Source: Acidobacteriota bacterium
Lineage (GTDB): Bacteria > Acidobacteriota > Vicinamibacteria > Vicinamibacterales > UBA8438
DNA: 64,000 nt
Direction: 5' to 3'
Assembly: GCA_009838525.1 (NCBI GenBank)
Contig: VXRJ01000018.1
Span: 186,001-250,000 of the forward strand
Part shown: positions 1 to 64,000 of the stretch, one piece after another
Layout of the letters: each line of letters opens with the position of its first letter
How positions within the stretch are numbered: the first letter of the stretch is position 1
Made by a program: the position numbers and the translations under genes
The notes under the pieces: generated by a model
Databases searched by the model: none
What the model saw: the letters and a program-made list of their open reading frames with translations, nothing else
What the model was told of the DNA's origin: nothing

Positions 1-1
1 T

Positions 2-937
2 CACGACTGCGTTCATCGCGACATGCCTCTGGCCCGTCACACCACCTTCAGGATCGGCGGGAAGGCCGACTGGTTAGTGGATGCCTGGAGGGAAGAGGAC
101 CTGGTTGACGTGCTGGCGGTGGTACGGCGGTTCGCGCTGCCGCTCACGATGCTGGGCGGCGGCTCGAACGTGCTGGTGGCGGACGACGGGGTACGCGGCG
201 TCGTGGTCCGCACTCGTCACGCCGCGGTTTCCGAAGTGACACCCGGGGTAATTCGCGCCTCGGCCGGAGTCTCTGTCAACCGGCTGGTTCGCTGGACGAT
301 TCACCGTGGTCTGTCCGGCCTGGAAGCGTGGGCCGGCACTCCCGGAACGGTCGGTGGCGCCATTCACGGGAACGCGCACTTCCGGGGTCAGCCGATTGGT
401 GGCCTTGTAACGGACGTTGGGCTCATTCCCCGGAGCGGCGTCGATCAGCCTGGTGATGTTGCCAGGACGCCGGGCGCCGCGATGGAGTTCAGCTACGACC
501 GGAGCCGCGTGCAAAGGACCGGCGAGCTGGTCGCGTGGGCCGAGTTCGCCGTGTCGCCGGCCCCGCCGGATCGCCTGCGTGCGATAGCGCGCGAGTCGCT
601 TCGCTTCCGGAAGCGTACGCAGCCGCTGGCCCAGCCGAGCGCAGGTTGCATCTTCCAGAACCCCGACGTGGTGGCCGAAGGGCTCGAGGCGGGCCAGACG
701 CCGTATGCCGGGGCCCTTATCGACGGGGCAGGTCTGAAGGGTTGCGCGGTCGGCGGCGCGCGCGTATCGGAAACTCATGCAAACTTCATCGTCACCGAGC
801 CGGGTGCGATGGCCGTCGATGTTCGCGGGCTGATCCACCGGGTGCAGCGCGCGGTGCGGGAGCGCTACGGCGTTACCCTGCGGCCGGAAGTGGTCTTTCT
901 GGGCGAGTTCGAAGCGGACTGGAGGGAAACGGCGTGA
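2..937 (+). CDS. murB: UDP-N-acetylenolpyruvoylglucosamine reductase MurB (5' end outside window)
   Basis: Reduces UDP-GlcNAc-enolpyruvate to UDP-MurNAc with NADPH and FAD, the second committed step of cytoplasmic peptidoglycan precursor synthesis. The frame is open to the window edge. The first ATG at 23 lies directly before the family's usual N-terminal segment (PLARHTTFRIGGKAD), which normally has 10-20 residues before it, so the true start is probably upstream. Visible motifs: the FAD-binding stretch GGGSNVLVADDG, AGTPGTVGGAIHGN, and the C-terminal PEVVFLG. The position of the proton-donating Ser of E. coli MurB (AGSFF) reads SAGCIFQNP here, so it is Cys (residue 209 counted from the ATG at 23). 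The stop overlaps the GTG start of murA, so the two genes are probably translationally coupled. Confidence 0.95.
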   Translation, partial: HDCVHRDMPLARHTTFRIGGKADWLVDAWREEDLVDVLAVVRRFALPLTMLGGGSNVLVADDGVRGVVVRTRHAAVSEVTPGVIRASAGVSVNRLVRWTIHRGLSGLEAWAGTPGTVGGAIHGNAHFRGQPIGGLVTDVGLIPRSGVDQPGDVARTPGAAMEFSYDRSRVQRTGELVAWAEFAVSPAPPDRLRAIARESLRFRKRTQPLAQPSAGCIFQNPDVVAEGLEAGQTPYAGALIDGAGLKGCAVGGARVSETHANFIVTEPGAMAVDVRGLIHRVQRAVRERYGVTLRPEVVFLGEFEADWRETA

Positions 938-2250
938 ACGGGCACGCAGCGGTGGATCTGCTGGAGCAGACCGTTTCGACGCTTGTTGTCGAGGGTGGAC
1001 AACGGCTCTCGGGATCGATCGAAGTCGAGGGGAACAAGAACGCCGCGCTCCCGCTGCTTGCGGCCTGCCTGCTGACCGACCAGCCGTGCGTCCTGGCGAA
1101 CATGCCGCGCATCAAGGATGTCGCGGTGATGGGCGAACTGCTCCGCGGGCTGGGCGCCGACGTACAGGGAGGTGGCACGACCGAGGTACGGGTCGGTTGC
1201 CGATCAGTCATCAGCGACCAGCCCGATCCTCAATTGGTGGGTCGCCTGCGCGGATCGGTCCTGCTGGTCGGTCCGCTCCTTGCGCGAAGGGGACGCGCGC
1301 GCCTGGCGCCCCCCGGCGGGGATTTCCCGGGCCGCCGTACCCTGGCCGTTCACCTGCAGGCACTGCGCGCAATGGGCGTGCGGGACGTGGAAGGAGAGGG
1401 GCATACGTTCGAGGCGCCGCATGGCCTCCGTCCCGCATCCGTTTACCTGGAGGAAGCTTCTGTTACCGGTACGGAGACGGCAATCCTCGCTGCTGCGGCG
1501 GCGCGCGGTGAATCGGAGATCCGTCACGCCGCCTGCGAGCCGCACGTAGTGGAGCTTTGCGCCTTTCTCGAGGCGATGGGCGCGCAGATCGTGGGGGCCG
1601 GCACGCCGACTATTCGGATCACCGGTCCCGCCGCTCTCGGCGGCGCCTCGCACCGTTTGCGTGGCGACTACATCGAGGCGGGAAGCTGGGCGGTCATTGC
1701 GGCGATCACCCGCGGCGAGATTGAAGTGCGTGGCGCGGAAGCAACGGACCTCGAACCGATAACGTCGGTTCTGCAACGGATGGGAGTCGATTGCGCCGTC
1801 ACGCCGCTCGTGGATGCGAGCGGCGCGGGCGACATCCTGCGGGTCCATCCCTCTCGGCCGCGGGCCATCCGTCAGGTAACCACCGCTCCCTGGCCCGGGT
1901 TCCCGAGCGACATGGTGAGCCTGGTGAGCGTTCTGGCGACGCAGGCGGTTGGCCGGACGCTGATTCACGACTGGATGTACGAGTTGCGGCTTTTCGCTCT
2001 GGAGCAGTTGAGCGGCATGGGCGCCAACCTCTTCCTCTGCGATCCGCACCGGATGATCGTCGACGGTCCCCGGACGCTGAATGGCCGCACCCTCGATACG
2101 CGAGATCTCCGCTCCGGTATGGCGTTGATCGCGGCCGCGCTGGCGGCGGAAGGGGAGAGCCGTATCGCGCCGATCGAGACCGTCGAACGCGGTTACGCCA
2201 ACATTGCCGCGCGACTGCGCGGCCTCGGGGCGCGCGTGATGGTCGAGTAG
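934..2250 (+). CDS. murA: UDP-N-acetylglucosamine 1-carboxyvinyltransferase MurA, C115D-type
   Basis: Transfers enolpyruvate from PEP to UDP-GlcNAc, the first committed peptidoglycan step. The GTG start at 934 overlaps the murB TGA and has a GGAGGG ribosome site just upstream; it gives 438 aa, close to the family length. A longer in-frame reading exists inside murB but only extends into non-homologous sequence. Lys35-Asn36 (EVEGNKNAALP) match the substrate-binding Lys22-Asn23 of E. coli, and Asp326 (PSDM) matches the catalytic Asp305. The flexible-loop Cys115 that fosfomycin alkylates is replaced by Asp130 (PPGGDFPG). Natural Asp variants in Mycobacterium and Chlamydia are active and fosfomycin-insensitive, so the enzyme is expected to work and the host to be intrinsically tolerant at this target. 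Confidence 0.95.
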   Translation: MNGHAAVDLLEQTVSTLVVEGGQRLSGSIEVEGNKNAALPLLAACLLTDQPCVLANMPRIKDVAVMGELLRGLGADVQGGGTTEVRVGCRSVISDQPDPQLVGRLRGSVLLVGPLLARRGRARLAPPGGDFPGRRTLAVHLQALRAMGVRDVEGEGHTFEAPHGLRPASVYLEEASVTGTETAILAAAAARGESEIRHAACEPHVVELCAFLEAMGAQIVGAGTPTIRITGPAALGGASHRLRGDYIEAGSWAVIAAITRGEIEVRGAEATDLEPITSVLQRMGVDCAVTPLVDASGAGDILRVHPSRPRAIRQVTTAPWPGFPSDMVSLVSVLATQAVGRTLIHDWMYELRLFALEQLSGMGANLFLCDPHRMIVDGPRTLNGRTLDTRDLRSGMALIAAALAAEGESRIAPIETVERGYANIAARLRGLGARVMVE

Positions 2251-2251
2251 C

Positions 2252-2331
2252 GGTGCGCCGGCCTGGTACGACTGCCTGGGTGCGCCGGTCTCCAGACCGG
2301 CATCTACACTCGGCGTGGACGCCGGCGCACC
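2252..2331. terminator. Inverted-repeat element between convergent murA and secretin genes
   Basis: An outer perfect 11-bp inverted repeat (GGTGCGCCGGC at 2252-2262 and its complement at 2321-2331) encloses a perfect inner hairpin, GCCGGTCT-CC-AGACCGGC at 2284-2301. The element fills the short gap between two convergent stop codons, which fits a bidirectional terminator. There is no T-tract, so Rho-independent termination is not certain. The outer and inner arms share the GCGCCGG core, as in REP-like palindromic elements. Confidence 0.6.
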
Positions 2332-2343
2332 CTGGAGCCAGTT

Positions 2344-4161
2344 CTAGCGGTTCACCGGCGGGTCGGGAGGCGTCACCGGCTCCTGTATGACAGGCGGTGG
2401 TCCGCCGAGGCGCTCGACCGGATCGCGCGGCTGCGGATCGAGACGGCCGGGGAGCGGTAGCGAGCTGCCGACCACCGCGGCGGCGCCGCCGCTGCTCACC
2501 CGGAACGGCAGCACATCCTGTTCGTCGAGGTCGAGCACCCGGATGATGTGCGGCCGAAGGGTCAGGATGATGTCGGTCTCCTGGCTCTCCGTTCTCGTCC
2601 GGCCGAACAGTCGCCCGAGCACGGGCACCCGGCTGAGGCCCGGTATCCCGTCGAGTGTCTCCCGTTCGTCGTCGCGGATCAGGCCCGCGAGAATGTTGGT
2701 CTCACCATCGCGCAGGCGGAGCGTCGTGGTGATCTCGCGGCTGCCGAACTGCGGGAGGTCGCCGAAGCCGGTGCCCGAGATGTTGCTGATCTCCACCACC
2801 AGCTCGAGCGACACCTCGTCGTTGTGATGAATCCGGGGGAGGATCTCGATGTTGACGCCGATGTTCTCGTAGTTGAACGAGGTAATCGGCTGCTGCGCCA
2901 CACCACCCGCGGCAATCGGAACGAACGTGCTGACCGGCACCGGCACCCGCTCGCCGAAGTGCGCCTCCGCCGCCAGACCGTCCGAGGTGCGAAGGCTCGG
3001 GTTCGCCAGGATCCTGGTGTTCGAGTCGTCCGCCAGCATGTTGACCAGCAGGCTCATGGGATTGGAAACGAACAGGTCCGATCCGCTCAGTCGCGAAATG
3101 TCGTCCACGGTCAATCCGAATCCTTCGGCGTCGGCGGCGAGTGCGGCGTCGGCTCCCTGAGCGGCGAACTCCAGTCCATAGTCGCGGATGGTCTGGCGAT
3201 CCACTTCGAGCAGCTGTACCTCGATCACCACTTCCGCGCGCGCTTTGTCTATGGCCTGCACCAGACGCGCCGCGGCTTCCAGCCGTTCCGGCGTGTCCAT
3301 GACGGAAACCGCGTTGGTGGCCGTCACCGGCGCGATCCGGCGCACGTCGAGTACAAGGCGGAGCAAGTCGATGGTCTCGTTGACGTCGGCGTTGCTCAGA
3401 TAGAAGGTGCGCACCACCTCCTGCTGGTACTCGCGCCGCTTCGCCGGCGTGTCAGGCACGATCGTCACGGTCCCCGGGGCCGTTACCTGGAAGAAGTTAC
3501 GCGTGCTGTTGGCGATCGTCTCTATGGCGGCGGTAAAGGTAACGCCCCGCAGGTCAGCCGTGACCGGTTCGTCAACGAACTGCGGATCGAAGACGATGGT
3601 GACACCGGCGAACTGGCCGATCGCCGAGAAAACGGTCCGGGCGCTCGCCTCGCGGAACACGACCTCATCCGGCATGGGGCCGCCGTTCGGCAATTCCAGC
3701 CCCGGCGGTCCCGTGTGGCGGGTCCGTTCGATGAGCGCTTCGAGCTCGGTCTCTCCGTCGCCACGTGATTCCAGCCGGGTTCGGACCGCCTCGCGCGTCT
3801 CCGCCAGCTCGCGCTCGATGTCACCCATGGTCGGGTTCAGCTCGTAAGCGATCTGGTATTCCGCCAGAGCCTCCTCCCAGCGCGACTGCCGCGCCAGCGC
3901 CCGCCCGGCGGCGTAGTGCTGCTGTGCGGCGCGGAGCATCGCCCGCTCCAGGGCCAGTTGCGCGCTGCGGTCGTTGGGCCGCTCCTGAACGGCCCGGCGA
4001 TAGAGCACGACGGCGCGGTCGTAGTCGCGCTGCCGCTCTGCAAGCCGTCCTTCCTGCAGCGCCCGGCCGCTGGCGCAGCCGGCGAGGGTGATCGCCGCAA
4101 GGGCGATCAATACGGCGCGGTTGATTCGGAGCGTGCTTCGTCTACCGAGCCCAACTCTCAT
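2344..4161 (-). CDS. TPR-containing lipoprotein secretin (type II/IV secretion family)
   Basis: Outer-membrane secretin-family protein of 605 aa. The N-terminus has a lipoprotein signal with lipobox LAGC (about residues 24-27). Then come TPR-like helices (about 35-125), a secretin short N-domain/N1-like region (about 160-330), and the C-terminal secretin pore domain with the hallmark GIPGLSRVPVLGRLFG near residues 520-535. The tail is Pro-rich. The internal TPR and lipid anchor suggest a self-piloting secretin. It is distinct from the pilQ gene about 8 kb downstream. No gspE/F/G-type genes lie beside it; instead it follows lolA with a 20-bp overlap, so translation is probably coupled. The substrate and partner system cannot be read from this window. 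Confidence 0.85.
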   Translation of the reverse strand: MRVGLGRRSTLRINRAVLIALAAITLAGCASGRALQEGRLAERQRDYDRAVVLYRRAVQERPNDRSAQLALERAMLRAAQQHYAAGRALARQSRWEEALAEYQIAYELNPTMGDIERELAETREAVRTRLESRGDGETELEALIERTRHTGPPGLELPNGGPMPDEVVFREASARTVFSAIGQFAGVTIVFDPQFVDEPVTADLRGVTFTAAIETIANSTRNFFQVTAPGTVTIVPDTPAKRREYQQEVVRTFYLSNADVNETIDLLRLVLDVRRIAPVTATNAVSVMDTPERLEAAARLVQAIDKARAEVVIEVQLLEVDRQTIRDYGLEFAAQGADAALAADAEGFGLTVDDISRLSGSDLFVSNPMSLLVNMLADDSNTRILANPSLRTSDGLAAEAHFGERVPVPVSTFVPIAAGGVAQQPITSFNYENIGVNIEILPRIHHNDEVSLELVVEISNISGTGFGDLPQFGSREITTTLRLRDGETNILAGLIRDDERETLDGIPGLSRVPVLGRLFGRTRTESQETDIILTLRPHIIRVLDLDEQDVLPFRVSSGGAAAVVGSSLPLPGRLDPQPRDPVERLGGPPPVIQEPVTPPDPPVNR

Positions 4162-4900
4162 CGGTCACCACCTCGACGCCGCGCGGGGCGTCGAACTCGA
4201 AGAATCTATCGGCTATCCCCTGGTTCTGCTGCAGGTTCGAGAAGATGTAGGTCGACACGCCACCCTGCAGATCGACCGCCGACATGCGCCGGATGGCAAG
4301 GTCGGCGGCGTCGATTGCGAGCGTCAGCGTCTCGTAGTCCGCGTCCGCCACGCGGGGAATCAGCTCCACCACCCAACCCGTGTCCGCCGGGGCGCCGCTG
4401 ACGTAACGGGCATGGAAGTCGCGCGTCAGATCACCGTCTCCGGCGAGAAAGGAGGCAGGCGTTGCGGGGCCTCCGTCGGGCGGCAGATCGCTCACGATCG
4501 CCTGGCGGTCGGCCGGGAAGTACGAGACGACGGTCCGGCCATCCGAAATGAAACGCTTGATCTCGGGATGCGTGTAGTCGAAGCGCCAGCGGCCCGGCTT
4601 CTTGACATGCACGGTGCCACGTTCGACATCGGCCGCCTGGAGCACGCCCCCCGCGTAGCTATGGGCGAAGTCGGCGGAAAAATCGCCGATCGCATCGTAC
4701 CGCGCCTGTAGCCGGCTCATCAGTTGATCTATCGGCGGCGCCCCGTCCGGTTGCTGTGCCGTGGCGCCCGGTGCAAGCAGCAGCAGGCTAACCGCAGCGG
4801 TACCGGCGAGGATGCGCGTCAGCCCTTCAAGGCGCCCGCCTGGGGCGGCTTCTGCTTCGGGGCGTCCTTGCTGTCGGTCGGAAGCTTGGCGGCAAGCCAC
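4142..4900 (-). CDS. lolA: Outer-membrane lipoprotein carrier LolA-like protein
   Basis: Periplasmic chaperone that shuttles lipoproteins from the inner-membrane LolCDE complex to the outer membrane. The mature region has the LolA pattern: MSRLQARYDAIGDFSADFAH at the N-terminus, KKPGRWRFDYTHPE (the LolA signature KPGxFRWxxxxP-like strand), then ISDGRTVVSYFPADRQA. The signal-peptide core is ILAGTAAVSLLLLAPGATA. I chose the GTG at 4900 because a GAGGGAGG site lies 9 nt before it. No standard start codon lies nearer the signal peptide, so the n-region is unusually long (about 27 aa), and an unannotated start near the rhodanese stop is possible. The gene overlaps the rhodanese gene upstream and the secretin gene downstream. 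Confidence 0.85.
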   Translation of the reverse strand: MACRQASDRQQGRPEAEAAPGGRLEGLTRILAGTAAVSLLLLAPGATAQQPDGAPPIDQLMSRLQARYDAIGDFSADFAHSYAGGVLQAADVERGTVHVKKPGRWRFDYTHPEIKRFISDGRTVVSYFPADRQAIVSDLPPDGGPATPASFLAGDGDLTRDFHARYVSGAPADTGWVVELIPRVADADYETLTLAIDAADLAIRRMSAVDLQGGVSTYIFSNLQQNQGIADRFFEFDAPRGVEVVTDESWAR

Positions 4901-5193
4901 TCGACAATGCCTCCCTCGAGCACGCTGGCACTGCACCCCTCCCGAATCAGCGCGGCGGCGATGCGCGCACCCACCACCTCCTCCGGATCGGAGTCGTAGA
5001 TGATGATCTCGCGGTCACGCGGCAGAGACGAATGGTCGAACTCGGGCGGATCGAGGCGGACGGCGCCGGGCAGCCGGACCGTGCTGTGCTCGTATGGATA
5101 CTTCAATCGGGCATCGACCACGACCGGGACGCGGTCGCCGCCTGCTTCGAGGCGCTCGGAGAGCGCTTCCTTGCTGATTCGCGGAACGGGCAT
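4819..5193 (-). CDS. Rhodanese-like domain protein lacking the catalytic cysteine
   Basis: Single rhodanese-fold domain of 124 aa (VPVVVDARLKYPYEHSTVR, LPGAVRLDPPEF, VLEGGIVEWLAA). Where sulfurtransferases carry the active-site Cys loop (YCxxGxR-like), this protein has IIIYDSDPEEV, so the nucleophile is Asp and thiosulfate sulfurtransferase activity is unlikely. Such Cys-less rhodaneses usually act as binding or regulatory modules. I chose the ATG at 5193. The in-frame TTG upstream coincides with a -35 TTGACA and is more likely promoter than coding. First gene of a minus-strand operon with lolA and the secretin, so a role in envelope biogenesis is possible but is inference. Confidence 0.8.
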   Translation of the reverse strand: MPVPRISKEALSERLEAGGDRVPVVVDARLKYPYEHSTVRLPGAVRLDPPEFDHSSLPRDREIIIYDSDPEEVVGARIAAALIREGCSASVLEGGIVEWLAAKLPTDSKDAPKQKPPQAGALKG

Positions 5194-5199
5194 GGGTCT

Positions 5200-5229
5200 A
5201 TTGTCCGCAGCGCCCGCGACAGGTGTCAA
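5200..5229 (-). promoter_or_regulatory. Sigma70-type promoter of the rhodanese-lolA-secretin operon
   Basis: On the minus strand a perfect -35 TTGACA (5229-5224), an 18-nt spacer and -10 GACAAT (5205-5200) stand 6 nt before the ATG at 5193. There is no Shine-Dalgarno sequence between the -10 and the ATG, so the transcript would start at or next to the start codon (leaderless). Confidence 0.6.
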
Positions 5230-5293
5230 GACAGGAGGATGCGTGCGGGCGCCAAGACGTGCGCCATTCGGGCGCGCGATCGCGCATGCGGGG

Positions 5294-6628
<1,335 letters not shown>

Positions 6629-6863
6629 GCCTTTGTCGTGCTCGGAATCCTTCGCAGTCCCCACGGAATCAAAGCCGCCTCCGGGGTGGAAGAACGCGTG
6701 GCCCGTTTCGGCAGCATTGAAACAGAAGTCCGGCGAACCGTGCAATCCGCCACCCGTTTGCTATGATTTTTTCCGAAATCGGCACGCCGAGACTGCCGCC
6801 GATGCTCAACACAATGACGGGCCGTACGACAAGCCTCGGGCTTTCCTCGGCGAGGAATCGGCC

Positions 6864-8123
6864 GTGAGTGAGTCCCCGTGGTGGCGAATCGGCTGGCGCA
6901 ACCTCGGCCGCAATCGCAAGCGCACTGCCCTGACCGCGCTGGGACTCGCGATCGGCTACTTCGCGGTGGTGCTCATGATCGGCTGGGGCGAGGGGATGGT
7001 CGCCGAGCTGATCGAGAACTCCACCTCGCTTGTGAGCGGCCAGATCGAAATCCACGATGCGGGTTATCGGCCCGAACGCAGCCTGTACGACACTATCGGC
7101 GGGCGCGATGGCGCCGATGTGGAGGAGTTGCTGAACACCATAGGGGCGGACCCCTCCGTCGTGGCGGCCGCCCCGCGAGTGTATGCGGGCGCGCTTCTCA
7201 GTTCGGGGGACTCCACACGGGCGGGTGTCCTGCTGGGAGTCGATCCGGAACGCGAGGTCGCGCTGACACGTTTCCTCGATCCGCTCGTCGCGGGACGGCT
7301 GCCCGCCCCTGGCGCCTACGAAGTGGTCGTGGGCGAGGAAATGGCGCGGCAACTCGCGATCGGCGTCGGGGATGAGCTCGTTGTCGTCGCCTCCGCCGCG
7401 GACGGGTCGATGGCCAACGACCTGTACGGCGTGACGGGCGTCTTCCGGACCGGCTTGATCGAATTCGATGGGAGCACCGCCGTGATGCCCATCGGAGACC
7501 TGCAGATCCTGGTGGCGTTCGATGCGGGTCGTGTCCACGAAATCGCTGTCTCTACCATCGATCCGGCGGGAGCCGCCGTCACCGCGGGGCGGCTTGCGGA
7601 CGCGATCGGCGCCCCGGATCGCGAGATCGCCGTCGCCGCCTGGAACGAGCTCAATCCCGTGCTAAGCCAGTATGTGGCGCTTGCCGATGGCGTGTACTGG
7701 ATCTTCATCGTGGTCATCTTCGGGGTCGCCTGTCTGGGGGTTGCGAACACGATGCTCATGGCCACTTTCGAGCGCCGGCGGGAGTTTGCGATCATGCTGG
7801 CCCTGGGAGCGAAGCCGTGGTCGGTAGTTGGCGCCGTGCTGTCGGAAGCGCTGGCGCTGGGCTTCCTGAGCCTCGCTATCGGCGCCGTCCTCGCGCTGCC
7901 TCTGATGGTGTGGTTTTCCGTCGCGCCGGTAAGTCTGGAAGGGCTCTTCCAGGACGTTACTCTCGAGGGAGCGCTGGTGACTCCCACCCTGCGGGTTGGG
8001 CCAAACGTGCCTCTCTGGACCTGGGCAACCATCGGGTTGCTCGTGTCAGCGGTCGTCGCGGCGTTCTATCCCGCGGTCCGGACCTCGCGGGTTCCCCCCG
8101 CCGATACGCTGTCGGGGCTGTAG
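6864..8123 (+). CDS. FtsX/MacB-type ABC transporter permease (1)
   Basis: Integral inner-membrane subunit of a type VII (MacB/LolCE-like) ABC transporter, 419 aa. One N-terminal membrane segment (about 23-43) is followed by a large periplasmic MacB-PCD-like domain (about 50-270). Three C-terminal segments then form the FtsX domain (about 280-305, 330-360, 390-410), with the typical NTMLMATFERRREFAIMLALG motif region at the domain start. The GTG start at 6864 has a CGAGGA site upstream. It precedes a homologous permease by 13 bp. No ATP-binding subunit is adjacent, so the ATPase must be encoded elsewhere. A LolCE-like role is conceivable given lolA nearby, but this is inference. Confidence 0.88.
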   Translation: MSESPWWRIGWRNLGRNRKRTALTALGLAIGYFAVVLMIGWGEGMVAELIENSTSLVSGQIEIHDAGYRPERSLYDTIGGRDGADVEELLNTIGADPSVVAAAPRVYAGALLSSGDSTRAGVLLGVDPEREVALTRFLDPLVAGRLPAPGAYEVVVGEEMARQLAIGVGDELVVVASAADGSMANDLYGVTGVFRTGLIEFDGSTAVMPIGDLQILVAFDAGRVHEIAVSTIDPAGAAVTAGRLADAIGAPDREIAVAAWNELNPVLSQYVALADGVYWIFIVVIFGVACLGVANTMLMATFERRREFAIMLALGAKPWSVVGAVLSEALALGFLSLAIGAVLALPLMVWFSVAPVSLEGLFQDVTLEGALVTPTLRVGPNVPLWTWATIGLLVSAVVAAFYPAVRTSRVPPADTLSGL

Positions 8124-8136
8124 CAGGAGGCGGGAG

Positions 8137-9405
8137 ATGCACATCCGGGTCCTCGTGCTGCTGGCCATGCGCAACCTGCGCCGCCATCTGCGGCGCACGG
8201 CGCTGACCGGATCAGCGATGGCGGTCGGCGGCGCGGTGATGGTCTTTTCGTTCACGCTCGACGACGGCAGCCACGAACAGTGGATTGACTCGGGAGTGCG
8301 CTTCGGCAGCGGGCATGTGACGGTAGAGCGTCCCGAGTTCCGGATGAGCCGCCAGATCGACGACCGGTTGACCGCCGATACCCGGCGGGCCGCGGAACAG
8401 GCGCTGAGCGCTCCTGAGATGGCGTCGCACGTTGTCGCTACCTCGGCCCGACTCAGCATCAACGGTCTCGCGAGTTCGGCGGCGGGGGCCCGCCCCGCGC
8501 AGATAGTCGCCGTCGATCCGACCGCGGAATCGGAATTCGGCGTGCTCGACGAGCAGCTCGTCGAGGGGCGTTACCTGGAACCTGGCGACGAGCTGGCCGC
8601 CTTTGTAGGCGTGGGTCTGGCCGCCAGCCTGGACTTGGACCTGGGATCGCGTTTCGTCGTCCAGGCCCAGGACACCGAGCGCGAGATCGCCGGCCAGTTG
8701 CTGCGGGTCGTCGGCATCTTCCGGAGTGGCCTGCCGGCCGCCGATCAGACGATGATCCAGATCCCGCTGGACACTGCGGGAGAGTGGCTTCAGTCAGCGA
8801 ATGACGTCACGAACGTGGGCGTCGTGCTGGATGACAACGGCGCCACCGGGCGGGTCGCCGAAGGACTGGAGCAGGCATTGGCCGGTCCGATAGCCCGCGG
8901 AGAAGTGCGGGTGATGGAGTGGAGAGAGTCGGATCCGGCGCTGGCCGGAGCCATTGCGATGGACTCTTTCGGCAACTACGTGATTCACGGGTTCCTGTTC
9001 GTCATCATCGGTTTCGGTATCGTGAACACCGTGCTGATGTCGGTAATGCATCGCAACCGGGAGTTTGGCGTGCTGCAGGCTCTGGGACTGACGCCGGCCG
9101 AGACCGCCGCCGTCGTGTTGGTCGAAGGTCTCACGCTGTCCGCCGCGAGCGGTCTGGTGGGCGTCGCGGTGGGGCTGCTCGGCATGTGGTACTTCCTGGG
9201 CGATGGGCTCGACATGACTGCGGTCATGGGCGAGCTGACCTTCGCGGGCGCTGTTGTCGATCCGGTCATTGTTCCCCTGTTCCTGCCCGGGACTATCGCC
9301 GGGATCACGGCGTTCATCCTGTGCATCGGCATCGTGGCTTCGATCTATCCCGCGTGGCGCGCAACCCGTATCGACGTCACCGAGGCGATGAAGTTCGACC
9401 GGTAG
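8137..9405 (+). CDS. FtsX/MacB-type ABC transporter permease (2)
   Basis: Second permease, 422 aa, with the same architecture as its neighbour: an N-terminal membrane helix after RNLRRHLRRTALTGS, a periplasmic domain, then three helices starting at GFGIVNTVLMSVMHRNREFG. An AGGAGG ribosome site lies 6 nt before the ATG. The pair could form a heterodimer as LolC/LolE do. The substrate cannot be inferred from sequence alone, and no ATPase or membrane-fusion protein is linked. Confidence 0.88.
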   Translation: MHIRVLVLLAMRNLRRHLRRTALTGSAMAVGGAVMVFSFTLDDGSHEQWIDSGVRFGSGHVTVERPEFRMSRQIDDRLTADTRRAAEQALSAPEMASHVVATSARLSINGLASSAAGARPAQIVAVDPTAESEFGVLDEQLVEGRYLEPGDELAAFVGVGLAASLDLDLGSRFVVQAQDTEREIAGQLLRVVGIFRSGLPAADQTMIQIPLDTAGEWLQSANDVTNVGVVLDDNGATGRVAEGLEQALAGPIARGEVRVMEWRESDPALAGAIAMDSFGNYVIHGFLFVIIGFGIVNTVLMSVMHRNREFGVLQALGLTPAETAAVVLVEGLTLSAASGLVGVAVGLLGMWYFLGDGLDMTAVMGELTFAGAVVDPVIVPLFLPGTIAGITAFILCIGIVASIYPAWRATRIDVTEAMKFDR

Positions 9406-9453
9406 TGCACTGGTTACAATTGACTGCTCGAAGCACGAACCCTGGAGGCCGCC

Positions 9454-11871
9454 ATGGCGCAGGATAGAGCGGAACCGAACATCCAGGCTCCGACTGGCTC
9501 CACGGCGAAGGTCGTCGAACCCTCCCTCGGGAACGCGCTTCCTCATTTCATCCCGCTGACGGTCTTTCCGCTCATGTTAATGGCGGCGAGCTACGGCGGC
9601 TGGTGGCTCGCGGCCCCGGTCGCCTTCTTCATGCTCGCGGACCGTTTCGACCAGGCCTTCGGGGTGGAAGAACGGAACATGGATCCTGACGCGACCCGCG
9701 AAGGACAGTTGTTCCCGTACAAGCTGTCCCTCTGGTTGTGGGCATCGTGCTGGCCGGTGGTTTTCGTCTTCTCGCTCTGGCAGATGTTCGTCGCCGGCCA
9801 CCTGTCCGCATGGGAAATCGGTTTGATGGCGGGCCTGCTGACTGGCGTGGGACAGTCAGTGTTCATTGTCGGCCACGAACTCGTGCACCGGCGGGCCTCG
9901 TGGGAACGCCGTTTCGGGGAGTTCCTGCTGGCGTCGGCATCCTATCCTCAGTATTCGACAGAGCATGTCTATCTTCACCACCCTCTCGTCTGCACCCCCG
10001 GGGATCCCGGTTCCGCGCCCAAGGGAGTGAGCTTCTGGAGTTATCTGCCTCCGGAAGTGACCAACAACCTGCTCGGGGCCTGGCGCTTCGAGCGCGACCG
10101 GCTGGCGCGCCGCCACCTGCCGGCGTGGCACTACACGAACGCGTTCTGGCGGTACCTCGTGCTACTCGCCTTCTGGTACTCGCTGGTGTACTGGATAGGC
10201 GGCGCTTGGGTCGCGCTGACTTACGCCGTTCTTTGCGGCAGCGCGGTGTTCTCGATGAAGCTCAGCAACTACGTCCAACACTACGGGCTGCGCCGCGTTC
10301 GGCTTCCGGGAGGCCGATACGAACCGGTCCAGGCGCGGCATGCCTGGAGCGCCGCCTACAAGTTCACGAACTGGCTCTACTACAACATGCAGCGTCACGC
10401 CGATCATCATGCGGCGTCGAACCGGCGCTATCCCCTGTTGCAGCATCACGGTGCGGACGCCTCCCCGCAACTGCCAGGCAGCTACATCCAGATGAACGGC
10501 ATGGCGATGTTTCCGAAGCGCTGGTTCGCGACGATGGATCCGCTGCTCGATCTCCAGCGCGCCCAGTTCTACCCGGAGATCGATGACTGGAGCGCCTATG
10601 ACAGTCGCGCTTTTGCCGAACGTCCCGAAGCGTACGAAGAGATTGCCGAGATTCACGGCGCCGCGCCTCGTATCGCAGGGTGGATCAACCGGTCCCCGAA
10701 ACTGCTCGACAGCCTCCGGGACCGGGAATTCACCGAGCTCGATCTGCCGGACGGTTTCGGACCGGATCCGGAATTCGAGATGATCGCCCGCCGCGGCCTG
10801 GCGCGCGTCTACTGGACGCTTGAGTACGGTGTCACCGAAATGAAGGAGCAGCTTGCCGATATTCCGGCGCAGGACAGCCGGGAGGCGGTCGAGGTGGCGC
10901 TGGAATGGTCAAATCGCAAGGTTTTCCAGATTGCCGTGCATACGATGCGGGGCAGCCTGTCGCCCTCCGAGGCCGCCACGGCGCTGTCGAATGTCGCAGA
11001 GGCTTCGATCGCCACGGTGTTGTCGGCGGTGGAGGAGGATCTGGCTGACCGGGGCGGGCCGCCGGCCGGAGGTGGGGTTGCGGTTGCGGTGGTGGGCGCC
11101 CTGGCCAGCCGGGAAGCGGCGCCTGGCGCCGAGCTCGGTGTTCTGTTCGTGTCCTACGGAGCCCCGGCGGACTACTACGAGGCGCTCTGCCGCAAGTGCG
11201 GCGAGGCGATCCGTGCGCTGTCGCAAGGCAACCTGCTGCTGAGCCCTCTTCCGCGCGACTGGAACGTGGGCGCCGTCCCTTCCCTTGACGAGTTCGTGGA
11301 GCATCACCGCACGGCGGGCACCCCCGACGAACTCCTGGCACTGACCCGTGCGCGGTGCGTATTCGTTTCCGGGGACAGCGGGATCGGGACGCGGTTCGAG
11401 TCGGCGCGGCGGGAGGTACTGGCTCAGGGCGCGGCGCGTGAATCGCTTATCGCCTCGTCGAGTGTGCCGGACGAGAGTGCGGTCGAACCCGGCCTGCTGT
11501 CCATTGAGGAGATGCGCGGCGGTTTCCGGGACATCGAACGCGCCGCCCTGCTTCTGCGGTTGAGGTACCCCATCGATGCGCCGGACATGCTGGCTCCGGA
11601 CGCGGTTTCTGTCTTCCGGGCGGCCGGGAAGCGCGGGCTTATTGCCGCTGATGTCGCGGATCGGCTGGTCGGCGCCGCGACGATGTGGCGGAACGTGCGA
11701 GGTTCGCTGCGGCTGGTCGCCGAGGATGGCGGCGGGGTCGAGACGGCGGGTCCAAGGGTGAAGGCCGTAGTCGCGCGCGCCTGTGGGCTGGACGATTTCG
11801 ACCAACTTGACGCTGCGATCCGGGGCACGGCTTCCCGCACGGCAGCCGCCATCGATGCGCTGGCGGCCTGA
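9454..11871 (+). CDS. Fusion: AlkB-like membrane di-iron monooxygenase + GlnE-like adenylyltransferase half
   Basis: 805 aa, start supported by TGGAGG before the ATG. Residues 1-390 are an integral-membrane alkane-hydroxylase/desaturase-type domain with all its histidine boxes: HELVHRR (141-147), EHVYLHH (170-176), NYVQHYG (272-278) and QRHADHH (313-319). Several hydrophobic segments surround them. Residues about 440-805 resemble one catalytic half of glutamine-synthetase adenylyltransferase. The order is a helical lead-in, a nucleotidyltransferase-like strand (VVGALASREAAPGAELGVLF, 547-566), LLALTRARCVFVSGD (627-641; GlnE has ALxRARxVAGD), RGGFRDIERAA (688-698; GlnE RGPGGIRDIEF), and C-terminal helices (722-759). 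Where GlnE has SDLDL, this reads AELGV, so the metal-binding acidic pair is gone. No rubredoxin or ferredoxin gene is adjacent. The function of the fusion is unknown. The hydroxylase assignment is firm at superfamily level, and the GlnE relation is motif-based. Confidence 0.8.
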   Translation: MAQDRAEPNIQAPTGSTAKVVEPSLGNALPHFIPLTVFPLMLMAASYGGWWLAAPVAFFMLADRFDQAFGVEERNMDPDATREGQLFPYKLSLWLWASCWPVVFVFSLWQMFVAGHLSAWEIGLMAGLLTGVGQSVFIVGHELVHRRASWERRFGEFLLASASYPQYSTEHVYLHHPLVCTPGDPGSAPKGVSFWSYLPPEVTNNLLGAWRFERDRLARRHLPAWHYTNAFWRYLVLLAFWYSLVYWIGGAWVALTYAVLCGSAVFSMKLSNYVQHYGLRRVRLPGGRYEPVQARHAWSAAYKFTNWLYYNMQRHADHHAASNRRYPLLQHHGADASPQLPGSYIQMNGMAMFPKRWFATMDPLLDLQRAQFYPEIDDWSAYDSRAFAERPEAYEEIAEIHGAAPRIAGWINRSPKLLDSLRDREFTELDLPDGFGPDPEFEMIARRGLARVYWTLEYGVTEMKEQLADIPAQDSREAVEVALEWSNRKVFQIAVHTMRGSLSPSEAATALSNVAEASIATVLSAVEEDLADRGGPPAGGGVAVAVVGALASREAAPGAELGVLFVSYGAPADYYEALCRKCGEAIRALSQGNLLLSPLPRDWNVGAVPSLDEFVEHHRTAGTPDELLALTRARCVFVSGDSGIGTRFESARREVLAQGAARESLIASSSVPDESAVEPGLLSIEEMRGGFRDIERAALLLRLRYPIDAPDMLAPDAVSVFRAAGKRGLIAADVADRLVGAATMWRNVRGSLRLVAEDGGGVETAGPRVKAVVARACGLDDFDQLDAAIRGTASRTAAAIDALAA

Positions 11872-11907
11872 GCCGGCCTGAGGTCGATTAGGCAACTGCT
11901 GTCACAT

Positions 11908-11943
11908 CGCCGCTCGAATGTAGCGGGGTTTCACCACGGGCTG
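11908..11943 (+). repeat. Dispersed repeat, copy 1 (core GGTTTCACCACGG)
   Basis: This 36-nt stretch recurs almost unchanged in inverse orientation at 61695-61731: the left part, CGCCGCTCGAATGTAGCGGG, is identical, then comes GTTTCACCAC and GGCTG. It contains a small hairpin, CCGCT-CGAATGT-AGCGG. It fills the gap between the 3' ends of the AlkB-GlnE fusion and pilQ. Confidence 0.7.
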
Positions 11944-13281
11944 CTAGCCGGCATGCGGAAGGACTATCCGCGGAGTGAGGAAGATGAGGAGCTGATCCGA
12001 GCGCCGGCGATCCGCTTCGTTGCGGAACAGGCGCCCGACCAGAGGGATACGTGACAGACCGGGGACGCGGCGATCAGCGCGGGCGCTCGTACGCTCGTAG
12101 ATGCCGGCGATGACTGTTGTCTCGCCGTTTCCCACCTGCACGGTGGTGTGCGCACTCTGCGTGACGATCGGCGGCACGCCGTTTACCTGGCGGGCGAAAT
12201 CGGCGTAATCGTTGTCGATCTCGATCTGCAGGATGACGCTCTCCCGGGCCGCGATGCGGGGGGTGACGGCGAGTCGCAGCGCAGCGTCGCGAAACGTGAC
12301 CGTAACCGTGTTGTTGGCGACGGTCTGGATCGGGATCTGGTCTCCCTGCCGAATCGTCGCCTGCACGTTGTTCTGGGTCGTGACCCGCGGCGTCGAGAGA
12401 ATCTGCACTTCACCCTCCTCCTCCGCCGCGGACAGCGCCAGGTCGAGGTTCCACGATCCGTCGACCGCGCCAAGTGCCAGCCCGACTGCTGCCGCCGCGG
12501 ACTGCGCCCGCAGATCGACTGCGCGCCCGGCGTTCTCCGCCACGTCGGCGGTCGGGTCGGCGCCTTCTGCGCCCAGCCCCTGGGTTCCAGCGAGGCGGCC
12601 GCCTGCCGCGACGCGTGCCGTGCTTCCCGTCGCGGTGTGTCCCGTCACACCCCAGCGGACCCCCAGTTCGCGCAGATAGTCCTCGCTCGCCTGGACGATA
12701 CGCGCCTCGATCTCCACCTGTGGCTGCGGCCGATCGAGTGTGGCGATCAACTTCTCCGCGGTATCGAGACGATGGGCCAGGTCCGTCAGGATGAGGGTGT
12801 TGGTCCGCGCGTCGATCTGCATTTGCCCACGCGGAGAGAGCGCCGCCTGTGTCACGATCGGCGCCAGTTCCGCGGCCTGCGAATAGTCGAGGGCGCGCGT
12901 GCGAACGACCAGATCGCCCGCCAGCACCTCCTCCTCGGCCAGCCGCCGGCGCTGCTCCGCTTCCGCCGTGAGGGTTGCGAGCGGGGCAATCCGAACGATG
13001 TTCCCCGCGGCTTCGTAGTCGAGTTGATTGGACCGCAGAATGACCTCAAAAGCCTGATCCCAGGGCACATCCGTCAACGCGACATCGACGATCCCGTCCA
13101 CCGCCGGGTCGAGCACCAGGTTCAGACCACTGATGTCGGCGAAGGTCCGGAGCACGGATCGGAGGTCGGCGTTCTGAAACTGGAGCGAAACCGGATCTCC
13201 GGTGTACTCCTGCGCACCCGCTGCCGGAACGAAGCCGAAGGTGGCGACCAGCCCCGCTGCCAGGCAGTACTTCACGCTCAT
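11944..13281 (-). CDS. pilQ: Type IV pilus secretin PilQ
   Basis: Outer-membrane channel through which the pilus passes, 445 aa with signal peptide (LAAGLVATFGFVPAAGAQ). The start at 13281 overlaps the stop of the PilO-PilP gene by 4 bp. An STN/N0-like domain (VSLQFQNADLRSVLRTFADI) and an N1 (KH-like) domain (ALDYSQAAELAPIV) precede the secretin domain with VPGLSRIPLVGRLFRN and the final LLIFLTPRIV. It is much shorter than proteobacterial PilQ because it lacks AMIN domains and extra N-domains. Last gene of the pilM-N-OP-Q operon. Confidence 0.92.
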   Translation of the reverse strand: MSVKYCLAAGLVATFGFVPAAGAQEYTGDPVSLQFQNADLRSVLRTFADISGLNLVLDPAVDGIVDVALTDVPWDQAFEVILRSNQLDYEAAGNIVRIAPLATLTAEAEQRRRLAEEEVLAGDLVVRTRALDYSQAAELAPIVTQAALSPRGQMQIDARTNTLILTDLAHRLDTAEKLIATLDRPQPQVEIEARIVQASEDYLRELGVRWGVTGHTATGSTARVAAGGRLAGTQGLGAEGADPTADVAENAGRAVDLRAQSAAAAVGLALGAVDGSWNLDLALSAAEEEGEVQILSTPRVTTQNNVQATIRQGDQIPIQTVANNTVTVTFRDAALRLAVTPRIAARESVILQIEIDNDYADFARQVNGVPPIVTQSAHTTVQVGNGETTVIAGIYERTSARADRRVPGLSRIPLVGRLFRNEADRRRSDQLLIFLTPRIVLPHAG

Positions 13282-14408
13282 CGAAACGCCCTGCCCGGCG
13301 GCTCTTGACTGTTTCCGTAGCCGTCCAAATCGCCGGGCCCGGCGGTTGCAGACGCAGCGCCATCGCCGGCATTCGTCGCCTCGTGGTCGGCTCCGAACGC
13401 CGGCTCGCCGAGCAGGAGACGCACGGGGACGCCGGTTGCGGCCACCGCGCCAGGCGGCTGTATGTCGACGACATCGGTGCCAATCCGTCCGACCACGCCG
13501 TCCCGCAGCCGTTCGCCCCCCCGCACCAGCCAGCTCCGGCCGCCCGGCGACTCGAGAACCGCCAGTGAAACGCCGGACGCAACGACGATGCCGTGCAGTG
13601 AGAGTTCGCTTGCTGCGATGCCGGGAAGCCCGGCTGCCCGTTCCTCCCGTATGGGAGCCGGAGTCGAAACTGGCAGCGGCCTGAACGGATCTCGTCGGCC
13701 GCCCGGATCGAACCACAGCGGTGGGGACGTCGGCGGCGCCGCGGTGTCAACCGCGGTTGCCCGCTGGGACCGGAGCGTTGCCCGAACCAAAGGGTCGGAA
13801 GGATCGATCGCGAGTGTTTCAGCGGTGCCGGTGGCGAGGACCGTTCCGTCCAGGTTGTCCCCATCGGCCACGCGGACGGCCAAGTCTCTCACCCAGACCA
13901 CCTGCCGCAGGTTGCCAACTCGCTCGAGAAAACCGGCGACGTGATGAAACTGCCCGGTCAACTCGAGTTGCACACTCCATCGCGTACCGCGCAGTTCCGT
14001 TCCGGCGACGGTGACCGGCTCAGGGGTTCGCGGCGTGTACGTAACGAGCGTCAACGTCGACTGTTCGGCAGTCTCGTGTAACTGGCGGAGGAGGACAGGT
14101 GCTTCGCGTCGCGACGGAAAGGCCGAAGCGAGACGGGTGATCTCATGGGCGAGGCGCGCGCTTTGGCCCGTCGCTTCGGTGAGCCTCGTTCCGGCTCGCG
14201 GTGGCGCCGACTGTTCTGCGCGCACTTGGGCCAGTTCGCGCTCCTGCATGGTCAGCCATGCCCGACGCGGCGACGCCCAGGCGATTTGGAAGACCAGAAG
14301 GAGCGCCGCCGCGACGACGAAGCCCCCCGCCAATCGCCACCACGGCCTCTCCCACAACTCCCGCACTACGGGTCTGATCCCGGCTGTCGCGTAATCTCCG
14401 GCGCGCAT
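13278..14408 (-). CDS. PilO-PilP fusion, type IV pilus alignment subcomplex
   Basis: 376 aa. The N-terminal part has a short cytoplasmic segment, a single membrane helix (about 26-44), a coiled stretch and a ferredoxin-like periplasmic fold (about 95-205), as in PilO. After a Pro/Thr-rich linker it continues with the PilP signature RDPFRPL (239-245) and a beta domain (ELSLHGIVVASGVSLAVLES onwards) as in the PilP/GspC HR domain that docks on PilQ. In proteobacteria these are two genes, and PilP is a lipoprotein. Here PilP is tethered to PilO and has no lipobox. It starts 3 bp after pilN ends and overlaps pilQ by 4 bp. Confidence 0.8.
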   Translation of the reverse strand: MRAGDYATAGIRPVVRELWERPWWRLAGGFVVAAALLLVFQIAWASPRRAWLTMQERELAQVRAEQSAPPRAGTRLTEATGQSARLAHEITRLASAFPSRREAPVLLRQLHETAEQSTLTLVTYTPRTPEPVTVAGTELRGTRWSVQLELTGQFHHVAGFLERVGNLRQVVWVRDLAVRVADGDNLDGTVLATGTAETLAIDPSDPLVRATLRSQRATAVDTAAPPTSPPLWFDPGGRRDPFRPLPVSTPAPIREERAAGLPGIAASELSLHGIVVASGVSLAVLESPGGRSWLVRGGERLRDGVVGRIGTDVVDIQPPGAVAATGVPVRLLLGEPAFGADHEATNAGDGAASATAGPGDLDGYGNSQEPPGRAFR

Positions 14409-14411
14409 CGG

Positions 14412-14975
14412 CTATTCCTCCGCCGCGAACGCCGGCACGTGGAGCTCGAAACGGCCGCCTCCCACCGTGTCGATGTTGGCGACCTCCACCGGCAAGGCAA
14501 CCCGTTCCGAACTCTCCAGGTTGTCGGCGAACTCGAAAACCGCGGCTGGGCGGGCGGCGCGGCCCGCAATGAACAGCGCCTCCCTTTCTTGGCGCAACTC
14601 CGTCAGCCACAGACCATCCGGCAGGCTGCGGCTGACGGTATCCAGCATTCGGGGCAGATCTGCTCGGGTCTTGTGCCAGCGCGAGAGTTGCGCCACGTAT
14701 CGAGCCAACGTTGAACGCCGTTCCTCCTCCGCCGCAAGCGTCTCCGCGGCAACCGCCTGATCCCGCCGATCGGCGTCCACGGTCTTCCGCGCGTCGGAGA
14801 CTTCCCGCGCCGTGCGGTGGAGCAACCACGCCTCCGAGACGATTAGTCCCGCCGCGGCCACCAACGCCGCCACCGCCATGGCCGTGGATGCCACCTCCCA
14901 GACACCGCCCTGCCACTCCTTCCGCATGCCAGGCGCATCAGCCCGGCGCCTGCCGATCAGATTGACTCGAATCAT
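14412..14975 (-). CDS. pilN: Type IV pilus inner-membrane protein PilN
   Basis: 187 aa. It begins MIRVNLIG, the conserved N-terminal motif by which PilN docks onto PilM. Then follow one membrane helix (about 29-50), a coiled-coil segment (about 55-95) and a periplasmic PilN fold (DLPRMLDTVSRSLPDGLWL). Bridges cytoplasmic PilM to PilO. It lies 34 bp after pilM. Confidence 0.9.
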   Translation of the reverse strand: MIRVNLIGRRRADAPGMRKEWQGGVWEVASTAMAVAALVAAAGLIVSEAWLLHRTAREVSDARKTVDADRRDQAVAAETLAAEEERRSTLARYVAQLSRWHKTRADLPRMLDTVSRSLPDGLWLTELRQEREALFIAGRAARPAAVFEFADNLESSERVALPVEVANIDTVGGGRFELHVPAFAAEE

Positions 14976-15009
14976 CGCGTTCTCCTGTCTTGCACCGACT
15001 GGACCAGGA

Positions 15010-16128
15010 TCAACGTTCGTCCAAACCCCGGAGCGCCAGTCCGACCGCTATGCTGGCGCTTGCCCGCAACGCATCGGCCCCTGTCGAATCATCCGCCGTC
15101 AGGTTCTTCACCGTCAGCCGATGGAACGGATTGAGCGGCCTGACCACGTCGCCGAAGTGCGCGCGGAGGGCTGCGTCGAGCGCGGCTGCCCGCGAAGCGC
15201 CCCCGGCCAGCGCGATCCGATCGATGCGGCGCTGTGGATCGCTGCCTCCCTCCGCCGTACCCGCCTCGACGAACTCGAGCGTCCGCTGCACTTCAAGGGC
15301 CAGCGCGTCCGCCGCTCCGCGCAACACCGGTGCGGCGTCGGCCGGCCTCCACCCACGGGCCGGCAGCCCCAGCTTCAACCGTTCCGCAACTTCGAAAGAC
15401 AGGTCCAGTTCACGTTGCAATGCCTCGCTGCAGGCATTCCCGCCGGTCGGCACGTTACGAGTAAGGAGGGACGTGCCGGCGCGAACAACATTGACCGTCG
15501 TGGCGCTGGCGCCGACATCGAGCAGCGCGACGCATGCGTGGGCGGGGACATCCATCGAGCCTTCCGGTGCCCCGCCTTCGGTCCATTCAAAGACATTCTG
15601 GAGCGCAAGTGCGCCGACGTCGATGACGGCCGGCGTGCGGCCGGCCTCCACGACCGCACCGACGTAAGCCGTCACTGTCTCCCGCCGCGCCGCCACCAGC
15701 ATCACGTCGAGAGGACCATCGGCACCCGGTGGACCCGCGCCGTTCAGGTGAAAGTCGAAGTGGACGTCATCCGGATTGAACGGCAGTTGCCGTGCCGCTT
15801 CGCGGGCCACCGCGCCGGCCAGTTGGGTAGGCGGCGTCGGCGGCAACTCGATACGCTTGACGATTACGGCGCTCCCTGGCAGCGCAACCGCCACATCCCG
15901 CCTCCGGATTCCGCTCGCCGCAAACGCCTGCCGAATAGCGGCGGCCACGTCATACGGCCTGACGATCGCGCCATCAACAATGCTGCCTACCGGCGTGGAC
16001 GCGCGTCCGACGGTAGCAATGGCGCGCGAACGATGGCGGACGACCTCCACCACCTTGACGGCGCTCGATCCGATGTCGAGGCCCACAAGAGGAATGGTCC
16101 GGCCGAACAGTCGCTTCAACCCACGCAC
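15010..16128 (-). CDS. pilM: Type IV pilus assembly ATPase-like protein PilM
   Basis: Cytoplasmic actin-like protein that forms a ring at the pilus base. VGLDIGSSAVKVVEV is the phosphate-1 loop, LDVGASATTVNVV the phosphate-2 loop and RIALAGGASRAAALDAAL the adenosine loop. I chose the GTG at 16128 (372 aa) because a GGAGGAGGA tract lies upstream and the homology begins shortly after. Longer in-frame readings add unrelated residues. First gene of the pilus operon, divergent from rplM. Confidence 0.9.
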   Translation of the reverse strand: MRGLKRLFGRTIPLVGLDIGSSAVKVVEVVRHRSRAIATVGRASTPVGSIVDGAIVRPYDVAAAIRQAFAASGIRRRDVAVALPGSAVIVKRIELPPTPPTQLAGAVAREAARQLPFNPDDVHFDFHLNGAGPPGADGPLDVMLVAARRETVTAYVGAVVEAGRTPAVIDVGALALQNVFEWTEGGAPEGSMDVPAHACVALLDVGASATTVNVVRAGTSLLTRNVPTGGNACSEALQRELDLSFEVAERLKLGLPARGWRPADAAPVLRGAADALALEVQRTLEFVEAGTAEGGSDPQRRIDRIALAGGASRAAALDAALRAHFGDVVRPLNPFHRLTVKNLTADDSTGADALRASASIAVGLALRGLDER

Positions 16129-16229
16129 GCTCAGGTGATCTCCTCCTCCACCCGTTACCCCGTGCAAGATGCAGGCCAACCGGAGAAGTGCGAGGCCTCG
16201 AGCGGAGGAACACACCGTTCCCCGACGCC

Positions 16230-16259
16230 TTGACACAAAACCGCAAGGATCGTTACCAT
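16230..16259 (+). promoter_or_regulatory. Promoter of the rplM-rpsI operon
   Basis: A perfect -35 TTGACA (16230-16235), an 18-nt spacer and -10 TACCAT (16254-16259) lie about 55 nt before the rplM start, in the divergent gap with pilM. Confidence 0.65.
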
Positions 16260-16267
16260 CGGTAGTT

Positions 16268-16283
16268 TCCGGCGAGCGCCGGA
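16268..16283 (+). promoter_or_regulatory. Hairpin in the rplM leader
   Basis: Perfect 7-bp stem TCCGGCG-AG-CGCCGGA right after the expected transcription start and about 20 nt before the AGGGAGG ribosome site of rplM. It may stabilise the 5' end or serve feedback control by a ribosomal protein, as known for L13 leaders. The regulatory role is inference. Confidence 0.4.
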
Positions 16284-16313
16284 GAGGATTGGTACGTCTC
16301 AGAGGGAGGCTCG

Positions 16314-16757
16314 TTGAACCAGACCGCGTCTACCTACGCTCCGGGACCACGGGAGGTAACCCGGGAATGGCGTCTCATCGACGCTGACTCCATGGTGCTG
16401 GGCCGTGTCGCAACCGTCGCTGCACGTCTCCTTCAGGGCAAGCATCGTCCTACTTGGGCGCCCTACCTCGACACGGGCGATCACGTGGTGATCGTCAACG
16501 CCGCGCGCGTCCGTCTGACCGGACGCAAGGAACAGCAGAAGCTGTACCGCTCGCACAGCGGTTATCTCGGCGGCCTCCGCGAGGAGCGGGCGGCCTTGCT
16601 GCGGGCCAGAAAGCCGGAACGTCTCGTCGAGGCCGCGGTTCGTGGCATGCTGCCGAAGACAAAGCTGGGACGGGCGATGTACCGGAAGCTGAAGGTCTAC
16701 GCCGGGCCGGATCATCCGCATGCGGCGCAGCAGCCGGTCGCGGTCGAGGTTTCCTGA
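16314..16757 (+). CDS. rplM: 50S ribosomal protein L13
   Basis: Large-subunit protein, 147 aa. [19 protein letters not shown] and the [21 protein letters not shown] region are diagnostic. The TTG start at 16314 is preceded by AGGGAGG. The N-terminus (about 15 aa before REWRLIDA) is slightly longer than in E. coli. Stop is 2 bp before the rpsI start, the usual rplM-rpsI pair. Confidence 0.96.
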
Positions 16758-16759
16758 TC

Positions 16760-17152
16760 GTGGCGCTCGAACAGCACTACGGTACCGGGCGGCGCAAGAC
16801 GGCTACGGCGCGAGTCTTTCTGCGGCCCGGTGGAGGGGCGTTCACCATCAACGATGTCAGCCTGGAGCAGCGCTTTCCGACGGCGTCACTCCGCACGCTG
16901 ATCACCGAACCCCTCGTCCTCACCGAGTCGACCGACAGACTCGACATCTATGCCACCGCCAACGGCGGCGGCATGTCAAGCCAGGCGGGCGCCCTCCGCC
17001 TCGGTATCGCGCGCGCGCTCGTACAAATGGATCCCGAGCTGCGCGCGCCGTTGAAGAAGGCGGGGATGCTGACGCGCGATCCGCGTTCCAAGGAACGGAA
17101 GAAGTATGGACTGGCAGGCGCGCGCAAGCGCTTCCAGTTCTCGAAACGTTAG
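16760..17152 (+). CDS. rpsI: 30S ribosomal protein S9
   Basis: 130 aa from the GTG at 16760; the homologous region begins at once ([18 protein letters not shown]). The C-terminal tail [22 protein letters not shown] region, ending SKR, reaches into the ribosomal P site. Upstream in-frame codons overlap rplM and are not coding. Confidence 0.96.
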
Positions 17153-17192
17153 GCCGCTGGTGGCTGCCCACGCCCTGCCGGATGGAGGAAGC

Positions 17193-17969
17193 TTGACGCC
17201 GTTGACGATGCAGGAACTACTGGACGCTGGTGTGCATTTTGGCCACCAGACCCGGCGCTGGAACCCGAAGATGAAGCCTTACATCTTCGGCCAGCGGAAC
17301 GGAATCTACCTGATTGATCTGAGTCGGACGGCGGAGCTGATGCAGCGGGCGGAGCAGTTCGTCATGCAGCTTGCGGCGTCCGGCGGCGGCATCCTGTTCG
17401 TCGGCACGAAGCGCCAGGCTCAGGATCTCATCGTCGAAGAAGCACAGCGCTGTGGAATGTACTTCGTTAACGAGCGGTGGCTTGGCGGCCTGCTGACCAA
17501 CTTCACCACCATTCAGCGCAGTCTCGATCGCCTGAAGGAACTCGAAGCGATGGAAACCGACGCGCGCTACGAGAACCTGTCGAAGAAGGAAGTGGCCCGG
17601 CTCCAGAAGGAGAAGCGGAAGTTGCACCGCAATCTCGACGGAATCCGCGCAATGCATAAGCTGCCCGAAGCGGTTTTCGTCGTCGACACGCGGCGCGAGA
17701 AGATCGCCGTCGACGAGGCTCGCAAGCTCAGCATCCCGGTTATAGGACTGGTCGATACGAACTGCGACCCGGACGACGTCGACTACGTTATCCCGGGCAA
17801 CGACGATGCGCTCCGGTCGATTCGGCTCTGCGTGATGCGGATCGCTGACGCCGTGCTCGCCGGCCGCGGCCTCCGGAGCAAGCAGGAACCGGCCGGCGGC
17901 GTCGACGCCTCGGCGGTGTCGGAAGCAACGCCAACGGCCGAGGTCACCCCGTCAGCCGCCGCGGTCTGA
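17193..17969 (+). CDS. rpsB: 30S ribosomal protein S2
   Basis: 258 aa from a TTG at 17193 preceded by GGAGGA. An ATG 15 nt downstream also fits, and S2 homology starts at [31 protein letters not shown] and [13 protein letters not shown] are signature segments. The C-terminus has a low-complexity Ala/Thr/Pro tail. Followed by tsf, the near-universal rpsB-tsf order. Confidence 0.96.
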
Positions 17970-18044
17970 CGGAACGAAAGCGGCTCACCACCGGCGGAGA
18001 TCCTGCGGCGGGATCGTCTGCCAGTCACGATCGGATACCAACAA

Positions 18045-18647
18045 ATGGCTATCAGCGCAGCACAGGTCAAGGCACTGCGGGACAAGACCGGCGCCGGCTT
18101 CATGGAATGCAAGGCGGCCCTCACCGAGTCGGACGGCGACATCGACCGGGCGATCACCGTACTTCGGACACGAGGGCAGGCGAAGGCGGAAAAGCGCGCC
18201 GGGCGGACCACGCAGCAGGGACTCATTGGCCACTACATCCATCAGGGCGGCCAGGTGGGAGTCCTGGTGGAGGTGAACTGCGAGTCGGACTTCGTCGCGA
18301 GGACCGATGATTTTCAGACTCTTGTTCGTGAGATCGCCATGCACGTTGCCGCAGCCGATCCGCAGTTCGTCAGCCGCAACGATGCGCCGGCGGAAGCGGT
18401 GGAGCGCGAGCGGGCGATCTTCCGGGCGCAGGCGGAGGAATCGAACAAGCCGGCCCCCGTGATCGAGAGGATTGTCGACGGAAAACTGAACAGCTGGTTC
18501 AGTCAGGTGGCGCTGCTCGATCAGCCGTCGGTCCGTGAACCGAAGACAACCATCGGTGACCTCGTGAAGCACGCCATCGCCAAGCTGGGCGAGAACATCA
18601 CGGTTGCCCGGTTCTCACGTTTCAAGGTGGGCGAGCGGCCCGACTAG
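18045..18647 (+). CDS. tsf: Elongation factor Ts (short form)
   Basis: Nucleotide exchange factor for EF-Tu, 200 aa. UBA-like N-terminus with RDKTGAGFMECKAAL, then the core with VEVNCESDFVARTDDF. Compared with the 283-aa E. coli protein it lacks one core subdomain and the coiled-coil insertion, as in the compact Thermus form. Confidence 0.95.
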   Translation: MAISAAQVKALRDKTGAGFMECKAALTESDGDIDRAITVLRTRGQAKAEKRAGRTTQQGLIGHYIHQGGQVGVLVEVNCESDFVARTDDFQTLVREIAMHVAAADPQFVSRNDAPAEAVERERAIFRAQAEESNKPAPVIERIVDGKLNSWFSQVALLDQPSVREPKTTIGDLVKHAIAKLGENITVARFSRFKVGERPD

Positions 18648-18698
18648 TGGCCGGGGCGCGACCTCAATAGGCTGATCTATAATCGCCGCCCGGAACTG

Positions 18699-19451
18699 AT
18701 GACCAGCCGGGCCTACCGTCGTGTGCTCCTCAAACTGTCGGGCGAGGCGCTAGCCTCTGACCACGGTGTCTTCGGTATCGACCCGGATGCCACCGGGCAA
18801 CTGGCGCGCGACATCACCGAAGTGCACGCCCTCGGGGTGGAGATCGCCGTCGTCATCGGCGGCGGCAACATCTTCCGCGGACTTTCTGCGAGCGACCGTG
18901 GGATGGAACGCGCTACCGCCGACTACATGGGCATGCTCGCAACGGTAATCAACGCCCTTGCGCTCGCCGACGCCATCGAGCGGCTCGGCGCCCTGACCCG
19001 CGTCGTAACTGCGATCGAGATGCGCGAAGTGGCCGAGCCGTATGTGCGCGACCGTACTCTCCGCCATCTCGAGAAGGGCCGAATCGTGCTGTTCGGCGCG
19101 GGCACCGGCAACCCGTACTTCACGACCGATACGGCGGCCGCGCTCCGCGCGATGGAGATACGGGCCGACGTCCTTTTGAAGGGGACCAAAGTGGACGGCG
19201 TGTTCACGTCCGACCCGCTGACCGACCCGACGGCAACGCTGATCGATCGGGTTTCGCACCAGCAGGTGCTCGAGCAGGGGTTGCGGGTGATGGATGCGAC
19301 CGCCATTTCGCTTTGCATGGACAACGGAATGCCGATCGTCGTCTTCAATCTCCGTACGCCCGGAAACATGCGGCGCGCGGCGCTGGGCGAGCCGGTCGGC
19401 TCAACGGTCACGGCGTCCGGCGCCGAGGACCGTCCGGAGGTAACGACATGA
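18699..19451 (+). CDS. pyrH: UMP kinase
   Basis: Phosphorylates UMP to UDP, the entry to pyrimidine nucleotides for RNA and sugar-nucleotides. 250 aa. KLSGEAL (Lys of the amino-acid kinase fold), GGGNIFRG, and the [17 protein letters not shown] segment are diagnostic. An exact TATAAT stands at 18678-18683, so the 5' leader would be only about 9 nt. Overlaps frr by 4 bp (ATGA). Confidence 0.96.
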
Positions 19452-20020
19452 CGGCCATCACCGATCCCGAGTCGGCCCACGACGATGCCGAGCGCCGCAT
19501 GCACGGCGCCGTCGCCCACGTGAAGCGCGAGCTGGCGGGGGTGCGCACGGGGCGGGCGTCGATCAATCTTCTCGACAGCGTCGTGGTGAACGCTTACGGC
19601 GCGGAAATGCCGCTCAACCAGGTGGCCAGCCTCTCGGTTCCGGAATCGACGCTGATTGTCGCCACGCCGTTCGACCCGTCGCAGATCCGGGCCATCGAGC
19701 ACGGGATTCAGACCGCCAACCTCGGACTGAATCCGAGCAATGACGGCAAGGTGATCAGGATTCCCATTCCACCGTTGAACGACGAGCGCCGGCGGGAACT
19801 GTCGCGTCTCGTCCACAAGCTGGCCGAGGAGGGGCGGACCAGCGTCCGGCAGGTGCGCCACCACGCGAACGATGCGCTGAAGCGTCTGCTGAAGAACCAC
19901 GAGCTGTCGGAGGACGAGGAACGGCGCGCGCTCGACGATATCCAGAAGCTGACGGACGCCCACATCAAGGAGATCGACGCGTTGCAGAAGGCCAAGGACG
20001 CGGAGCTGCTGGAGCAGTAG
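19448..20020 (+). CDS. frr: Ribosome recycling factor
   Basis: Splits post-termination ribosomes together with EF-G. 190 aa from the ATG at 19448. [20 protein letters not shown], the central [20 protein letters not shown] and the C-terminal helix ([20 protein letters not shown]) are typical. Translationally coupled to pyrH, the normal order. Confidence 0.96.
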
Positions 20021-20039
20021 GAGCCGAACCCGCCGCCTG

Positions 20040-21236
20040 ATGGCCGCCTCCATCTCCCGGCTCACCCACCTCGACTGTGCCGCGATGTGCGGTGAAGGCT
20101 CCTACGATCCGGAGGAGCCGCAGCATCTGTGCCGTTGCGGGTCGCCGCTGCTCGCTCGCTACGACCTGACGCGCGACGCCGGCGTCCGGCTCCGCTCTGC
20201 GCTCCGGCGGGGCCGGCCACCGACGATGTGGCGATACGCGGAGGTGCTCCCCCCGGGTGGCGAGGAAGGCGGGCCGGTGACGCTGGGCGAGGGCTACACT
20301 CCGCTGCTCCGAACTCGCCGCCTTGCCGACCTGCTCGGAATGGACTGGCTTGCCGTCAAGGACGAATCGGCCAACCCCACGAACTCATTCAAGGCGCGCG
20401 GCATGTCGGCCGCGGTCACCGTGGCGCGGCGCCTCGGCGCGCGCACCCTCTCGGCGCCATCGGCGGGAAATGCGGCAAATGCGCTTGGCGCCTATGCCGC
20501 CCGCGCCGGACTCGAGGCGCAGGTCTTCATGCCGCGCGACGTCAAGACCCCGTTTATCCGCGAGTGCGAAGAGTACGGCGCGACCGTCACGCTGGTCGAC
20601 GGGTTGATCACCGACGCGGGCCGGGTTGCCGCGGAAACGGGCGGCCCCCTCGGCTGGTACGACGTCTCGACTCTGCGCGAGCCGTACCGGGTCGAAGGCA
20701 AGAAAACGATGGCGTACGAGGTGGCGGAACAGTGCGACTGGGAATCCTGGCCAGACTGGTTCATCTACCCGACCGGGGGCGGCACCGGCATCGTCGGCAT
20801 GTGGAAGGCCTTCGAGGAACTGGAAGCGCTTGGCCTGATGCCGAAGGACGCGCGCCGTCCCCGGATGGTGAGCGTGCAGGCCGACGGATGCGCACCCATC
20901 GTTCGGGCCTTCGAGCGGGGCGCCGATCATGCCGAACCCTGGCAGGATGCCCGCACCGCCGCCGACGGCCTGCGTGTTCCCCGTGCAATTGGCGACTTTC
21001 TGATCCTGCGCGCGCTACGCGAGAGCGGTGGCACGGCAATTGCGGTGAGCGACGCCGAAATGGTGGGTGCGATGCGTGAACTGGGTGCGACCGAAGGCAT
21101 CAGCGCGGCCCCGGAGGGGGGCGCTACGCTCGTCGCCCTCCGGAAGCTGCTTGCCAGCGGCACCATCCTGCCCACCGACCGCGTTGTCCTCTTCAACACT
21201 GGCGGCGCCCTCAAGTACCTCGACCTGCTCACCTGA
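20040..21236 (+). CDS. thrC: Threonine synthase (paralogue 2)
   Basis: 398 aa, PLP-dependent. N-terminal CGEGSYDPEEPQHLCRCG is a short zinc-finger-like element. The PLP Lys is in NPTNSFKARGM, the phosphate loop SAGNAANALGAYAARAG, and a GGGTGIVGMWKAF loop follows. It ends in LFNTGGALKYLDLL, typical of archaeal-type threonine synthase. It differs strongly from the copy at 5.3-6.6 kb, so it is not a recent duplicate. It starts 19 bp after frr, an unusual neighbour for that operon. Confidence 0.85.
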   Translation: MAASISRLTHLDCAAMCGEGSYDPEEPQHLCRCGSPLLARYDLTRDAGVRLRSALRRGRPPTMWRYAEVLPPGGEEGGPVTLGEGYTPLLRTRRLADLLGMDWLAVKDESANPTNSFKARGMSAAVTVARRLGARTLSAPSAGNAANALGAYAARAGLEAQVFMPRDVKTPFIRECEEYGATVTLVDGLITDAGRVAAETGGPLGWYDVSTLREPYRVEGKKTMAYEVAEQCDWESWPDWFIYPTGGGTGIVGMWKAFEELEALGLMPKDARRPRMVSVQADGCAPIVRAFERGADHAEPWQDARTAADGLRVPRAIGDFLILRALRESGGTAIAVSDAEMVGAMRELGATEGISAAPEGGATLVALRKLLASGTILPTDRVVLFNTGGALKYLDLLT

Positions 21237-21271
21237 CCTCAGGTGTTAAGATCACCAGTTGTCCACCGGAC

Positions 21272-21347
21272 GGGCCGCTAGCTCAGTTGGGAGAGCGCAG
21301 CGTTCGCAACGCTGAGGTCGTGGGTTCGAGCCCCATGCGGTCCACCA
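21272..21347 (+). tRNA. tRNA-Ala (anticodon CGC)
   Basis: 76 nt including an encoded CCA. The acceptor arms GGGCCGC/GCGGTCC pair with one G-U. The D arm is GCTC..GAGC. The anticodon stem CAGCG/CGCTG encloses the loop TTCGCAA, so the anticodon is CGC (reads GCG). The T arm is GTGGG-TTCGAGC-CCCAT. Confidence 0.96.
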
Positions 21348-21486
21348 ACCCCTACCCTTGCGACGGACGCCGGATCCGGGTCATCGGCGCGCCGCGCTCG
21401 GCCGACCGGATCGTAGAGCTGGCCGATGAGCACCCTTCCCTTGGCCGCTGATCACACGGAGCGGCGAGCACTGGCGCACGTGGCGC

Positions 21487-21492
21487 TATAGT
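21487..21492 (+). promoter_or_regulatory. -10 box directly before the M24 peptidase start
   Basis: TATAGT ends 6 nt before the GTG start at 21499, and there is no Shine-Dalgarno sequence between them. A transcript from here would be leaderless. The -35 region is not recognisable. Confidence 0.45.
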
Positions 21493-21498
21493 GCACGC

Positions 21499-22665
21499 GT
21501 GACGACGGAGACGCGAGGGCTGGCGCCGCCATCGCGGCTGGCGGATCGCCTGGATGCAGTGCGTGCGGCACTGGCGGCGGATGGGCTCGACGGGCTGGTC
21601 GTCAGCCATCTCCCACATCTCTACTACCTGCTCAACCTGCGGGCGAGTGCCGGGTTGGCAATCGTCGGGACCGACCCCGGCGACCTGACCCTCATCGTTG
21701 ACTTTCGATACGCGGAGGCCGTGGATCGCCTGCAAAGCGCCGGCTTCATGCCGCCGGGCCTTGACGTCGTTCCCGTTCCGGCCGATGGCACCTACGACGG
21801 CACTCTCGCCAGCCACCTCCGCGCCAGCGGAAGCCGACGCCGTGTCGGTATCGAGTCCGACCACTACAGCGTTCGGCGTTGGAGCTGGCTGACGCGCGCG
21901 CTCGGCGGGAGTGTGGAATTGGTGCCTTCCGCCGATCTCGTCGAGCGGGCCCGGATGGTAAAGGACACGCACGAGATCGCACTGTTTCGAGCCGCCGGCC
22001 ACATGCTGGCGGACGTGGTCGCGCCGGCCACGGCGGCAACTCGGGCCGGCCGGACCGAACTGGAAGTGGCCCGCGAAATCGACGCTGTCCTTCAGGCAAC
22101 GGGCTTCGAAGCACTTGCCTTCGAGACAATCGTCGCCACTGGTCCCAACGGTGCGTTGCCGCATGCGCACCCTGGCGAGCGGCGAATCGAGGAAGGCGAC
22201 CTGGTGTTGCTCGACTTCGGTGGAGTCCATCACCGGTACTGTGTCGATCTGTCGCGTACGGTGGCGGTCGGGACGATCCCGGACGAGGCGCGGCGCCTGC
22301 ACGATGCGGTGGCGGAGGCGCAGGCGGCGGCGATTGCGGCGGCCGTCCCGGGGGTGCGCGCCAGCGAGGTCGACGCGGCCGCGAGGGCCGCACTGGAGCG
22401 GCACGATCTCGCCGACGCGTTCGGCCACAGCACCGGCCACGGCCTTGGGATCGAGGTGCACGAGCTGCCCCGTATCGGTCGTCGGCGCGTGAGTGGGGAG
22501 GGGGAGACAGACGACGCGGTTCTGGCGCCCGGCATGGTCTTCACGATAGAGCCGGGGGTGTATGTCCCCGGCTTCGGCGGCGTCCGCATAGAAGACGATG
22601 TCCTGATGACGGAAGATGGGCCGGAAGTGTTGACCACGCCCACCGATCTCCACACGACGAGGTGA
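21499..22665 (+). CDS. M24-family metallopeptidase (Xaa-Pro dipeptidase/aminopeptidase-like)
   Basis: 388 aa. Creatinase-like N-terminal domain (about 15-150), then the pita-bread domain with the five metal ligands in their motifs: LLDFGGVHH (Asp), CVDLSRTV (Asp), GHSTGHGLGIEVHE (His), TIEPGVYVPG (Glu) and VRIEDDVL (Glu). Cleaves proline-containing peptides in the cytoplasm. The exact class (PepP or PepQ) cannot be decided here. GTG start; thiE follows after 13 bp. Confidence 0.9.
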   Translation: MTTETRGLAPPSRLADRLDAVRAALAADGLDGLVVSHLPHLYYLLNLRASAGLAIVGTDPGDLTLIVDFRYAEAVDRLQSAGFMPPGLDVVPVPADGTYDGTLASHLRASGSRRRVGIESDHYSVRRWSWLTRALGGSVELVPSADLVERARMVKDTHEIALFRAAGHMLADVVAPATAATRAGRTELEVAREIDAVLQATGFEALAFETIVATGPNGALPHAHPGERRIEEGDLVLLDFGGVHHRYCVDLSRTVAVGTIPDEARRLHDAVAEAQAAAIAAAVPGVRASEVDAAARAALERHDLADAFGHSTGHGLGIEVHELPRIGRRRVSGEGETDDAVLAPGMVFTIEPGVYVPGFGGVRIEDDVLMTEDGPEVLTTPTDLHTTR

Positions 22666-22678
22666 GGTAGACCCCGCC

Positions 22679-23341
22679 GTGCTCCCGGTGCGCCTGCCGC
22701 CGCTCTACGCCATCGTTGACGCCGAACTCGCCGCGCGTCACGGTCGGCCGCCGCCCGATCTGGCCGCCGCCTGTTTCGACGGCGGCGCACGGCTCGTGCA
22801 ACTCAGGGCGCCAGGTGTCGCGTCGGGGCAGCTGGAGGAGTGGTGCGACGCCATCGTTGCGCGGGCGGAGCGTTATGAGGCCATCGTGATCGTCAACGAC
22901 CGCGCCGATGTTGCACGCGCCTGCGGTGCGGCGGGAGTGCATGTCGGTCAGGGCGATCTGCCTCCGGCGGCGGCGCGAGCCATCCTGGAGCCGGCCGCGA
23001 TCGTCGGCTTGTCGACACACGACGCAACGCAAGTCGCCGAGGCCGGGTCGCAGCCGGTCAGCTACCTCGCGGTCGGTCCTGTCTACCCCACCGGGACCAA
23101 GGCGACGGGGTATGCACCGGTCGGCTTGGCCCTTGTGCATGCCGCCGCGGCGCGCCAGCCCGCGCGTCCGGTTGTCGCCATTGGTGGGATAACGCTGGAC
23201 CGCGCACCCGAGGTGATCGCGTCGGGCGCCGCCGCAGTTGCCGTTATCAGCGATCTGTTCCGCGGAGACTCGCCGGAGCAGCGGGTCCGGGCGTACGTCG
23301 ATCAATTGGGCGATTGCGCCCCGGCGTCCGACTTTCCGTAG
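22679..23341 (+). CDS. thiE: Thiamine-phosphate synthase
   Basis: Joins HMP-PP and the thiazole phosphate to thiamine monophosphate. 220 aa TIM barrel: LYAIVDAELAA, LVQLRAPG, IVIVNDRADVARACGAAGVH, VGQGDLPP, YLAVGPVYPTGTKAT (phosphate-binding) and VVAIGGITLDRAPEVIASGA. GTG start with GAGGT upstream. Its last 40 bp overlap the 3' end of the convergent alanine symporter gene. Confidence 0.93.
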   Translation: MLPVRLPPLYAIVDAELAARHGRPPPDLAAACFDGGARLVQLRAPGVASGQLEEWCDAIVARAERYEAIVIVNDRADVARACGAAGVHVGQGDLPPAAARAILEPAAIVGLSTHDATQVAEAGSQPVSYLAVGPVYPTGTKATGYAPVGLALVHAAAARQPARPVVAIGGITLDRAPEVIASGAAAVAVISDLFRGDSPEQRVRAYVDQLGDCAPASDFP

Positions 23342-24711
23342 AAGAACTCCCGGGTCAGGCGGCGGACCGTCCCAACGAGGAACAACACGCCGATCAGATT
23401 GGGAAACGCCATGAAGCCGTTGAAGAGCGTGCCGATGGCGAAGGCGAGGCGGACTTCCGCGACCGAGCCGATCAGGACAAAGGCCGTGAAGATGGCCCGA
23501 TAGGGCGTGATCACGCGCGAGCCAATCAGGAACTCGATGCACTTTTCGCCGTAGTACGCCCACCCGAGCAGGGTCGACAAACCGAACAGGAACGAGCAGA
23601 CGGCGACGAGCAACTGCGCGTACGGGATGGTCGTTCCGAACGCGGCGGCGGTCAGATCGGCACTCGCGCCCTGGTATCCCGGGTCCGTCCAGAGGCCCGA
23701 CGAGATGATCACGAAGGCGGTCATCGAGCAGACGACAATCGTGTCCGTGAACACCTCGAAGATGCTGACCACGCCTTGCTCGCACGGGTGCCTTACTTTC
23801 GCAATGCCGTGCGCGATCGGCCCGCTGCCCAGACCCGCCTCGTTCGAGAGGACGCCGCGGCTGATGCCTGCCGCCACCACTTGCGCGACTGACGCGCCGG
23901 CGACGCCTCCCACTGCGGCAAGCGGAGTGAACGCGCCGGTCACGATCTGCAGGAAGATCGTCGGTATCTGATTCGCGTTCAGCACGATGTACAGGAGCGC
24001 GGCGGCGATATAGACCACGATCATGGACGGCACGAGCCGTTCGGCCACCGCGGCGATTCGCCGAATGCCACCCAGCAGGATCAGTCCGACAATCACGGTG
24101 ACCACAATGCCGGGTATCCAGAGCGGTGGATCGATCCCGGCCGTGCTGCGCGCCGCCTCGACGAACGTACGGGCGATCGCGTTCGATTGCACCATGTTGC
24201 CGGTGCCGAACAGCGCCGTCGCCGCGCCGAAGACGGCGAACAGCACCGCAAGCGTCCGGGCTGTCGGAGCGTGGGGAATCCCGCGGACGATGTAGTACAT
24301 CGGGCCGGCGGCCATTTCGCCCGTCTCGCGGGTGACACGGTAATGAACACCGAGAACCGCCTCCGCGTACTTCGTTGCCATGCCTGCGATGGCGGTGATC
24401 CACATCCAGAAGACGGCGCCCGGACCGCCGATCAGGATCGCGGTGGCAACCCCGGCGATGTTGCCGTTGCCGACGGTGGCGGCCAACGCGGTGGAGAGCG
24501 CCTGGAACGAACTGATCGTGCCCGTGCCCTCGCCCGACGGGCGGAATACGCCGGCAAGGGTCTGCCTCACCGCGAAGGGGAAGCGGCGAACCTGCACGAA
24601 ACCGGTCCAAACGGTTACGACACCACCGACCAGGACGAGCAGCAACGGCAGCGCGAACGGGTGGTAGAGGAGTTCTTCCGCCCGCGCCATCAAGCTCGTC
24701 AGGGCATCCAT
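23302..24711 (-). CDS. Sodium:alanine/glycine symporter (AGCS family)
   Basis: 469 aa with about ten membrane segments. Family motifs: TALAATVGNGNIAGVATA and GISRGVLSNEAGLGSGPIAH, plus PYAQLLVAVCSFLFGLSTLLGW. Imports alanine or glycine with Na+. Begins 3 bp after the stop of the NSS transporter gene, so the two are one operon. Its 3' end overlaps thiE on the other strand. Confidence 0.92.
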   Translation of the reverse strand: MDALTSLMARAEELLYHPFALPLLLVLVGGVVTVWTGFVQVRRFPFAVRQTLAGVFRPSGEGTGTISSFQALSTALAATVGNGNIAGVATAILIGGPGAVFWMWITAIAGMATKYAEAVLGVHYRVTRETGEMAAGPMYYIVRGIPHAPTARTLAVLFAVFGAATALFGTGNMVQSNAIARTFVEAARSTAGIDPPLWIPGIVVTVIVGLILLGGIRRIAAVAERLVPSMIVVYIAAALLYIVLNANQIPTIFLQIVTGAFTPLAAVGGVAGASVAQVVAAGISRGVLSNEAGLGSGPIAHGIAKVRHPCEQGVVSIFEVFTDTIVVCSMTAFVIISSGLWTDPGYQGASADLTAAAFGTTIPYAQLLVAVCSFLFGLSTLLGWAYYGEKCIEFLIGSRVITPYRAIFTAFVLIGSVAEVRLAFAIGTLFNGFMAFPNLIGVLFLVGTVRRLTREFFYGKSDAGAQSPN

Positions 24712-24714
24712 GAC

Positions 24715-26082
24715 TCAGAACATCGAAACGAAGGTGCCGATGATGATGGACGCGATCGCAGCGGGGCATACCCACCGGAGGAGGGCGGCCCAGACCCTTG
24801 GAGCCGGGAACCAGGCGCCATCCGCACGCAGTTCCTCCAGCGCACCGTCCACGCGCCAGACCCAGCCGACGAAGATCGCCGTCAGCAGGCCACCGATCGG
24901 CAACGCGAACTCGTTCCAGACGGTCACCATGAGGGTCAGGAAATCGGTGCCGAGGCCGGGCAGGTTCGTCAGGAACGCGACCGCTCCCCCGGAGAGGGCG
25001 CAGGGGATCGCGAACGCGGCCACGATCAGCGTCACCGAACCGACCGCGCGCCGCCGGGTCCAGCCCCAGGCGTCGACGCAGTGCGCCACCGGCACCTCGA
25101 GCAACGAGATGGTGGACGTGAGAGCCGCGACGCTCAGCAGCAGGAAGAAGGCCGCTCCGAACAGTTGTCCCCCTGGCATTGTGGCGAACAGCCCGGGCAG
25201 GACGGCAAAGATCAATCCCGGTCCGCTTGCCGCCGGGTCGAAGCCGGCAATCGAGAAGCCGGTCGGGAAGATGATGAACCCGGCGAGCAGGGCGATGCCG
25301 GTGTCGAGCATCGCGATCCACATGGCGGACGTCGCGATCCCGTCCTGCCTACGCAGGTAGCTGCCATACGTGATCATGCAGCCCATGCCGAGGCTGAGCG
25401 AGAAGAACGCCTGCCCGAGCGCCGCGTTGACAATTCCGAAGTTCGCGATCTCCGAGAAGTCGGGCTGCAGGTAGTAGGCGATTCCTTCGGCGGCTCCCGG
25501 GAGCGTGACGGCGCGAATGGCCAGCAGGACGAGCAGGACGAGCAACGCCGGCATCAACGCCTTCGTAACTCGCTCTATGCCGGCGCGGACGCCGCCCAGC
25601 AGGACGCCGGCGGTCGTCCCGACCACGACGACGGCGAGGATGATGGCTACCAGTCCATTGGCCGTGAACTCACCGAAGAAGCTGCCGACTTGCTCCGCAC
25701 TGGAGGGTAGCGCGCCGGTCGCGGCGAACCACATGTAGGCGACTGCCCAGCCTGCGATCACGGAATAGAAAGAGAGAATGCCGGCGCCGGCCAGGACGCC
25801 CAGCCCTCCCACCAGCCACCACGCGCGTCCCGGCGCGAGAGCCGCGAAGGACCCGACCGGGCTCTGCTGCGTCCGCCGGCCCATCGCGATCTCGGCCACC
25901 TGGATCGGAATGCAGATCAGCAGAACGCAGGCGAGATAGATGAGGACGAACACGGCGCCGCCTCCCTGTCCCACCTGGGTCGGAAAGCCCCAGATGTTGC
26001 CGAGGCCGACGGCGGAACCGGCCGCCGCCAGGATGAACCCGGTGCGCGAGCCCCAGGCGCCGCGACCGCCACCTGCAGTCAT
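24715..26082 (-). CDS. Sodium-dependent transporter, NSS (SNF) family
   Basis: 455 aa, LeuT fold. GFILAAAGSAVGLGNIWGFP is the signature of TM1 (unwound region and Na+ site), and SLSLGMGCMITYGSYLR that of TM6. It ends after TM12 in a very short tail, as in bacterial 11-12 TM members. Probably imports an amino acid. First gene of the two-transporter operon. Confidence 0.92.
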   Translation of the reverse strand: MTAGGGRGAWGSRTGFILAAAGSAVGLGNIWGFPTQVGQGGGAVFVLIYLACVLLICIPIQVAEIAMGRRTQQSPVGSFAALAPGRAWWLVGGLGVLAGAGILSFYSVIAGWAVAYMWFAATGALPSSAEQVGSFFGEFTANGLVAIILAVVVVGTTAGVLLGGVRAGIERVTKALMPALLVLLVLLAIRAVTLPGAAEGIAYYLQPDFSEIANFGIVNAALGQAFFSLSLGMGCMITYGSYLRRQDGIATSAMWIAMLDTGIALLAGFIIFPTGFSIAGFDPAASGPGLIFAVLPGLFATMPGGQLFGAAFFLLLSVAALTSTISLLEVPVAHCVDAWGWTRRRAVGSVTLIVAAFAIPCALSGGAVAFLTNLPGLGTDFLTLMVTVWNEFALPIGGLLTAIFVGWVWRVDGALEELRADGAWFPAPRVWAALLRWVCPAAIASIIIGTFVSMF

Positions 26083-26160
26083 TGGATGGCGCGCCGTCCC
26101 GCTGGAAGGAAGTGGCGAGGGGGTGAGGGCGGGTCTGTCGGTGCGCCCATGTCGCGGGGC

Positions 26161-26189
26161 ATTCTAACGAAAGTCGGGTAGACTCCCAA
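26161..26189 (-). promoter_or_regulatory. Promoter of the NSS-AGCS transporter operon, back-to-back with a folD -10
   Basis: On the minus strand, TTGGGA (26189-26184), a 17-nt spacer and TAGAAT (26166-26161) lie about 79 nt before the ATG at 26082. On the plus strand a -10-like TAGACT (26179-26184) inside the same segment faces folD, so the divergent promoters would overlap. Confidence 0.5.
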
Positions 26190-26218
26190 ACGCATCGCGC
26201 GTAGACGGAATCCCTCGC

Positions 26219-27205
26219 ATGTCGTCCGAAGAATCTGCTTCCACGTCGACCTCAGCCGCATCCGCTGCGGCAGGAACCGCGAGAAGGCTGGACGGGACCG
26301 CCGTCGCGGAGGCGATTCGCGGATCGCTTCGGTCAAGGATCGATGCGGTACGCGACGCGACGGGCCGCCCGCCCACCCTGGGCATCGTGTTGGCGGGAGA
26401 CGATCCCGGTTCCGCAATCTACGTCCGCGGCAAGGTCTCGGCGAGCGAGGCGCTCGGCATGGCAACCGATCTGCGGACGCTGCCCGCCTCCGCATCATTC
26501 GACGAGGCGCTTGCCATCGTCGAAGAGTTCAACCGTGACGACGCGATCGACGGGATCCTCGTGCAGTCGCCGCTTCCGTCGGGCATGGGAGACGACGCCG
26601 AGCAGCGGATCTTCGATGCGATCGACCCGGCCAAGGATGCCGACGGGTTCCATCCGGCGAACGTGGGTCGTCTGGTGCAACGGCGGCCGACCTGGGCGCC
26701 TTGTACGCCGTCGGGCATCATTGAGCTTCTCGACCGGCACGGCATCGAGATCGCCGGGCGCCGCGCCGTCGTCATCGGCCGGAGCGACATCGTCGGCAAG
26801 CCGATCGCGATGCTGTTGCTGCACCGGCACGCAACGGTCACGATCTGTCATTCGCGCACGGTGGACCTGCCGCGCGTGGCCTCCGAGGCGGACATCCTGG
26901 TTGCCGCCATTGGTCGTCCCGCCTTCATCACGGCGGATTTCGTCCAGCCCGGCGCCACGGTGGTCGACGTCGGCACGAACGCGCTGACCGATCGTGAACA
27001 GGTCGTCACGATTTTCGGCGAGGCGAGCAGGAAGGTGCGGGCGTTCGACCGCCGCGGCCAGGTGCTGTCCGGCGACGTTCACCCGGAGGTGGCGAGCGTC
27101 GCCGGCGCCCTTACCCCGGTTCCCGGCGGCGTCGGTCCGCTGACGATCGCGATGCTGATGTCGAACACCGTCCGCGCCGCCGAGGCGCGACTCGGCTTTC
27201 CGTAG
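26219..27205 (+). CDS. folD: Bifunctional methylenetetrahydrofolate dehydrogenase/cyclohydrolase
   Basis: Interconverts 5,10-methylene-THF and 10-formyl-THF. 328 aa. Catalytic Tyr68 and Lys72 lie in IYVRGKVSASE; DGILVQSPLP, the Rossmann VVIGRSDIVGKPIAMLLL and the terminal GGVGPLTIAMLMSNT are all present. The first about 22 residues are a Ser/Ala-rich extension absent from most FolD proteins; no in-frame start codon lies nearer the domain. Confidence 0.95.
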   Translation: MSSEESASTSTSAASAAAGTARRLDGTAVAEAIRGSLRSRIDAVRDATGRPPTLGIVLAGDDPGSAIYVRGKVSASEALGMATDLRTLPASASFDEALAIVEEFNRDDAIDGILVQSPLPSGMGDDAEQRIFDAIDPAKDADGFHPANVGRLVQRRPTWAPCTPSGIIELLDRHGIEIAGRRAVVIGRSDIVGKPIAMLLLHRHATVTICHSRTVDLPRVASEADILVAAIGRPAFITADFVQPGATVVDVGTNALTDREQVVTIFGEASRKVRAFDRRGQVLSGDVHPEVASVAGALTPVPGGVGPLTIAMLMSNTVRAAEARLGFP

Positions 27206-27230
27206 CACGCCGTTGACTGGCGGCCCGTTG

Positions 27231-27827
27231 TCAGGCGAGGGCGCGACAGAGTTCGTCCACCTGCCGCGCGGTTTCCTCGAACGAGCCGTCCGTGTTGATC
27301 AACAGGGAGGTGCGAGTCACCTTGTCGGTGATCGGCAACTGCGCCGCCAGCCGCCGCCGCGCCTCAGCCTCAGAGAAACCGTCGCGCGCCATGATGCGCG
27401 CGATCTGAGTTGACGGTGCGCAGGCGACGACGACCACCCGGTCGAACTCGGCGTCCCGTCCGGTCTCGAACAACAGGGGGATGTCGGCGACGGCGAATGG
27501 CGGGGAGGTGTTCGCCGCCGCGTGGGCGCTGAACCAGTCGTCGATCGCTCGGCGCACCGGGGGGTGGACTATCGCCTCGAGGTCTGCCCGCGCCGCCGCG
27601 TCCCGGAAGACGAGGGCGCCGAGACGTTCCCGATCAAGTCTGCCGTCGGACTGGACGATGCCGTCGCCGAACCGACGGCGGATCGCTACGTGCGCCGGCT
27701 GACCCGGTTCCACGACCGCGCGCGCCAGCTCGTCTGCGTCGACAGTCGGAACTTCGTGCGCTTGCAGCTGGCGGACGACGTACGACTTGCCGGTGGCGAT
27801 TCCGCCGGTCAGTGCCACGCGCAGCAT
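27231..27827 (-). CDS. coaE: Dephospho-CoA kinase
   Basis: Last step of CoA synthesis. 198 aa P-loop kinase with GGIATGKS (8-15), VDADELAR, and FAVADIPLLFETG. Distal gene on the strand of the kds-lapB operon, 71 bp after lapB. Its 3' end faces folD. Confidence 0.94.
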   Translation of the reverse strand: MLRVALTGGIATGKSYVVRQLQAHEVPTVDADELARAVVEPGQPAHVAIRRRFGDGIVQSDGRLDRERLGALVFRDAAARADLEAIVHPPVRRAIDDWFSAHAAANTSPPFAVADIPLLFETGRDAEFDRVVVVACAPSTQIARIMARDGFSEAEARRRLAAQLPITDKVTRTSLLINTDGSFEETARQVDELCRALA

Positions 27828-27898
27828 GTTGGGAGGCTCGCGCCGTCAGAGCGTTCCCGTCGCGGACAATCTTGCCGCACACCCGTTTGGCAGGGCGC

Positions 27899-29146
27899 TC
27901 AGGCCGGCGCCTCCTCTGGCGCCTCCGCGTCCTCGGTTTCCTCCGCGTCCTCCGCCGGCGCGATCCGTTCCTCCACGAAGGTGTTCCACTCGTGGCACTG
28001 CGGGCATTGCCAGAGCAGTTCCGTGCTGCGGTAGTGACATCGCATGCAGATGTGGGGATCGAGATAGAAAACCGACTCGTGCGTCAGCGACAGGTACCGG
28101 TTGACAAGTGCCTGATCGAAGTCCAGCTTCATGAGCGATCGCCAGATCGCCAGATGCACGGCGAGCGCATGGGGATTGTGAACGAGCGAGTCGAAGAAGA
28201 ACTCCAGTGCGTGCCGCGCGTCGCCTTGAGCCGCCAGATGCTGGCCGAGAGTCATTCGAGCGCGCCAGTCCTGGGGGTTCGCGTCTATCAACCGGCGGCA
28301 GAACTCGATGAACCGGCCATGGCTGCTCGCCCCGGCGTATGCCTTTTCCAGCCGGTCGAACGCCAGGTACGAGCGTTCCGGCGCGGTCCGGCTGATTTGC
28401 TCCCAACGTGCGATCGCCTCGGTGGTTTGTCCCTGCTGCAAGTGAACGTCGCCCAGATTGAGCGACGCCGGTACGGTTCTCGGGTCGAGTTCGAGCGCCG
28501 TCTCGAAGTGCCGGACCGCCTGTTCGGGTGAGCCCTGGCGCATCGCCTGGAGCCCCAGTTCGTTCTCGAGGAACGCGAGGATCGCCTGATCGCGCGGCTT
28601 CTCCACGTCGGGAGCGATGTTGGTAATCCGCTGGCGGATAGCGTGCGCTTCCTGCCACTGCTGCTGTTCTTCGTGGATCTTCTCCAGATTCAGCAACGCG
28701 TACTGGTTGCCCGGATCGAGCCGGGTAACTTCCGAGAATGCCTCGAAGGCGCGGTCGATGAAGCCGCCCCGCTTGTAGTCGAGTCCGAGACAGAGCAGTA
28801 CATAGGCCTGTTCCATTTCGGTGAGCTTGGGGCGTTGCAGCAGGCGCTGATGCAACTGGATTGCCTTGCTCACCTGGCCGCGCTCGCGGTACAGGTTGCC
28901 CAGGATCAGGTTGATTTCCAGCGCCGTCGAATCCAGCCCCATGGCGCGGGTCAACTCCTCGATCGCCAGGTCAATCTGGTTCGACACGAGGAAATTCAAA
29001 CCGAGGATGTAGTGAGGCGACTCACGGATCTTGCGCCGGTCGATCCAGCGGCCGTCCTGCAGCTTGTACCGCTCCCATGCCTTGCCGGCGGCAAGGCCGA
29101 TGAGAAGCGCCGCAATCGGTGCGAGCAGCAGCAGGGTGTCGGTCAT
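27899..29146 (-). CDS. lapB: LPS assembly regulator LapB (YciM)-like TPR protein
   Basis: 415 aa. N-terminal membrane anchor (about 4-21), then a cytoplasmic TPR array (about 45-350). The C-terminus has a rubredoxin-like metal knuckle with the Cys pairs CMRC and CPQC separated by 13 residues, as in E. coli LapB. There LapB recruits FtsH to degrade LpxC and so limits LPS synthesis. It is followed by a Glu/Ala/Pro-rich acidic tail. Its place behind the Kdo synthesis genes supports the same role here. Confidence 0.88.
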   Translation of the reverse strand: MTDTLLLLAPIAALLIGLAAGKAWERYKLQDGRWIDRRKIRESPHYILGLNFLVSNQIDLAIEELTRAMGLDSTALEINLILGNLYRERGQVSKAIQLHQRLLQRPKLTEMEQAYVLLCLGLDYKRGGFIDRAFEAFSEVTRLDPGNQYALLNLEKIHEEQQQWQEAHAIRQRITNIAPDVEKPRDQAILAFLENELGLQAMRQGSPEQAVRHFETALELDPRTVPASLNLGDVHLQQGQTTEAIARWEQISRTAPERSYLAFDRLEKAYAGASSHGRFIEFCRRLIDANPQDWRARMTLGQHLAAQGDARHALEFFFDSLVHNPHALAVHLAIWRSLMKLDFDQALVNRYLSLTHESVFYLDPHICMRCHYRSTELLWQCPQCHEWNTFVEERIAPAEDAEETEDAEAPEEAPA

Positions 29147-29169
29147 CGCTGTCGTTTCGCCATTCTTCT

Positions 29170-30168
29170 TCAGAAGAGTTCCGTCCGCCAGAGGTCATGC
29201 AGGTGGATCAGGCCGGCAACGCGCCGCCCCGCGTCGACCACCGGAAGCGACGTGATTCGACGCCGTTCCATCAGGAGCAGGGCCTCGACGGCGAGCGTTG
29301 AGGGATCGATTGTCAGCGGCTCGGCCGACATGATGTCTCGCGCGCGTTGCTCGCCAGGCGGCGGCGCTGACCGGCGGCGCGTCGGCAGGTGACGGCGCAG
29401 GTCGCCGTCGGTGACGATTCCCGCCAGCCGGCCGTCGGCGTCCGCTACGCAGGTCATTCCGAAGCCGCCGTCGGTGATCGTCTCGACGACGTCGTCGAAC
29501 GACGCGTCGGGAGTAACGACCGGGACCTCTCCGCCCGAGTGCATCAGTTGATCGACGCGCAGCAGCCGCTTGCCGAGCTGTCCGCCCGGATGGAGATGAG
29601 CGAAGTCCTCCTCTCGAAACCCCTTCCGGACAAGCAGCGCCATCGCCAGCGCGTCGCCGAGCGCGAGCGCGGCGGTGGTGCTCGCGGTCGGCGCCAGGTT
29701 CAGGGGACACGCCTCGGCGGAGACGCTGCAGTCAAGGGCCACGTCGGCTGCCTCTCCCAGCGCGCTCTCGACGGAGCCGGTCAGCGCGATGAGCCTCGCG
29801 TCGAGTCGGCGGATCATCTCGATCAGGCGAATGAGCTCCGGCGTTTCGCCGCTCTGGGACAGCGCGATGACGACGTCAGTCGGATGGATCGCACCCAGGT
29901 CACCGTGCACGGCTTCGGCGGGGTGGATGAAGTACGCCGCGGTGCCTGTGCTCGAGAGGGTGGCGGCAAGCTTGCGCGCAATAATTCCCGACTTGCCCAT
30001 GCCCGTCACGATCACGCGGCCCGAACCCGACGCCAACAGGTCGACCGCAGCGTCGAAACGCTCGTCCAGTCGATCGGCGATCGCCGCGACCGCCTCCGCC
30101 TCGATGCGCATCACGCGCCGGGCCAGGTCGACCGCGGTCGCAATCGCCGACAGGTCACGGGCGCTCAT
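29170..30168 (-). CDS. kdsD: Arabinose-5-phosphate isomerase (KdsD/KpsF)
   Basis: Converts ribulose-5-P to arabinose-5-P, the precursor of Kdo. 332 aa: SIS domain with VIVTGMGKSGIIARKLAATL, HPAEAVHGDLG and ALSQSGETPELI, then a tandem CBS pair (about 205-330). Overlaps kdsA by 4 bp. Confidence 0.94.
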   Translation of the reverse strand: MSARDLSAIATAVDLARRVMRIEAEAVAAIADRLDERFDAAVDLLASGSGRVIVTGMGKSGIIARKLAATLSSTGTAAYFIHPAEAVHGDLGAIHPTDVVIALSQSGETPELIRLIEMIRRLDARLIALTGSVESALGEAADVALDCSVSAEACPLNLAPTASTTAALALGDALAMALLVRKGFREEDFAHLHPGGQLGKRLLRVDQLMHSGGEVPVVTPDASFDDVVETITDGGFGMTCVADADGRLAGIVTDGDLRRHLPTRRRSAPPPGEQRARDIMSAEPLTIDPSTLAVEALLLMERRRITSLPVVDAGRRVAGLIHLHDLWRTELF

Positions 30169-31025
30169 CGGCTTTCCCCGGCCCCGGTCGCGGCGAGCCG
30201 TCGATGCGAAGCCTCGGAGATTGTCACGAGTCTCTGCAGCAGGGGTTCGAGGCGATGCAGGGGCAGAGCGTTCGCTCCGTCGCTCCGGGCGCGCGCCGGA
30301 TCGTCATGCACTTCAAGGAACAAGGCGTCGATGCCTGCCGCGACCCCCGCCGCCGCCAGCGGCTCGATGAACTCCGGGCGACCCGTGCTCGCGCCGTCGC
30401 CGCCGCCGGGCATCTGCACACTGTGGGTGACGTCGAATACGACCGGGTAGCCGAGAGAGCGAAGCTGGGGAAACGACCGGACGTCGACCACCAGGTCGCG
30501 GTAGCCGAACAGCGTGCCGCGCTCGGTGATGATGACCTGATCGTGTCCGGCAGCCGTCGCCTTCGCGACCGCGTGCCGCATATCGAGCGGCGCCATGAAC
30601 TGACCTTTCTTGAGATTGACGGTTCGTCCGGTGGCGGCGGCGGCCACGATGAGATCCGTCTGGCGCGCAAGGAGAGCCGGGATCTGCACGATGTCGGCCA
30701 CCTCCGCGACGGGCGCCGCCTGGGCCGGTTCGTGGATGTCGGTCAGGACGGGAATGCCCAGGTCGGCTTTGATCGCCGAGAGAATCCGCAGCCCCTCGGC
30801 CAGGCCCGGCCCGCGGAATGACCTGATCGATGTCCGGTTCGCCTTGTCGTAGGATGCCTTGAAGACGAACGGCACGCGGCACCGGTTCGTGATGTCGCGG
30901 AGAGCTGCTGCCATCGCCGCGGCATGCTCGCCACTCTCGATTACGCAGGGGCCCGCGATGAGCGGCAGTGACGCGCCGTCGCCGAACGCTACGCCGCCGG
31001 CAGCAACCGTTCGCACGCCCCCCAT
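30165..31025 (-). CDS. kdsA: Kdo-8-phosphate synthase
   Basis: Condenses PEP and arabinose-5-P. 286 aa TIM barrel: LIAGPCVIES, VFKASYDKANRTS, VLTDIHEP, KKGQFMAP, and DVTHSVQMPGG. There is no metal-type Cys at the usual early position (KASYDKAN, with Asn as in E. coli), so it looks like the metal-independent class. Coupled to kdsD and 24 bp after pyrG. Confidence 0.94.
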   Translation of the reverse strand: MGGVRTVAAGGVAFGDGASLPLIAGPCVIESGEHAAAMAAALRDITNRCRVPFVFKASYDKANRTSIRSFRGPGLAEGLRILSAIKADLGIPVLTDIHEPAQAAPVAEVADIVQIPALLARQTDLIVAAAATGRTVNLKKGQFMAPLDMRHAVAKATAAGHDQVIITERGTLFGYRDLVVDVRSFPQLRSLGYPVVFDVTHSVQMPGGGDGASTGRPEFIEPLAAAGVAAGIDALFLEVHDDPARARSDGANALPLHRLEPLLQRLVTISEASHRRLAATGAGESR

Positions 31026-31049
31026 TCTATAGAGGGGAGCGCCGCCGGA

Positions 31050-33565
<2,516 letters not shown>

Positions 33566-33669
33566 GGTGAAGAATAGCACACGGCATGCCAATGCGTGCA
33601 GGGACGTGCAGGCGTCCGCCGGCCGGTGCGGGAGTACGTTAGTCTAGCCTGCAGAGAGACGGTTCAGCG

Positions 33670-34245
33670 ATGTCCTCCTGGCGCATTGGCCTGCTCGTTG
33701 TCGGAAGTGCGTTTGTTACCTTGTGGCTCGCTGCCGCCACGATGGCGCGTCGCGGCGACGTGCCGGTTCCGGGAAGCATGGCTCCTGCTCCGCCACCCGC
33801 GTCGGTTGCCGCCGCGGTCGCCCGACTCGACCAGGTGCCGAGCCTGACTGCGTCGATGGCGCAGTTGCGGCAACGATTGGAGAGGGCTGACTCCCCTCGC
33901 ATCGGGACTCGGAACCCCTTCGCGTTTGGTCCCGAGGCTCCTGATGCCGCAACCGCGCACGGCACGGCATCATCCGAGCCGACGGTAGGGCAGGCTGGCC
34001 CGAGTGTCATGTTGCGCGCCGCGCCCGTCGACCGGTTCGGCCTGGTGCTCTCCGGGATTGCCGCCACGAACGCTAGCGCCGGCGGAATGGAACGCACCGC
34101 GATATTGACCGCGCGCACCGGTGACGCCCTGCTCGTCCGTGCGGGTGACAGCCTGCCTGGCAACTGGCGTGTCGTTTCCGTGACCGACGCGAGCGTCATG
34201 CTGGAGGACACTTCCGGCGCGACGCGCCGGCTCGATCTGCCCTAG
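33670..34245 (+). CDS. GspC/PilP-like single-pass membrane protein
   Basis: 191 aa of unproven function. One N-terminal membrane helix (about 6-24), a Pro/Ala-rich linker, an RNPFAFGP segment like the RDPF motif of PilP/GspC proteins, and a C-terminal beta domain (FGLVLSGIAATNAS... to LEDTSGATRRLDL) shaped like the HR domain that binds secretins. No secretin or pilus gene is adjacent; its 3' end meets serA with a 3-bp gap. It could serve the lone TPR secretin at 2.3-4.2 kb, which is inference. Confidence 0.55.
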   Translation: MSSWRIGLLVVGSAFVTLWLAAATMARRGDVPVPGSMAPAPPPASVAAAVARLDQVPSLTASMAQLRQRLERADSPRIGTRNPFAFGPEAPDAATAHGTASSEPTVGQAGPSVMLRAAPVDRFGLVLSGIAATNASAGGMERTAILTARTGDALLVRAGDSLPGNWRVVSVTDASVMLEDTSGATRRLDLP

Positions 34246-34248
34246 CTG

Positions 34249-35853
34249 CTAGAGCCGTACCAAATCAGCCGACCAGACGGCCGCCGCGCGGCGAATCTCT
34301 TCTAGCACGGCGTCGTTCACGTTCGGTTCGTCCGAATCGGCGCTGGCGTTGCCCAGCCCCACGCGCACTACACCGATCGCACCCGCGTCGTGCCTTCCGA
34401 GCGCGAAGGTGGAGATGTTGATCCCGTGCCGTCCCAGAATCGTCCCGACTTCGCCGATAACGCCCGGTTGATCGTTGTTCCGGATCACGATCATCGTCCC
34501 TTCGTCGAGCGGCGCCTCCACCTCGACGCCGTCCAGTCGAACGAGCCGGGGCTGATCCGGCTCGAAAACGGCTCCCTCCGCCCAGTACTCGCGTCCGTCG
34601 GCGTGGAGTTTCAGGGAGACCAGGCTGGTGAAGTTCCGCGGGCGCGAACTGCGTGACTCGACCACGTCGAGTCCGCGCTGCTCGGCGACCGAACGGGCAT
34701 TCACCAGCGTCACGTTGGTCGACAGTACTTCCCGGAAGAGACCAATCAGCGCCGATCCGACCAGCATTTCGTGCGATTCGTCCGCCAACGCTCCGTAGTA
34801 CCGGAGCCCGATGCCGCTCACACGTCCGCCCGAGAGCTGTGCCAGAAGCCGGCCCATTCTCTCGGTCAGCACGAGATACGGCTGGAGTTGCTGGAATTCC
34901 TCTGCGTTGACCGACGGATAGTTGACGGCGTTCCGTACGACCCCCGCCCGGAGGTACTCCCGCACGCTGGTCACCGCTTCGACGCTGACGAGTTCCTGGG
35001 CTTCGGCGGTCGCCGCTCCGATGTGTGGCGTGGCTACCACGTCCGGCCGCCCGGTCAGGGTCGTTTCCGATGGCGGTTCTTCACGAAAGACGTCGAGCGC
35101 GGCACCACCGATGCGCCCTTCCTCGATGGCCTCGGTCAGCGCCGCTTCGTCCAGGAGGTCCCCGCGCGCCGTGTTGATGATGCGCGCGCCCGGCTTGCAC
35201 CGTGCGAGCAGCTCACGGCTCACCATTCCACGCGTCGCCTCCGTCGACGGCAGATGGAAAGTGATGAAGTCGGACTGCGCCACGAGCGACTCGAGAGGAG
35301 CCAACTCGATTCCCAGGTCGGACGCCACCTGTGCGGCAACGAACGGATCGTGCGCGATGACTGTCATGTCGAACGCTCGTGCGCGCCTGACCACCTCCCG
35401 TCCGATCCTGCCCAACCCCACGACCCCAAGGATCTTCCCGCGCAGCTCGGCGCCCTGGAACGTCCGCTTGGACCACCGGCCCGCCTTCATGTCCGCGTCG
35501 GCACGGGTGATGGATCGAGCCGAGGCAAGCATCAGCGCCCAGGCGTGTTCCGCCACACTGATGCTGTTGGCGCCGGGGGCGTTCAACACCAGGATCCCGC
35601 GTGCGCTGGCCGCCTCCAGGTCGACGTTATCCACACCCGTCCCGGCGCGCGCGATCACGCGCAGTTTCGGCGCCGCGGCGATCAGGTCCGCGGTCACCTT
35701 CGTCCCACCGCGCACGATCAGCCCGTCGGCATCGGATACGTGGCTGGACAGCGTCGCTGCGGAACGTCCCTCGCGCGCGTCAACGCTCCAGCCTTCCGCT
35801 TCGAGCATCGCTATGGCCGAGGGGGGGAGCGGTTCGGGAATGACAATCTTCAT
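34249..35853 (-). CDS. serA: D-3-phosphoglycerate dehydrogenase (long form)
   Basis: First step of serine synthesis from 3-phosphoglycerate. 534 aa: substrate domain, NAD Rossmann domain (GVVGLGRIGREVVRRARA), catalytic Arg in NTARGDLLDEAAL, Glu in REEPP and His in TPHIGAATAEA. An allosteric substrate-binding domain (about 320-450) and a C-terminal ACT domain (NNDQPGVIGEVGTILGRHGINI) follow, the type-I architecture of Mycobacterium and Bacillus. The start at ATG 35853 is well defined by homology; the longer in-frame reading is not. Confidence 0.95.
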   Translation of the reverse strand: MKIVIPEPLPPSAIAMLEAEGWSVDAREGRSAATLSSHVSDADGLIVRGGTKVTADLIAAAPKLRVIARAGTGVDNVDLEAASARGILVLNAPGANSISVAEHAWALMLASARSITRADADMKAGRWSKRTFQGAELRGKILGVVGLGRIGREVVRRARAFDMTVIAHDPFVAAQVASDLGIELAPLESLVAQSDFITFHLPSTEATRGMVSRELLARCKPGARIINTARGDLLDEAALTEAIEEGRIGGAALDVFREEPPSETTLTGRPDVVATPHIGAATAEAQELVSVEAVTSVREYLRAGVVRNAVNYPSVNAEEFQQLQPYLVLTERMGRLLAQLSGGRVSGIGLRYYGALADESHEMLVGSALIGLFREVLSTNVTLVNARSVAEQRGLDVVESRSSRPRNFTSLVSLKLHADGREYWAEGAVFEPDQPRLVRLDGVEVEAPLDEGTMIVIRNNDQPGVIGEVGTILGRHGINISTFALGRHDAGAIGVVRVGLGNASADSDEPNVNDAVLEEIRRAAAVWSADLVRL

Positions 35854-36174
35854 TGGACGTGATCTGAGGCGATGTTGCGGGCGCTGCTGGCCCGGGCGGC
35901 TGCCGCAGGCGCAGCGAATGGACGAATGAGTGCGTGAAACCTGCTCGAACGACCCGTACAGTATAATCCCCCGTTTTTCGTTGTGGCGGGGGGGCGGCAC
36001 AGGGTGCCTGCAGCTTCGCCGCGGCGCCACGGGGCGGGCAGCGCATCACGATGGTGCAAGTCGCTCGAACGGTCCGGTCGACGCGGCTTGAGAGCATCTG
36101 ATGGGGCAGTCTTCCACAAGGTTTTCCACAGTTTCTGTTGAAGATTCTGTGCGAGGTTGGAGCAGCAGGCGGCA
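35854..36174. other. 321-bp divergent gap between serA and icd
   Basis: No protein-coding signal. It holds an exact TATAAT at 35962-35967 on the plus strand (its minus complement reads TATACT), so promoters for either direction may sit here; neither has a clear -35. At 36122-36130 TTTTCCACA matches the relaxed DnaA-box consensus TTWTNCACA, with a partial second copy (CTTCCACA) just before it. A TTG in frame with icd at 36157 is less likely to be its start than the ATG at 36175. Confidence 0.5.
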
Positions 36175-37401
36175 ATGGCAACGTTCAAACACGTGACGCC
36201 CCCCACCGAGGGGACCGGCATAACATCCCGCGACGGCGCGCTCGTCGTTCCGGACGATCCGATTATTCCGTTCATAGAGGGAGACGGCACGGGCCGGGAC
36301 ATCTGGAAGGCGTCCGTCCGCGTCTTCGACGCAGCCGTCGCCAAGGCCTACGGCAAGCGGAAGCGCGTCGTATGGTTCGAGGTGCTGGCGGGCGAGAAGG
36401 CTCGCGAACAGACGGGCGAGTGGCTCCCGACGGACACGATCGAGGCGGCGCGCACCTATCGAGTGGCGATCAAGGGTCCGCTCACAACTCCGGTGGGCGG
36501 TGGGATTCGCAGCCTCAACGTCTCGATCCGTCAGATCCTCGACCTCTACGCGTGCGTGCGACCGGTCCGTTATTTCACCGGTACGCCGTCACCCGTCCGC
36601 AATCCGCATCACATGGACGTCGTGATCTTCCGGGAGAACACCGAGGACGTCTATGCCGGCATGGAGTGGGAGCAGGGCTCCCGGGCGGCCCATGACATCA
36701 TCGACTACTTCGGCACGAAGTTCGGCAAGAAGATCCGTCCCGACTCCGGCATCGGTCTCAAGCCGATTTCGATCACCGGCAGCAAGCGTCTTATTCGCAT
36801 GGCGATCCGCTACGCGATAGACAACAACCGGAAGAGCGTGACGCTGGTCCACAAGGGGAACATCATGAAGTTCACCGAGGGGGCATTCCGGGACTGGGGG
36901 TACGAGCTGGCGAAGGAAGAGTACGGCGAGCGGACCATCGGCGAGTGGGACGACGGGGATGCGGACGGCAAGGTCGTCATCAAGGATCGAATCGCCGACA
37001 GCATGCTGCAGCAGATTCTGACCCGCACTTCGGAGTACGACGTCATCGCCACCACCAACCTGAACGGCGACTATCTTTCGGATGCCTGCGCCGCCCAGGT
37101 GGGCGGACTTGGATTGGCTCCCGGGGCGAACATCGGGGACGAAGTGGGCTTCTTCGAGGCGACCCACGGCACCGCGCCCAAGTACGCCGACCGGGACGTC
37201 ATCAACCCCAGTTCGGTCATCCTGTCCGGCGCGATGATGTTCCGTTACCTGCAGTGGAACGAGGTGGCTGACCTCATCGAAGCCGGGATCGAACGATGCA
37301 TTCGGGCGAAGACGGTCACGTATGATCTGGAGCGCCTCATGGAGGGCGCGACGAAGCTGAAGACGTCGGAGTTCGCCGACGCCATAATCGCCAACATGTA
37401 G
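36175..37401 (+). CDS. icd: Isocitrate dehydrogenase (NADP type)
   Basis: Oxidative decarboxylation of isocitrate to 2-oxoglutarate. 408 aa. With the ATG at 36175 the regulatory/substrate Ser falls at residue 113 ([10 protein letters not shown]), the same number as in E. coli Icd. [32 protein letters not shown] and [12 protein letters not shown] (Lys-Tyr, the NADP-selective pair) are present. First gene of the TCA cluster. Confidence 0.96.
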
Positions 37402-37404
37402 TAG

Positions 37405-38373
<969 letters not shown>

Positions 38374-38428
38374 CCTCACCGTGCGTGGCGCGGGACAGTG
38401 CCTTCCGCGCCGCGGGTCCAGGCCGCCC

Positions 38429-39595
38429 GTGAAAATCCACGAGTACCAGGCAAAGCAACTGTTTGCGGCGGCCGGCCTTCCGGTGCCGCGCGGTGACGTC
38501 GCGCATTCGGAGGCAGAGGCGCGGCGCGTCGCCGAAGGCCTGGGAGGCCGGGTCGTCGTCAAGGCGCAGATTCATGCCGGCGGCCGCGGCAAGGGGGGCG
38601 GCGTAAGGGTCGTCGGGGATGCGGCGGAAGCCGAACGGGCCGCGAAGACGATCCTCGGCATGACGCTGGTCACCGCCCAGACCGGTCCGGAGGGTCGGAC
38701 GGTCGGACGGCTGCTGATTGAGGAAGCGCTCGACATCGCCCAGGAGTTGTATGTCGGCCTGGTCATAGACCGCGCGCTGGCGCGACCGGTGCTGATGGCG
38801 AGTGCGGCGGGAGGCATGGATATCGAGCAGGTGGCGGCGGACACGCCGGAACTGATCCACCGCGAGGCCATAGATTCCGCTACGGGCCTGCTGCCGTTTC
38901 AGGCGCGTCGCGTCGCCTTCGCGATGGGGTTGACGGGACGCGTGGCAAATAGTGTCGCGGCCGCGATGCTTGCCGCCGACCGGGTGTTCCGTCAGGTCGA
39001 CGCGTCGCTGCTCGAGGTGAACCCGCTCGTCATTACCGGCGCCGGTGATGTCCTGGCCCTCGACGCCAAGGTCAATCTGGACGACAGCGCACTGGCGCGC
39101 CATCCCGACCTTCCCGAACTGCGCGACCTCGCCGAGGAGGATCCGCTGGAGGTGGAGGCGTCGAGGCACGCGCTCAACTACATCCGCCTCGACGGCACCA
39201 TCGGCTGCATGGTGAACGGCGCCGGCCTGGCCATGGCGACGATGGACATCATCAAACTGTCGGGGGGCGAACCGGCGAACTTCCTGGACGTCGGCGGTGG
39301 CGCCAACGCGGATCAGATCCGGAACGCGTTCCGTCTGCTGCTTGCCGACGAGAACGTCCGTGCGGTGCTCATCAATATCTTCGGCGGCATTCTCCGGTGC
39401 GACGTTCTCGCCGAGGGTGTCATTGCCGCCGTGCGCGAGCTCGACGTTACGCTTCCCATGGTGATCCGGATGGAGGGCACGAACGTCGAGCAGGGAAACC
39501 GCATGCTGAAGGAGAGCGGCCTTAACTTCGCGACGGCGGCGTCGATGGGCGAAGCGGCGGAATGCGTCGTGGCGCTTGCCGCTGCCGGCGGGTGA
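38429..39595 (+). CDS. sucC: Succinyl-CoA synthetase beta subunit
   Basis: ADP/GDP-forming subunit, 388 aa from the GTG at 38429, the same length as E. coli SucC. MKIHEYQAKQLFAAAGLPVP, ATP-grasp KAQIHAGGRGKGGGVR, EVNPLVITG and NIFGGILRCD are diagnostic. Starts 55 bp after mdh; sucD follows. Confidence 0.96.
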   Translation: MKIHEYQAKQLFAAAGLPVPRGDVAHSEAEARRVAEGLGGRVVVKAQIHAGGRGKGGGVRVVGDAAEAERAAKTILGMTLVTAQTGPEGRTVGRLLIEEALDIAQELYVGLVIDRALARPVLMASAAGGMDIEQVAADTPELIHREAIDSATGLLPFQARRVAFAMGLTGRVANSVAAAMLAADRVFRQVDASLLEVNPLVITGAGDVLALDAKVNLDDSALARHPDLPELRDLAEEDPLEVEASRHALNYIRLDGTIGCMVNGAGLAMATMDIIKLSGGEPANFLDVGGGANADQIRNAFRLLLADENVRAVLINIFGGILRCDVLAEGVIAAVRELDVTLPMVIRMEGTNVEQGNRMLKESGLNFATAASMGEAAECVVALAAAGG

Positions 39596-39616
39596 AATGA
39601 CACGAGTCGGCGAACC

Positions 39617-40489
39617 ATGGCGATTCTGATCGACGAGACGACGCGGCTCCTCGTGCAGGGGTTGACCGGCCGCGAAGGGACGTTTCACGCGCGGCAGGCG
39701 GCCGCTTACGGCACCACGGTTGTGGGTGGAGTGACACCCGGCAAGGGGGGCGCGACGCACGAGGGCTGGCCGGTGTTCGATACCGTCGCTGCGGCGGTGG
39801 CGGCGACAGGAGCCGACGTATCGGTCATTTTCGTCCCACCGGTGGCGGCCGCCGATGCGGTCATGGAGGCGGCGGACGCGGGGATCGGCGTGGTCGTCTG
39901 TATCACGGAGGGGATTCCGACGCTCGACATGGTCCGCGTGATGGCGTATCTCGCGCGTCGCCCCACGCGCCTGGTCGGTCCGAACTGCCCCGGCATCCTC
40001 TCGGTCGGAAAGGCGAAGGCCGGGATCATCCCCGGACATATCGGAATGCCCGGCCCGGTCGGTATCGTCTCTCGCAGCGGAACGCTCACCTACGAGGCGA
40101 TGCATCAATTGACGCGCCTGGGCCTGGGCCAGTCCACCTGTCTCGGCATCGGCGGCGATCCGGTGATCGGGACGGATTTCATCCGGGCGCTCGAGCTCTT
40201 CGGGCAGGATTCCGAGACCGAGGCGGTGGTGCTGATCGGCGAAATCGGCGGGACCGCGGAGGAGGAGGCGGCCGCCTGGATCGCCGCACGTTTCGACAAA
40301 CCGGTAGTCGGTTTCGTCGCTGGCCGGACGGCGCCTCCGGGACGCCGAATGGGACATGCCGGCGCCATCATTGCCGGTGGCGCCGGCACCGCGGTCGAGA
40401 AGATGTCCGCCCTCGAAGCGGCGGGCGTCAGCGTCGTCGAGAGTCCGGCGCGCATCGGCGAAACCGTTGCCCGCCGCCTCGGCCTGTGA
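39617..40489 (+). CDS. sucD: Succinyl-CoA synthetase alpha subunit
   Basis: 290 aa. CoA-binding N-domain ([19 protein letters not shown]), GPNCPGILS, and the phosphorylated His247 in [13 protein letters not shown]. Works with SucC to make ATP or GTP from the succinyl-CoA delivered by KorAB. Confidence 0.96.
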
Positions 40490-40592
40490 CCGGTGTGGCG
40501 CGGGCGGCGGCCGCCGTACAGCCGTGCGATGCGTGGATGGCGCCGGCGATCCTGTATACTTGAAGGCTGTACGCCCGCGCACGAATCACAGC

Positions 40593-42491
40593 ATGGCACT
40601 TCCTGACGTCGCAGTAGCCGACCGGCCCGCGGTCCGCGGCAAGGGCCGCATCGTCAACGACTTCAGCATCCAGGTAGCCACCGTCAACGGTTCGGGCAGC
40701 CAGACTGCCAACCTGGTGCTCCTGCGCTCCATTTTCAGGATGGGCGTCCCAGTATCGGGCAAGAACCTGTTCCCGTCGAACATTGCCGGACTCCCCACGT
40801 GGTTCACTATCCGCGCCAACAAGGATGGCTACATCGCCCGCAAGGACCAGGTGGACATTCTGGTCGCGATGAACCGGGAAACCGCGAACGAGGACGTGCT
40901 CTCTCTCTCGAGGGGCGCCGCCGTCGTCTACGACGAACCACTGGCGCTCGATACTCTGCGCGACGACCTCGTCTTCTATCCGGTCCCGTTCGACAAGCTG
41001 GTTGCCGGCATTTCGACCAGCCCGAAGCTCCGGCGCTTCGTTCGCAACATGATCTATGACGGGGTGCTGGCGAAGCTGCTCGACATCGACCTCACCAGAA
41101 TGGAAGAGGCTCTGCAGAAGCAGTTGGGACGGAAACCGAAGGCGGTCGCGCTCAACAAACAGGCGCTCGAGATCGGTTTCGAGTACGCCGCGCAGCATTT
41201 TGAGAAACGCGATCCGTACGTCGTCGCGCCCTTGAACAAGACCCAGGATCTGATGCTGATCGAGGGAAACGCGGCCGCCGCGATCGGCTCGATGATGGCG
41301 GGCGTCACCGTCGTCACCTGGTACCCCATCACGCCCTCGTCCTCGCTCTGCGAGACCCTGATCGACTATCTCCGGAAGTACCGGATCGACGAGAAGACGG
41401 GCAAGGCGACTTTCGCCGTCGTGCAGGCGGAGGACGAAATCGCGGCACTTGGGATGGCGATCGGCGCGGGATGGGCCGGCGCGCGGGCGATGACGTCCAC
41501 CAGCGGCCCGGGCGTCTCGCTCATGGGCGAGTTTGCCGGACTCGCCTACTACGGCGAAGTGCCGGCGGTCATCTTCAACATCCAGCGCGTCGGCCCGTCC
41601 ACCGGACTCCCGACCCGCACCGCCCAGGGCGACGTCATTTCCACCGCATTCCTTTCGCACGGTGACACGCGCCACCTGATGCTCTTCCCGTCATCGGTCA
41701 AGGAGTGCTACGAGATGGCGATCGAGGCCTTCGATCTGGCGGAGCGGTTCCAGACGCCGGTTTTCGTCATGAGCGATCTCGACCTCGGGATGAACACCTG
41801 GATGTCCGAACAGTTCGAATACCCGGACCGGCCTCTCGACCGGGGAAAGGTGCTCGATGAAGAGACCCTCAAGCGGATCGGCGCGTTCGGCCGCTATCGC
41901 GATGTCGATGGCGACGGGATCCCGTACCGGACGCTGCCGGGCGACCACCTGCCTGCGTACTTCTGCCGCGGCTCAGGCCACAACGAGCTTGCCCAGTACA
42001 GCGAGCGGCCGGATGACTACCAGAACAACATCGATCGGCTGACGCGGAAGTTCGAGCAGGCGCGGAACTGGATCCCGACTCCGGAGCACGACGAGCGCAA
42101 GGAGGCTACGGTCGGCATCGTTGCTTACGGCACGAGCCACTGGGCGGTGGTCGAGAGCCGCGATCAGTTGCGCGCCGAGGAGAGCCTTGAGACTTCGTAC
42201 TATCGAATCCGTGGCTATCCGTTCCGGACCGCGCCGCTCGCGAGGTTCATCGAGCGCCACGAACGGGTGTATGTCGTGGAGCAGAACCGCGACGCGCAGA
42301 TGCTCAGCCTGATGAAGCTCGAACTGGCTCCGGAGCTGACTCGGCGCCTCCGCAGCGTGCGGCACTATACGGGGCTCCCGATCGATGCCAGGTCGATCAC
42401 CGACAGCGTGCTGCTCCAGGAGGGGTTGCGAATCGAGCGCGTGACTCCGCATCCACGGCTGCCGCACAAGGCGGGGGTCGGAGGCGAGTAG
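40593..42491 (+). CDS. korA: 2-oxoglutarate:ferredoxin oxidoreductase, fused gamma-alpha subunit
   Basis: 632 aa. Residues about 18-215 are the gamma domain (NDFSIQVATVNGSGSQTANLVLLR); from about 225 follow the alpha pyrimidine-binding and transketolase-C-like domains (YPITPSSSLCETL, AGARAMTSTSGPGVSLMGEF). With KorB it oxidises a 2-oxoacid to acyl-CoA and passes electrons to ferredoxin. Placement between sucD and upstream icd indicates 2-oxoglutarate as substrate, replacing the NAD-linked dehydrogenase. TATACT at 40555-40560 may give it its own promoter. I chose the ATG at 40593; longer reading overlaps sucD. Confidence 0.93.
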   Translation: MALPDVAVADRPAVRGKGRIVNDFSIQVATVNGSGSQTANLVLLRSIFRMGVPVSGKNLFPSNIAGLPTWFTIRANKDGYIARKDQVDILVAMNRETANEDVLSLSRGAAVVYDEPLALDTLRDDLVFYPVPFDKLVAGISTSPKLRRFVRNMIYDGVLAKLLDIDLTRMEEALQKQLGRKPKAVALNKQALEIGFEYAAQHFEKRDPYVVAPLNKTQDLMLIEGNAAAAIGSMMAGVTVVTWYPITPSSSLCETLIDYLRKYRIDEKTGKATFAVVQAEDEIAALGMAIGAGWAGARAMTSTSGPGVSLMGEFAGLAYYGEVPAVIFNIQRVGPSTGLPTRTAQGDVISTAFLSHGDTRHLMLFPSSVKECYEMAIEAFDLAERFQTPVFVMSDLDLGMNTWMSEQFEYPDRPLDRGKVLDEETLKRIGAFGRYRDVDGDGIPYRTLPGDHLPAYFCRGSGHNELAQYSERPDDYQNNIDRLTRKFEQARNWIPTPEHDERKEATVGIVAYGTSHWAVVESRDQLRAEESLETSYYRIRGYPFRTAPLARFIERHERVYVVEQNRDAQMLSLMKLELAPELTRRLRSVRHYTGLPIDARSITDSVLLQEGLRIERVTPHPRLPHKAGVGGE

Positions 42492-42587
42492 CCCACCGGA
42501 CACGGCGTTGGGCGGAAACATCGTCATGGCGGCACGGGAACCGGGGACCTCGGCGCGGGAAGGCTAGACGGAGGCATAGAAACGATC

Positions 42588-43652
42588 GTGGCAACGGCAC
42601 CAACCGAACAGTCCAGACCATCACGTGCGTCGCGGCCGCGGGTGAACCGGATTGGCCTCGACGCAAAGGCATACCGCGGCTCGAAGACAACGCTTTGCGC
42701 CGGCTGTGGCCACAACGCCATCTCGGAGCGGATCATCAACGCCTGTTACGAGATGGGGGTTCAGCCGGAGCGCGTAATCAAGCTTTCGGGCATCGGCTGT
42801 TCCAGCAAGAGCCCCGCCTATTTTCTTGGTCAGGCGCACGGGTTCAACGCCGTGCATGGCCGGATGCCGTCGGTCGGCACCGGCGCGCTGCTCGCCAACC
42901 ACAAGCTTGTGGCGATTGGCGTCAGCGGCGACGGCGACACGGGCGCGATCGGGATCGGCCAGTTCGTCCATCTGATGCGGCGCAACCTGCCGATCATCTA
43001 CATCATTGAGGACAACGGTTGTTACGGCCTGACCAAGGGCCAGTTCTCTCCCACTGCGGATATCGGGTCGACGTTGAAGACCGGCGTGGTCAACGATCTG
43101 CCGCCGATTGACACCTGTGCCCTCGCTGTCGAGCTCGGAGCGTCGTTTGTCGCCCGTTCGTTCTCCGGAGACAAGAAGCAGCTGTCCGCGATCCTGAAGG
43201 CGGCGCTCAGTCACCGCGGCACCGCGATGCTGGACGTGCTGTCGCCATGCGTGACGTTCAACGATCACGAGGGTTCGACCAAGAGTTACGCCTACGTCAA
43301 GGACCATGACGATCCCCTCGAGGAGATGGACTTCGTCCCGTACTTCGAAGAGATCGAGATCGACTATGAGCCGGGAGTCACGCAGGAGGTGGAGCTGCAC
43401 GACGGTTCCCGGATTTACCTCCGAAAGCTGGACGAGGACTACGACCCGCTCGACAAGGTGCAGGCGCTGAGGGTTCTTGAGGAGACGCGCCGTCGCGGGG
43501 AGTTCGCGACCGGACTCATCTATGTCGAGCCGCGGAAGACCGATTTCCTGACCGCCCTCAACATGGTGGACGAGCCCCTGGCGACACTGTCCGAAGCACG
43601 TGTCCGCCCGGGGCGGGCGGCACTCGACGAGATTATGGAGGACCTCCGCTAA
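42588..43652 (+). CDS. korB: 2-oxoglutarate:ferredoxin oxidoreductase beta subunit
   Basis: 354 aa. TPP motif GDGDTGAIG (from 114) ... EDN (141-143). Four Cys that can bind one [4Fe-4S] cluster: CAGC (37 and 40), GIGC (71) and SPC (221). GTG start. The C-terminal quarter extends beyond the usual ending and is Glu/Asp-rich. No separate ferredoxin-like delta subunit is present, the two-subunit aerobic arrangement. Confidence 0.93.
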   Translation: MATAPTEQSRPSRASRPRVNRIGLDAKAYRGSKTTLCAGCGHNAISERIINACYEMGVQPERVIKLSGIGCSSKSPAYFLGQAHGFNAVHGRMPSVGTGALLANHKLVAIGVSGDGDTGAIGIGQFVHLMRRNLPIIYIIEDNGCYGLTKGQFSPTADIGSTLKTGVVNDLPPIDTCALAVELGASFVARSFSGDKKQLSAILKAALSHRGTAMLDVLSPCVTFNDHEGSTKSYAYVKDHDDPLEEMDFVPYFEEIEIDYEPGVTQEVELHDGSRIYLRKLDEDYDPLDKVQALRVLEETRRRGEFATGLIYVEPRKTDFLTALNMVDEPLATLSEARVRPGRAALDEIMEDLR

Positions 43653-43665
43653 GCGGGCGTGCCGC

Positions 43666-44079
43666 ATGGAACGGACGCTCGCCATCATCAAGCCGGACGC
43701 TGTCGCGGCTGGGCACATCGGCGCGATCGTGAAGCGGATCGAGTCGGAGGGGCTGCAGATCCGCGCCATACGGCTCGTTCGTCTCTCGCGACCCGACGCC
43801 GAGGGGTTCTACGCTGTTCATCGGGAGAGGCCCTTCTTCACGAGCCTGACCACCTTCATGTCGTCCGGTCCGGCGATTGTCCTGGCGCTCGAGGCGGAGA
43901 ATGCCATACGGCGCTGGCGCGACATCATGGGGGCCACCGATCCGGCTAAGGCGCCGGAGGGCAGTCTGCGGCGGCAGTTCGGAACGTCGATCGAGCGCAA
44001 CGCCACCCACGGATCGGACGCGTCCGACACAGCGGCGTACGAACTCGGCTACTTCTTCCGCGGCATTGAGCTGGGTTGA
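43666..44079 (+). CDS. ndk: Nucleoside diphosphate kinase
   Basis: 137 aa. [12 protein letters not shown], the phospho-His115 in RNATHGSD, and [16 protein letters not shown]. Balances NDP/NTP pools; may use nucleotide made by SucCD. It lies 13 bp after korB and 16 bp before dcd, probably cotranscribed. Confidence 0.96.
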
Positions 44080-44095
44080 CGGCGGGAACGACGGG

Positions 44096-44650
44096 ATGAG
44101 CATCAAGTCGGATGGCTGGATCAAGCGGATGGCGCTCGAGTACCGCATGATTGAGCCGTTCGTCGAAGAGCAGGTGCGCGAGGGAGTCGTCTCCTATGGC
44201 GTCTCCTCCTACGGCTATGACATTCGAGTGGCGGACGAATTCAAGGTCTTCACCAACATCAATACGACGGTGATCGACCCGAAGGCCTTCGATTCGCGGT
44301 CGTTTGTCGATCTGAAGGCGGACGTCTGCATCGTGCCGCCCAACTCGTTCGCGCTGGCTCGCACCGTCGAGTACTTTCGCATCCCGCGCGATGTCCTGAC
44401 CGTCTGCCTGGGAAAGTCGACCTATGCCCGTTGCGGCATCATCGTCAACGTCACGCCGTTCGAGCCCGAGTGGGAGGGGACGGCGACCCTGGAGATCTCC
44501 AACACGACCCCGCTACCGGCCCGGATCTACGCCAACGAAGGGATTGCACAGGTGCTTTTCTTTCAGAGCGATGAGGTCTGCGAGCGGTCGTACGCCGACA
44601 AGAAGGGTAAGTACCAGGCCCAGCAGCAGGTTACCCTGCCGCGGATCTAG
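44096..44650 (+). CDS. dcd: dCTP deaminase
   Basis: 184 aa trimeric dUTPase-fold enzyme making dUTP from d[43 protein letters not shown], and the catalytic Glu in GTATLEISN. Close to the 188-193 aa family length. Confidence 0.95.
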
Positions 44651-44744
44651 CGCCGTCGGTCAAGGCCCCATCGTTGGGGGAATGACGACTGCCTGGCGCC
44701 TTCCGGCGCTTGCTTCAGGACAGGGGCGCGCCCCCGGGGTCGGG

Positions 44745-44774
44745 TTGACCGGAAATCGCCTGCCGTAGTACCCT
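44745..44774 (+). promoter_or_regulatory. Promoter of the bc-complex operon
   Basis: TTGACC (44745-44750), an 18-nt spacer and TACCCT (44769-44774), the same geometry and -10 shape as the rplM promoter. It would start transcription about 85 nt before the HEAT-repeat gene, in a 216-bp gap that otherwise holds nothing coding. Confidence 0.5.
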
Positions 44775-44866
44775 GCATTGCCTGCCGGTTCGCTCGTGGT
44801 GCGCGTGTCGAGGACACGCCATCAGCAACCCGGACGCACCGCCGGGCAACCCTGACGGCACCATAG

Positions 44867-45787
44867 ATGCAGAAGCTCGTAGAGCAGGAAAATGCCCCAC
44901 GTGTGAATCCGCTGCGCGCGGCCCCCGCGCTGGCAGTGCAGTTCTTCCTGATCCCACTCGCCGTCGTCGGCATGGTAGTGCTGGTTTACGGCGGCTTTCG
45001 CATGCTGGTAACGACGGAGCGGACCCCACAGGAATTACTGGTCGACGTTCAGTCAGGTGGCCGTGAACGGAGGTGGCCGGCGGCGTACGAGTTGTCCCGG
45101 ATGTTGGCCGATCCGCAAACCGAAGCACAGAATCCGGAGTTGGGCGCGGCGATCGTTCAGGCCTTCACTGATGCCGATGGTGGCGACCCGCGGTTGCGGC
45201 GTTACCTGGCGCTGGCGATCGGAAGGCTCGCCGCTCCGCCCATCAACGCCGTGGACGAACTGCGGGGCGCGCTGAACGACCCGGACAACGAAACCCGGAT
45301 CAGTGTCATCTGGGCCCTCGCCTCGCTCGGCGACGTGGGTGTCGTGGCGGATATCGAGGCGATGTACGCCTCGGACGATGCCGGCGTTCGAAAAATGGCC
45401 GTCTACGCGCTCGGAACGCTGCCGGGAAGCGGAGACCACGGCACGCTCCGGAACGCGTTGGATGATCCGGCGGCCGACGTGCAGTGGAATGCCGCGGTGG
45501 CGCTGGCGCGGCATGGCCGGGACGACGGGATCACGGTGCTCCGCCGGATGCTGGATCGCGAGTACGTTTCTCGTATGGTGACGCGCAGCGCAGCGGCGGA
45601 GGCAGCCATCGATCCGGTGAGCGAGGTCATCGTGAGCGGCTTGCAGGCAGCAGCGACGCTCGGAGCGGCCGAGTTGCGCCCGTCCGTCGAGGCGTTGAGC
45701 GAATCGGACGCCAACCTGCGAGTCCGTGAGGTGGCGATCAAGACCCTGGACGTGTTGAATCAGTCAACGAGGAGCCGGACCGGATGA
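44867..45787 (+). CDS. Membrane-anchored HEAT-repeat protein of the bc-complex operon
   Basis: 306 aa. One membrane helix (about 24-46), then HEAT-like helical repeats in the rest of the protein (for example LNDPDNETRISVIWALASLG, YASDDAGVRKMAVYALGTLP, LDDPAADVQWNAAVALARHG). No catalytic residues are apparent. It overlaps the Rieske gene by 4 bp and so is almost certainly part of the complex or its assembly. A scaffold or docking role for the soluble domains is inference. Confidence 0.8.
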   Translation: MQKLVEQENAPRVNPLRAAPALAVQFFLIPLAVVGMVVLVYGGFRMLVTTERTPQELLVDVQSGGRERRWPAAYELSRMLADPQTEAQNPELGAAIVQAFTDADGGDPRLRRYLALAIGRLAAPPINAVDELRGALNDPDNETRISVIWALASLGDVGVVADIEAMYASDDAGVRKMAVYALGTLPGSGDHGTLRNALDDPAADVQWNAAVALARHGRDDGITVLRRMLDREYVSRMVTRSAAAEAAIDPVSEVIVSGLQAAATLGAAELRPSVEALSESDANLRVREVAIKTLDVLNQSTRSRTG

Positions 45788-46464
45788 ATCCCCTGCTTGC
45801 CGTCATCGTGACCGGGATCGCCATGTTTGCGGCGCACATCCTGGTGATCCTGCTGTTTCGCGAGAAGCCGGCGCCGAAGCCGGCCGTGGTCAAGGCGCCG
45901 GCCCCCGCGGTTCGCGCACCCAGTCTGGCCGACCGGGTCGTGCCGCGCACGGCGGACGACATGTCACCGCTGATGGGTCGCCGGGGCTGGATGGGCCTCG
46001 CCTGGGGCGCCTTCACAGCGTCAACTGCGGGTTGTCTGGCCGCGACCGGCCGGTTCATGTTCCCCAACGTCCTGAACGAGCCGCCCCAGCAGTTCACTAT
46101 CGGCTTCCCCGGCGAGTACGCCGAGGGCGTGGACGAAAGGTGGAAGGACCGGTTCGGCGTGTGGGTAGTCCGGACGCCGTTCGACGACTACCACGAGTCG
46201 TCCGGCTTCTACGCGCTGCTCGTCACCTGCACGCATCTCGGGTGCACGCCGAACTGGCTCTCTGCGGAGAACAAGTTCAAGTGCCCCTGCCACGGCAGCG
46301 GATTCCGTCCCACTGGCATCAACTTCGAGGGACCGGCCCCGCGGCCGCTCGAGCGGGCGCGGATCGTACTGGCGGAAGATGGACAGATCCTGATCGACAA
46401 GGCGCGGAAGTTCCAGGAGGAGCTGGGGCAGTGGACCGACCCGGAGGCATTCCTCTCCGTCTAG
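45784..46464 (+). CDS. Rieske iron-sulfur protein of a cytochrome bc-type complex
   Basis: 226 aa. An N-terminal membrane helix (about 4-25) and a second hydrophobic segment (about 68-90) precede the Rieske fold. [2Fe-2S] ligands are in CTHLGC (149-154) and CPCHGSGF (167-174): Cys149, His151, Cys167, His170, with the disulfide pair Cys154/Cys169. Transfers electrons from quinol to the cytochrome c. The extra N-terminal helix and Pro/Ala linker differ from simple one-helix Rieske proteins. Confidence 0.94.
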   Translation: MNPLLAVIVTGIAMFAAHILVILLFREKPAPKPAVVKAPAPAVRAPSLADRVVPRTADDMSPLMGRRGWMGLAWGAFTASTAGCLAATGRFMFPNVLNEPPQQFTIGFPGEYAEGVDERWKDRFGVWVVRTPFDDYHESSGFYALLVTCTHLGCTPNWLSAENKFKCPCHGSGFRPTGINFEGPAPRPLERARIVLAEDGQILIDKARKFQEELGQWTDPEAFLSV

Positions 46465-46504
46465 GCGGGCCTCCCGCGACATGGCGCAAACGAACGAATG
46501 AACC

Positions 46505-47320
46505 ATGGCCAAGGCGAAAACGATTGATCCGCAGGAAAGCGCGCTGGTGCGCTTCTGGAACTGGCTGACCGAGACGCAGATCTGGAGGTCGGTCTTCCGG
46601 CACGCAGCGCCAATCAACGACCGCAACCGCGTGCTGGTAATGCTGTCGAACGTCTTCCTGCATCTGCACCCGGTCCGACTCAAGAAGCATGGCGTCCGCC
46701 TGCGCTACACCTGGTGCATGGGAGGGCTGAGCTTCTTCCTCTTCCTCGTACTGACGTTCACCGGCCTGCTGCTGATGTTCTACTACCGGCCAACGCTCGA
46801 GTACGCCTACTCGGACATCGTCGGCCTTCGTGAGCACGTGCCGCTCGGCATCATGCGCGAGATGCACCGCTGGGGTGCGCACGCCATGGTAATCACCGTC
46901 TGGTTGCACATGTTCCGCGTGTTCATGACGGGCAGCTACAAGCCGCCGCGCGAGTTCAACTGGAACGTTGGCGTCATCATGCTGGTGTTGACGTTGCTGC
47001 TGTCGTTTACCGGCTACCTGCTGCCATGGGATCAGCTGGCGATCTGGGCGATCACGGTCGGTGCCAACATGGCGCGCGCGACACCGTTCCTCGGCTATGA
47101 GGGGCCGGGCGCCGCTTTCCTCGCAATTGGCGACGTGCAGTTGGTCCACGCCGCCGACGACGCGCGGTTCGCGCTGCTTGGCGGCACATTCGTGGGCGAG
47201 GGCGCGCTGCTGCGTTTCTACGTGCTGCACTGTGTGGCGCTCCCCCTGGTAATCGGTTTCCTGATGGCGGTCCACTTCTGGCGCGTCAGAAAGGACGGCG
47301 GCATTTCCGGGCCCCTCTAG
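46505..47320 (+). CDS. Cytochrome b6-like subunit
   Basis: 271 aa with four core membrane helices. Haem ligands: HRW...LH with 14-residue spacing in the second helix, and LHC...VHF with 15-residue spacing in the fourth. The bH/bL helices are followed by the b6-type end [10 protein letters not shown]. It is the N-terminal half of cytochrome b; the C-terminal half is the next gene, so the split b6/subunit-IV type. An N-terminal amphipathic stretch of about 70 aa precedes the first helix. Confidence 0.93.
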
Positions 47321-47365
47321 GCGGACGGGCACATCTGAGTAGAGCGACGCACGAAGCAGGGACGC

Positions 47366-48445
47366 ATGATGGACGCGATTAAGGGATTCTTCAATTTCGT
47401 TTCCGATCCACGGCTGTTCTTCATCATGTCGGTGCTGGCGTTGGTTTTCATCGTCTGGAAGCGGGAGCTTTTCGCGAAGAATTCCGTCGGCTACGGCCTG
47501 ATGGCCTTTCTCGGCGTCTTCTTCCTGTTCGGACTGACAGACGAGAACTTCGTCCTGATCATCGCGAAGCCGGACAACGTCCCGATCGTTGCCCTCATCT
47601 TTCTGGTGATCTTCTTCACCTGGTACTCCATGCGCGAGGCGGTCCTGAATGACCAGCGGATGGCGGCCGGCGACGATCCGATCGAGAAACAGGAATCAGA
47701 CCGGGTGTGGGTCTGGCCCGATCTCGTCTACACGGAGCTCATTTCGCTCGTGCTCTGTAGCGCCATTCTGGTCGTGTGGTCGATCGTCCTCGAGGCGCCG
47801 ATCGAGCAGCCGGCCAACCCCGCCAACACACCCAACCCTTCGAAGGCGCCCTGGTACTTCCTTGGCCTTCAGGAGATGCTGGTCTACTTCGATCCATGGC
47901 TCGCCGGCGTCGTCCTGCCGAGCCTGATCATCGTCGGGTTGATGGCGATTCCCTATATCGATACCAATCCGAAGGGAAACGGCTACTACACGTTCAATGA
48001 ACGCAAGGCCGAGATCACCATCTTCCTGTTCGGGTTCGTCATCCTCTGGTCGTCACTCATCGTCCTGGGCACGTTCCTCCGCGGGCCGAACTGGAACTTC
48101 TTCGGACCGTTCGAGTACTGGGATGTCCACAAGCTGGAGGCACTCAACAACGTGCAGTTGTCGGAATACTTGTGGGTGCGCGCACTCGGCACGTCGCTGC
48201 CCGACAATATCCTGCTTCGGGAGGGAGTCGGCATCATCCTGTCGATCGCTTACGTGACAGCGGTGCCGTATCTCCTGGCCCGCACGGTTCTCAAACGCTA
48301 CTACGAGAAGATGGGGGCGACGCGTTTCTACGTCGGCGTGTTCCTCTTCCTGATGATGCTGTCGCTGCCGATCAAGATGCTGAGCCGCTGGTTGATCAAC
48401 CTGAAGTACGTCGTCTCCATACCGGAGTTCTTCTTCAACATCTAG
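47366..48445 (+). CDS. Enlarged subunit IV-like cytochrome b C-terminal subunit
   Basis: 359 aa, about twice the size of b6f subunit IV. Three extra membrane segments (about 14-90) come first, then the subunit-IV core (from about 115) with the Qo-site loop, then further helices. Where cytochrome b usually has PEWY, this reads KAPWYFLGLQE (160-170), so the Glu that accepts the quinol proton is absent at its usual place; Glu170 is nearby. Similar APWY forms occur in bc complexes of menaquinone-using bacteria, to my knowledge. Followed after 9 bp by the multihaem cytochrome. Confidence 0.88.
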   Translation: MMDAIKGFFNFVSDPRLFFIMSVLALVFIVWKRELFAKNSVGYGLMAFLGVFFLFGLTDENFVLIIAKPDNVPIVALIFLVIFFTWYSMREAVLNDQRMAAGDDPIEKQESDRVWVWPDLVYTELISLVLCSAILVVWSIVLEAPIEQPANPANTPNPSKAPWYFLGLQEMLVYFDPWLAGVVLPSLIIVGLMAIPYIDTNPKGNGYYTFNERKAEITIFLFGFVILWSSLIVLGTFLRGPNWNFFGPFEYWDVHKLEALNNVQLSEYLWVRALGTSLPDNILLREGVGIILSIAYVTAVPYLLARTVLKRYYEKMGATRFYVGVFLFLMMLSLPIKMLSRWLINLKYVVSIPEFFFNI

Positions 48446-48454
48446 TCGAGACCT

Positions 48455-51280
48455 ATGCCTGACAAGAAGAGCATCGGACACGCCTACAACATCGATTTCC
48501 TGAACGTCGTCTTTGCGACGTCCAGCCTGTTCCTCTTCTTCACGACCATCTGGATGGTCTTCGACGACTTCGATCGGGAGTGGAAGGGCTACCAGCGGAA
48601 CTTCGTCCTGCTGGAGGAGTACGTTACTTCCCTCAGCCTTCAGGCCGCGCAGGCCGGCATCGATCAGGAGAGGCTGCAGCAGCTCAACGCCGAGCGCGCG
48701 GCAGCCGAGCAGCAACTGGCACAGAACCAGGCGCAGGTGGACGGCCTCGAGGCGCAGCTGGCTGACGTCGAGGCGGACTTCTATCGGACGAACCAGGAGT
48801 TCAACTTCCTGAAGGCGGACTACGATGTTGCGCGCTACGCCTACGAGGAGTTGCGCGAGGAGCATCCGGAGGAGGCGGTGGATGTCCGTCCCGAGATCGA
48901 CGCCATGTACGAGCGGTGGGTCGACCTGGGCATCCAGGTCGAGGAGCTGACTGCGCGGCGCGATTCACTGCGCGCGCAGATCGGCGAGTACACCGGCGGT
49001 GTGACGGATGCCGACAACGAGATCCGCGAGTTGACGGCGGAGGCGACACGGCTCGCCGATCTCGTTGCGGACCTGCAGATCGACTTCGTCGGCGACGTGT
49101 TGCTGAATGCGCCGCTGCTCGACTTCATGGCGCCCAGCCTGACGGTGCAGCAGACGATTACGCCGAACGTGGTCGATGAGCTGAACTTCATCCGCTTCCA
49201 GAAGATGGACCGATGCACCTCCTGCCACATCGCGATCGATCGCGAGGGCTACGAGGGGTATCCGCAGCCATATCGGACACACCCGAATCTCGACGATTAC
49301 GTCGGCAGTGCCTCGCCGCATCCGCTTGCGCAGGTGGGTTGCACTGTCTGCCATGAGGGAATGGGGCAGTCGATCGGCTTCATCCACGCATCGCATACGC
49401 CCGGCAGCGAGGACCAGATGCACGCGTGGGAGGAGCAGTACGGTTGGGAAGTGCCGCACCTGTGGGACTATCCGATGCTCCCGACCGATATGACCGAGGC
49501 TTCGTGTTCCAAGTGTCACCGTGAGACGGTGCACGTGCCGGAAGCGGAGAACCTGAACCTTGCCTACGGGCTGTATGAGCGGGCCGGGTGCTACGCCTGC
49601 CATACGACTACCGGCTTTACCGACTTGCGCAAGCCGGGTCCGGACTTGACGAAGATCTCGGCGAAGCTGACACCAGAGTGGGTGGCGAACTGGATCCGGG
49701 ATCCCCGGGTCGTAAAGCCCAGCACCTGGATGCCGCGCGTCTGGTACAACTCGAACACCAGTTCACCAGAGGATGCGGTGCGCAACGAGGTGGAGATCGA
49801 TGCCGTAGTTGCGTACCTCTATGCGAACTCGGGCGACCACACGTTCGCCGTGTCGTCGCCGCCGTCCGGGGACGCGGGCAGGGGTGAAGAGCTGGTCAAC
49901 TCGACCGGCTGCCTGGCGTGTCACATCACCGAGGACATGAATCGGCTCGCCGCCGGTGCGCGCCGCACGTTCGGTCAGCCGCTGCAGAACATCGGCAACA
50001 AGACGAGCTATGAGTGGCTCTTCGACTGGGTGCGTGACCCACGGCACTTCAGTAGCGATACCTACATGCCGGATCTGCGCCTTACCGATCAGGAGGCGGC
50101 TGACGTCGCGACGTACCTGGCAACTCTAACCGGTCCGGACGGCCGCCCGGCGGAGGCCAGCTACACCCAGGCGGACGTCACGGAGACGCTGCTTGACTAC
50201 GTCCGTTCGGTGCTGCCGAACGCCGAGGCGCAGGAATTGGTGGGCGGGTTGTCAGCCGACGAGCAGCAGATCGAGTTGGGGCAGCGTGTGATCGGCCGCT
50301 ACGGCTGCTTCAGTTGCCACGACATCAGCGGATTCGAGGATGCCCAACCGATCGGGATCGAGCTCTCCGAGGAGGGATCCAAGCTGCTCCCGCGGCTCGA
50401 CTTCGCTTTCGTCCATGACATCCCGCATACCAAGGTGGACTGGTTCAAGCAGAAGATGCGGGATCCACGCTCGTTCGACCGCAACCGGGTCCTGCAGCCG
50501 CTCGAGAAGCTGCGGATGCCGAACTATGGCATGAGCGAGGAAGAGGCGACACTATTCTCCACCGCGATCATGAGCTTCCAGACGAACGTGCAGCCGCTCG
50601 CGGCGCAGGTGCCTCGTTCCGCGCGGAACGACGGCTTGCGCGAAGGGCGCAACCTCGTGCGCCGGCGCAACTGCGTGGCGTGCCACGAGATCGAGGCGGA
50701 CGGAGGCGACTACGTGCAGCTGGTGGACGATCCGTCCGTCGCGCCGCCCTTGCTGACGCCTCAGGGCGCCAAGGTGCAGCCGGACTGGATGTACGCGTTC
50801 TTCCAGAATCCGATCCCGATCCGCCCATGGCTTGACGTCCGCATGCCGACGTTCGATCTGGACGACGCGCACTGGAACACGGCGATCGACTACTTCGGTG
50901 CGATCTCCGACACTATCGGCGAGTTCCGGTCGCACGCGGAGCTGACTACTGCCGACGTGCCGCGCGAGGGAGAAGAACTGTTTGAACTGCTGCGCTGCCA
51001 GCAGTGCCATGTGCTCGATACCATTCCGGCCGATCAGCCGACCGACAATCTGGCGCCGGACCTGCGGATGGCGCGCGAGCGATTGCAGCCGGAATGGATC
51101 ATCGATTGGCTCCGAGCCCCACTGGAGATCCAGCCCGGTACGCGGATGCCGATGTTCTGGACTGAATTCCCGGCGTCGCCCTATCCGCAACTCGACGCCG
51201 ACGGCCAGGCGCAGTTGGAAGCCATCCGCGATTACATGCTGACGTTCCGCGGCGGGCCCAGCCCGCTCAGCGGGAACTAG
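48455..51280 (+). CDS. Octahaem cytochrome c with N-terminal membrane anchor and coiled coil
   Basis: 941 aa. Membrane helix about 15-34; a long coiled coil (about 50-215, Gln/Glu/Ala-rich heptads). Eight CXXCH haem sites follow: CTSCH 254, CTVCH 296, CSKCH 351, CYACH 379, CLACH 486, CFSCH 618, CVACH 740 and CQQCH 848. The second half looks like repeated mono-haem cytochrome c modules, with W(I/L)xxWxRxP-type segments and a Met in MP(R/D/N/M) after each. Periplasmic electron outlet of the bc complex, replacing the usual single-haem cytochrome c1/f. Last gene of the operon. Confidence 0.92.
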   Translation: MPDKKSIGHAYNIDFLNVVFATSSLFLFFTTIWMVFDDFDREWKGYQRNFVLLEEYVTSLSLQAAQAGIDQERLQQLNAERAAAEQQLAQNQAQVDGLEAQLADVEADFYRTNQEFNFLKADYDVARYAYEELREEHPEEAVDVRPEIDAMYERWVDLGIQVEELTARRDSLRAQIGEYTGGVTDADNEIRELTAEATRLADLVADLQIDFVGDVLLNAPLLDFMAPSLTVQQTITPNVVDELNFIRFQKMDRCTSCHIAIDREGYEGYPQPYRTHPNLDDYVGSASPHPLAQVGCTVCHEGMGQSIGFIHASHTPGSEDQMHAWEEQYGWEVPHLWDYPMLPTDMTEASCSKCHRETVHVPEAENLNLAYGLYERAGCYACHTTTGFTDLRKPGPDLTKISAKLTPEWVANWIRDPRVVKPSTWMPRVWYNSNTSSPEDAVRNEVEIDAVVAYLYANSGDHTFAVSSPPSGDAGRGEELVNSTGCLACHITEDMNRLAAGARRTFGQPLQNIGNKTSYEWLFDWVRDPRHFSSDTYMPDLRLTDQEAADVATYLATLTGPDGRPAEASYTQADVTETLLDYVRSVLPNAEAQELVGGLSADEQQIELGQRVIGRYGCFSCHDISGFEDAQPIGIELSEEGSKLLPRLDFAFVHDIPHTKVDWFKQKMRDPRSFDRNRVLQPLEKLRMPNYGMSEEEATLFSTAIMSFQTNVQPLAAQVPRSARNDGLREGRNLVRRRNCVACHEIEADGGDYVQLVDDPSVAPPLLTPQGAKVQPDWMYAFFQNPIPIRPWLDVRMPTFDLDDAHWNTAIDYFGAISDTIGEFRSHAELTTADVPREGEELFELLRCQQCHVLDTIPADQPTDNLAPDLRMARERLQPEWIIDWLRAPLEIQPGTRMPMFWTEFPASPYPQLDADGQAQLEAIRDYMLTFRGGPSPLSGN

Positions 51281-51304
51281 CGGGCGCGCGGAGCAAGCTC
51301 GCTT

Positions 51305-51928
51305 CTAGCCGGAAGCTTGCTCCTGGCTGGGTACAGAGGCTACTGCCGCGTCCGTTTCGACGAACTCCGCGCCGGCGGCGCGCATCTCTTCGATTGCCTG
51401 GGGGCCGTCTTCCGCATTCAGGTTGACAGCTGCGATGGCGTCCGACACGACCGACACCCGCAACCCCTGTCGGCAGGCGTCGAGAACCGACGCCCGAACG
51501 CAGTAGTCGGTCGCCAACCCGCAGACCGTCAGGTGTTCGACTCCGTGCAGGTCGAGAGCCTGGCCCAGGCGCTCGCCGGAGGCCGTCGTCCCTTCGAAGG
51601 CCGAGTAGCCGTCGGTGTCGGGCGCAGTTCCCTTGCTGACCACCGCAGTCTCGGGTGGCAGGGCCAGTCCCGGATGGAATGCGGCGCCGTTGGTTCCTGC
51701 CACACAATGAACGGGCCATACCCCGCCGCCTTCCGTGAAGTGGGACGACCCGGCCGGATGCCAGTCGCGCGACGCGAAGATCGAGGCGCCAGCCGAGGCA
51801 TAAGCCGCCGTCAGGCGATTAATGAGCGGGACCACGCAGTCGCCCCCCGGTACTGCGAGGGCGCCTCCCGAGCAGAAGTCGTTCTGCACATCCACCACCA
51901 GGAGCGCCTGTCGGGTCCGTTCAGTCAT
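51305..51928 (-). CDS. pncA: Nicotinamidase
   Basis: Hydrolyses nicotinamide to nicotinate. 207 aa. Catalytic triad Asp13 (VVDVQNDF), Lys99 (SKGTAPDTDGYSAF) and Cys143 (ATDYCVRAS); metal ligands Asp55, His57, His63 and His74 (RDWHP onwards). Divergent from pncB, 53 bp apart. TGTAAT ends 9 nt before the ATG and no Shine-Dalgarno is visible. Confidence 0.94.
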   Translation of the reverse strand: MTERTRQALLVVDVQNDFCSGGALAVPGGDCVVPLINRLTAAYASAGASIFASRDWHPAGSSHFTEGGGVWPVHCVAGTNGAAFHPGLALPPETAVVSKGTAPDTDGYSAFEGTTASGERLGQALDLHGVEHLTVCGLATDYCVRASVLDACRQGLRVSVVSDAIAAVNLNAEDGPQAIEEMRAAGAEFVETDAAVASVPSQEQASG

Positions 51929-51981
51929 GGGTGGTAGATTACACCTGCCGTCGCGATGGCGACGGACCTGAAGGCTTAGCT

Positions 51982-53319
51982 ATGGCGACCGGACTCTCCA
52001 CCGACCTGTACCAATTGACGATGGCGGCAGGTTACTTCGAAGGGGACGTCGGGGCCGTCGCCAGCTTCGAGTTGTTCGTGCGGGAACTGCCGCCGGAGCG
52101 AGGCTACCTGGTAGCGGCGGGACTCGATCAGGCACTCACGTACCTGGAAGAGTTCCGCTTCACGGCGGACGAGGTCGAGTTCCTCCGGACGGTACCGACA
52201 CTGCATGGCGCACCAGCGCGTTTCTTCGACGACTACTTGCCGTCATGCCGTTTCACGGGCGATGTCTGGGCGGTCGCGGAGGGAACGCCGGTCTTTCCGA
52301 ACGAGCCGCTGATCCGCGTGACCGCCCCGATCATCGAGGCTCAGATTGTCGAGACGGCGCTCCTGGCCACCGTGCTTTTTCAGACAGCGGTCGCCAGCCG
52401 CGCCTCGCGGATCGTTCGCGCCGCTGCCAACCGGCCTGTCTTCGAGTTCGGCACACGGCGCGCGCATGGCCTGGAATCGGGACTCCTAGCTGCTAGGGCT
52501 GCCTGCATCGGGGGTTGTGCGGGAACCTCGAACGTCGAGGCGGGACGCGCCTTCGATCTGCTGCTGTCGGGCACGATGGCGCACTCGTGGGTGATGATGC
52601 ATGCCACCGAGCGGGAGGCATTCGAGCGTTTCGCCCGGCTCTATGGCGATCAAGCGATCTTGTTGATCGACACCTATGGTCCGATCCGGGCGGTCGATCG
52701 AATCGTCGAGGCTGGGCTCACGCCGGCCGCCGTCCGGATCGACAGCGGTGATCTGCTGGAAAGCAGCCGGGCAGTTCGGAGGCGACTGGATGCTTCGGGT
52801 CTTTCCGCGACACGAGTATTCGCTAGCGGCGATCTGGACGAACATCGGATTGCGGACTTGATGGCGAAGGGAGCGCCGATCGACGCTTTCGGCGTCGGTA
52901 CCGCTCTGAGTACGGTTGCCGACGCGCCCGCGCTTGGCGGCGTCTACAAACTGGTCGAGATCGAACGCGCCGGTCGCACCGAACCGGTCCTAAAACTGAG
53001 TCAGGACAAGGCGACGCTCCCAGGCAGGAAGCAGGTATGGCGGGTCACTGGCTCGGACGGTGCCGCGACGCGCGACGTGATCGGCTGTCTGGATGAAGCT
53101 CCGCCTGCCAGAGGTGCGCCACTCCTTGCTCCCGTAATGCGGAGAGGCTGCCGTCTACATTCGGCCCTTCCGATCACAACCGTCCGCGAGCGATGCGGTC
53201 GTGCCGTCGACCGCCTGCCGCCCGCCACGTTGCGGCTGGAGGGGGCCGTTTCCTACCGCGTGGACGTCAGCGAGCCCTTGATTTCTCTCGCCGCCATGCT
53301 CGGTTTCCCGCTCGGGTGA
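51982..53319 (+). CDS. pncB: Nicotinate phosphoribosyltransferase
   Basis: Makes nicotinate mononucleotide from the product of PncA, completing NAD salvage. 445 aa from the ATG at 51982. STDLYQLTMAAGYF, FELFVRELPPERGYLVAAGL, FGTRRAHG, the autophosphorylated His in SGTMAHSWV, and VRIDSGDL are diagnostic. Confidence 0.95.
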   Translation: MATGLSTDLYQLTMAAGYFEGDVGAVASFELFVRELPPERGYLVAAGLDQALTYLEEFRFTADEVEFLRTVPTLHGAPARFFDDYLPSCRFTGDVWAVAEGTPVFPNEPLIRVTAPIIEAQIVETALLATVLFQTAVASRASRIVRAAANRPVFEFGTRRAHGLESGLLAARAACIGGCAGTSNVEAGRAFDLLLSGTMAHSWVMMHATEREAFERFARLYGDQAILLIDTYGPIRAVDRIVEAGLTPAAVRIDSGDLLESSRAVRRRLDASGLSATRVFASGDLDEHRIADLMAKGAPIDAFGVGTALSTVADAPALGGVYKLVEIERAGRTEPVLKLSQDKATLPGRKQVWRVTGSDGAATRDVIGCLDEAPPARGAPLLAPVMRRGCRLHSALPITTVRERCGRAVDRLPPATLRLEGAVSYRVDVSEPLISLAAMLGFPLG

Positions 53320-53344
53320 CGTCGGAGTCGCGCGATTCTACAAT
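53316..53344 (+). promoter_or_regulatory. Promoter of pgi
   Basis: GTGACG (53316-53321), a 17-nt spacer and TACAAT (53339-53344) lie 22 nt before the pgi ATG. The -35 overlaps the pncB stop codon. Confidence 0.45.
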
Positions 53345-53365
53345 CAACCACCATCGGGACAACCC

Positions 53366-55117
53366 ATGACAGCACACGATGAGCGATGCGGCAGGATGGA
53401 CCTGCCACCGGCGCTGGCGGACGAGATTGCCGGCGAAGGCGAGGACTGGACTTCAACCGGGCGGGTTGGACGGCTGTGGGAGCGCGACGGTTCGGTCTGG
53501 ACCGGAAATGGTGAAGGGCAGTGGCTCGGCTGGCTCGATCCGCCGCTGCCGGAGGGTGCCGAGTCAGCGCGACTTGCCCGCCTCTCGGCACACGTGCGGC
53601 GGGAAGACCTGGGCGATGCGGCGCTGCTTGGAATGGGAGGATCGAGTCTCTTTCCCGAGTTGCTGCGCCGCGTGTTCGGCCGGGGCGCGGGGCTCAATCT
53701 CCACGTTCTGGATTCGACGGATCCGTCGCAGGTGCGAGCGTTCGAGTCGTCGGTCGATCTCGATCGCGTGCTCTTCATCGTTTCCAGCAAGTCAGGCACC
53801 ACACTTGAGACGAGTCTTTTCCTTCGGTATTTTCTCGACCGTCTCCGGGCCCGTATCGGCCCTCGCGCCGCGGCACGCTTCATTGCGGTGACCGACGCCG
53901 GTTCGGCGCTCGACGGCCTGGCCGCGTCCGAAGGGTTCGGCGCCATCTTCCATGGCGAGGCGAACATCGGTGGACGCTACTCGGCGCTCTCGTACTTCGG
54001 GCTGGTGCCGGCTGCCGTCATGAAGCTCGATGTGGACGAACTGCTGGCCCGTGCCCGTGCGATGGTCGCGGCGTGCGGCGCCGAGACTCTCGCGGACGAC
54101 AATCCGGGCGTTCAGCTTGGACTGGCGCTCGGCCTTGCCGCGCAATCAGGGCGCGACAAGCTGACGCTCGACGTCTCTCCCCAGCTTGATGGTCTCGGCG
54201 CCTGGATCGAGCAGTTGGTGGCGGAATCGACCGGCAAGAAGGGCCGTGGGCTGATTCCGATCGATGGCGAGGCGCTAGCCGAGCCGTCCGCCTATGGCGA
54301 CGATCGGTTGTTCGTGTCGCTCCGGCTGGCTGCCGAGCACGACGATGAACGCGAGGCGTTGCTGGACCGTCTCGCCGCGGCGGGCCACCCCGTGTTGCGC
54401 TACGACCTGCGCGATGCCATGGACATCACCGGCGAGTGTTTTCGCTGGATGTTCGCCACTGCGGTCGCTGGCGCCGTGATGGGCGTCAACCCGTTCGATC
54501 AGCCGGACGTCGAGGCGAGCAAGGTCGCGACACGGGCGTTGACCGACCGTGCAGATGACGCGGCGGGACTTCGCGGAGACGGCGGGCCGGTGGCGCGGCA
54601 CGCATTCGAGACGGGCGAACTGACTGCCTGGGTCGATCGTCCGTACGCCACGTCGCTCCGGAGAGCGGCCGGCCGGGCTCCAACCTTGGACGGTTTGCTC
54701 GCGGCGCACGTGCGGCAGCTTCGCCGTGGCGACTATGCGGCGCTTCTGGCTTACGTGGAGCTGAACGAGCGGCACCGTGCTTTGCTCGACGGCATTCGCC
54801 ACGACATCCGGCGTGCCACCGGCGCCGCCACGACAGTCGGTTTCGGGCCCCGCTTTCTCCATTCCACGGGACAGTTGCATAAGGGCGGGCCGGAAAGTGG
54901 ACACTTCCTGGTCATCACAGTCCGCGAGAAGAAGGGTGGCGACCTGACGATTCCGGGCTTCCGGCTCGGCTTCGCTGCCGTCAAGGATGCCCAGGCGCGT
55001 GGCGACTGCGCGGTTCTGGCCGAACGGCGGCGCCGCTGTCTCCGGCTGGAGATCGACGGTGACGTCGAGGGCGGACTGGACACGATCGCGACGCTGATGA
55101 GCGCGGTGTTGTCGTAA
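53366..55117 (+). CDS. pgi: Glucose-6-phosphate isomerase (type found fused to transaldolase)
   Basis: 583 aa. Motifs: LGMGGSSLFPELL, VLDSTDPSQV, SSKSGTTLETSLFLRYF, IGGRYSALSYFGLVPAA, ESTGKKGRGLIPIDGE, NPFDQPDVEASK and TGQLHKGGPESGHFLVIT. These match the PGI half of the bifunctional transaldolase/glucose-6-phosphate isomerase proteins rather than classical E. coli Pgi. No transaldolase domain precedes it, because the start is set by a promoter and the pncB stop. Interconverts glucose-6-P and fructose-6-P. Confidence 0.88.
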   Translation: MTAHDERCGRMDLPPALADEIAGEGEDWTSTGRVGRLWERDGSVWTGNGEGQWLGWLDPPLPEGAESARLARLSAHVRREDLGDAALLGMGGSSLFPELLRRVFGRGAGLNLHVLDSTDPSQVRAFESSVDLDRVLFIVSSKSGTTLETSLFLRYFLDRLRARIGPRAAARFIAVTDAGSALDGLAASEGFGAIFHGEANIGGRYSALSYFGLVPAAVMKLDVDELLARARAMVAACGAETLADDNPGVQLGLALGLAAQSGRDKLTLDVSPQLDGLGAWIEQLVAESTGKKGRGLIPIDGEALAEPSAYGDDRLFVSLRLAAEHDDEREALLDRLAAAGHPVLRYDLRDAMDITGECFRWMFATAVAGAVMGVNPFDQPDVEASKVATRALTDRADDAAGLRGDGGPVARHAFETGELTAWVDRPYATSLRRAAGRAPTLDGLLAAHVRQLRRGDYAALLAYVELNERHRALLDGIRHDIRRATGAATTVGFGPRFLHSTGQLHKGGPESGHFLVITVREKKGGDLTIPGFRLGFAAVKDAQARGDCAVLAERRRRCLRLEIDGDVEGGLDTIATLMSAVLS

Positions 55118-55239
55118 CCGGTGCGAGGGTGGCCGGGCGGCCTTCGGTAGTTGCACCGGGAGAATGCATGCCGTGCTGTGCGCGCGGTAGAATCCCCATC
55201 CGTGGTCGATGCGGAACCGCTTGAATGGAGCCCACGACC

Positions 55240-56037
55240 CTAGAACCCCGACCAACGGGGTGGCCGCTTGCCGAGGAAGGCGGCGATCCCCTCGCGAAAG
55301 TCGGCGCTTCCGTAGCAACTGACGATGAGATCCCTTCCGAGGGACGATTCAATCCGACGGTGTTCCTGAATCCGCCTGATCATCTCCTTGCTGGCCCGAA
55401 TGGTGAGCGGTGCGTTGGCGGCGATGGTGTCAACGTAATCGGCGACGGCCGCATCGAGCACGCTGGGGGCGACGACCCGGTTCACGAGGCCGACCGCTTT
55501 CGCTTCGGCCGCGTCGAGCAGGCGGCCTGTGAAGAGGAGGTCCTTCGTGCGGGCCGGGCCAATAAGGTCGAGCAGCCGCGCGTGGTTCGCACCCGACAGG
55601 CAGTTGCCGAGCGTGCGTGCAATCGGAATGCCGAAACGCGTCCGATCGGTGGCCACGCGGAGGTCGCAGGCAATCGCCAACGCGAGTCCACCACCTGTTG
55701 CCGCACCGTCGACCGCCGCCACGGTCGGCTTCGCAAGGCGCTCAAGGCGATCGACCACGCTGTCGATCCTCCGCTCGTACGCAATGCCGTCCTCACCTCC
55801 TTCTTCGCCGCTCCGGAATGCCTCGAACTGCCCGATGTCGGTTCCCGCGACGAAGGCCTTTCCGCCCGCACCCCGCAGGACGACGATTCGGACGGCGTCA
55901 TCCTGTTCGGCCCGGTCGCACGATGCGACCAGCGCGTCGTACATCTCCCAGGTCATTGCGTTACGCGCTTCGGGACGGTTGAACGTGATGATGGCGCTCG
56001 GGCCGTTCTTTTCGTAGAGGACTTGGGGCGTAGACAC
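55240..56037 (-). CDS. Enoyl-CoA hydratase/isomerase family protein
   Basis: 265 aa crotonase fold. ITFNRPEARNAMTWEMYDAL, oxyanion-hole strands (KAFVAGTDIGQF and GAATGGGLALAIACDLRVA). Where classical hydratases have the two catalytic Glu residues, the second position reads IARTLGNCLS, so hydratase activity is uncertain and an isomerase or hydrolase reaction is possible. GTG start with GGAGG 8 nt upstream. Divergent from the CoA-transferase, 52 bp apart. Confidence 0.85.
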   Translation of the reverse strand: MSTPQVLYEKNGPSAIITFNRPEARNAMTWEMYDALVASCDRAEQDDAVRIVVLRGAGGKAFVAGTDIGQFEAFRSGEEGGEDGIAYERRIDSVVDRLERLAKPTVAAVDGAATGGGLALAIACDLRVATDRTRFGIPIARTLGNCLSGANHARLLDLIGPARTKDLLFTGRLLDAAEAKAVGLVNRVVAPSVLDAAVADYVDTIAANAPLTIRASKEMIRRIQEHRRIESSLGRDLIVSCYGSADFREGIAAFLGKRPPRWSGF

Positions 56038-56089
56038 GAATCAGGCCTCCGCGGCCGCACCGGTGAAGCGCGGCCAGACTAAGAGAAAC

Positions 56090-57277
56090 ATGGGGCAGGC
56101 GCCTCTGGACGGTCTCCGCGTTCTCGACGTGACACAGGTCATGGCGGGGCCGTACTGCGCAATGCTACTGTGCGACATGGGCGCCGACGTAATCAAGGTC
56201 GAGCCGCCCGCAGGAGATTCGTCGCGCCGCATGGCAGGCGCGCAAGGGAGCGACAGCGCCGCGTTCAACGCGGTGAATCGTGGGAAGCGGGGGATCGTCG
56301 TCAACCTGAAGACCGACGCGGGCCGTGATGTCGTGGAGCGTCTCGCCACCGAGGTCGACATCCTCATAGAAAACTACCGTCCCGGAGTGATGGCAAGGCT
56401 GGGCCTCGATTACGCCACGCTGTCCGCGGACAACCCGCGGCTCATCTACGCATCAATCTCCGGTTACGGCCAGACCGGGCCATCGGCGGGGAAGGGTGGA
56501 TTCGATCTGGTGGCACAGGGCGTTTCCGGCCTGATGTCGGTTACCGGAGAGCCGGATCGGCCGCCGGCCAAAGTGGGCGTTCCGCTGACCGATCTGGGCG
56601 CCGGGCTCTTCGCGGTCTGCGGTATCCTCGCGGCACTCCATCATCGTGAGGGGACCGGCATCGGACAGCAGGTCGATACGGCGCTGGTCGACGCTGGCGT
56701 CGCACTCTCCGTCTGGGAGGCCACGGAACTCTTCTCGACCGGTAATGTTCCCGGCCCGCTTGGTTCCGCGCATCGGATGAGCGCGCCGTACCAGGCGATC
56801 CGGTGCGCCGACGGCTACATCACGCTAGGCGCGGCGAACGACCGGATCTTCGCACGTCTTGCCCGCCTGCTCGGGCACCCGGAGTGGCTCGGCGACGAGC
56901 GGTTCAGCGTCGACGGGGTTCGCGTTGCCAATCGCGAGGCGCTCGCGGCTGAGATCGAAGCGGTGACCGCCGATCGTCCACGCGCGTACTGGCTGGAGCG
57001 GCTCGAAGCGAACGACATTCCGTGCGGCCCGATCAACACCTACCGTGACGTGCTGAACGATCCGCAGGTACGGGCGCGCGAGATGGTCGTCGCGACCGAA
57101 CATCCGACGCTGGGCACGATCCGTACCCTTGGTACGCCGATCAAGCTCGGCGCTACGCCGCTTCAGCCGGGGAGGCCGGCTCCTCTTCTGGGTCAGCACA
57201 CCGATGAAGTGCTTGCCGAAGCAGGCTACGGGGAGGAGGCCATTGCGGCGCTGCGCGCCTGCCGCGCGGTGGCGTAG
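56090..57277 (+). CDS. CaiB/BaiF family acyl-CoA transferase (class III)
   Basis: 395 aa. LRVLDVTQVMAGPYCAMLLCDMGADVIKVEPP is the N-terminal CoA-binding signature region, and GGFDLVAQGVSGLM carries the catalytic Asp. Swaps CoA between carboxylic acids through an aspartyl-CoA thioester. A GTG 27 nt upstream is a possible alternative start. The substrate is unknown; the divergent crotonase suggests a small acyl-CoA module. Confidence 0.92.
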   Translation: MGQAPLDGLRVLDVTQVMAGPYCAMLLCDMGADVIKVEPPAGDSSRRMAGAQGSDSAAFNAVNRGKRGIVVNLKTDAGRDVVERLATEVDILIENYRPGVMARLGLDYATLSADNPRLIYASISGYGQTGPSAGKGGFDLVAQGVSGLMSVTGEPDRPPAKVGVPLTDLGAGLFAVCGILAALHHREGTGIGQQVDTALVDAGVALSVWEATELFSTGNVPGPLGSAHRMSAPYQAIRCADGYITLGAANDRIFARLARLLGHPEWLGDERFSVDGVRVANREALAAEIEAVTADRPRAYWLERLEANDIPCGPINTYRDVLNDPQVRAREMVVATEHPTLGTIRTLGTPIKLGATPLQPGRPAPLLGQHTDEVLAEAGYGEEAIAALRACRAVA

Positions 57278-57334
57278 TCGCTTCAGACGAGCGTCCCGGC
57301 ACCGTGGATCGAACGGGCCTGCTCCGGGAACGAC

Positions 57335-58402
57335 TCAGGCCGCTTCCACTCTGTCGGCAATGGCGTCGGCCACATCGGCGGTGGAAGCGGTCCCGCCCAA
57401 ATCCCGTGTAAGCACCGTCCCTTCGGCTATCTGCGCTTCGATCGCGGTAACGATGGCACTGGCCGCGGCCGTCTGCCGCAGGTGATCGAGCATCATCGCG
57501 GCCGTCCAGATCTGGCCAATCGGGTTGGCGATTCCTTTGCCGGCAATGTCCGGCGCCGAGCCGTGAACGGGTTCGAACATCGAGGGAGAGGTCCGTTCCG
57601 GATTGAGGTTGGCGCCCGGCGCGAGGCCAATCGAGCCGGCCACGGCCGGGCCGATATCGGAGAGGATGTCCCCGAAGAGGTTGCTGGCGACAATCACGTC
57701 GAACCAGTCGGGATGTTGCACCAGATGCGCCGAGAGGATGTCGATGTGAAACTGATCGGTCGTGACGTCCGGATAGTCGGCCGCGATGGCCGCGAACCGT
57801 TCGTCCCAGTACGGCATGCTGTGGATGATGCCGTTCGATTTCGTCGCGGACGTCAGATGGCGTTTTTCGCGCGACCGGGCCAACTTGAACGCATAACGGA
57901 TGATGCGATCGACGCCCCGCCGGGTGAAGACCGCCTGCTGGACCGCCAGTTCGTCGTCGGTTCCCGCATAGAGTCGGCCGCCGATCTCCGAGTACTCCCC
58001 TTCATTGTTCTCGCGAACGACGATGAAGTCGATCTCCTCCGGCTGCCGGTTGGCAAGCGGTGAGCGGACACCGGGCAACAGCCGCACCGGACGGAGGTTC
58101 ACATACTGTGTGAACGTCCGCCTGATCGGAATGAGCAGGCCCCAGAGGGACACGTGGTCCGGCACGCCCGGCCAGCCGACGGCGCCGAGAAAGATGGCGT
58201 CATGGGGCCGAAGGCGATCGAGGCCGTCGGCCGGCATCATCTGACCGGTGTCGGCGTACCGCTCGCAGCCCCAATTGAACGTCGTCCAGTTGCACCTGAA
58301 ACGGAAGCGCCGTCCAGCCGCCTCCACGACGCGGATCGACGCAGGGACCACTTCCTGGCCGATGCCGTCGCCAGGGATGACCGCGATAGAGTAACTGGCC
58401 AA
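57335..58402 (-). CDS. Tartrate/D-malate dehydrogenase-like decarboxylating dehydrogenase
   Basis: 355 aa of the isocitrate/isopropylmalate dehydrogenase family. IAVIPGDGIGQEVVP, IRRTFTQYVNLRPVRLLPGV, VVRENNEGEYSEIGGR, SNLFGDILSDIGPAVAGSIGLAP and FEPVHGSAPDIAGKGIANP. RENNEGEYS and the LRPVR segment match tartrate dehydrogenase/D-malate dehydrogenase more than LeuB. TTG start 1 bp after the amt stop, so it may be the last gene of glnK-amt. An inhibitor-free substrate assignment is not possible. Confidence 0.85.
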   Translation of the reverse strand: MASYSIAVIPGDGIGQEVVPASIRVVEAAGRRFRFRCNWTTFNWGCERYADTGQMMPADGLDRLRPHDAIFLGAVGWPGVPDHVSLWGLLIPIRRTFTQYVNLRPVRLLPGVRSPLANRQPEEIDFIVVRENNEGEYSEIGGRLYAGTDDELAVQQAVFTRRGVDRIIRYAFKLARSREKRHLTSATKSNGIIHSMPYWDERFAAIAADYPDVTTDQFHIDILSAHLVQHPDWFDVIVASNLFGDILSDIGPAVAGSIGLAPGANLNPERTSPSMFEPVHGSAPDIAGKGIANPIGQIWTAAMMLDHLRQTAAASAIVTAIEAQIAEGTVLTRDLGGTASTADVADAIADRVEAA

Positions 58403-58403
58403 G

Positions 58404-59774
58404 CTACAGCGTGAATCCGCGCTCGTCGTGCAGCGAAATGTCGAGACCGACGGATTCCTCTTCGGCGGTTACGCGAATCCCCATCATGGCATCGACCAGC
58501 TTGATGAGGACCAGCGTCACGACCGCGCTGTAGACGATCGTTGCCGCGGCCCCGACAAACTGCAGCCAGAGTTGCGGGCCAATGCCGCTGTCGAGGCCCG
58601 AGCCGCCAAACGCCTGGGCCGCGAAGACGCCGGTGAGGATCGCGCCCACGAACCCACCCACGCCGTGGACACCGAAGACGTCGAGCGAATCGTCGTAGCC
58701 CAAGGCGCGTTTCAGGTTGCTCGAAGCGTAGAAACAGCAGATCCCTGACGCCGCACCGATTGCCAGTGCGCCGATCGGTCCGACGAATCCGGACGCCGGC
58801 GTGATGGCGACGAGGCCGGCGACCGCGCCGGTGGCGATTCCCAGGACGCTCGGCTTCCCGTGGCGCATCCACTCCGCGAGCATCCAGGCGAAGCCGGCGG
58901 TGGCGGTGGCGATGTGGGTTACCGCCATGGCCATACCGGCAACGCCGTCCGCCGCCAGTTGGCTACCGGCATTGAAGCCGAACCAGCCGACCCAGAGCAT
59001 CGAGGCGCCCACCACCGTCAGCACCAGGCTGTTGGGTGGCATCGGCGTTCCCGGGAAGCCCTGCCTCCCCCCTAGGACGATGCATAGCACCAGCGCCGCC
59101 ACGCCGGCGTTGATGTGAACAACGGTGCCGCCGGCGAAGTCGAGCACGCCCATCTCGCCGAGCCAGCCGCCGCCCCAGACCCAGTGGGCGACCGGGGCGT
59201 ACACGATGCTCACCCAGAGCGCCATGAAGACCATCATCGACGAGAACTTCATGCGCTCGGCGAACGCGCCGACCATCAGCGCAGGCGTGATGATCGCAAA
59301 GGTGAGCTGGAACATCTGAAAGACGGTTTCCGGGATCGTTCCCGAGACGGTGTCGACCCCGACGTCCGAGAGGAAGAACTTCCCGACTCCGACGAACGCA
59401 TTGAGCCCTCCGCCATCCCCGAACGCCAGACCGTAGACGTACACCGTCCACAGAATGGTCACCATGCAGGTGATGGCGAAGCACTGCATCATCACGGACA
59501 GGACATTCTTGGCGCGGACCAGGCCCGCGTAGAAGAGGGAAAGCCCCGGAATGGTCATGAAGAGTACCAGGACGCTTGAAGTCAGCATCCAGGCGGTGTC
59601 GCCGGAGCTCAGTTCCTGCGCCCAGGCGGCTCGCGGCGCGAACAGCAGAATGGTGGCGGCCGCGGCGCCGGCGTACAGTCTCTTATGGCCAATGGACCAT
59701 GGCGCACCCGTGTCGCCGCGGCGGTAAACTGCCGCCGCCGGCAGCAGCTGCGACAGCAGCGATTGTCTTGTCAT
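58404..59774 (-). CDS. amt: Ammonium transporter Amt
   Basis: 456 aa. N-terminal signal sequence-like region (about 30-52, ending AWAQ), then 11 membrane segments. IPGLSLFYAGLVRAKNVLSVMMQ, QLTFAIITPALMVGAFAERMKF, the conserved pore His in DFAGGTVVHINAG and DVFGVHGVGGFVGAILTGVF. It lies 12 bp after glnK, the classical pair. The start is supported by AAGGGGG 7 nt upstream. Confidence 0.94.
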   Translation of the reverse strand: MTRQSLLSQLLPAAAVYRRGDTGAPWSIGHKRLYAGAAAATILLFAPRAAWAQELSSGDTAWMLTSSVLVLFMTIPGLSLFYAGLVRAKNVLSVMMQCFAITCMVTILWTVYVYGLAFGDGGGLNAFVGVGKFFLSDVGVDTVSGTIPETVFQMFQLTFAIITPALMVGAFAERMKFSSMMVFMALWVSIVYAPVAHWVWGGGWLGEMGVLDFAGGTVVHINAGVAALVLCIVLGGRQGFPGTPMPPNSLVLTVVGASMLWVGWFGFNAGSQLAADGVAGMAMAVTHIATATAGFAWMLAEWMRHGKPSVLGIATGAVAGLVAITPASGFVGPIGALAIGAASGICCFYASSNLKRALGYDDSLDVFGVHGVGGFVGAILTGVFAAQAFGGSGLDSGIGPQLWLQFVGAAATIVYSAVVTLVLIKLVDAMMGIRVTAEEESVGLDISLHDERGFTL

Positions 59775-59786
59775 GCCTGGCCCCCT

Positions 59787-60125
59787 TCAGAGCGCGCTCG
59801 GACCTGTTTCGCCAGTCCGGATTCGGATCGCCTGCCCAATATCCACGACGAACAGCTTGCCGTCACCGATCTGGCCGCTGCGGGCCGCAGTGGTAATCGC
59901 TTCGATGACGGCGTCGCACTTGTCGTCGTCCACCACTATTTCGACTTTCGTCTTCGGAACGAAGTCGATGGAGTACTCGGCGCCGCGGTACATCTCCTTG
60001 TGTCCCTTCTGGCGGCCGTAGCCCTTCACCTCGGTTGCCGTGAGCGCGTTGACACCCAAGGCAAGCAGCGCGTCGCGTACATCGTCGACGATGTGGGGTC
60101 TGATGATCGCGATGACCAGTTTCAT
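59787..60125 (-). CDS. glnK: Nitrogen regulatory protein PII (GlnK/GlnB)
   Basis: 112 aa. T-loop with Tyr51, the uridylylation site (MYRGAEYSIDF), and C-terminal GDGKLFVVDIGQAIRIRTGETG. Binds ATP/ADP and 2-oxoglutarate and blocks Amt under ammonium sufficiency. AAAGGAG ribosome site before the ATG; TATAGT at 60188-60183 without a clear -35 and no sigma54 element that I can see. Confidence 0.95.
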   Translation of the reverse strand: MKLVIAIIRPHIVDDVRDALLALGVNALTATEVKGYGRQKGHKEMYRGAEYSIDFVPKTKVEIVVDDDKCDAVIEAITTAARSGQIGDGKLFVVDIGQAIRIRTGETGPSAL

Positions 60126-60204
60126 GCAGGGACTCCTTTCTCGCTCCGGTGGTGGCTGGCGAGCGCCGCCACGAGACGATTCACTATAGCAGACAGGTCT
60201 AGTA

Positions 60205-60225
60205 GGCCGTGGTGAAACCGCCGGG
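60205..60225 (-). repeat. Dispersed repeat, diverged copy 4
   Basis: The minus strand reads GGCGGTTTCACCACGGCC, sharing the 13-nt core GGTTTCACCACGG with the elements at 11.9 and 61.8 kb but not their left part. It lies just upstream of the glnK -10 box. Confidence 0.45.
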
Positions 60226-60257
60226 CAGATCGGCGCTTCGAGCCCGGATTTGGTGTG

Positions 60258-60334
<77 letters not shown>

Positions 60335-60412
60335 TCCCCGTGGAAGAGTGAAATGCTAGCATGGCAGGCTGGGTCGGTCAACGCCGGTCCGACCGGTAGG
60401 GAGTCAGGCGCA

Positions 60413-60751
60413 ATGACGCAGGAGAGTGCCAGGGAGGCGGTGGTGGCATGGACGACTCTGCCGCCCGAAACGGACGCGACCGTCTTCGCCCGCGTTCTTG
60501 TTGACGAACGCCTTGCCGCGTGCGTCACCTGTTGTGGCTCCGTCCTGTCGGTCTACCGCTGGCAGGGTGATGTCGAGCAGGGGGACGAGCAGCTCGTCAT
60601 GATCAAGACGACGCGCCCGCGGGTCGATGCCCTTCGCGCGCGCGTGATCGACCTGCATCCGTACGACACACCGGAGTTCATCGTGGTTCCGGTAGTCGAC
60701 GGAGCCCCGGACTACCTGCACTGGGTCAGCGAGTCGACGCGTTCCGCTTGA
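60413..60751 (+). CDS. cutA: Divalent-cation tolerance protein CutA
   Basis: 112 aa trimeric ferredoxin-like fold related to PII. VVAWTTLPPETDATVFARVLV, RLAACVTCCGSVLSVYRWQG and the C-terminal PYDTPEFIVVPVVDG...YLHWV are diagnostic. Its 3' end overlaps the convergent DUF368 gene by 26 bp. Confidence 0.94.
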   Translation: MTQESAREAVVAWTTLPPETDATVFARVLVDERLAACVTCCGSVLSVYRWQGDVEQGDEQLVMIKTTRPRVDALRARVIDLHPYDTPEFIVVPVVDGAPDYLHWVSESTRSA

Positions 60752-61619
60752 CCTGGCCCAGGTACGAAATCCCCCAGGAGCAGAGGAAACCGGTCGCGAC
60801 CAGCGTGAGGGCGGCGCTCGCCTGCCACGGGGTTGGCGTGGCGTCGCCGAACGGCCACAGGCCGATGACGGCGCCCAGAAGGAGGCCGAGCAGGAAACCG
60901 AGGGTTGCGCGTTCGTGGCGGGCGAGCAGGAGCTTGACGATGTTGCTCACGCCGACAATGCCCACCCCGACGCCGACCGCCACCGGAGCCAGCACGTTCG
61001 CGGTTGTCAGCACGGCCGCGATGTCTGCCGATCGTCCAGCGTCCGCCGCAGTCGCCACGGCATCCACTATGGTTCGGTACTGTCCCAGTATCAGTAGCAG
61101 GTAGGCGCCGGACACGCCGGGCAGGATCATCGCCGCGCCGCCCGCCGCTCCCGCCAACACGAGCAACAGCACGGCCGACAGGCCTGACGCGCCTCCATGC
61201 CCGAAACTCTCGGGGTCGATCACCGCGAGCAGCGCCATCATGATGATGGCGGTGGTCGCGTTCAGCACGATCGTTGCGTCCAGCGGCCGTACGGCGGCCC
61301 ACAGCATTGGTACGCCGCCGAGGGTGAGGCCGATGAAGAGGCTGTACATGGCCCAGGGTGATCGATCGAGCGCTGCGGCGATCAGTCCCGCGCCACCCGC
61401 CACGGCGAGCACCGCGGCGCATCCGACCGAGGCGAGCATCACCAGCACGGCCGGCCGGAGGCGGAGAGTTGATACTTCGGCCACGCCGCTTATGAACTGC
61501 GGGTAGATACCCACCGCAAGCAGCATCGTCCCGCCCGAGATCCCAGGGACGAGATTGGCCAGACCCATGAACGCGCCGCCAACGACGCTGCGGACGATCA
61601 AGTCCGCACCGAGCACCAT
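60726..61619 (-). CDS. DUF368 membrane protein (undecaprenyl-phosphate translocase PopT family)
   Basis: 297 aa with about eight membrane segments in two repeated halves. Each half carries a NLVPGISGGTM / ILPGVSGAYLL motif. DUF368 proteins (PopT) have been reported to recycle undecaprenyl phosphate across the inner membrane for peptidoglycan and other wall polymers. I chose the ATG at 61619; TACAAT ends 9 nt before it and no Shine-Dalgarno is visible, whereas the TTG at 61661 lies upstream of that -10 box. Confidence 0.88.
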   Translation of the reverse strand: MVLGADLIVRSVVGGAFMGLANLVPGISGGTMLLAVGIYPQFISGVAEVSTLRLRPAVLVMLASVGCAAVLAVAGGAGLIAAALDRSPWAMYSLFIGLTLGGVPMLWAAVRPLDATIVLNATTAIIMMALLAVIDPESFGHGGASGLSAVLLLVLAGAAGGAAMILPGVSGAYLLLILGQYRTIVDAVATAADAGRSADIAAVLTTANVLAPVAVGVGVGIVGVSNIVKLLLARHERATLGFLLGLLLGAVIGLWPFGDATPTPWQASAALTLVATGFLCSWGISYLGQVKRNASTR

Positions 61620-61694
61620 GCGTGCGCCATTGTACGCCGCCGACGGGCCGAGCGCGGGCAAGAGGGAGTGGGGTAGGCGGGTGCTACGATGTAA

Positions 61695-61731
61695 CAGCCG
61701 GTGGTGAAACCCCCGCTACATTCGAGCGGCG
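61695..61731 (-). repeat. Dispersed repeat, copy 2
   Basis: Inverse copy of the 11908-11943 element: 36 of 37 positions match apart from one extra G and one G/C change. It includes the hairpin CCGCT-CGAATGT-AGCGG. It faces copy 3 about 80 bp downstream. Confidence 0.7.
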
Positions 61732-61812
61732 ATACATCCCGGCTGAACGGCGTTGCTCCTCGGTCGCATATGGCCAATATGCCCCCTCGTCGCAACTTGT
61801 CAGCCGGGCGCC

Positions 61813-61853
61813 TCGCCGCTCTCGGTGCGACGCGGGGTTTCACCACGGGCTGT
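61813..61853 (+). repeat. Dispersed repeat, copy 3 (diverged left half)
   Basis: The right half (GCGGGGTTTCACCACGGGCTG) is identical to copy 1 and complementary to copy 2. The left half starts TCGCCGCT like the others but diverges in the middle. Together with copy 2 it could form a stem of about 20 bp around a loop of about 100 nt, directly before the phosphatase gene. Confidence 0.6.
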
Positions 61854-61861
61854 TGACGGGG

Positions 61862-63907
61862 ATGGCACTCGAACGGAGGGAGTATTCGCTCTGGCCGGGC
61901 GTTACATCCTGGCCGGTGGCGGTGCTGCTGGCCGGCTCGGCCGCCAAGCTTCTCCTGCTGCCGTTCAGCGGCAATACGTTGGTCGCCTGGTTCGATAACG
62001 CCGCGTCGATCGCCCTGGCCGTCGGTCTCGGGTCGATCATCCTGACGCTTCTGGTCCGCCTTCAGCGCCGCCTGCTCTGGCGGGTCCGCCGGAAGCTGTT
62101 CCTTTCGTACATCTTCATCGGATTCGTGCCGGTCCTTCTGCTGATGGCGTTTTTCGCAGTCGCCTGGACGATGTCGGTGCTTCTGACGAGTACCGATCTT
62201 GTGCGCCGGGAACTCGCGAGCATCACCGCCGACGCGCAGATTGCCGCAGGCGGGCTAGGCGTTCGGTTGTCACGAGGGATGCCTCCGGAGCCAGCGCTGG
62301 CAGGCGTGCGACGGGCTGGGGGTCGGCGGTACGAAGGCATGTCGGCCGTGATGCTCGGATTGGCGGATGGAGAGTTGCCAGGCGTAGCCGGTCCCTGGGG
62401 GCACGCGCGACGGCCGGACCGACTGCCGTCCTGGATCGGGTCGGAGGACTTCGCCGGCCTGGTGACCCTGGGGGCGGACTACGCTCCGGTTGTTCGCGCC
62501 GTAGCGATGGTTGACCGCGCGGACGTGCGGGCGATCGTCGTGGACATCCCGCTTGACGAGAATGTCCTGCAGCGCATCGAAGTCTCCACCGGCGTGAGGA
62601 TGGATGCGGTCGGTTCGGACGCGGCGAACCCAGGTGCCGCCGGTCTTGTGATCCCTTCCGTCAGCGGCCTGTCGGGGGTTGGCCTCTGGGATGCAGTGGA
62701 TTGGGAGAGCGGCGAGGCGCGAACCATCAACCGCCCGATCCGGATCACGCCCGCGGCGTTTTATGCGCGCCTGTTCGGAACTGTCGATCTGAGCGATCCC
62801 GTCGCAGCACACTCGACGTTCCTGTTGCTGCTTGCCGTAATTGGAGGCCTCTTTCTCGTCATCGAAGTGGCTGCTCTGGTGATGGGTGGCGCCTTGGCCA
62901 AGTCGATAACCGGATCCGTACACGAGCTCTTCACTGGCACCGGCCGGGTCCGACGCGGCGACTTCACCCATCGCATCCGAATTACGTCGGGCGATCAGCT
63001 CGGTGACCTCGCCGAGTCGTTCAACTCGATGACTGCGAGTATCGAGAATCTCATGCATCAGGCGGCGGAGAAGAAACGACTGGAGGAAGAACTGCGCATC
63101 GCGCGCCAGATTCAGATGTCCCTTCTCCCGCGAGACGCGCTCTCGATTCCCGGTCTGACGATCACCGCGCTGTGCCGACCGGCACGAGAAGTGGGAGGTG
63201 ACTACTATGACGTCATACGGCTTGGCGAGCGCCGCCTCGGCATCCTCGTGGCCGACGTGTCGGGCAAGGGGGCGTCGGCCGCGCTCTACATGGCAGAGCT
63301 CAAGGGACTGATCCTGAGTCTGGGACAGATCTATGAATCGCCCCGCAAGCTGTTGAAGGAAACCAATCGGATCATGGCAGGCACGCTCGACGCGCGCAGC
63401 TTCATAACAATGCTCTACGCCGTGGTCGACCTCGAAGCCCGGACCCTGACCTACGCGCGCGCGGGCCACACGCCGCTCTTCTACGCGTCTTCGAACGGCG
63501 GAGCAGGCGCCGACTCGTTCGAAGTCCGCGTTCTGGCTCCGGATGGCCTCGTGCTGGGTTTGGCCGGGTTGGAAGAGCAGTTCAACAGCTTGATCGAACA
63601 GCACCGTCTCAGCATTCGGGAGGGCGATGTCGCCGTGCTCTTCACCGATGGCGTCAGCGAAGCCATGAACGAGGCCAACGACCTGTTCGGCGAGAAGCGC
63701 CTGCAGCACGTGATCGCCGAGAACGCGCATCTTCCGCCGGACGGACTGCGCGAGCAGGTCCTACGGGCCGTCGAGTCGTTCGTGGGTACTGCGGATCAGC
63801 ATGACGACATGACGATGGTGCTGCTTCGTATCGACGATGTCGGCCCGTCATCCAGTTCGGAGCCGCTGCCCGCCGCGGTGTCGACGCCAGAGACGGGTCG
63901 TGTCTGA
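61862..63907 (+). CDS. Membrane-bound PP2C/SpoIIE-type phosphatase with HAMP domain
   Basis: 681 aa from the ATG at 61862. Three N-terminal membrane segments (about 17-33, 46-66, 80-107), an extracytoplasmic sensor region (about 110-315), a membrane helix (about 318-342), HAMP (about 343-397), and a short coiled coil (AAEKKRLEEELRIARQIQMS). The SpoIIE phosphatase domain follows with GGDYYDV (about 445), DVSGKGASAALYMAELKG and ADQHDDMTMVLLR (about 645), which hold the metal Asp residues. Probably the input phosphatase of a partner-switching (anti-anti-sigma) pathway, though no such partners are in view. Its stop overlaps rnc. Confidence 0.9.
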   Translation: MALERREYSLWPGVTSWPVAVLLAGSAAKLLLLPFSGNTLVAWFDNAASIALAVGLGSIILTLLVRLQRRLLWRVRRKLFLSYIFIGFVPVLLLMAFFAVAWTMSVLLTSTDLVRRELASITADAQIAAGGLGVRLSRGMPPEPALAGVRRAGGRRYEGMSAVMLGLADGELPGVAGPWGHARRPDRLPSWIGSEDFAGLVTLGADYAPVVRAVAMVDRADVRAIVVDIPLDENVLQRIEVSTGVRMDAVGSDAANPGAAGLVIPSVSGLSGVGLWDAVDWESGEARTINRPIRITPAAFYARLFGTVDLSDPVAAHSTFLLLLAVIGGLFLVIEVAALVMGGALAKSITGSVHELFTGTGRVRRGDFTHRIRITSGDQLGDLAESFNSMTASIENLMHQAAEKKRLEEELRIARQIQMSLLPRDALSIPGLTITALCRPAREVGGDYYDVIRLGERRLGILVADVSGKGASAALYMAELKGLILSLGQIYESPRKLLKETNRIMAGTLDARSFITMLYAVVDLEARTLTYARAGHTPLFYASSNGGAGADSFEVRVLAPDGLVLGLAGLEEQFNSLIEQHRLSIREGDVAVLFTDGVSEAMNEANDLFGEKRLQHVIAENAHLPPDGLREQVLRAVESFVGTADQHDDMTMVLLRIDDVGPSSSSEPLPAAVSTPETGRV

Positions 63908-64000
63908 ACATCCGGACCGCGACCTTACCGATCTGGAAGCGCGGCTCGGCTACGCCTTCAGCGACCGGTTGCTGCTGGAGCGGGCGTTGACGCACCGATC
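63900..64000 (+). CDS. rnc: Ribonuclease III, N-terminal fragment (cut by window end)
   Basis: The GTG at 63900 overlaps the phosphatase stop. The 33 visible residues read ...LEARLGYAFSDRLLLERALTHRS, the conserved N-terminus of RNase III. The catalytic signature and dsRNA-binding domain lie beyond the window. Confidence 0.88.
   Translation, partial: MSEHPDRDLTDLEARLGYAFSDRLLLERALTHR

Follow-up and report, generated by a model that had tools for sequence, protein, structure and literature searches.

A predicted AlkB-type membrane monooxygenase fused to a putative GlnE-derived pseudo-adenylyltransferase half, and its association with srp-type proteusin genes

The fusion gene and its locus

The window, that is, the whole stretch of 64,000 nucleotides of an Acidobacteriota genome that was analyzed, holds at 9454-11871 on the forward strand one uninterrupted ATG-to-stop frame of 805 aa, with a Shine-Dalgarno-like GGAGG 5 nt 5' of the ATG (9444-9448, +). 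Profile searches, an AlphaFold2 model and structural comparison assign the product as an AlkB-type membrane monooxygenase (residues 21-383; 9514-10602, +) joined to a putative pseudoenzyme form of the GlnE adenylylation half (residues 375-805; 10576-11868, +). The model, computed with 56 homologues as input (pLDDT 85.3, pTM 0.82), matched AlkB over residues 21-383 and a GlnE half-fold over residues 375-805, both far above the next family. A sequence-only reading of this DNA had described one 805-aa frame in which a hydroxylase runs into a GlnE-like region; the frame is indeed single and intact, and the structure prediction proposed there recovered both folds.

Relatives of the fusion numbered 187 in a scan of GTDB species genomes. 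In each of the 80 relatives among the matches listed, a single frame (646-833 aa once trimmed) encodes the fusion, and in these public loci no stop interrupts the AlkB/GlnE junction, near residue 400, where, by the sequence-only reading, a stop in related genomes would have pointed to an assembly error. Within the GTDB family of the window the fusion is present in three genomes, namely the window genome, G005 (two copies) and G017. No viral relatives were found in IMG/VR, and the only two plasmid relatives were ordinary full-length alphaproteobacterial GlnE genes, which were used in the tree described below. A match to a PHROG tail-tape-measure family was judged to be a chance similarity of helical sequence.

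Two permease genes lie 5' of the fusion, both with uncertain start codons: a MacB/FtsX-type ABC permease (6708-8123, +; PF12704, PF02687) and a second FtsX-type permease (8137-9405, +; PF02687) that ends 48 nt before the fusion. The pair (6708-9405) has no adjacent ATPase; homologues also adjoin the fusion in loci L031, L045 and L101.

The AlkB domain

The N-terminal half matched Pfam FA_desaturase in a profile search (E 1.1e-23), and AlkB was its only match among solved structures (phmmer E 2.1e-49 for 8f6t and E 8.6e-40 for 8sbb). Residues 21-383 of the predicted model share the fold of Fontimonas thermophila AlkB-AlkG (8f6t; Z 34.5, 351 residues, 3.1 A) and of FtAlkB (8sbb; Z 33.0), with 28% and 25% identity, respectively, and all His motifs in common. 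These motifs, all on the forward strand, are His box 1, HELVHR (residues 141-146; 9874-9891); His box 2, EHVYLHH (170-176; 9961-9981); the HYG motif, NYVQHYGL (272-279; 10267-10290); and His box 3, QRHADHH (313-319; 10390-10410). In the alignment, both histidines of box 1, the three of box 2, the three of box 3 and, its variable position excepted, NY.QHYGL are conserved in 81/81 homologues. Since all nine histidines are invariant, the diiron centre is probably intact and this half is probably an intact membrane diiron monooxygenase. The complete histidine-box membrane hydroxylase of the sequence-only reading is thereby upheld as AlkB.

Rubredoxin is the usual electron donor of AlkB, and the enzymes of this family act on alkanes and fatty acids. 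In AlkB-AlkG the C-terminal partner is a rubredoxin, whereas in the window fusion it is the GlnE half, in a RiPP gene context. A motif search of the neighbourhood revealed no rubredoxin near the fusion. The Pfam rubredoxin PF00301 was absent in 9/9 fusion genomes tested (the control was positive in 7/14 known genomes); MAG incompleteness cannot account for all nine, though a divergent donor could escape the profile. This makes it unlikely that the enzyme is a canonical alkane hydroxylase driven by rubredoxin, bearing in mind that the sequence definition of the AlkB family does not strictly include the electron donor. The phylum has few other AlkB relatives; they are stand-alone proteins of about 350-425 aa and only 28-39% identical. 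A second, stand-alone AlkB/xylM-like desaturase is encoded about 4 kb 5' of the fusion in genomes of the sponge sulfur-oxidiser type (L066:5422-6630, L078:5089-6306, L080:4969-6117 and L085:5635-6843).

The GlnE half

The profile search suggested by the sequence-only reading gave a significant GlnE match for the C-terminal half (PF03710, 38.6 bits, gathering cut-off 24). NCBIfam PRK14108 was matched with E 5e-26, in alignment with about positions 637-979 of its 986, and the GlnE adenylylation domain 3k7d was the only match among solved structures (E 2e-6). In the model, residues 375-805 share the complete half-fold with the AR half 1v4a (Z 31.1, 390 residues, 3.8 A) and with 3k7d (Z 29.2, 366 residues, 3.5 A). 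The fusion has one GlnE half only (90.7 bits versus the curated two-half cut-off of 724), and the window genome also encodes a separate full GlnE of 1035 aa.

In a first tree, which had no alphaproteobacterial GlnE, an AR or AT origin of the fused half was left open, and Acidobacteriota GlnE was matched better by the AR half. Adding the GlnE of Tistrella and Pseudorhodobacter resolved the origin towards AT: the fused half groups with alphaproteobacterial AT halves (support 100/99), in a tree where proteobacterial GlnE is represented by the Tistrella and Pseudorhodobacter rows only and the fusion branch is long (1.43). An HMM of the fused half scored 130.7 bits on the AT half of Tistrella GlnE versus 11.9 on the AR half. 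The tree thus places the fused half as a derivative of an alphaproteobacterial GlnE adenylylation half, and the GlnE-like half of the sequence-only reading stands on profile, fold and tree alike.

The catalytic residues have fared differently from the fold. In the window protein the GxLGSRE..xxSDLDL motif is replaced by the degenerate nucleotidyltransferase motif GALASREAAPGAELGV (residues 548-563; 11095-11142, +), while GGFRDIE is kept (residues 689-695; 11518-11538, +). When 81 homologues were aligned to Tistrella, LGS was found to have become LAS in 81/81, the signature Gly having changed to Ala. The first catalytic Asp is Asp in 0/81 (E in 34, A in 20, T in 11, others in 16), and the position is A, T, G, R, K, P, S or M in 47/81; the third Asp and the first Arg of RLRP are likewise found in 0/81. 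The second Asp is kept in 59/81 and GGxxDxE in about 65/81. Of the nucleotidyltransferase strand and RGGFRDIE claimed earlier, then, the strand and GGFRDIE are present and the catalytic residues of the strand are gone. Unlike the GlnE enzyme, the fusion is without the catalytic acids and RLRP, has a single half and is joined to a membrane oxygenase. Judged by these motifs, the GlnE half is a predicted catalytically broken pseudo-adenylyltransferase that would perform no nucleotide chemistry. The loss of GlnE's metal and triphosphate motifs in all 81 homologues makes the nucleotide-binding module proposed in the sequence-only reading unlikely.

The conservation profile points to another part of the half. 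Conservation in the helical sub-domain (residues 376-525; 10579-11028, +) is roughly on a par with that of the AlkB domain and is lower in the nucleotidyltransferase motif and beyond; this sub-domain is the proposed docking region. Thirteen homologues, in two tree clades, end at 646-730 aa and are thus shorter by the C-terminal 100-150 residues; part of the GlnE half is therefore dispensable. Taken together, the conservation profile, the shortened homologues and the motif pattern are easier to reconcile with a scaffold or docking role than with catalysis. The shortened fusions are of the Gemmatimonadota type, apparently in two separate clades (L062, L067, L068, L073, L075-L077, L082, L083, L088, L090, L101 and L102), and have lost the GGxxDxE region or the C-terminal helices.

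Association with srp-type proteusin genes

Genes that recur beside the fusion encode a YcaO cyclodehydratase with a leader-binding domain (TIGR03604, TIGR03882), NHLP precursors, an NHLM peptidase exporter, HlyD, an MMPL transporter, a Trp halogenase, a squalene-cyclase-like protein with an NHLP leader and a 372-aa protein. An srp core marker is present in the stretch around the fusion at 73/82 loci and was not found within the stretch examined at 9/82. At 39/82 loci an SrpC-like YcaO lies directly 3' of the fusion on the same strand. Precursors ending in LCCCW, LCCCG or similar were found in 41 fusion loci, and a Trp halogenase in 20.

Published srp clusters comprise an SrpE precursor with the core LCCCW, an SrpC YcaO and a brominase, SrpI (PMC10286304 and PMC10858898, both citing Nguyen et al. 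2021, JACS). These two accounts describe SrpE, SrpC and SrpI and mention no hydroxylase or desaturase. With these clusters the fusion loci have in common the LCCCW core, the YcaO cyclodehydratase, the Trp halogenase (in the 20 loci) and their occurrence in sponge MAGs of many phyla. Some srp-like cores end in LCCCG, LCCC, LCCCT, LCCCL or LCCCGF instead of LCCCW (L046, L047, L049, L057, L062, L066, L070, L078, L080, L081 and L085), so the site of Trp bromination or prenylation is absent there; some cores have no Trp although a prenyltransferase-like gene is present.

The 372-aa neighbour (L139:12491-13609, -; G000:C32:80496-81608 in the window genome) has homologues in about 50 loci and no significant Pfam match among the 28 members searched. 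Its AlphaFold model (pLDDT 91.6) resembles ABBA aromatic prenyltransferases (MpnD, Z 17.0; CymD, 15.4; 6-DMATS, 15.2), and the Foldseek matches listed were all members of this class, PatF included. Identity to these enzymes is about 9-13%. The modelled fold suggests an ABBA indole prenyltransferase, though a shared fold is no proof of activity, and suggests that srp products may be prenylated; it bears on the pathway and not on the fusion itself. The squalene-cyclase-like protein, seen in 40 loci (for example L139:15957-17264, -, and L071:19838-21136, -), combines an NHLP leader-like N terminus with a squalene-hopene-cyclase-like domain (a weak PF13243 match). Class II cyclases carry DxDD; this protein has DLDST at that position.

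In the window genome the fusion and the srp cluster are unlinked, on contigs C18 and C32, respectively. In the C32 cluster, genes for YcaO, for the 372-aa protein and for the squalene-cyclase-like protein accompany that of a precursor ending in ITEEQLEAISAGLCCCW, with the SrpE core LCCCW; the slot between the squalene-cyclase-like gene and YcaO, which is the usual position of the fusion, is without one. Such unlinked fusions are common. Among the genomes that have one, YcaO occurs elsewhere in 14/15 and the 372-aa prenyltransferase-like protein in 33/36, these genomes having been picked mostly because the partner gene was not near the fusion. Across the 396 genomes of the phylum examined, the fusion, a close YcaO (76%; next best 38%) and a strong match to the 372-aa family are all confined to the window genome; the fusion is absent from the 395 others.

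By submitter label, the 80 listed relatives (of 187) span eight phyla and are mostly sponge-symbiont MAGs, an origin read mostly from record names. The jk18x names denote Ircinia MAGs (PMC9531527), and for the Spongia_Bin9, lac_sponge, Porisulfidus, RHO, IRC and COS records a sponge origin was inferred from the names. Phylum labels change 12 times on the fusion tree against a minimum of 7, and the window sequence nests beside Gemmatimonadota. This pattern suggests that the fusion has moved between phyla by transfer; mis-binning of MAGs and paralogy are also possible.

Discussion

The reading that we favour, with moderate confidence, is that the fusion is a tailoring enzyme of a sponge-symbiont srp-type proteusin pathway, in which an AlkB oxygenase is coupled to a pseudo-adenylyltransferase docking module. 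The most likely target of the AlkB half would be an aliphatic group of the core peptide of the modified proteusin: the isoprenyl chain supplied by the predicted prenyltransferase, or the invariant Leu of the core. A peptide-tailoring role rather than alkane degradation is probable because the fusion occurs with srp genes in bacteria of eight phyla, mostly from marine sponges. Several observations count against this reading: the window copy lies apart from the srp genes of its genome, nine of the 82 loci showed no core marker in the stretch examined, thirteen homologues do without the end of the GlnE half, and some cores have no Trp to accept a prenyl group although the prenyltransferase-like gene is there.

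For the GlnE half, a protein-binding function is plausible, and its most likely form is a putative cytosolic dock that would retain at the membrane oxygenase either a partner enzyme or the folded precursor of the proteusin. Proteusin leaders carry a folded helical bundle (PMC10858898). The halves of GlnE evolved to act on a folded protein, and together these two points make docking a reasonable proposal. PMC10858898 also states that SrpI uses no RRE domain, which means that other solutions for leader binding exist in the srp pathway.

The fusion might instead oxidise membrane lipids or hydrocarbons for the symbiont, its position in RiPP clusters being incidental. Such a role would agree with the alkane and fatty-acid substrates of the family and with the window copy, which lies outside the cluster and beside lipoprotein/lipid-type FtsX permeases. 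We consider it unlikely in view of the srp linkage and genome-wide co-occurrence across phyla, the lack of rubredoxin in the nine fusion genomes and the absence of the fusion from the other genomes of the phylum. The plain lipid or alkane hydroxylase of the sequence-only reading is disfavoured on the same grounds, as the fusion follows the proteusin pathway across eight phyla.

GlnE responds to PII and glutamine, and the fused half could be a regulatory sensor for a nucleotide or a nitrogen signal protein (PII) that sets hydroxylase activity. The preserved GlnE fold and the partly kept GGxxDxE and second Asp would allow this, but the uniform loss of the triphosphate and metal motifs and a biosynthetic neighbourhood, with nitrogen-regulation genes absent among the recurrent neighbours, make a sensor improbable. 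It is less credible still that the half remains active as a nucleotidyltransferase and modifies the peptide, perhaps at a hydroxyl that AlkB has introduced. The 34 homologues with E at the first acid position and the 59 with D at the second could be cited for it; yet the first acid is never Asp and is non-acidic in 47/81, the third acid and RLRP are absent, the Gly to Ala change is universal, and the whole C-terminal part is missing in 13 homologues. A merging of two genes by assembly or annotation was rejected with near certainty: nothing was found in its favour, and the same fused frame recurs in all 80 listed loci from independent assemblies and in G005 and G017 of the window's own family.

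The tailoring and docking reading can be extended to a more specific proposal that we regard as speculative and put forward only tentatively. The GlnE adenylylation half would have become a precursor-recognition module on a rubredoxin-independent AlkB, which would oxidise the isoprenyl group on a thiazoline proteusin before the NHLP-leader squalene-cyclase-like protein acts, in a meroterpenoid-style RiPP pathway common to sponge symbionts of many phyla.

The srp cluster family is already known. For its AlkB-GlnE member, and for AlkB in a RiPP pathway, we found no account in the searchable open literature; the founding srp paper may list the gene under another name. The sequence-only reading, which knew of no described AlkB-GlnE pairing, agrees with this within the same scope. 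Clusters of the srp type are widespread in the microbiomes of sponges, but their products remain cryptic. Since the fusion adds an oxygenase step and its neighbour a likely prenylation step, the predicted product would be more than a brominated thiazoline peptide. A dead nucleotidyltransferase reused as a dock would be new enzyme biology, as would an AlkB that works without rubredoxin.

Additional RiPP precursors with NHLP leaders lie outside the srp clusters, two of them in the window genome (G000:C18:619800-620449, L141; G000:C18:439474-439866, L142) and one in G017 (G017:C57:5320-6495, L143).

Follow-up and report, generated by a model that had tools for sequence, protein, structure and literature searches.

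The octahaem operon

The window, i.e., the whole stretch of 64,000 nucleotides from an Acidobacteriota bacterium that was analysed here, carries on one strand (+) five tightly spaced genes encoding, in this order, a HEAT-repeat protein, a Rieske protein, a b6-type cytochrome b, a subunit IV-like protein and, in last position, an octahaem cytochrome c. The gaps between them are -4 (HEAT/Rieske), +40 (Rieske/b6), +45 (b6/subunit IV) and +9 bases (subunit IV/octahaem).

The HEAT-repeat protein (44867..45787, +; 306 aa) matches Pfam HEAT_2 at 7e-18 and has one N-terminal membrane helix, with a hydropathy peak at residues 22-40. It is followed by a Rieske [2Fe-2S] protein (45784..46464, +; 226 aa), recognised by the motifs CTHLGC and CPCHGSGF and by its match to structure 9rk3. 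This structure, corresponding to Kustd1480 of Kuenenia, is its best match among solved structures (3.2e-45 over residues 104-226), the next ones being 9rk4 (Kuste4569; 3.4e-19) and the b6f Rieske protein (8e-16, cluster region only).

A cytochrome b gene had been predicted upstream of the octahaem gene. It is indeed present, although split into a b6-type cytochrome b (46505..47320, +; 271 aa; PF00033, 7e-39) and a subunit IV-like protein (47366..48445, +; 359 aa; PF00032, 9.7e-08), and the complex is hence of the b6 type. The haem b ligands assigned to the former (His121, His135, His242 and His257) are kept in 43/43 proteins, and its Cys71 aligns with Cys35 of cytochrome b6, the haem c_n site. 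Hydropathy analysis of the subunit IV-like protein reveals eight hydrophobic peaks, four on either side of an APWYF motif.

The last gene (48455..51280, +), with an ATG start and identified by its open reading frame, motifs, Pfam matches and conservation, encodes a protein of 941 aa with exactly eight CXXCH motifs, at residues 254, 296, 351, 379, 486, 618, 740 and 848. In 2000 shuffles of this protein the mean number of motifs was 0.006 and the maximum 1. Its single hydrophobic segment is N-terminal (peak at residues 18-36, mean Kyte-Doolittle value 1.99) and corresponds to a membrane anchor at residues ~10-37 (48482..48565, +), which is also a helix in the AlphaFold2 models. After this membrane helix there is a long polar helical stretch and then haem domains only. 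Thus, the original prediction of eight haem motifs and a membrane anchor within one polypeptide is borne out. The same applies to the position of the gene directly behind those of the Rieske protein and cytochrome b, in the place of cytochrome c1 or f: neither of these two families occurs in the Pfam and NCBIfam matches listed for the proteins of the operon, five in number.

Other assignments were also considered. The NCBIfam models for the Ext selenite/tellurite reduction cytochromes (ExtP/ExtQ/ExtS) all score below their cut-offs (259.6/290 for b6, 60.4/150 for subunit IV and 25.3/100 for the octahaem protein), and Pfam finds in the operon no subunits of alternative complex III (NrfD-like or molybdopterin/FeS). 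The SMC-type NCBIfam matches were set aside, being read as a resemblance of coiled coils rather than as kinship. No match was obtained in the plasmid records searched.

Haem domains and candidate ligands

Pfam Cytochrom_C matches the octahaem protein in three stretches (2.5e-28). Taken together with the conservation of residues in related proteins, this suggests three bis-His haems and, behind them, five class-I domains in which each haem has a His and a Met as ligands. The first three motifs (C254, C296 and C351; 49214..49519, +) would probably be paired with His276, His289 and His314, and the five putative class-I cytochrome c domains (49589..51277, +) would combine C379 with M426, C486 with M538, C618 with M688, C740 with M797 and C848 with M898.

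In a first alignment of 44 rows (the window and 43 loci picked among the matches listed), all eight CXXCH motifs are kept in 44/44 rows, as are Met426, Met538, Met797, His276 and His314, with Met688 in 43/44, His289 in 42/44 and Met898 in 41/44. A larger, realigned set contains 38 rows of class I (including L073), 15 of class II, 23 of class III and 7 of class IV, the classes being those defined below. Here, the eight motifs are present in 76/76 rows of classes I-III, His276/289/314 are complete in the 53 rows of classes I and II, and the candidate Met ligands are kept in 52-53 of these 53. Class III rows have His289 in only 11/23 cases and His314 in 2/23, and Met898, found in 53/53 rows of classes I and II, is retained in just 1/23.

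A predicted helical hairpin between anchor and haems

Between the anchor and the first haem, the protein has a juxtamembrane pattern (W43..YQ..F50) and a helical region, together spanning residues ~38-215 (48566..49099, +), which is delimited by AlphaFold2 models, heptad tests and anchor spacing. Residues 40-215 contain two prolines and no cysteine. AlphaFold2 modelling of residues 1-253, from a shallow alignment of four sequences (the window and three related loci), gives helices at residues 8-66, 71-136 and 138-218, with pLDDT values of ~91-97 at residues 91-180 and 83 residues at or above 90; helices 71-136 and 138-205 are the confident ones. The full-length model of 941 aa, obtained from the same number of sequences, has a mean pLDDT of 35.7 and is poor outside the hairpin. 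The helical stretch is thus predicted to be an antiparallel hairpin. Foldseek retrieves generic antiparallel helical hairpins with it (best E 0.035, none at or below 1e-3).

The original prediction spoke of a coiled coil of about 165 residues. The helical stretch is real and its size was fairly estimated, but strict heptad periodicity is moderate in single sequences and becomes convincing only in the class I family mean. In the window sequence, the signal of residues 147-210 is reached by 53/2000 shuffles and that of residues 45-136 by 590/2000, while the profile averaged over 37 class I relatives gives 4/5000 for residues 138-205 (period 3.49) and 66/5000 for residues 71-136 (period 3.44).

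The length of the hairpin is better kept than its sequence. Its net length lies within 4 residues of that of the window in 36/37 class I rows (L046 has 14 extra), with a median identity to the window of 26% over the 37 rows; K120, D124 and E131 are conserved at 95-97%. The spacing from the anchor pattern (W..YQ..F) to haem 1 is 209-225 residues in 37/37 class I rows and 205-213 in 15/15 class II rows. It drops to 41-53 residues in those class III rows that show the anchor pattern (20/23) and to 43-47 in 7/7 class IV rows. The hairpin is therefore a discrete insert of ~165 residues between anchor and haems.

Four forms of the operon in Acidobacteriota

Matches at 1e-10 to the octahaem protein, counting all forms, were found in 132 of 297 sampled Acidobacteriota genomes; in 36 of those 132, the window's own genome included, the match is continuous and near full-length among the matches listed. 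The loci compared are 80 stretches and three further related loci, hand-picked among the matches listed, so that the counts below describe this fetched set and not the phylum. They were sorted into four classes (I-IV), labels coined in this analysis and not published names, with L073 remaining outside the four counts.

A comparison with other Acidobacteriota operons had been proposed as a check. In class I, to which the window belongs, the genes for b6, subunit IV and the octahaem protein adjoin in this order in 37/37 fetched loci (window included), each octahaem protein having eight CXXCH motifs, and the Rieske gene is present in 35/37, the other two running off the contig end. This order supports the predicted function of the octahaem protein as the cytochrome c outlet of a Rieske/cytochrome b complex. 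A HEAT homologue exists in 31/37 loci, at less than 200 bases from the Rieske gene in 27 of the 31, and the haem c_n cysteine in 35/35 complete b6 proteins. COX1 is located nearby in 5/37 loci, four of them from one family (f32); oxidase genes beside the operon are absent in the window and in 32/37 class I loci. Tblastn (1e-20) detects no NAD(P) oxidoreductase gene in any of the 37, whole window included. The idea that His62 of the window b6 protein is linked to the His62 named for Kustd1481 was not retained, the residue being conserved in only 4 of the 35 class I rows having a residue at that position.

Class II comprises 16 loci, 15 of them with an octahaem gene, and those 15 have a hairpin-length insert; a glycine occupies the c_n position in 16/16. 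COX1 appears in 10/16 genomes, and COX1 and/or ctaA beside the operon in 15/16 once ten longer stretches are included, with no NAD(P) oxidoreductase in any of the 16. As for the remaining classes, whose flanks are mostly shorter (stretches of 8-9.5 kb) than those of class I, class III (23 loci) lacks the insert, with an NAD(P) oxidoreductase close to the operon at 22/23 loci and COX genes at 0/23, and class IV (7 loci) has seven haems in 6/7, a fused cytochrome b, COX genes in 0/7 and an NAD(P) oxidoreductase in 1/7. This last locus, L143, first put in class IV, groups with class III in the haem-domain tree. A class II Rieske protein ranks solved structures as that of the window does, 9rk3 ahead of 9rk4, and one of class III matches both about equally.

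Thus, hairpin forms go with oxidase genes and hairpin-less forms with an NAD(P) oxidoreductase, which is the new point of this analysis. In the haem-domain tree, built with 83 of 84 loci (L127, which lacks an octahaem gene, was omitted), the hairpin forms (I and II) constitute one group, with an SH-aLRT value of 95 from a quick search. Since each of the class associations corresponds to about one clade, they represent few independent events.

A separate case is G261, a class I relative given as 99% complete, in which no cytochrome b match is found at 1e-20. At its ndk-dcd position there is an octahaem protein of 812 aa with the eight haem motifs kept, and the HEAT, Rieske, b6 and subunit IV genes are absent from this locus. 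The segment from anchor to haem has ~65 residues, against ~177, so that only a stump of the hairpin is left. The loss of the partners together with most of the hairpin, seen in one assembly on a long branch, fits a hairpin touching those partners; the retention of oxidases (five COX1 matches) speaks against its serving the oxidase alone.

A single cytochrome b and a single COX1 are present in the window's own genome, the CoxB beside the latter having no haem motif. This genome also contains 34 Cytochrom_C stretches, some in short frames that are candidate soluble carriers, and, separate from the octahaem operon, a cluster resembling alternative complex III (ACIII) at G000:C18 ~580-586 kb. The octahaem operon encodes the only Rieske/b complex found in this genome, though perhaps not the only quinol:cytochrome c oxidoreductase. 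Taking into account the ACIII-like operon and the small cytochrome c candidates, sole use or direct contact with the oxidase is therefore only a proposal.

Comparison with known systems

Chloroplast and cyanobacterial cytochrome b6f complexes, whose partners are plastoquinone and plastocyanin, share with the window the split b6/subunit IV and the haem c_n cysteine, but have a one-haem cytochrome f where the window has the octahaem protein. Actinobacterial bcc complexes employ the dihaem QcrC in III-IV supercomplexes, with two haems and no hairpin. The window complex would resemble them in its working, the way to the oxidase being covered by additional class-I haem domains that are part of the c subunit itself. 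The NCBIfam and PDB matches are weak: NF050122 scores 28.9 bits, against a cut-off of 200, and a PDB search with the octahaem protein returned weak cytochrome matches only, none of the right kind.

For Nitrospina, PMC3578206 (2013) describes a cytochrome with eight haems encoded next to a b6f-like operon, with the same operon structure in Kuenenia and Methylomirabilis. As in Nitrospina gracilis and Methylomirabilis oxyfera, the window combines a Rieske protein, a split b6 and subunit IV, and an octahaem protein as the only neighbouring c-type subunit; in the portions of that article available, their octahaem cytochrome is termed atypical and a helical insert is unmentioned, the comparison being by description only. 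In Kuenenia, Kuste4573 is called hexahaem (accessible text of PMC12053348), and Kustd1485 is consequently the octahaem protein by elimination. In the AlphaFold3 models of PMC12954380 (2025), long helices of Kustd1485 wrap around the complex and its Rieske protein; the distance between the membrane cofactors and the c haem next to them is shorter than in spinach b6f.

The window operon is similar to Kuenenia Kustd1480-1485, as described in the accessible parts of PMC12954380, in its Rieske protein (the nearest by sequence), its b6-like cytochrome b with haem c_n, its subunit IV with extra membrane helices (five in the Kuenenia model against eight hydropathy peaks in the window) and its large multihaem cytochrome with a membrane helix and modelled long alpha-helices, this last likeness being one of description and not of sequence. 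It differs from that system in that the NAD(P) oxidoreductase subunit of Kuenenia is absent in the window and in all 37 class I loci, and in that the window and class I loci mostly have a HEAT-repeat gene. Kuenenia itself joins long helices and an NAD(P) oxidoreductase in one complex, breaking a simple rule that would relate hairpin to partner.

By its gene content, the predicted complex belongs to the known octahaem Rieske/b6-type kind (Nitrospina/Kustd1480-1485), having the Rieske protein, the b6 protein and an anchored octahaem cytochrome, the latter compared by description only. The claim of an unusual design is only relatively true, in view of the octahaem cytochrome beside a b6f-like operon in PMC3578206 and the long helices in the models of PMC12954380. 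These go a long way towards the case that, according to the original prediction, would speak against it, namely earlier descriptions of homologues with this architecture. What is new is the sorting of hairpin and hairpin-less complexes by partner genes. Among the records listed from the literature covered, which includes few subscription papers, neither the forms seen in Acidobacteriota nor the link between hairpin and oxidase genes is described, and an experimentally solved structure was found for no complete complex of the octahaem kind.

Proposed role and alternatives

With a probability of roughly 0.6, the octahaem protein is the c-type subunit of a b6-type Rieske/cytochrome b quinol-oxidising complex, with the hairpin clamping or docking on the Rieske/b dimer and the electrons leaving to a haem-copper oxidase. 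In the mechanism proposed, for which we infer the cofactor ligation, the direction of flow, the acceptor and the contact site of the hairpin, a quinol, probably menaquinol, would be oxidised at the Qo site. One electron would go to the b haems and the other, via the Rieske cluster, to the octahaem protein, where a haem close to the membrane would take it up. From there it would pass along the three bis-His haems to the five Met-ligated class-I domains, which could serve as an integral cytochrome c wire of high potential, and exit to a haem-copper oxidase (aa3-type, encoded elsewhere in the genome), either directly or via a small soluble cytochrome. The hairpin, as an insert of fixed length, would most likely clamp the Rieske/b dimer or dock on it, and perhaps on the oxidase as well, rather than act as a haem-lifting stalk.

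The original prediction favoured such a stalk, or an oligomer, with the coiled coil keeping the haem modules off the membrane. On this reading, which may involve a pairing of subunits, the electrons would exit far into the periplasm. Helix 71-136 alone, if straight, would measure ~100 A (at 1.5 A per residue), and the hairpin length is kept as tightly as that of a ruler. However, both helices have roughly the same length and their best matches among known structures are hairpins of the antiparallel type, so that the chain would fold back, and hairpin-less relatives conserve the same anchor and haem chain. Moreover, in PMC12954380 the helices of the Kuenenia model wrap the complex, with c haems near the membrane cofactors. 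The stalk is thus the weaker reading and unlikely, a clamp or coupling arm being likelier.

The outlet could also feed acceptors that are not oxygen and lie outside the cell or in the periplasm, namely metal oxides, humics or a reductase, with the oxidase served by alternative complex III. The ACIII-like operon in the genome and the absence of oxidase genes beside the octahaem operon favour this route. So does the frequent use of multi-haem cytochromes in such extracellular or periplasmic roles. It is made quite improbable by the five apparently Met-ligated domains, which suggest a high potential, by the related class II operons embedded in cta/cox gene clusters, by the N-terminal anchor, which keeps the octahaem protein at the inner membrane, and by the class I loci, whose neighbourhoods show no porin-like gene or outer-membrane cytochrome that recurs. 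Bifurcation as proposed for Kuenenia, in which NAD(P)H is made while the second electron leaves through the octahaem protein for an acceptor of high potential, would fit the closeness of the window Rieske protein to Kustd1480 and the NAD(P) oxidoreductase linked to class III operons of the same phylum; the lack of this gene, by tblastn (1e-20), in all class I loci, window included, makes it highly improbable here.

A more speculative extension of the docking reading, which we advance tentatively and hold to be somewhat doubtful, is that the octahaem protein bridges a dedicated III-IV assembly. The hairpin would then be a coupling arm, existing only where an oxidase is served, absent where a paralogue works with the NAD(P) oxidoreductase and lost together with Rieske/b, and the eight haems would replace soluble cytochrome c.

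In bc complexes no part varies as much as the c-type subunit, and in this soil bacterium an octahaem protein would replace the usual one-haem subunit, with a long arm marking the relatives linked to oxygen respiration. The joint change of hairpin, NAD(P) oxidoreductase, oxidase genes and haem ligands provides a natural comparison, making it testable what advantage a multihaem outlet has compared with one haem, and whether complexes III and IV form a fused chain in these bacteria. Across Acidobacteriota the octahaem operon takes up to four forms, and some genomes contain two of them: classes I and III are found together in genomes G029, G098, G254 and G278, and classes II and III in G073, G121, G210 and G265.

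Conserved positions in the cytochrome b subunits

In the b6 subunit, encoded in the window at 46505-47320, His53 of the FLHLHP motif is invariant in all rows with a residue at that position (81/81), and it is not among the haem b ligands. By analogy with what has been proposed for Kuenenia, this histidine might act as the ligand of an extra interface haem b. Position 71 of the same subunit differs between class I and the other classes that we assigned to the octahaem operons, the haem c_n cysteine being present in 35/35 complete rows of class I, to which the window belongs, and in 0/46 rows of classes II-IV, which carry another residue instead. In subunit IV (47366-48445), the canonical Qo motif, PEWY, is replaced by APWYF, which is invariant in the 43/43 aligned rows.

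Gene neighbourhoods and related complexes

The class III loci (L104-L123 and L067-L069) are Acidobacteriota Rieske/b octahaem operons, and in 22 of the 23 a gene for an FAD/NAD(P) oxidoreductase (Pyr_redox_2, Fer4_20) lies close to the Rieske gene; its product resembles the Kuenenia subunit proposed for NAD(P)H formation. A carboxypeptidase-regulatory-like domain protein also recurs close to the operon, in 17/37 class I, 14/16 class II and 22/23 class III loci, and none was found in the window. Downstream of the window operon (51305-53319) lie genes that we take to resemble those for nicotinamidase, on the minus strand, and nicotinate phosphoribosyltransferase.

In one sampled genome, G261 (L073/L079), the octahaem gene is retained at the ndk-dcd position (L079:8726-11164), where the Rieske, b6 and subunit IV genes are absent, and most of the helical hairpin is missing from its product; a search for cytochrome b across this genome gave zero matches. 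In another, G132, locus L127 on contig C102 carries Rieske-b6-subunit IV genes followed by ctaB-coxB-coxA-coxC and contains no octahaem gene, an octahaem match being found together with ctaA on a different contig (L148). The window's own genome, at about 580-586 kb of contig C18 (G000:C18, L082), carries an alternative-complex-III-like cluster in which a fused molybdopterin/FeS protein of 1148 aa is accompanied by NrfD and a multihaem cytochrome.
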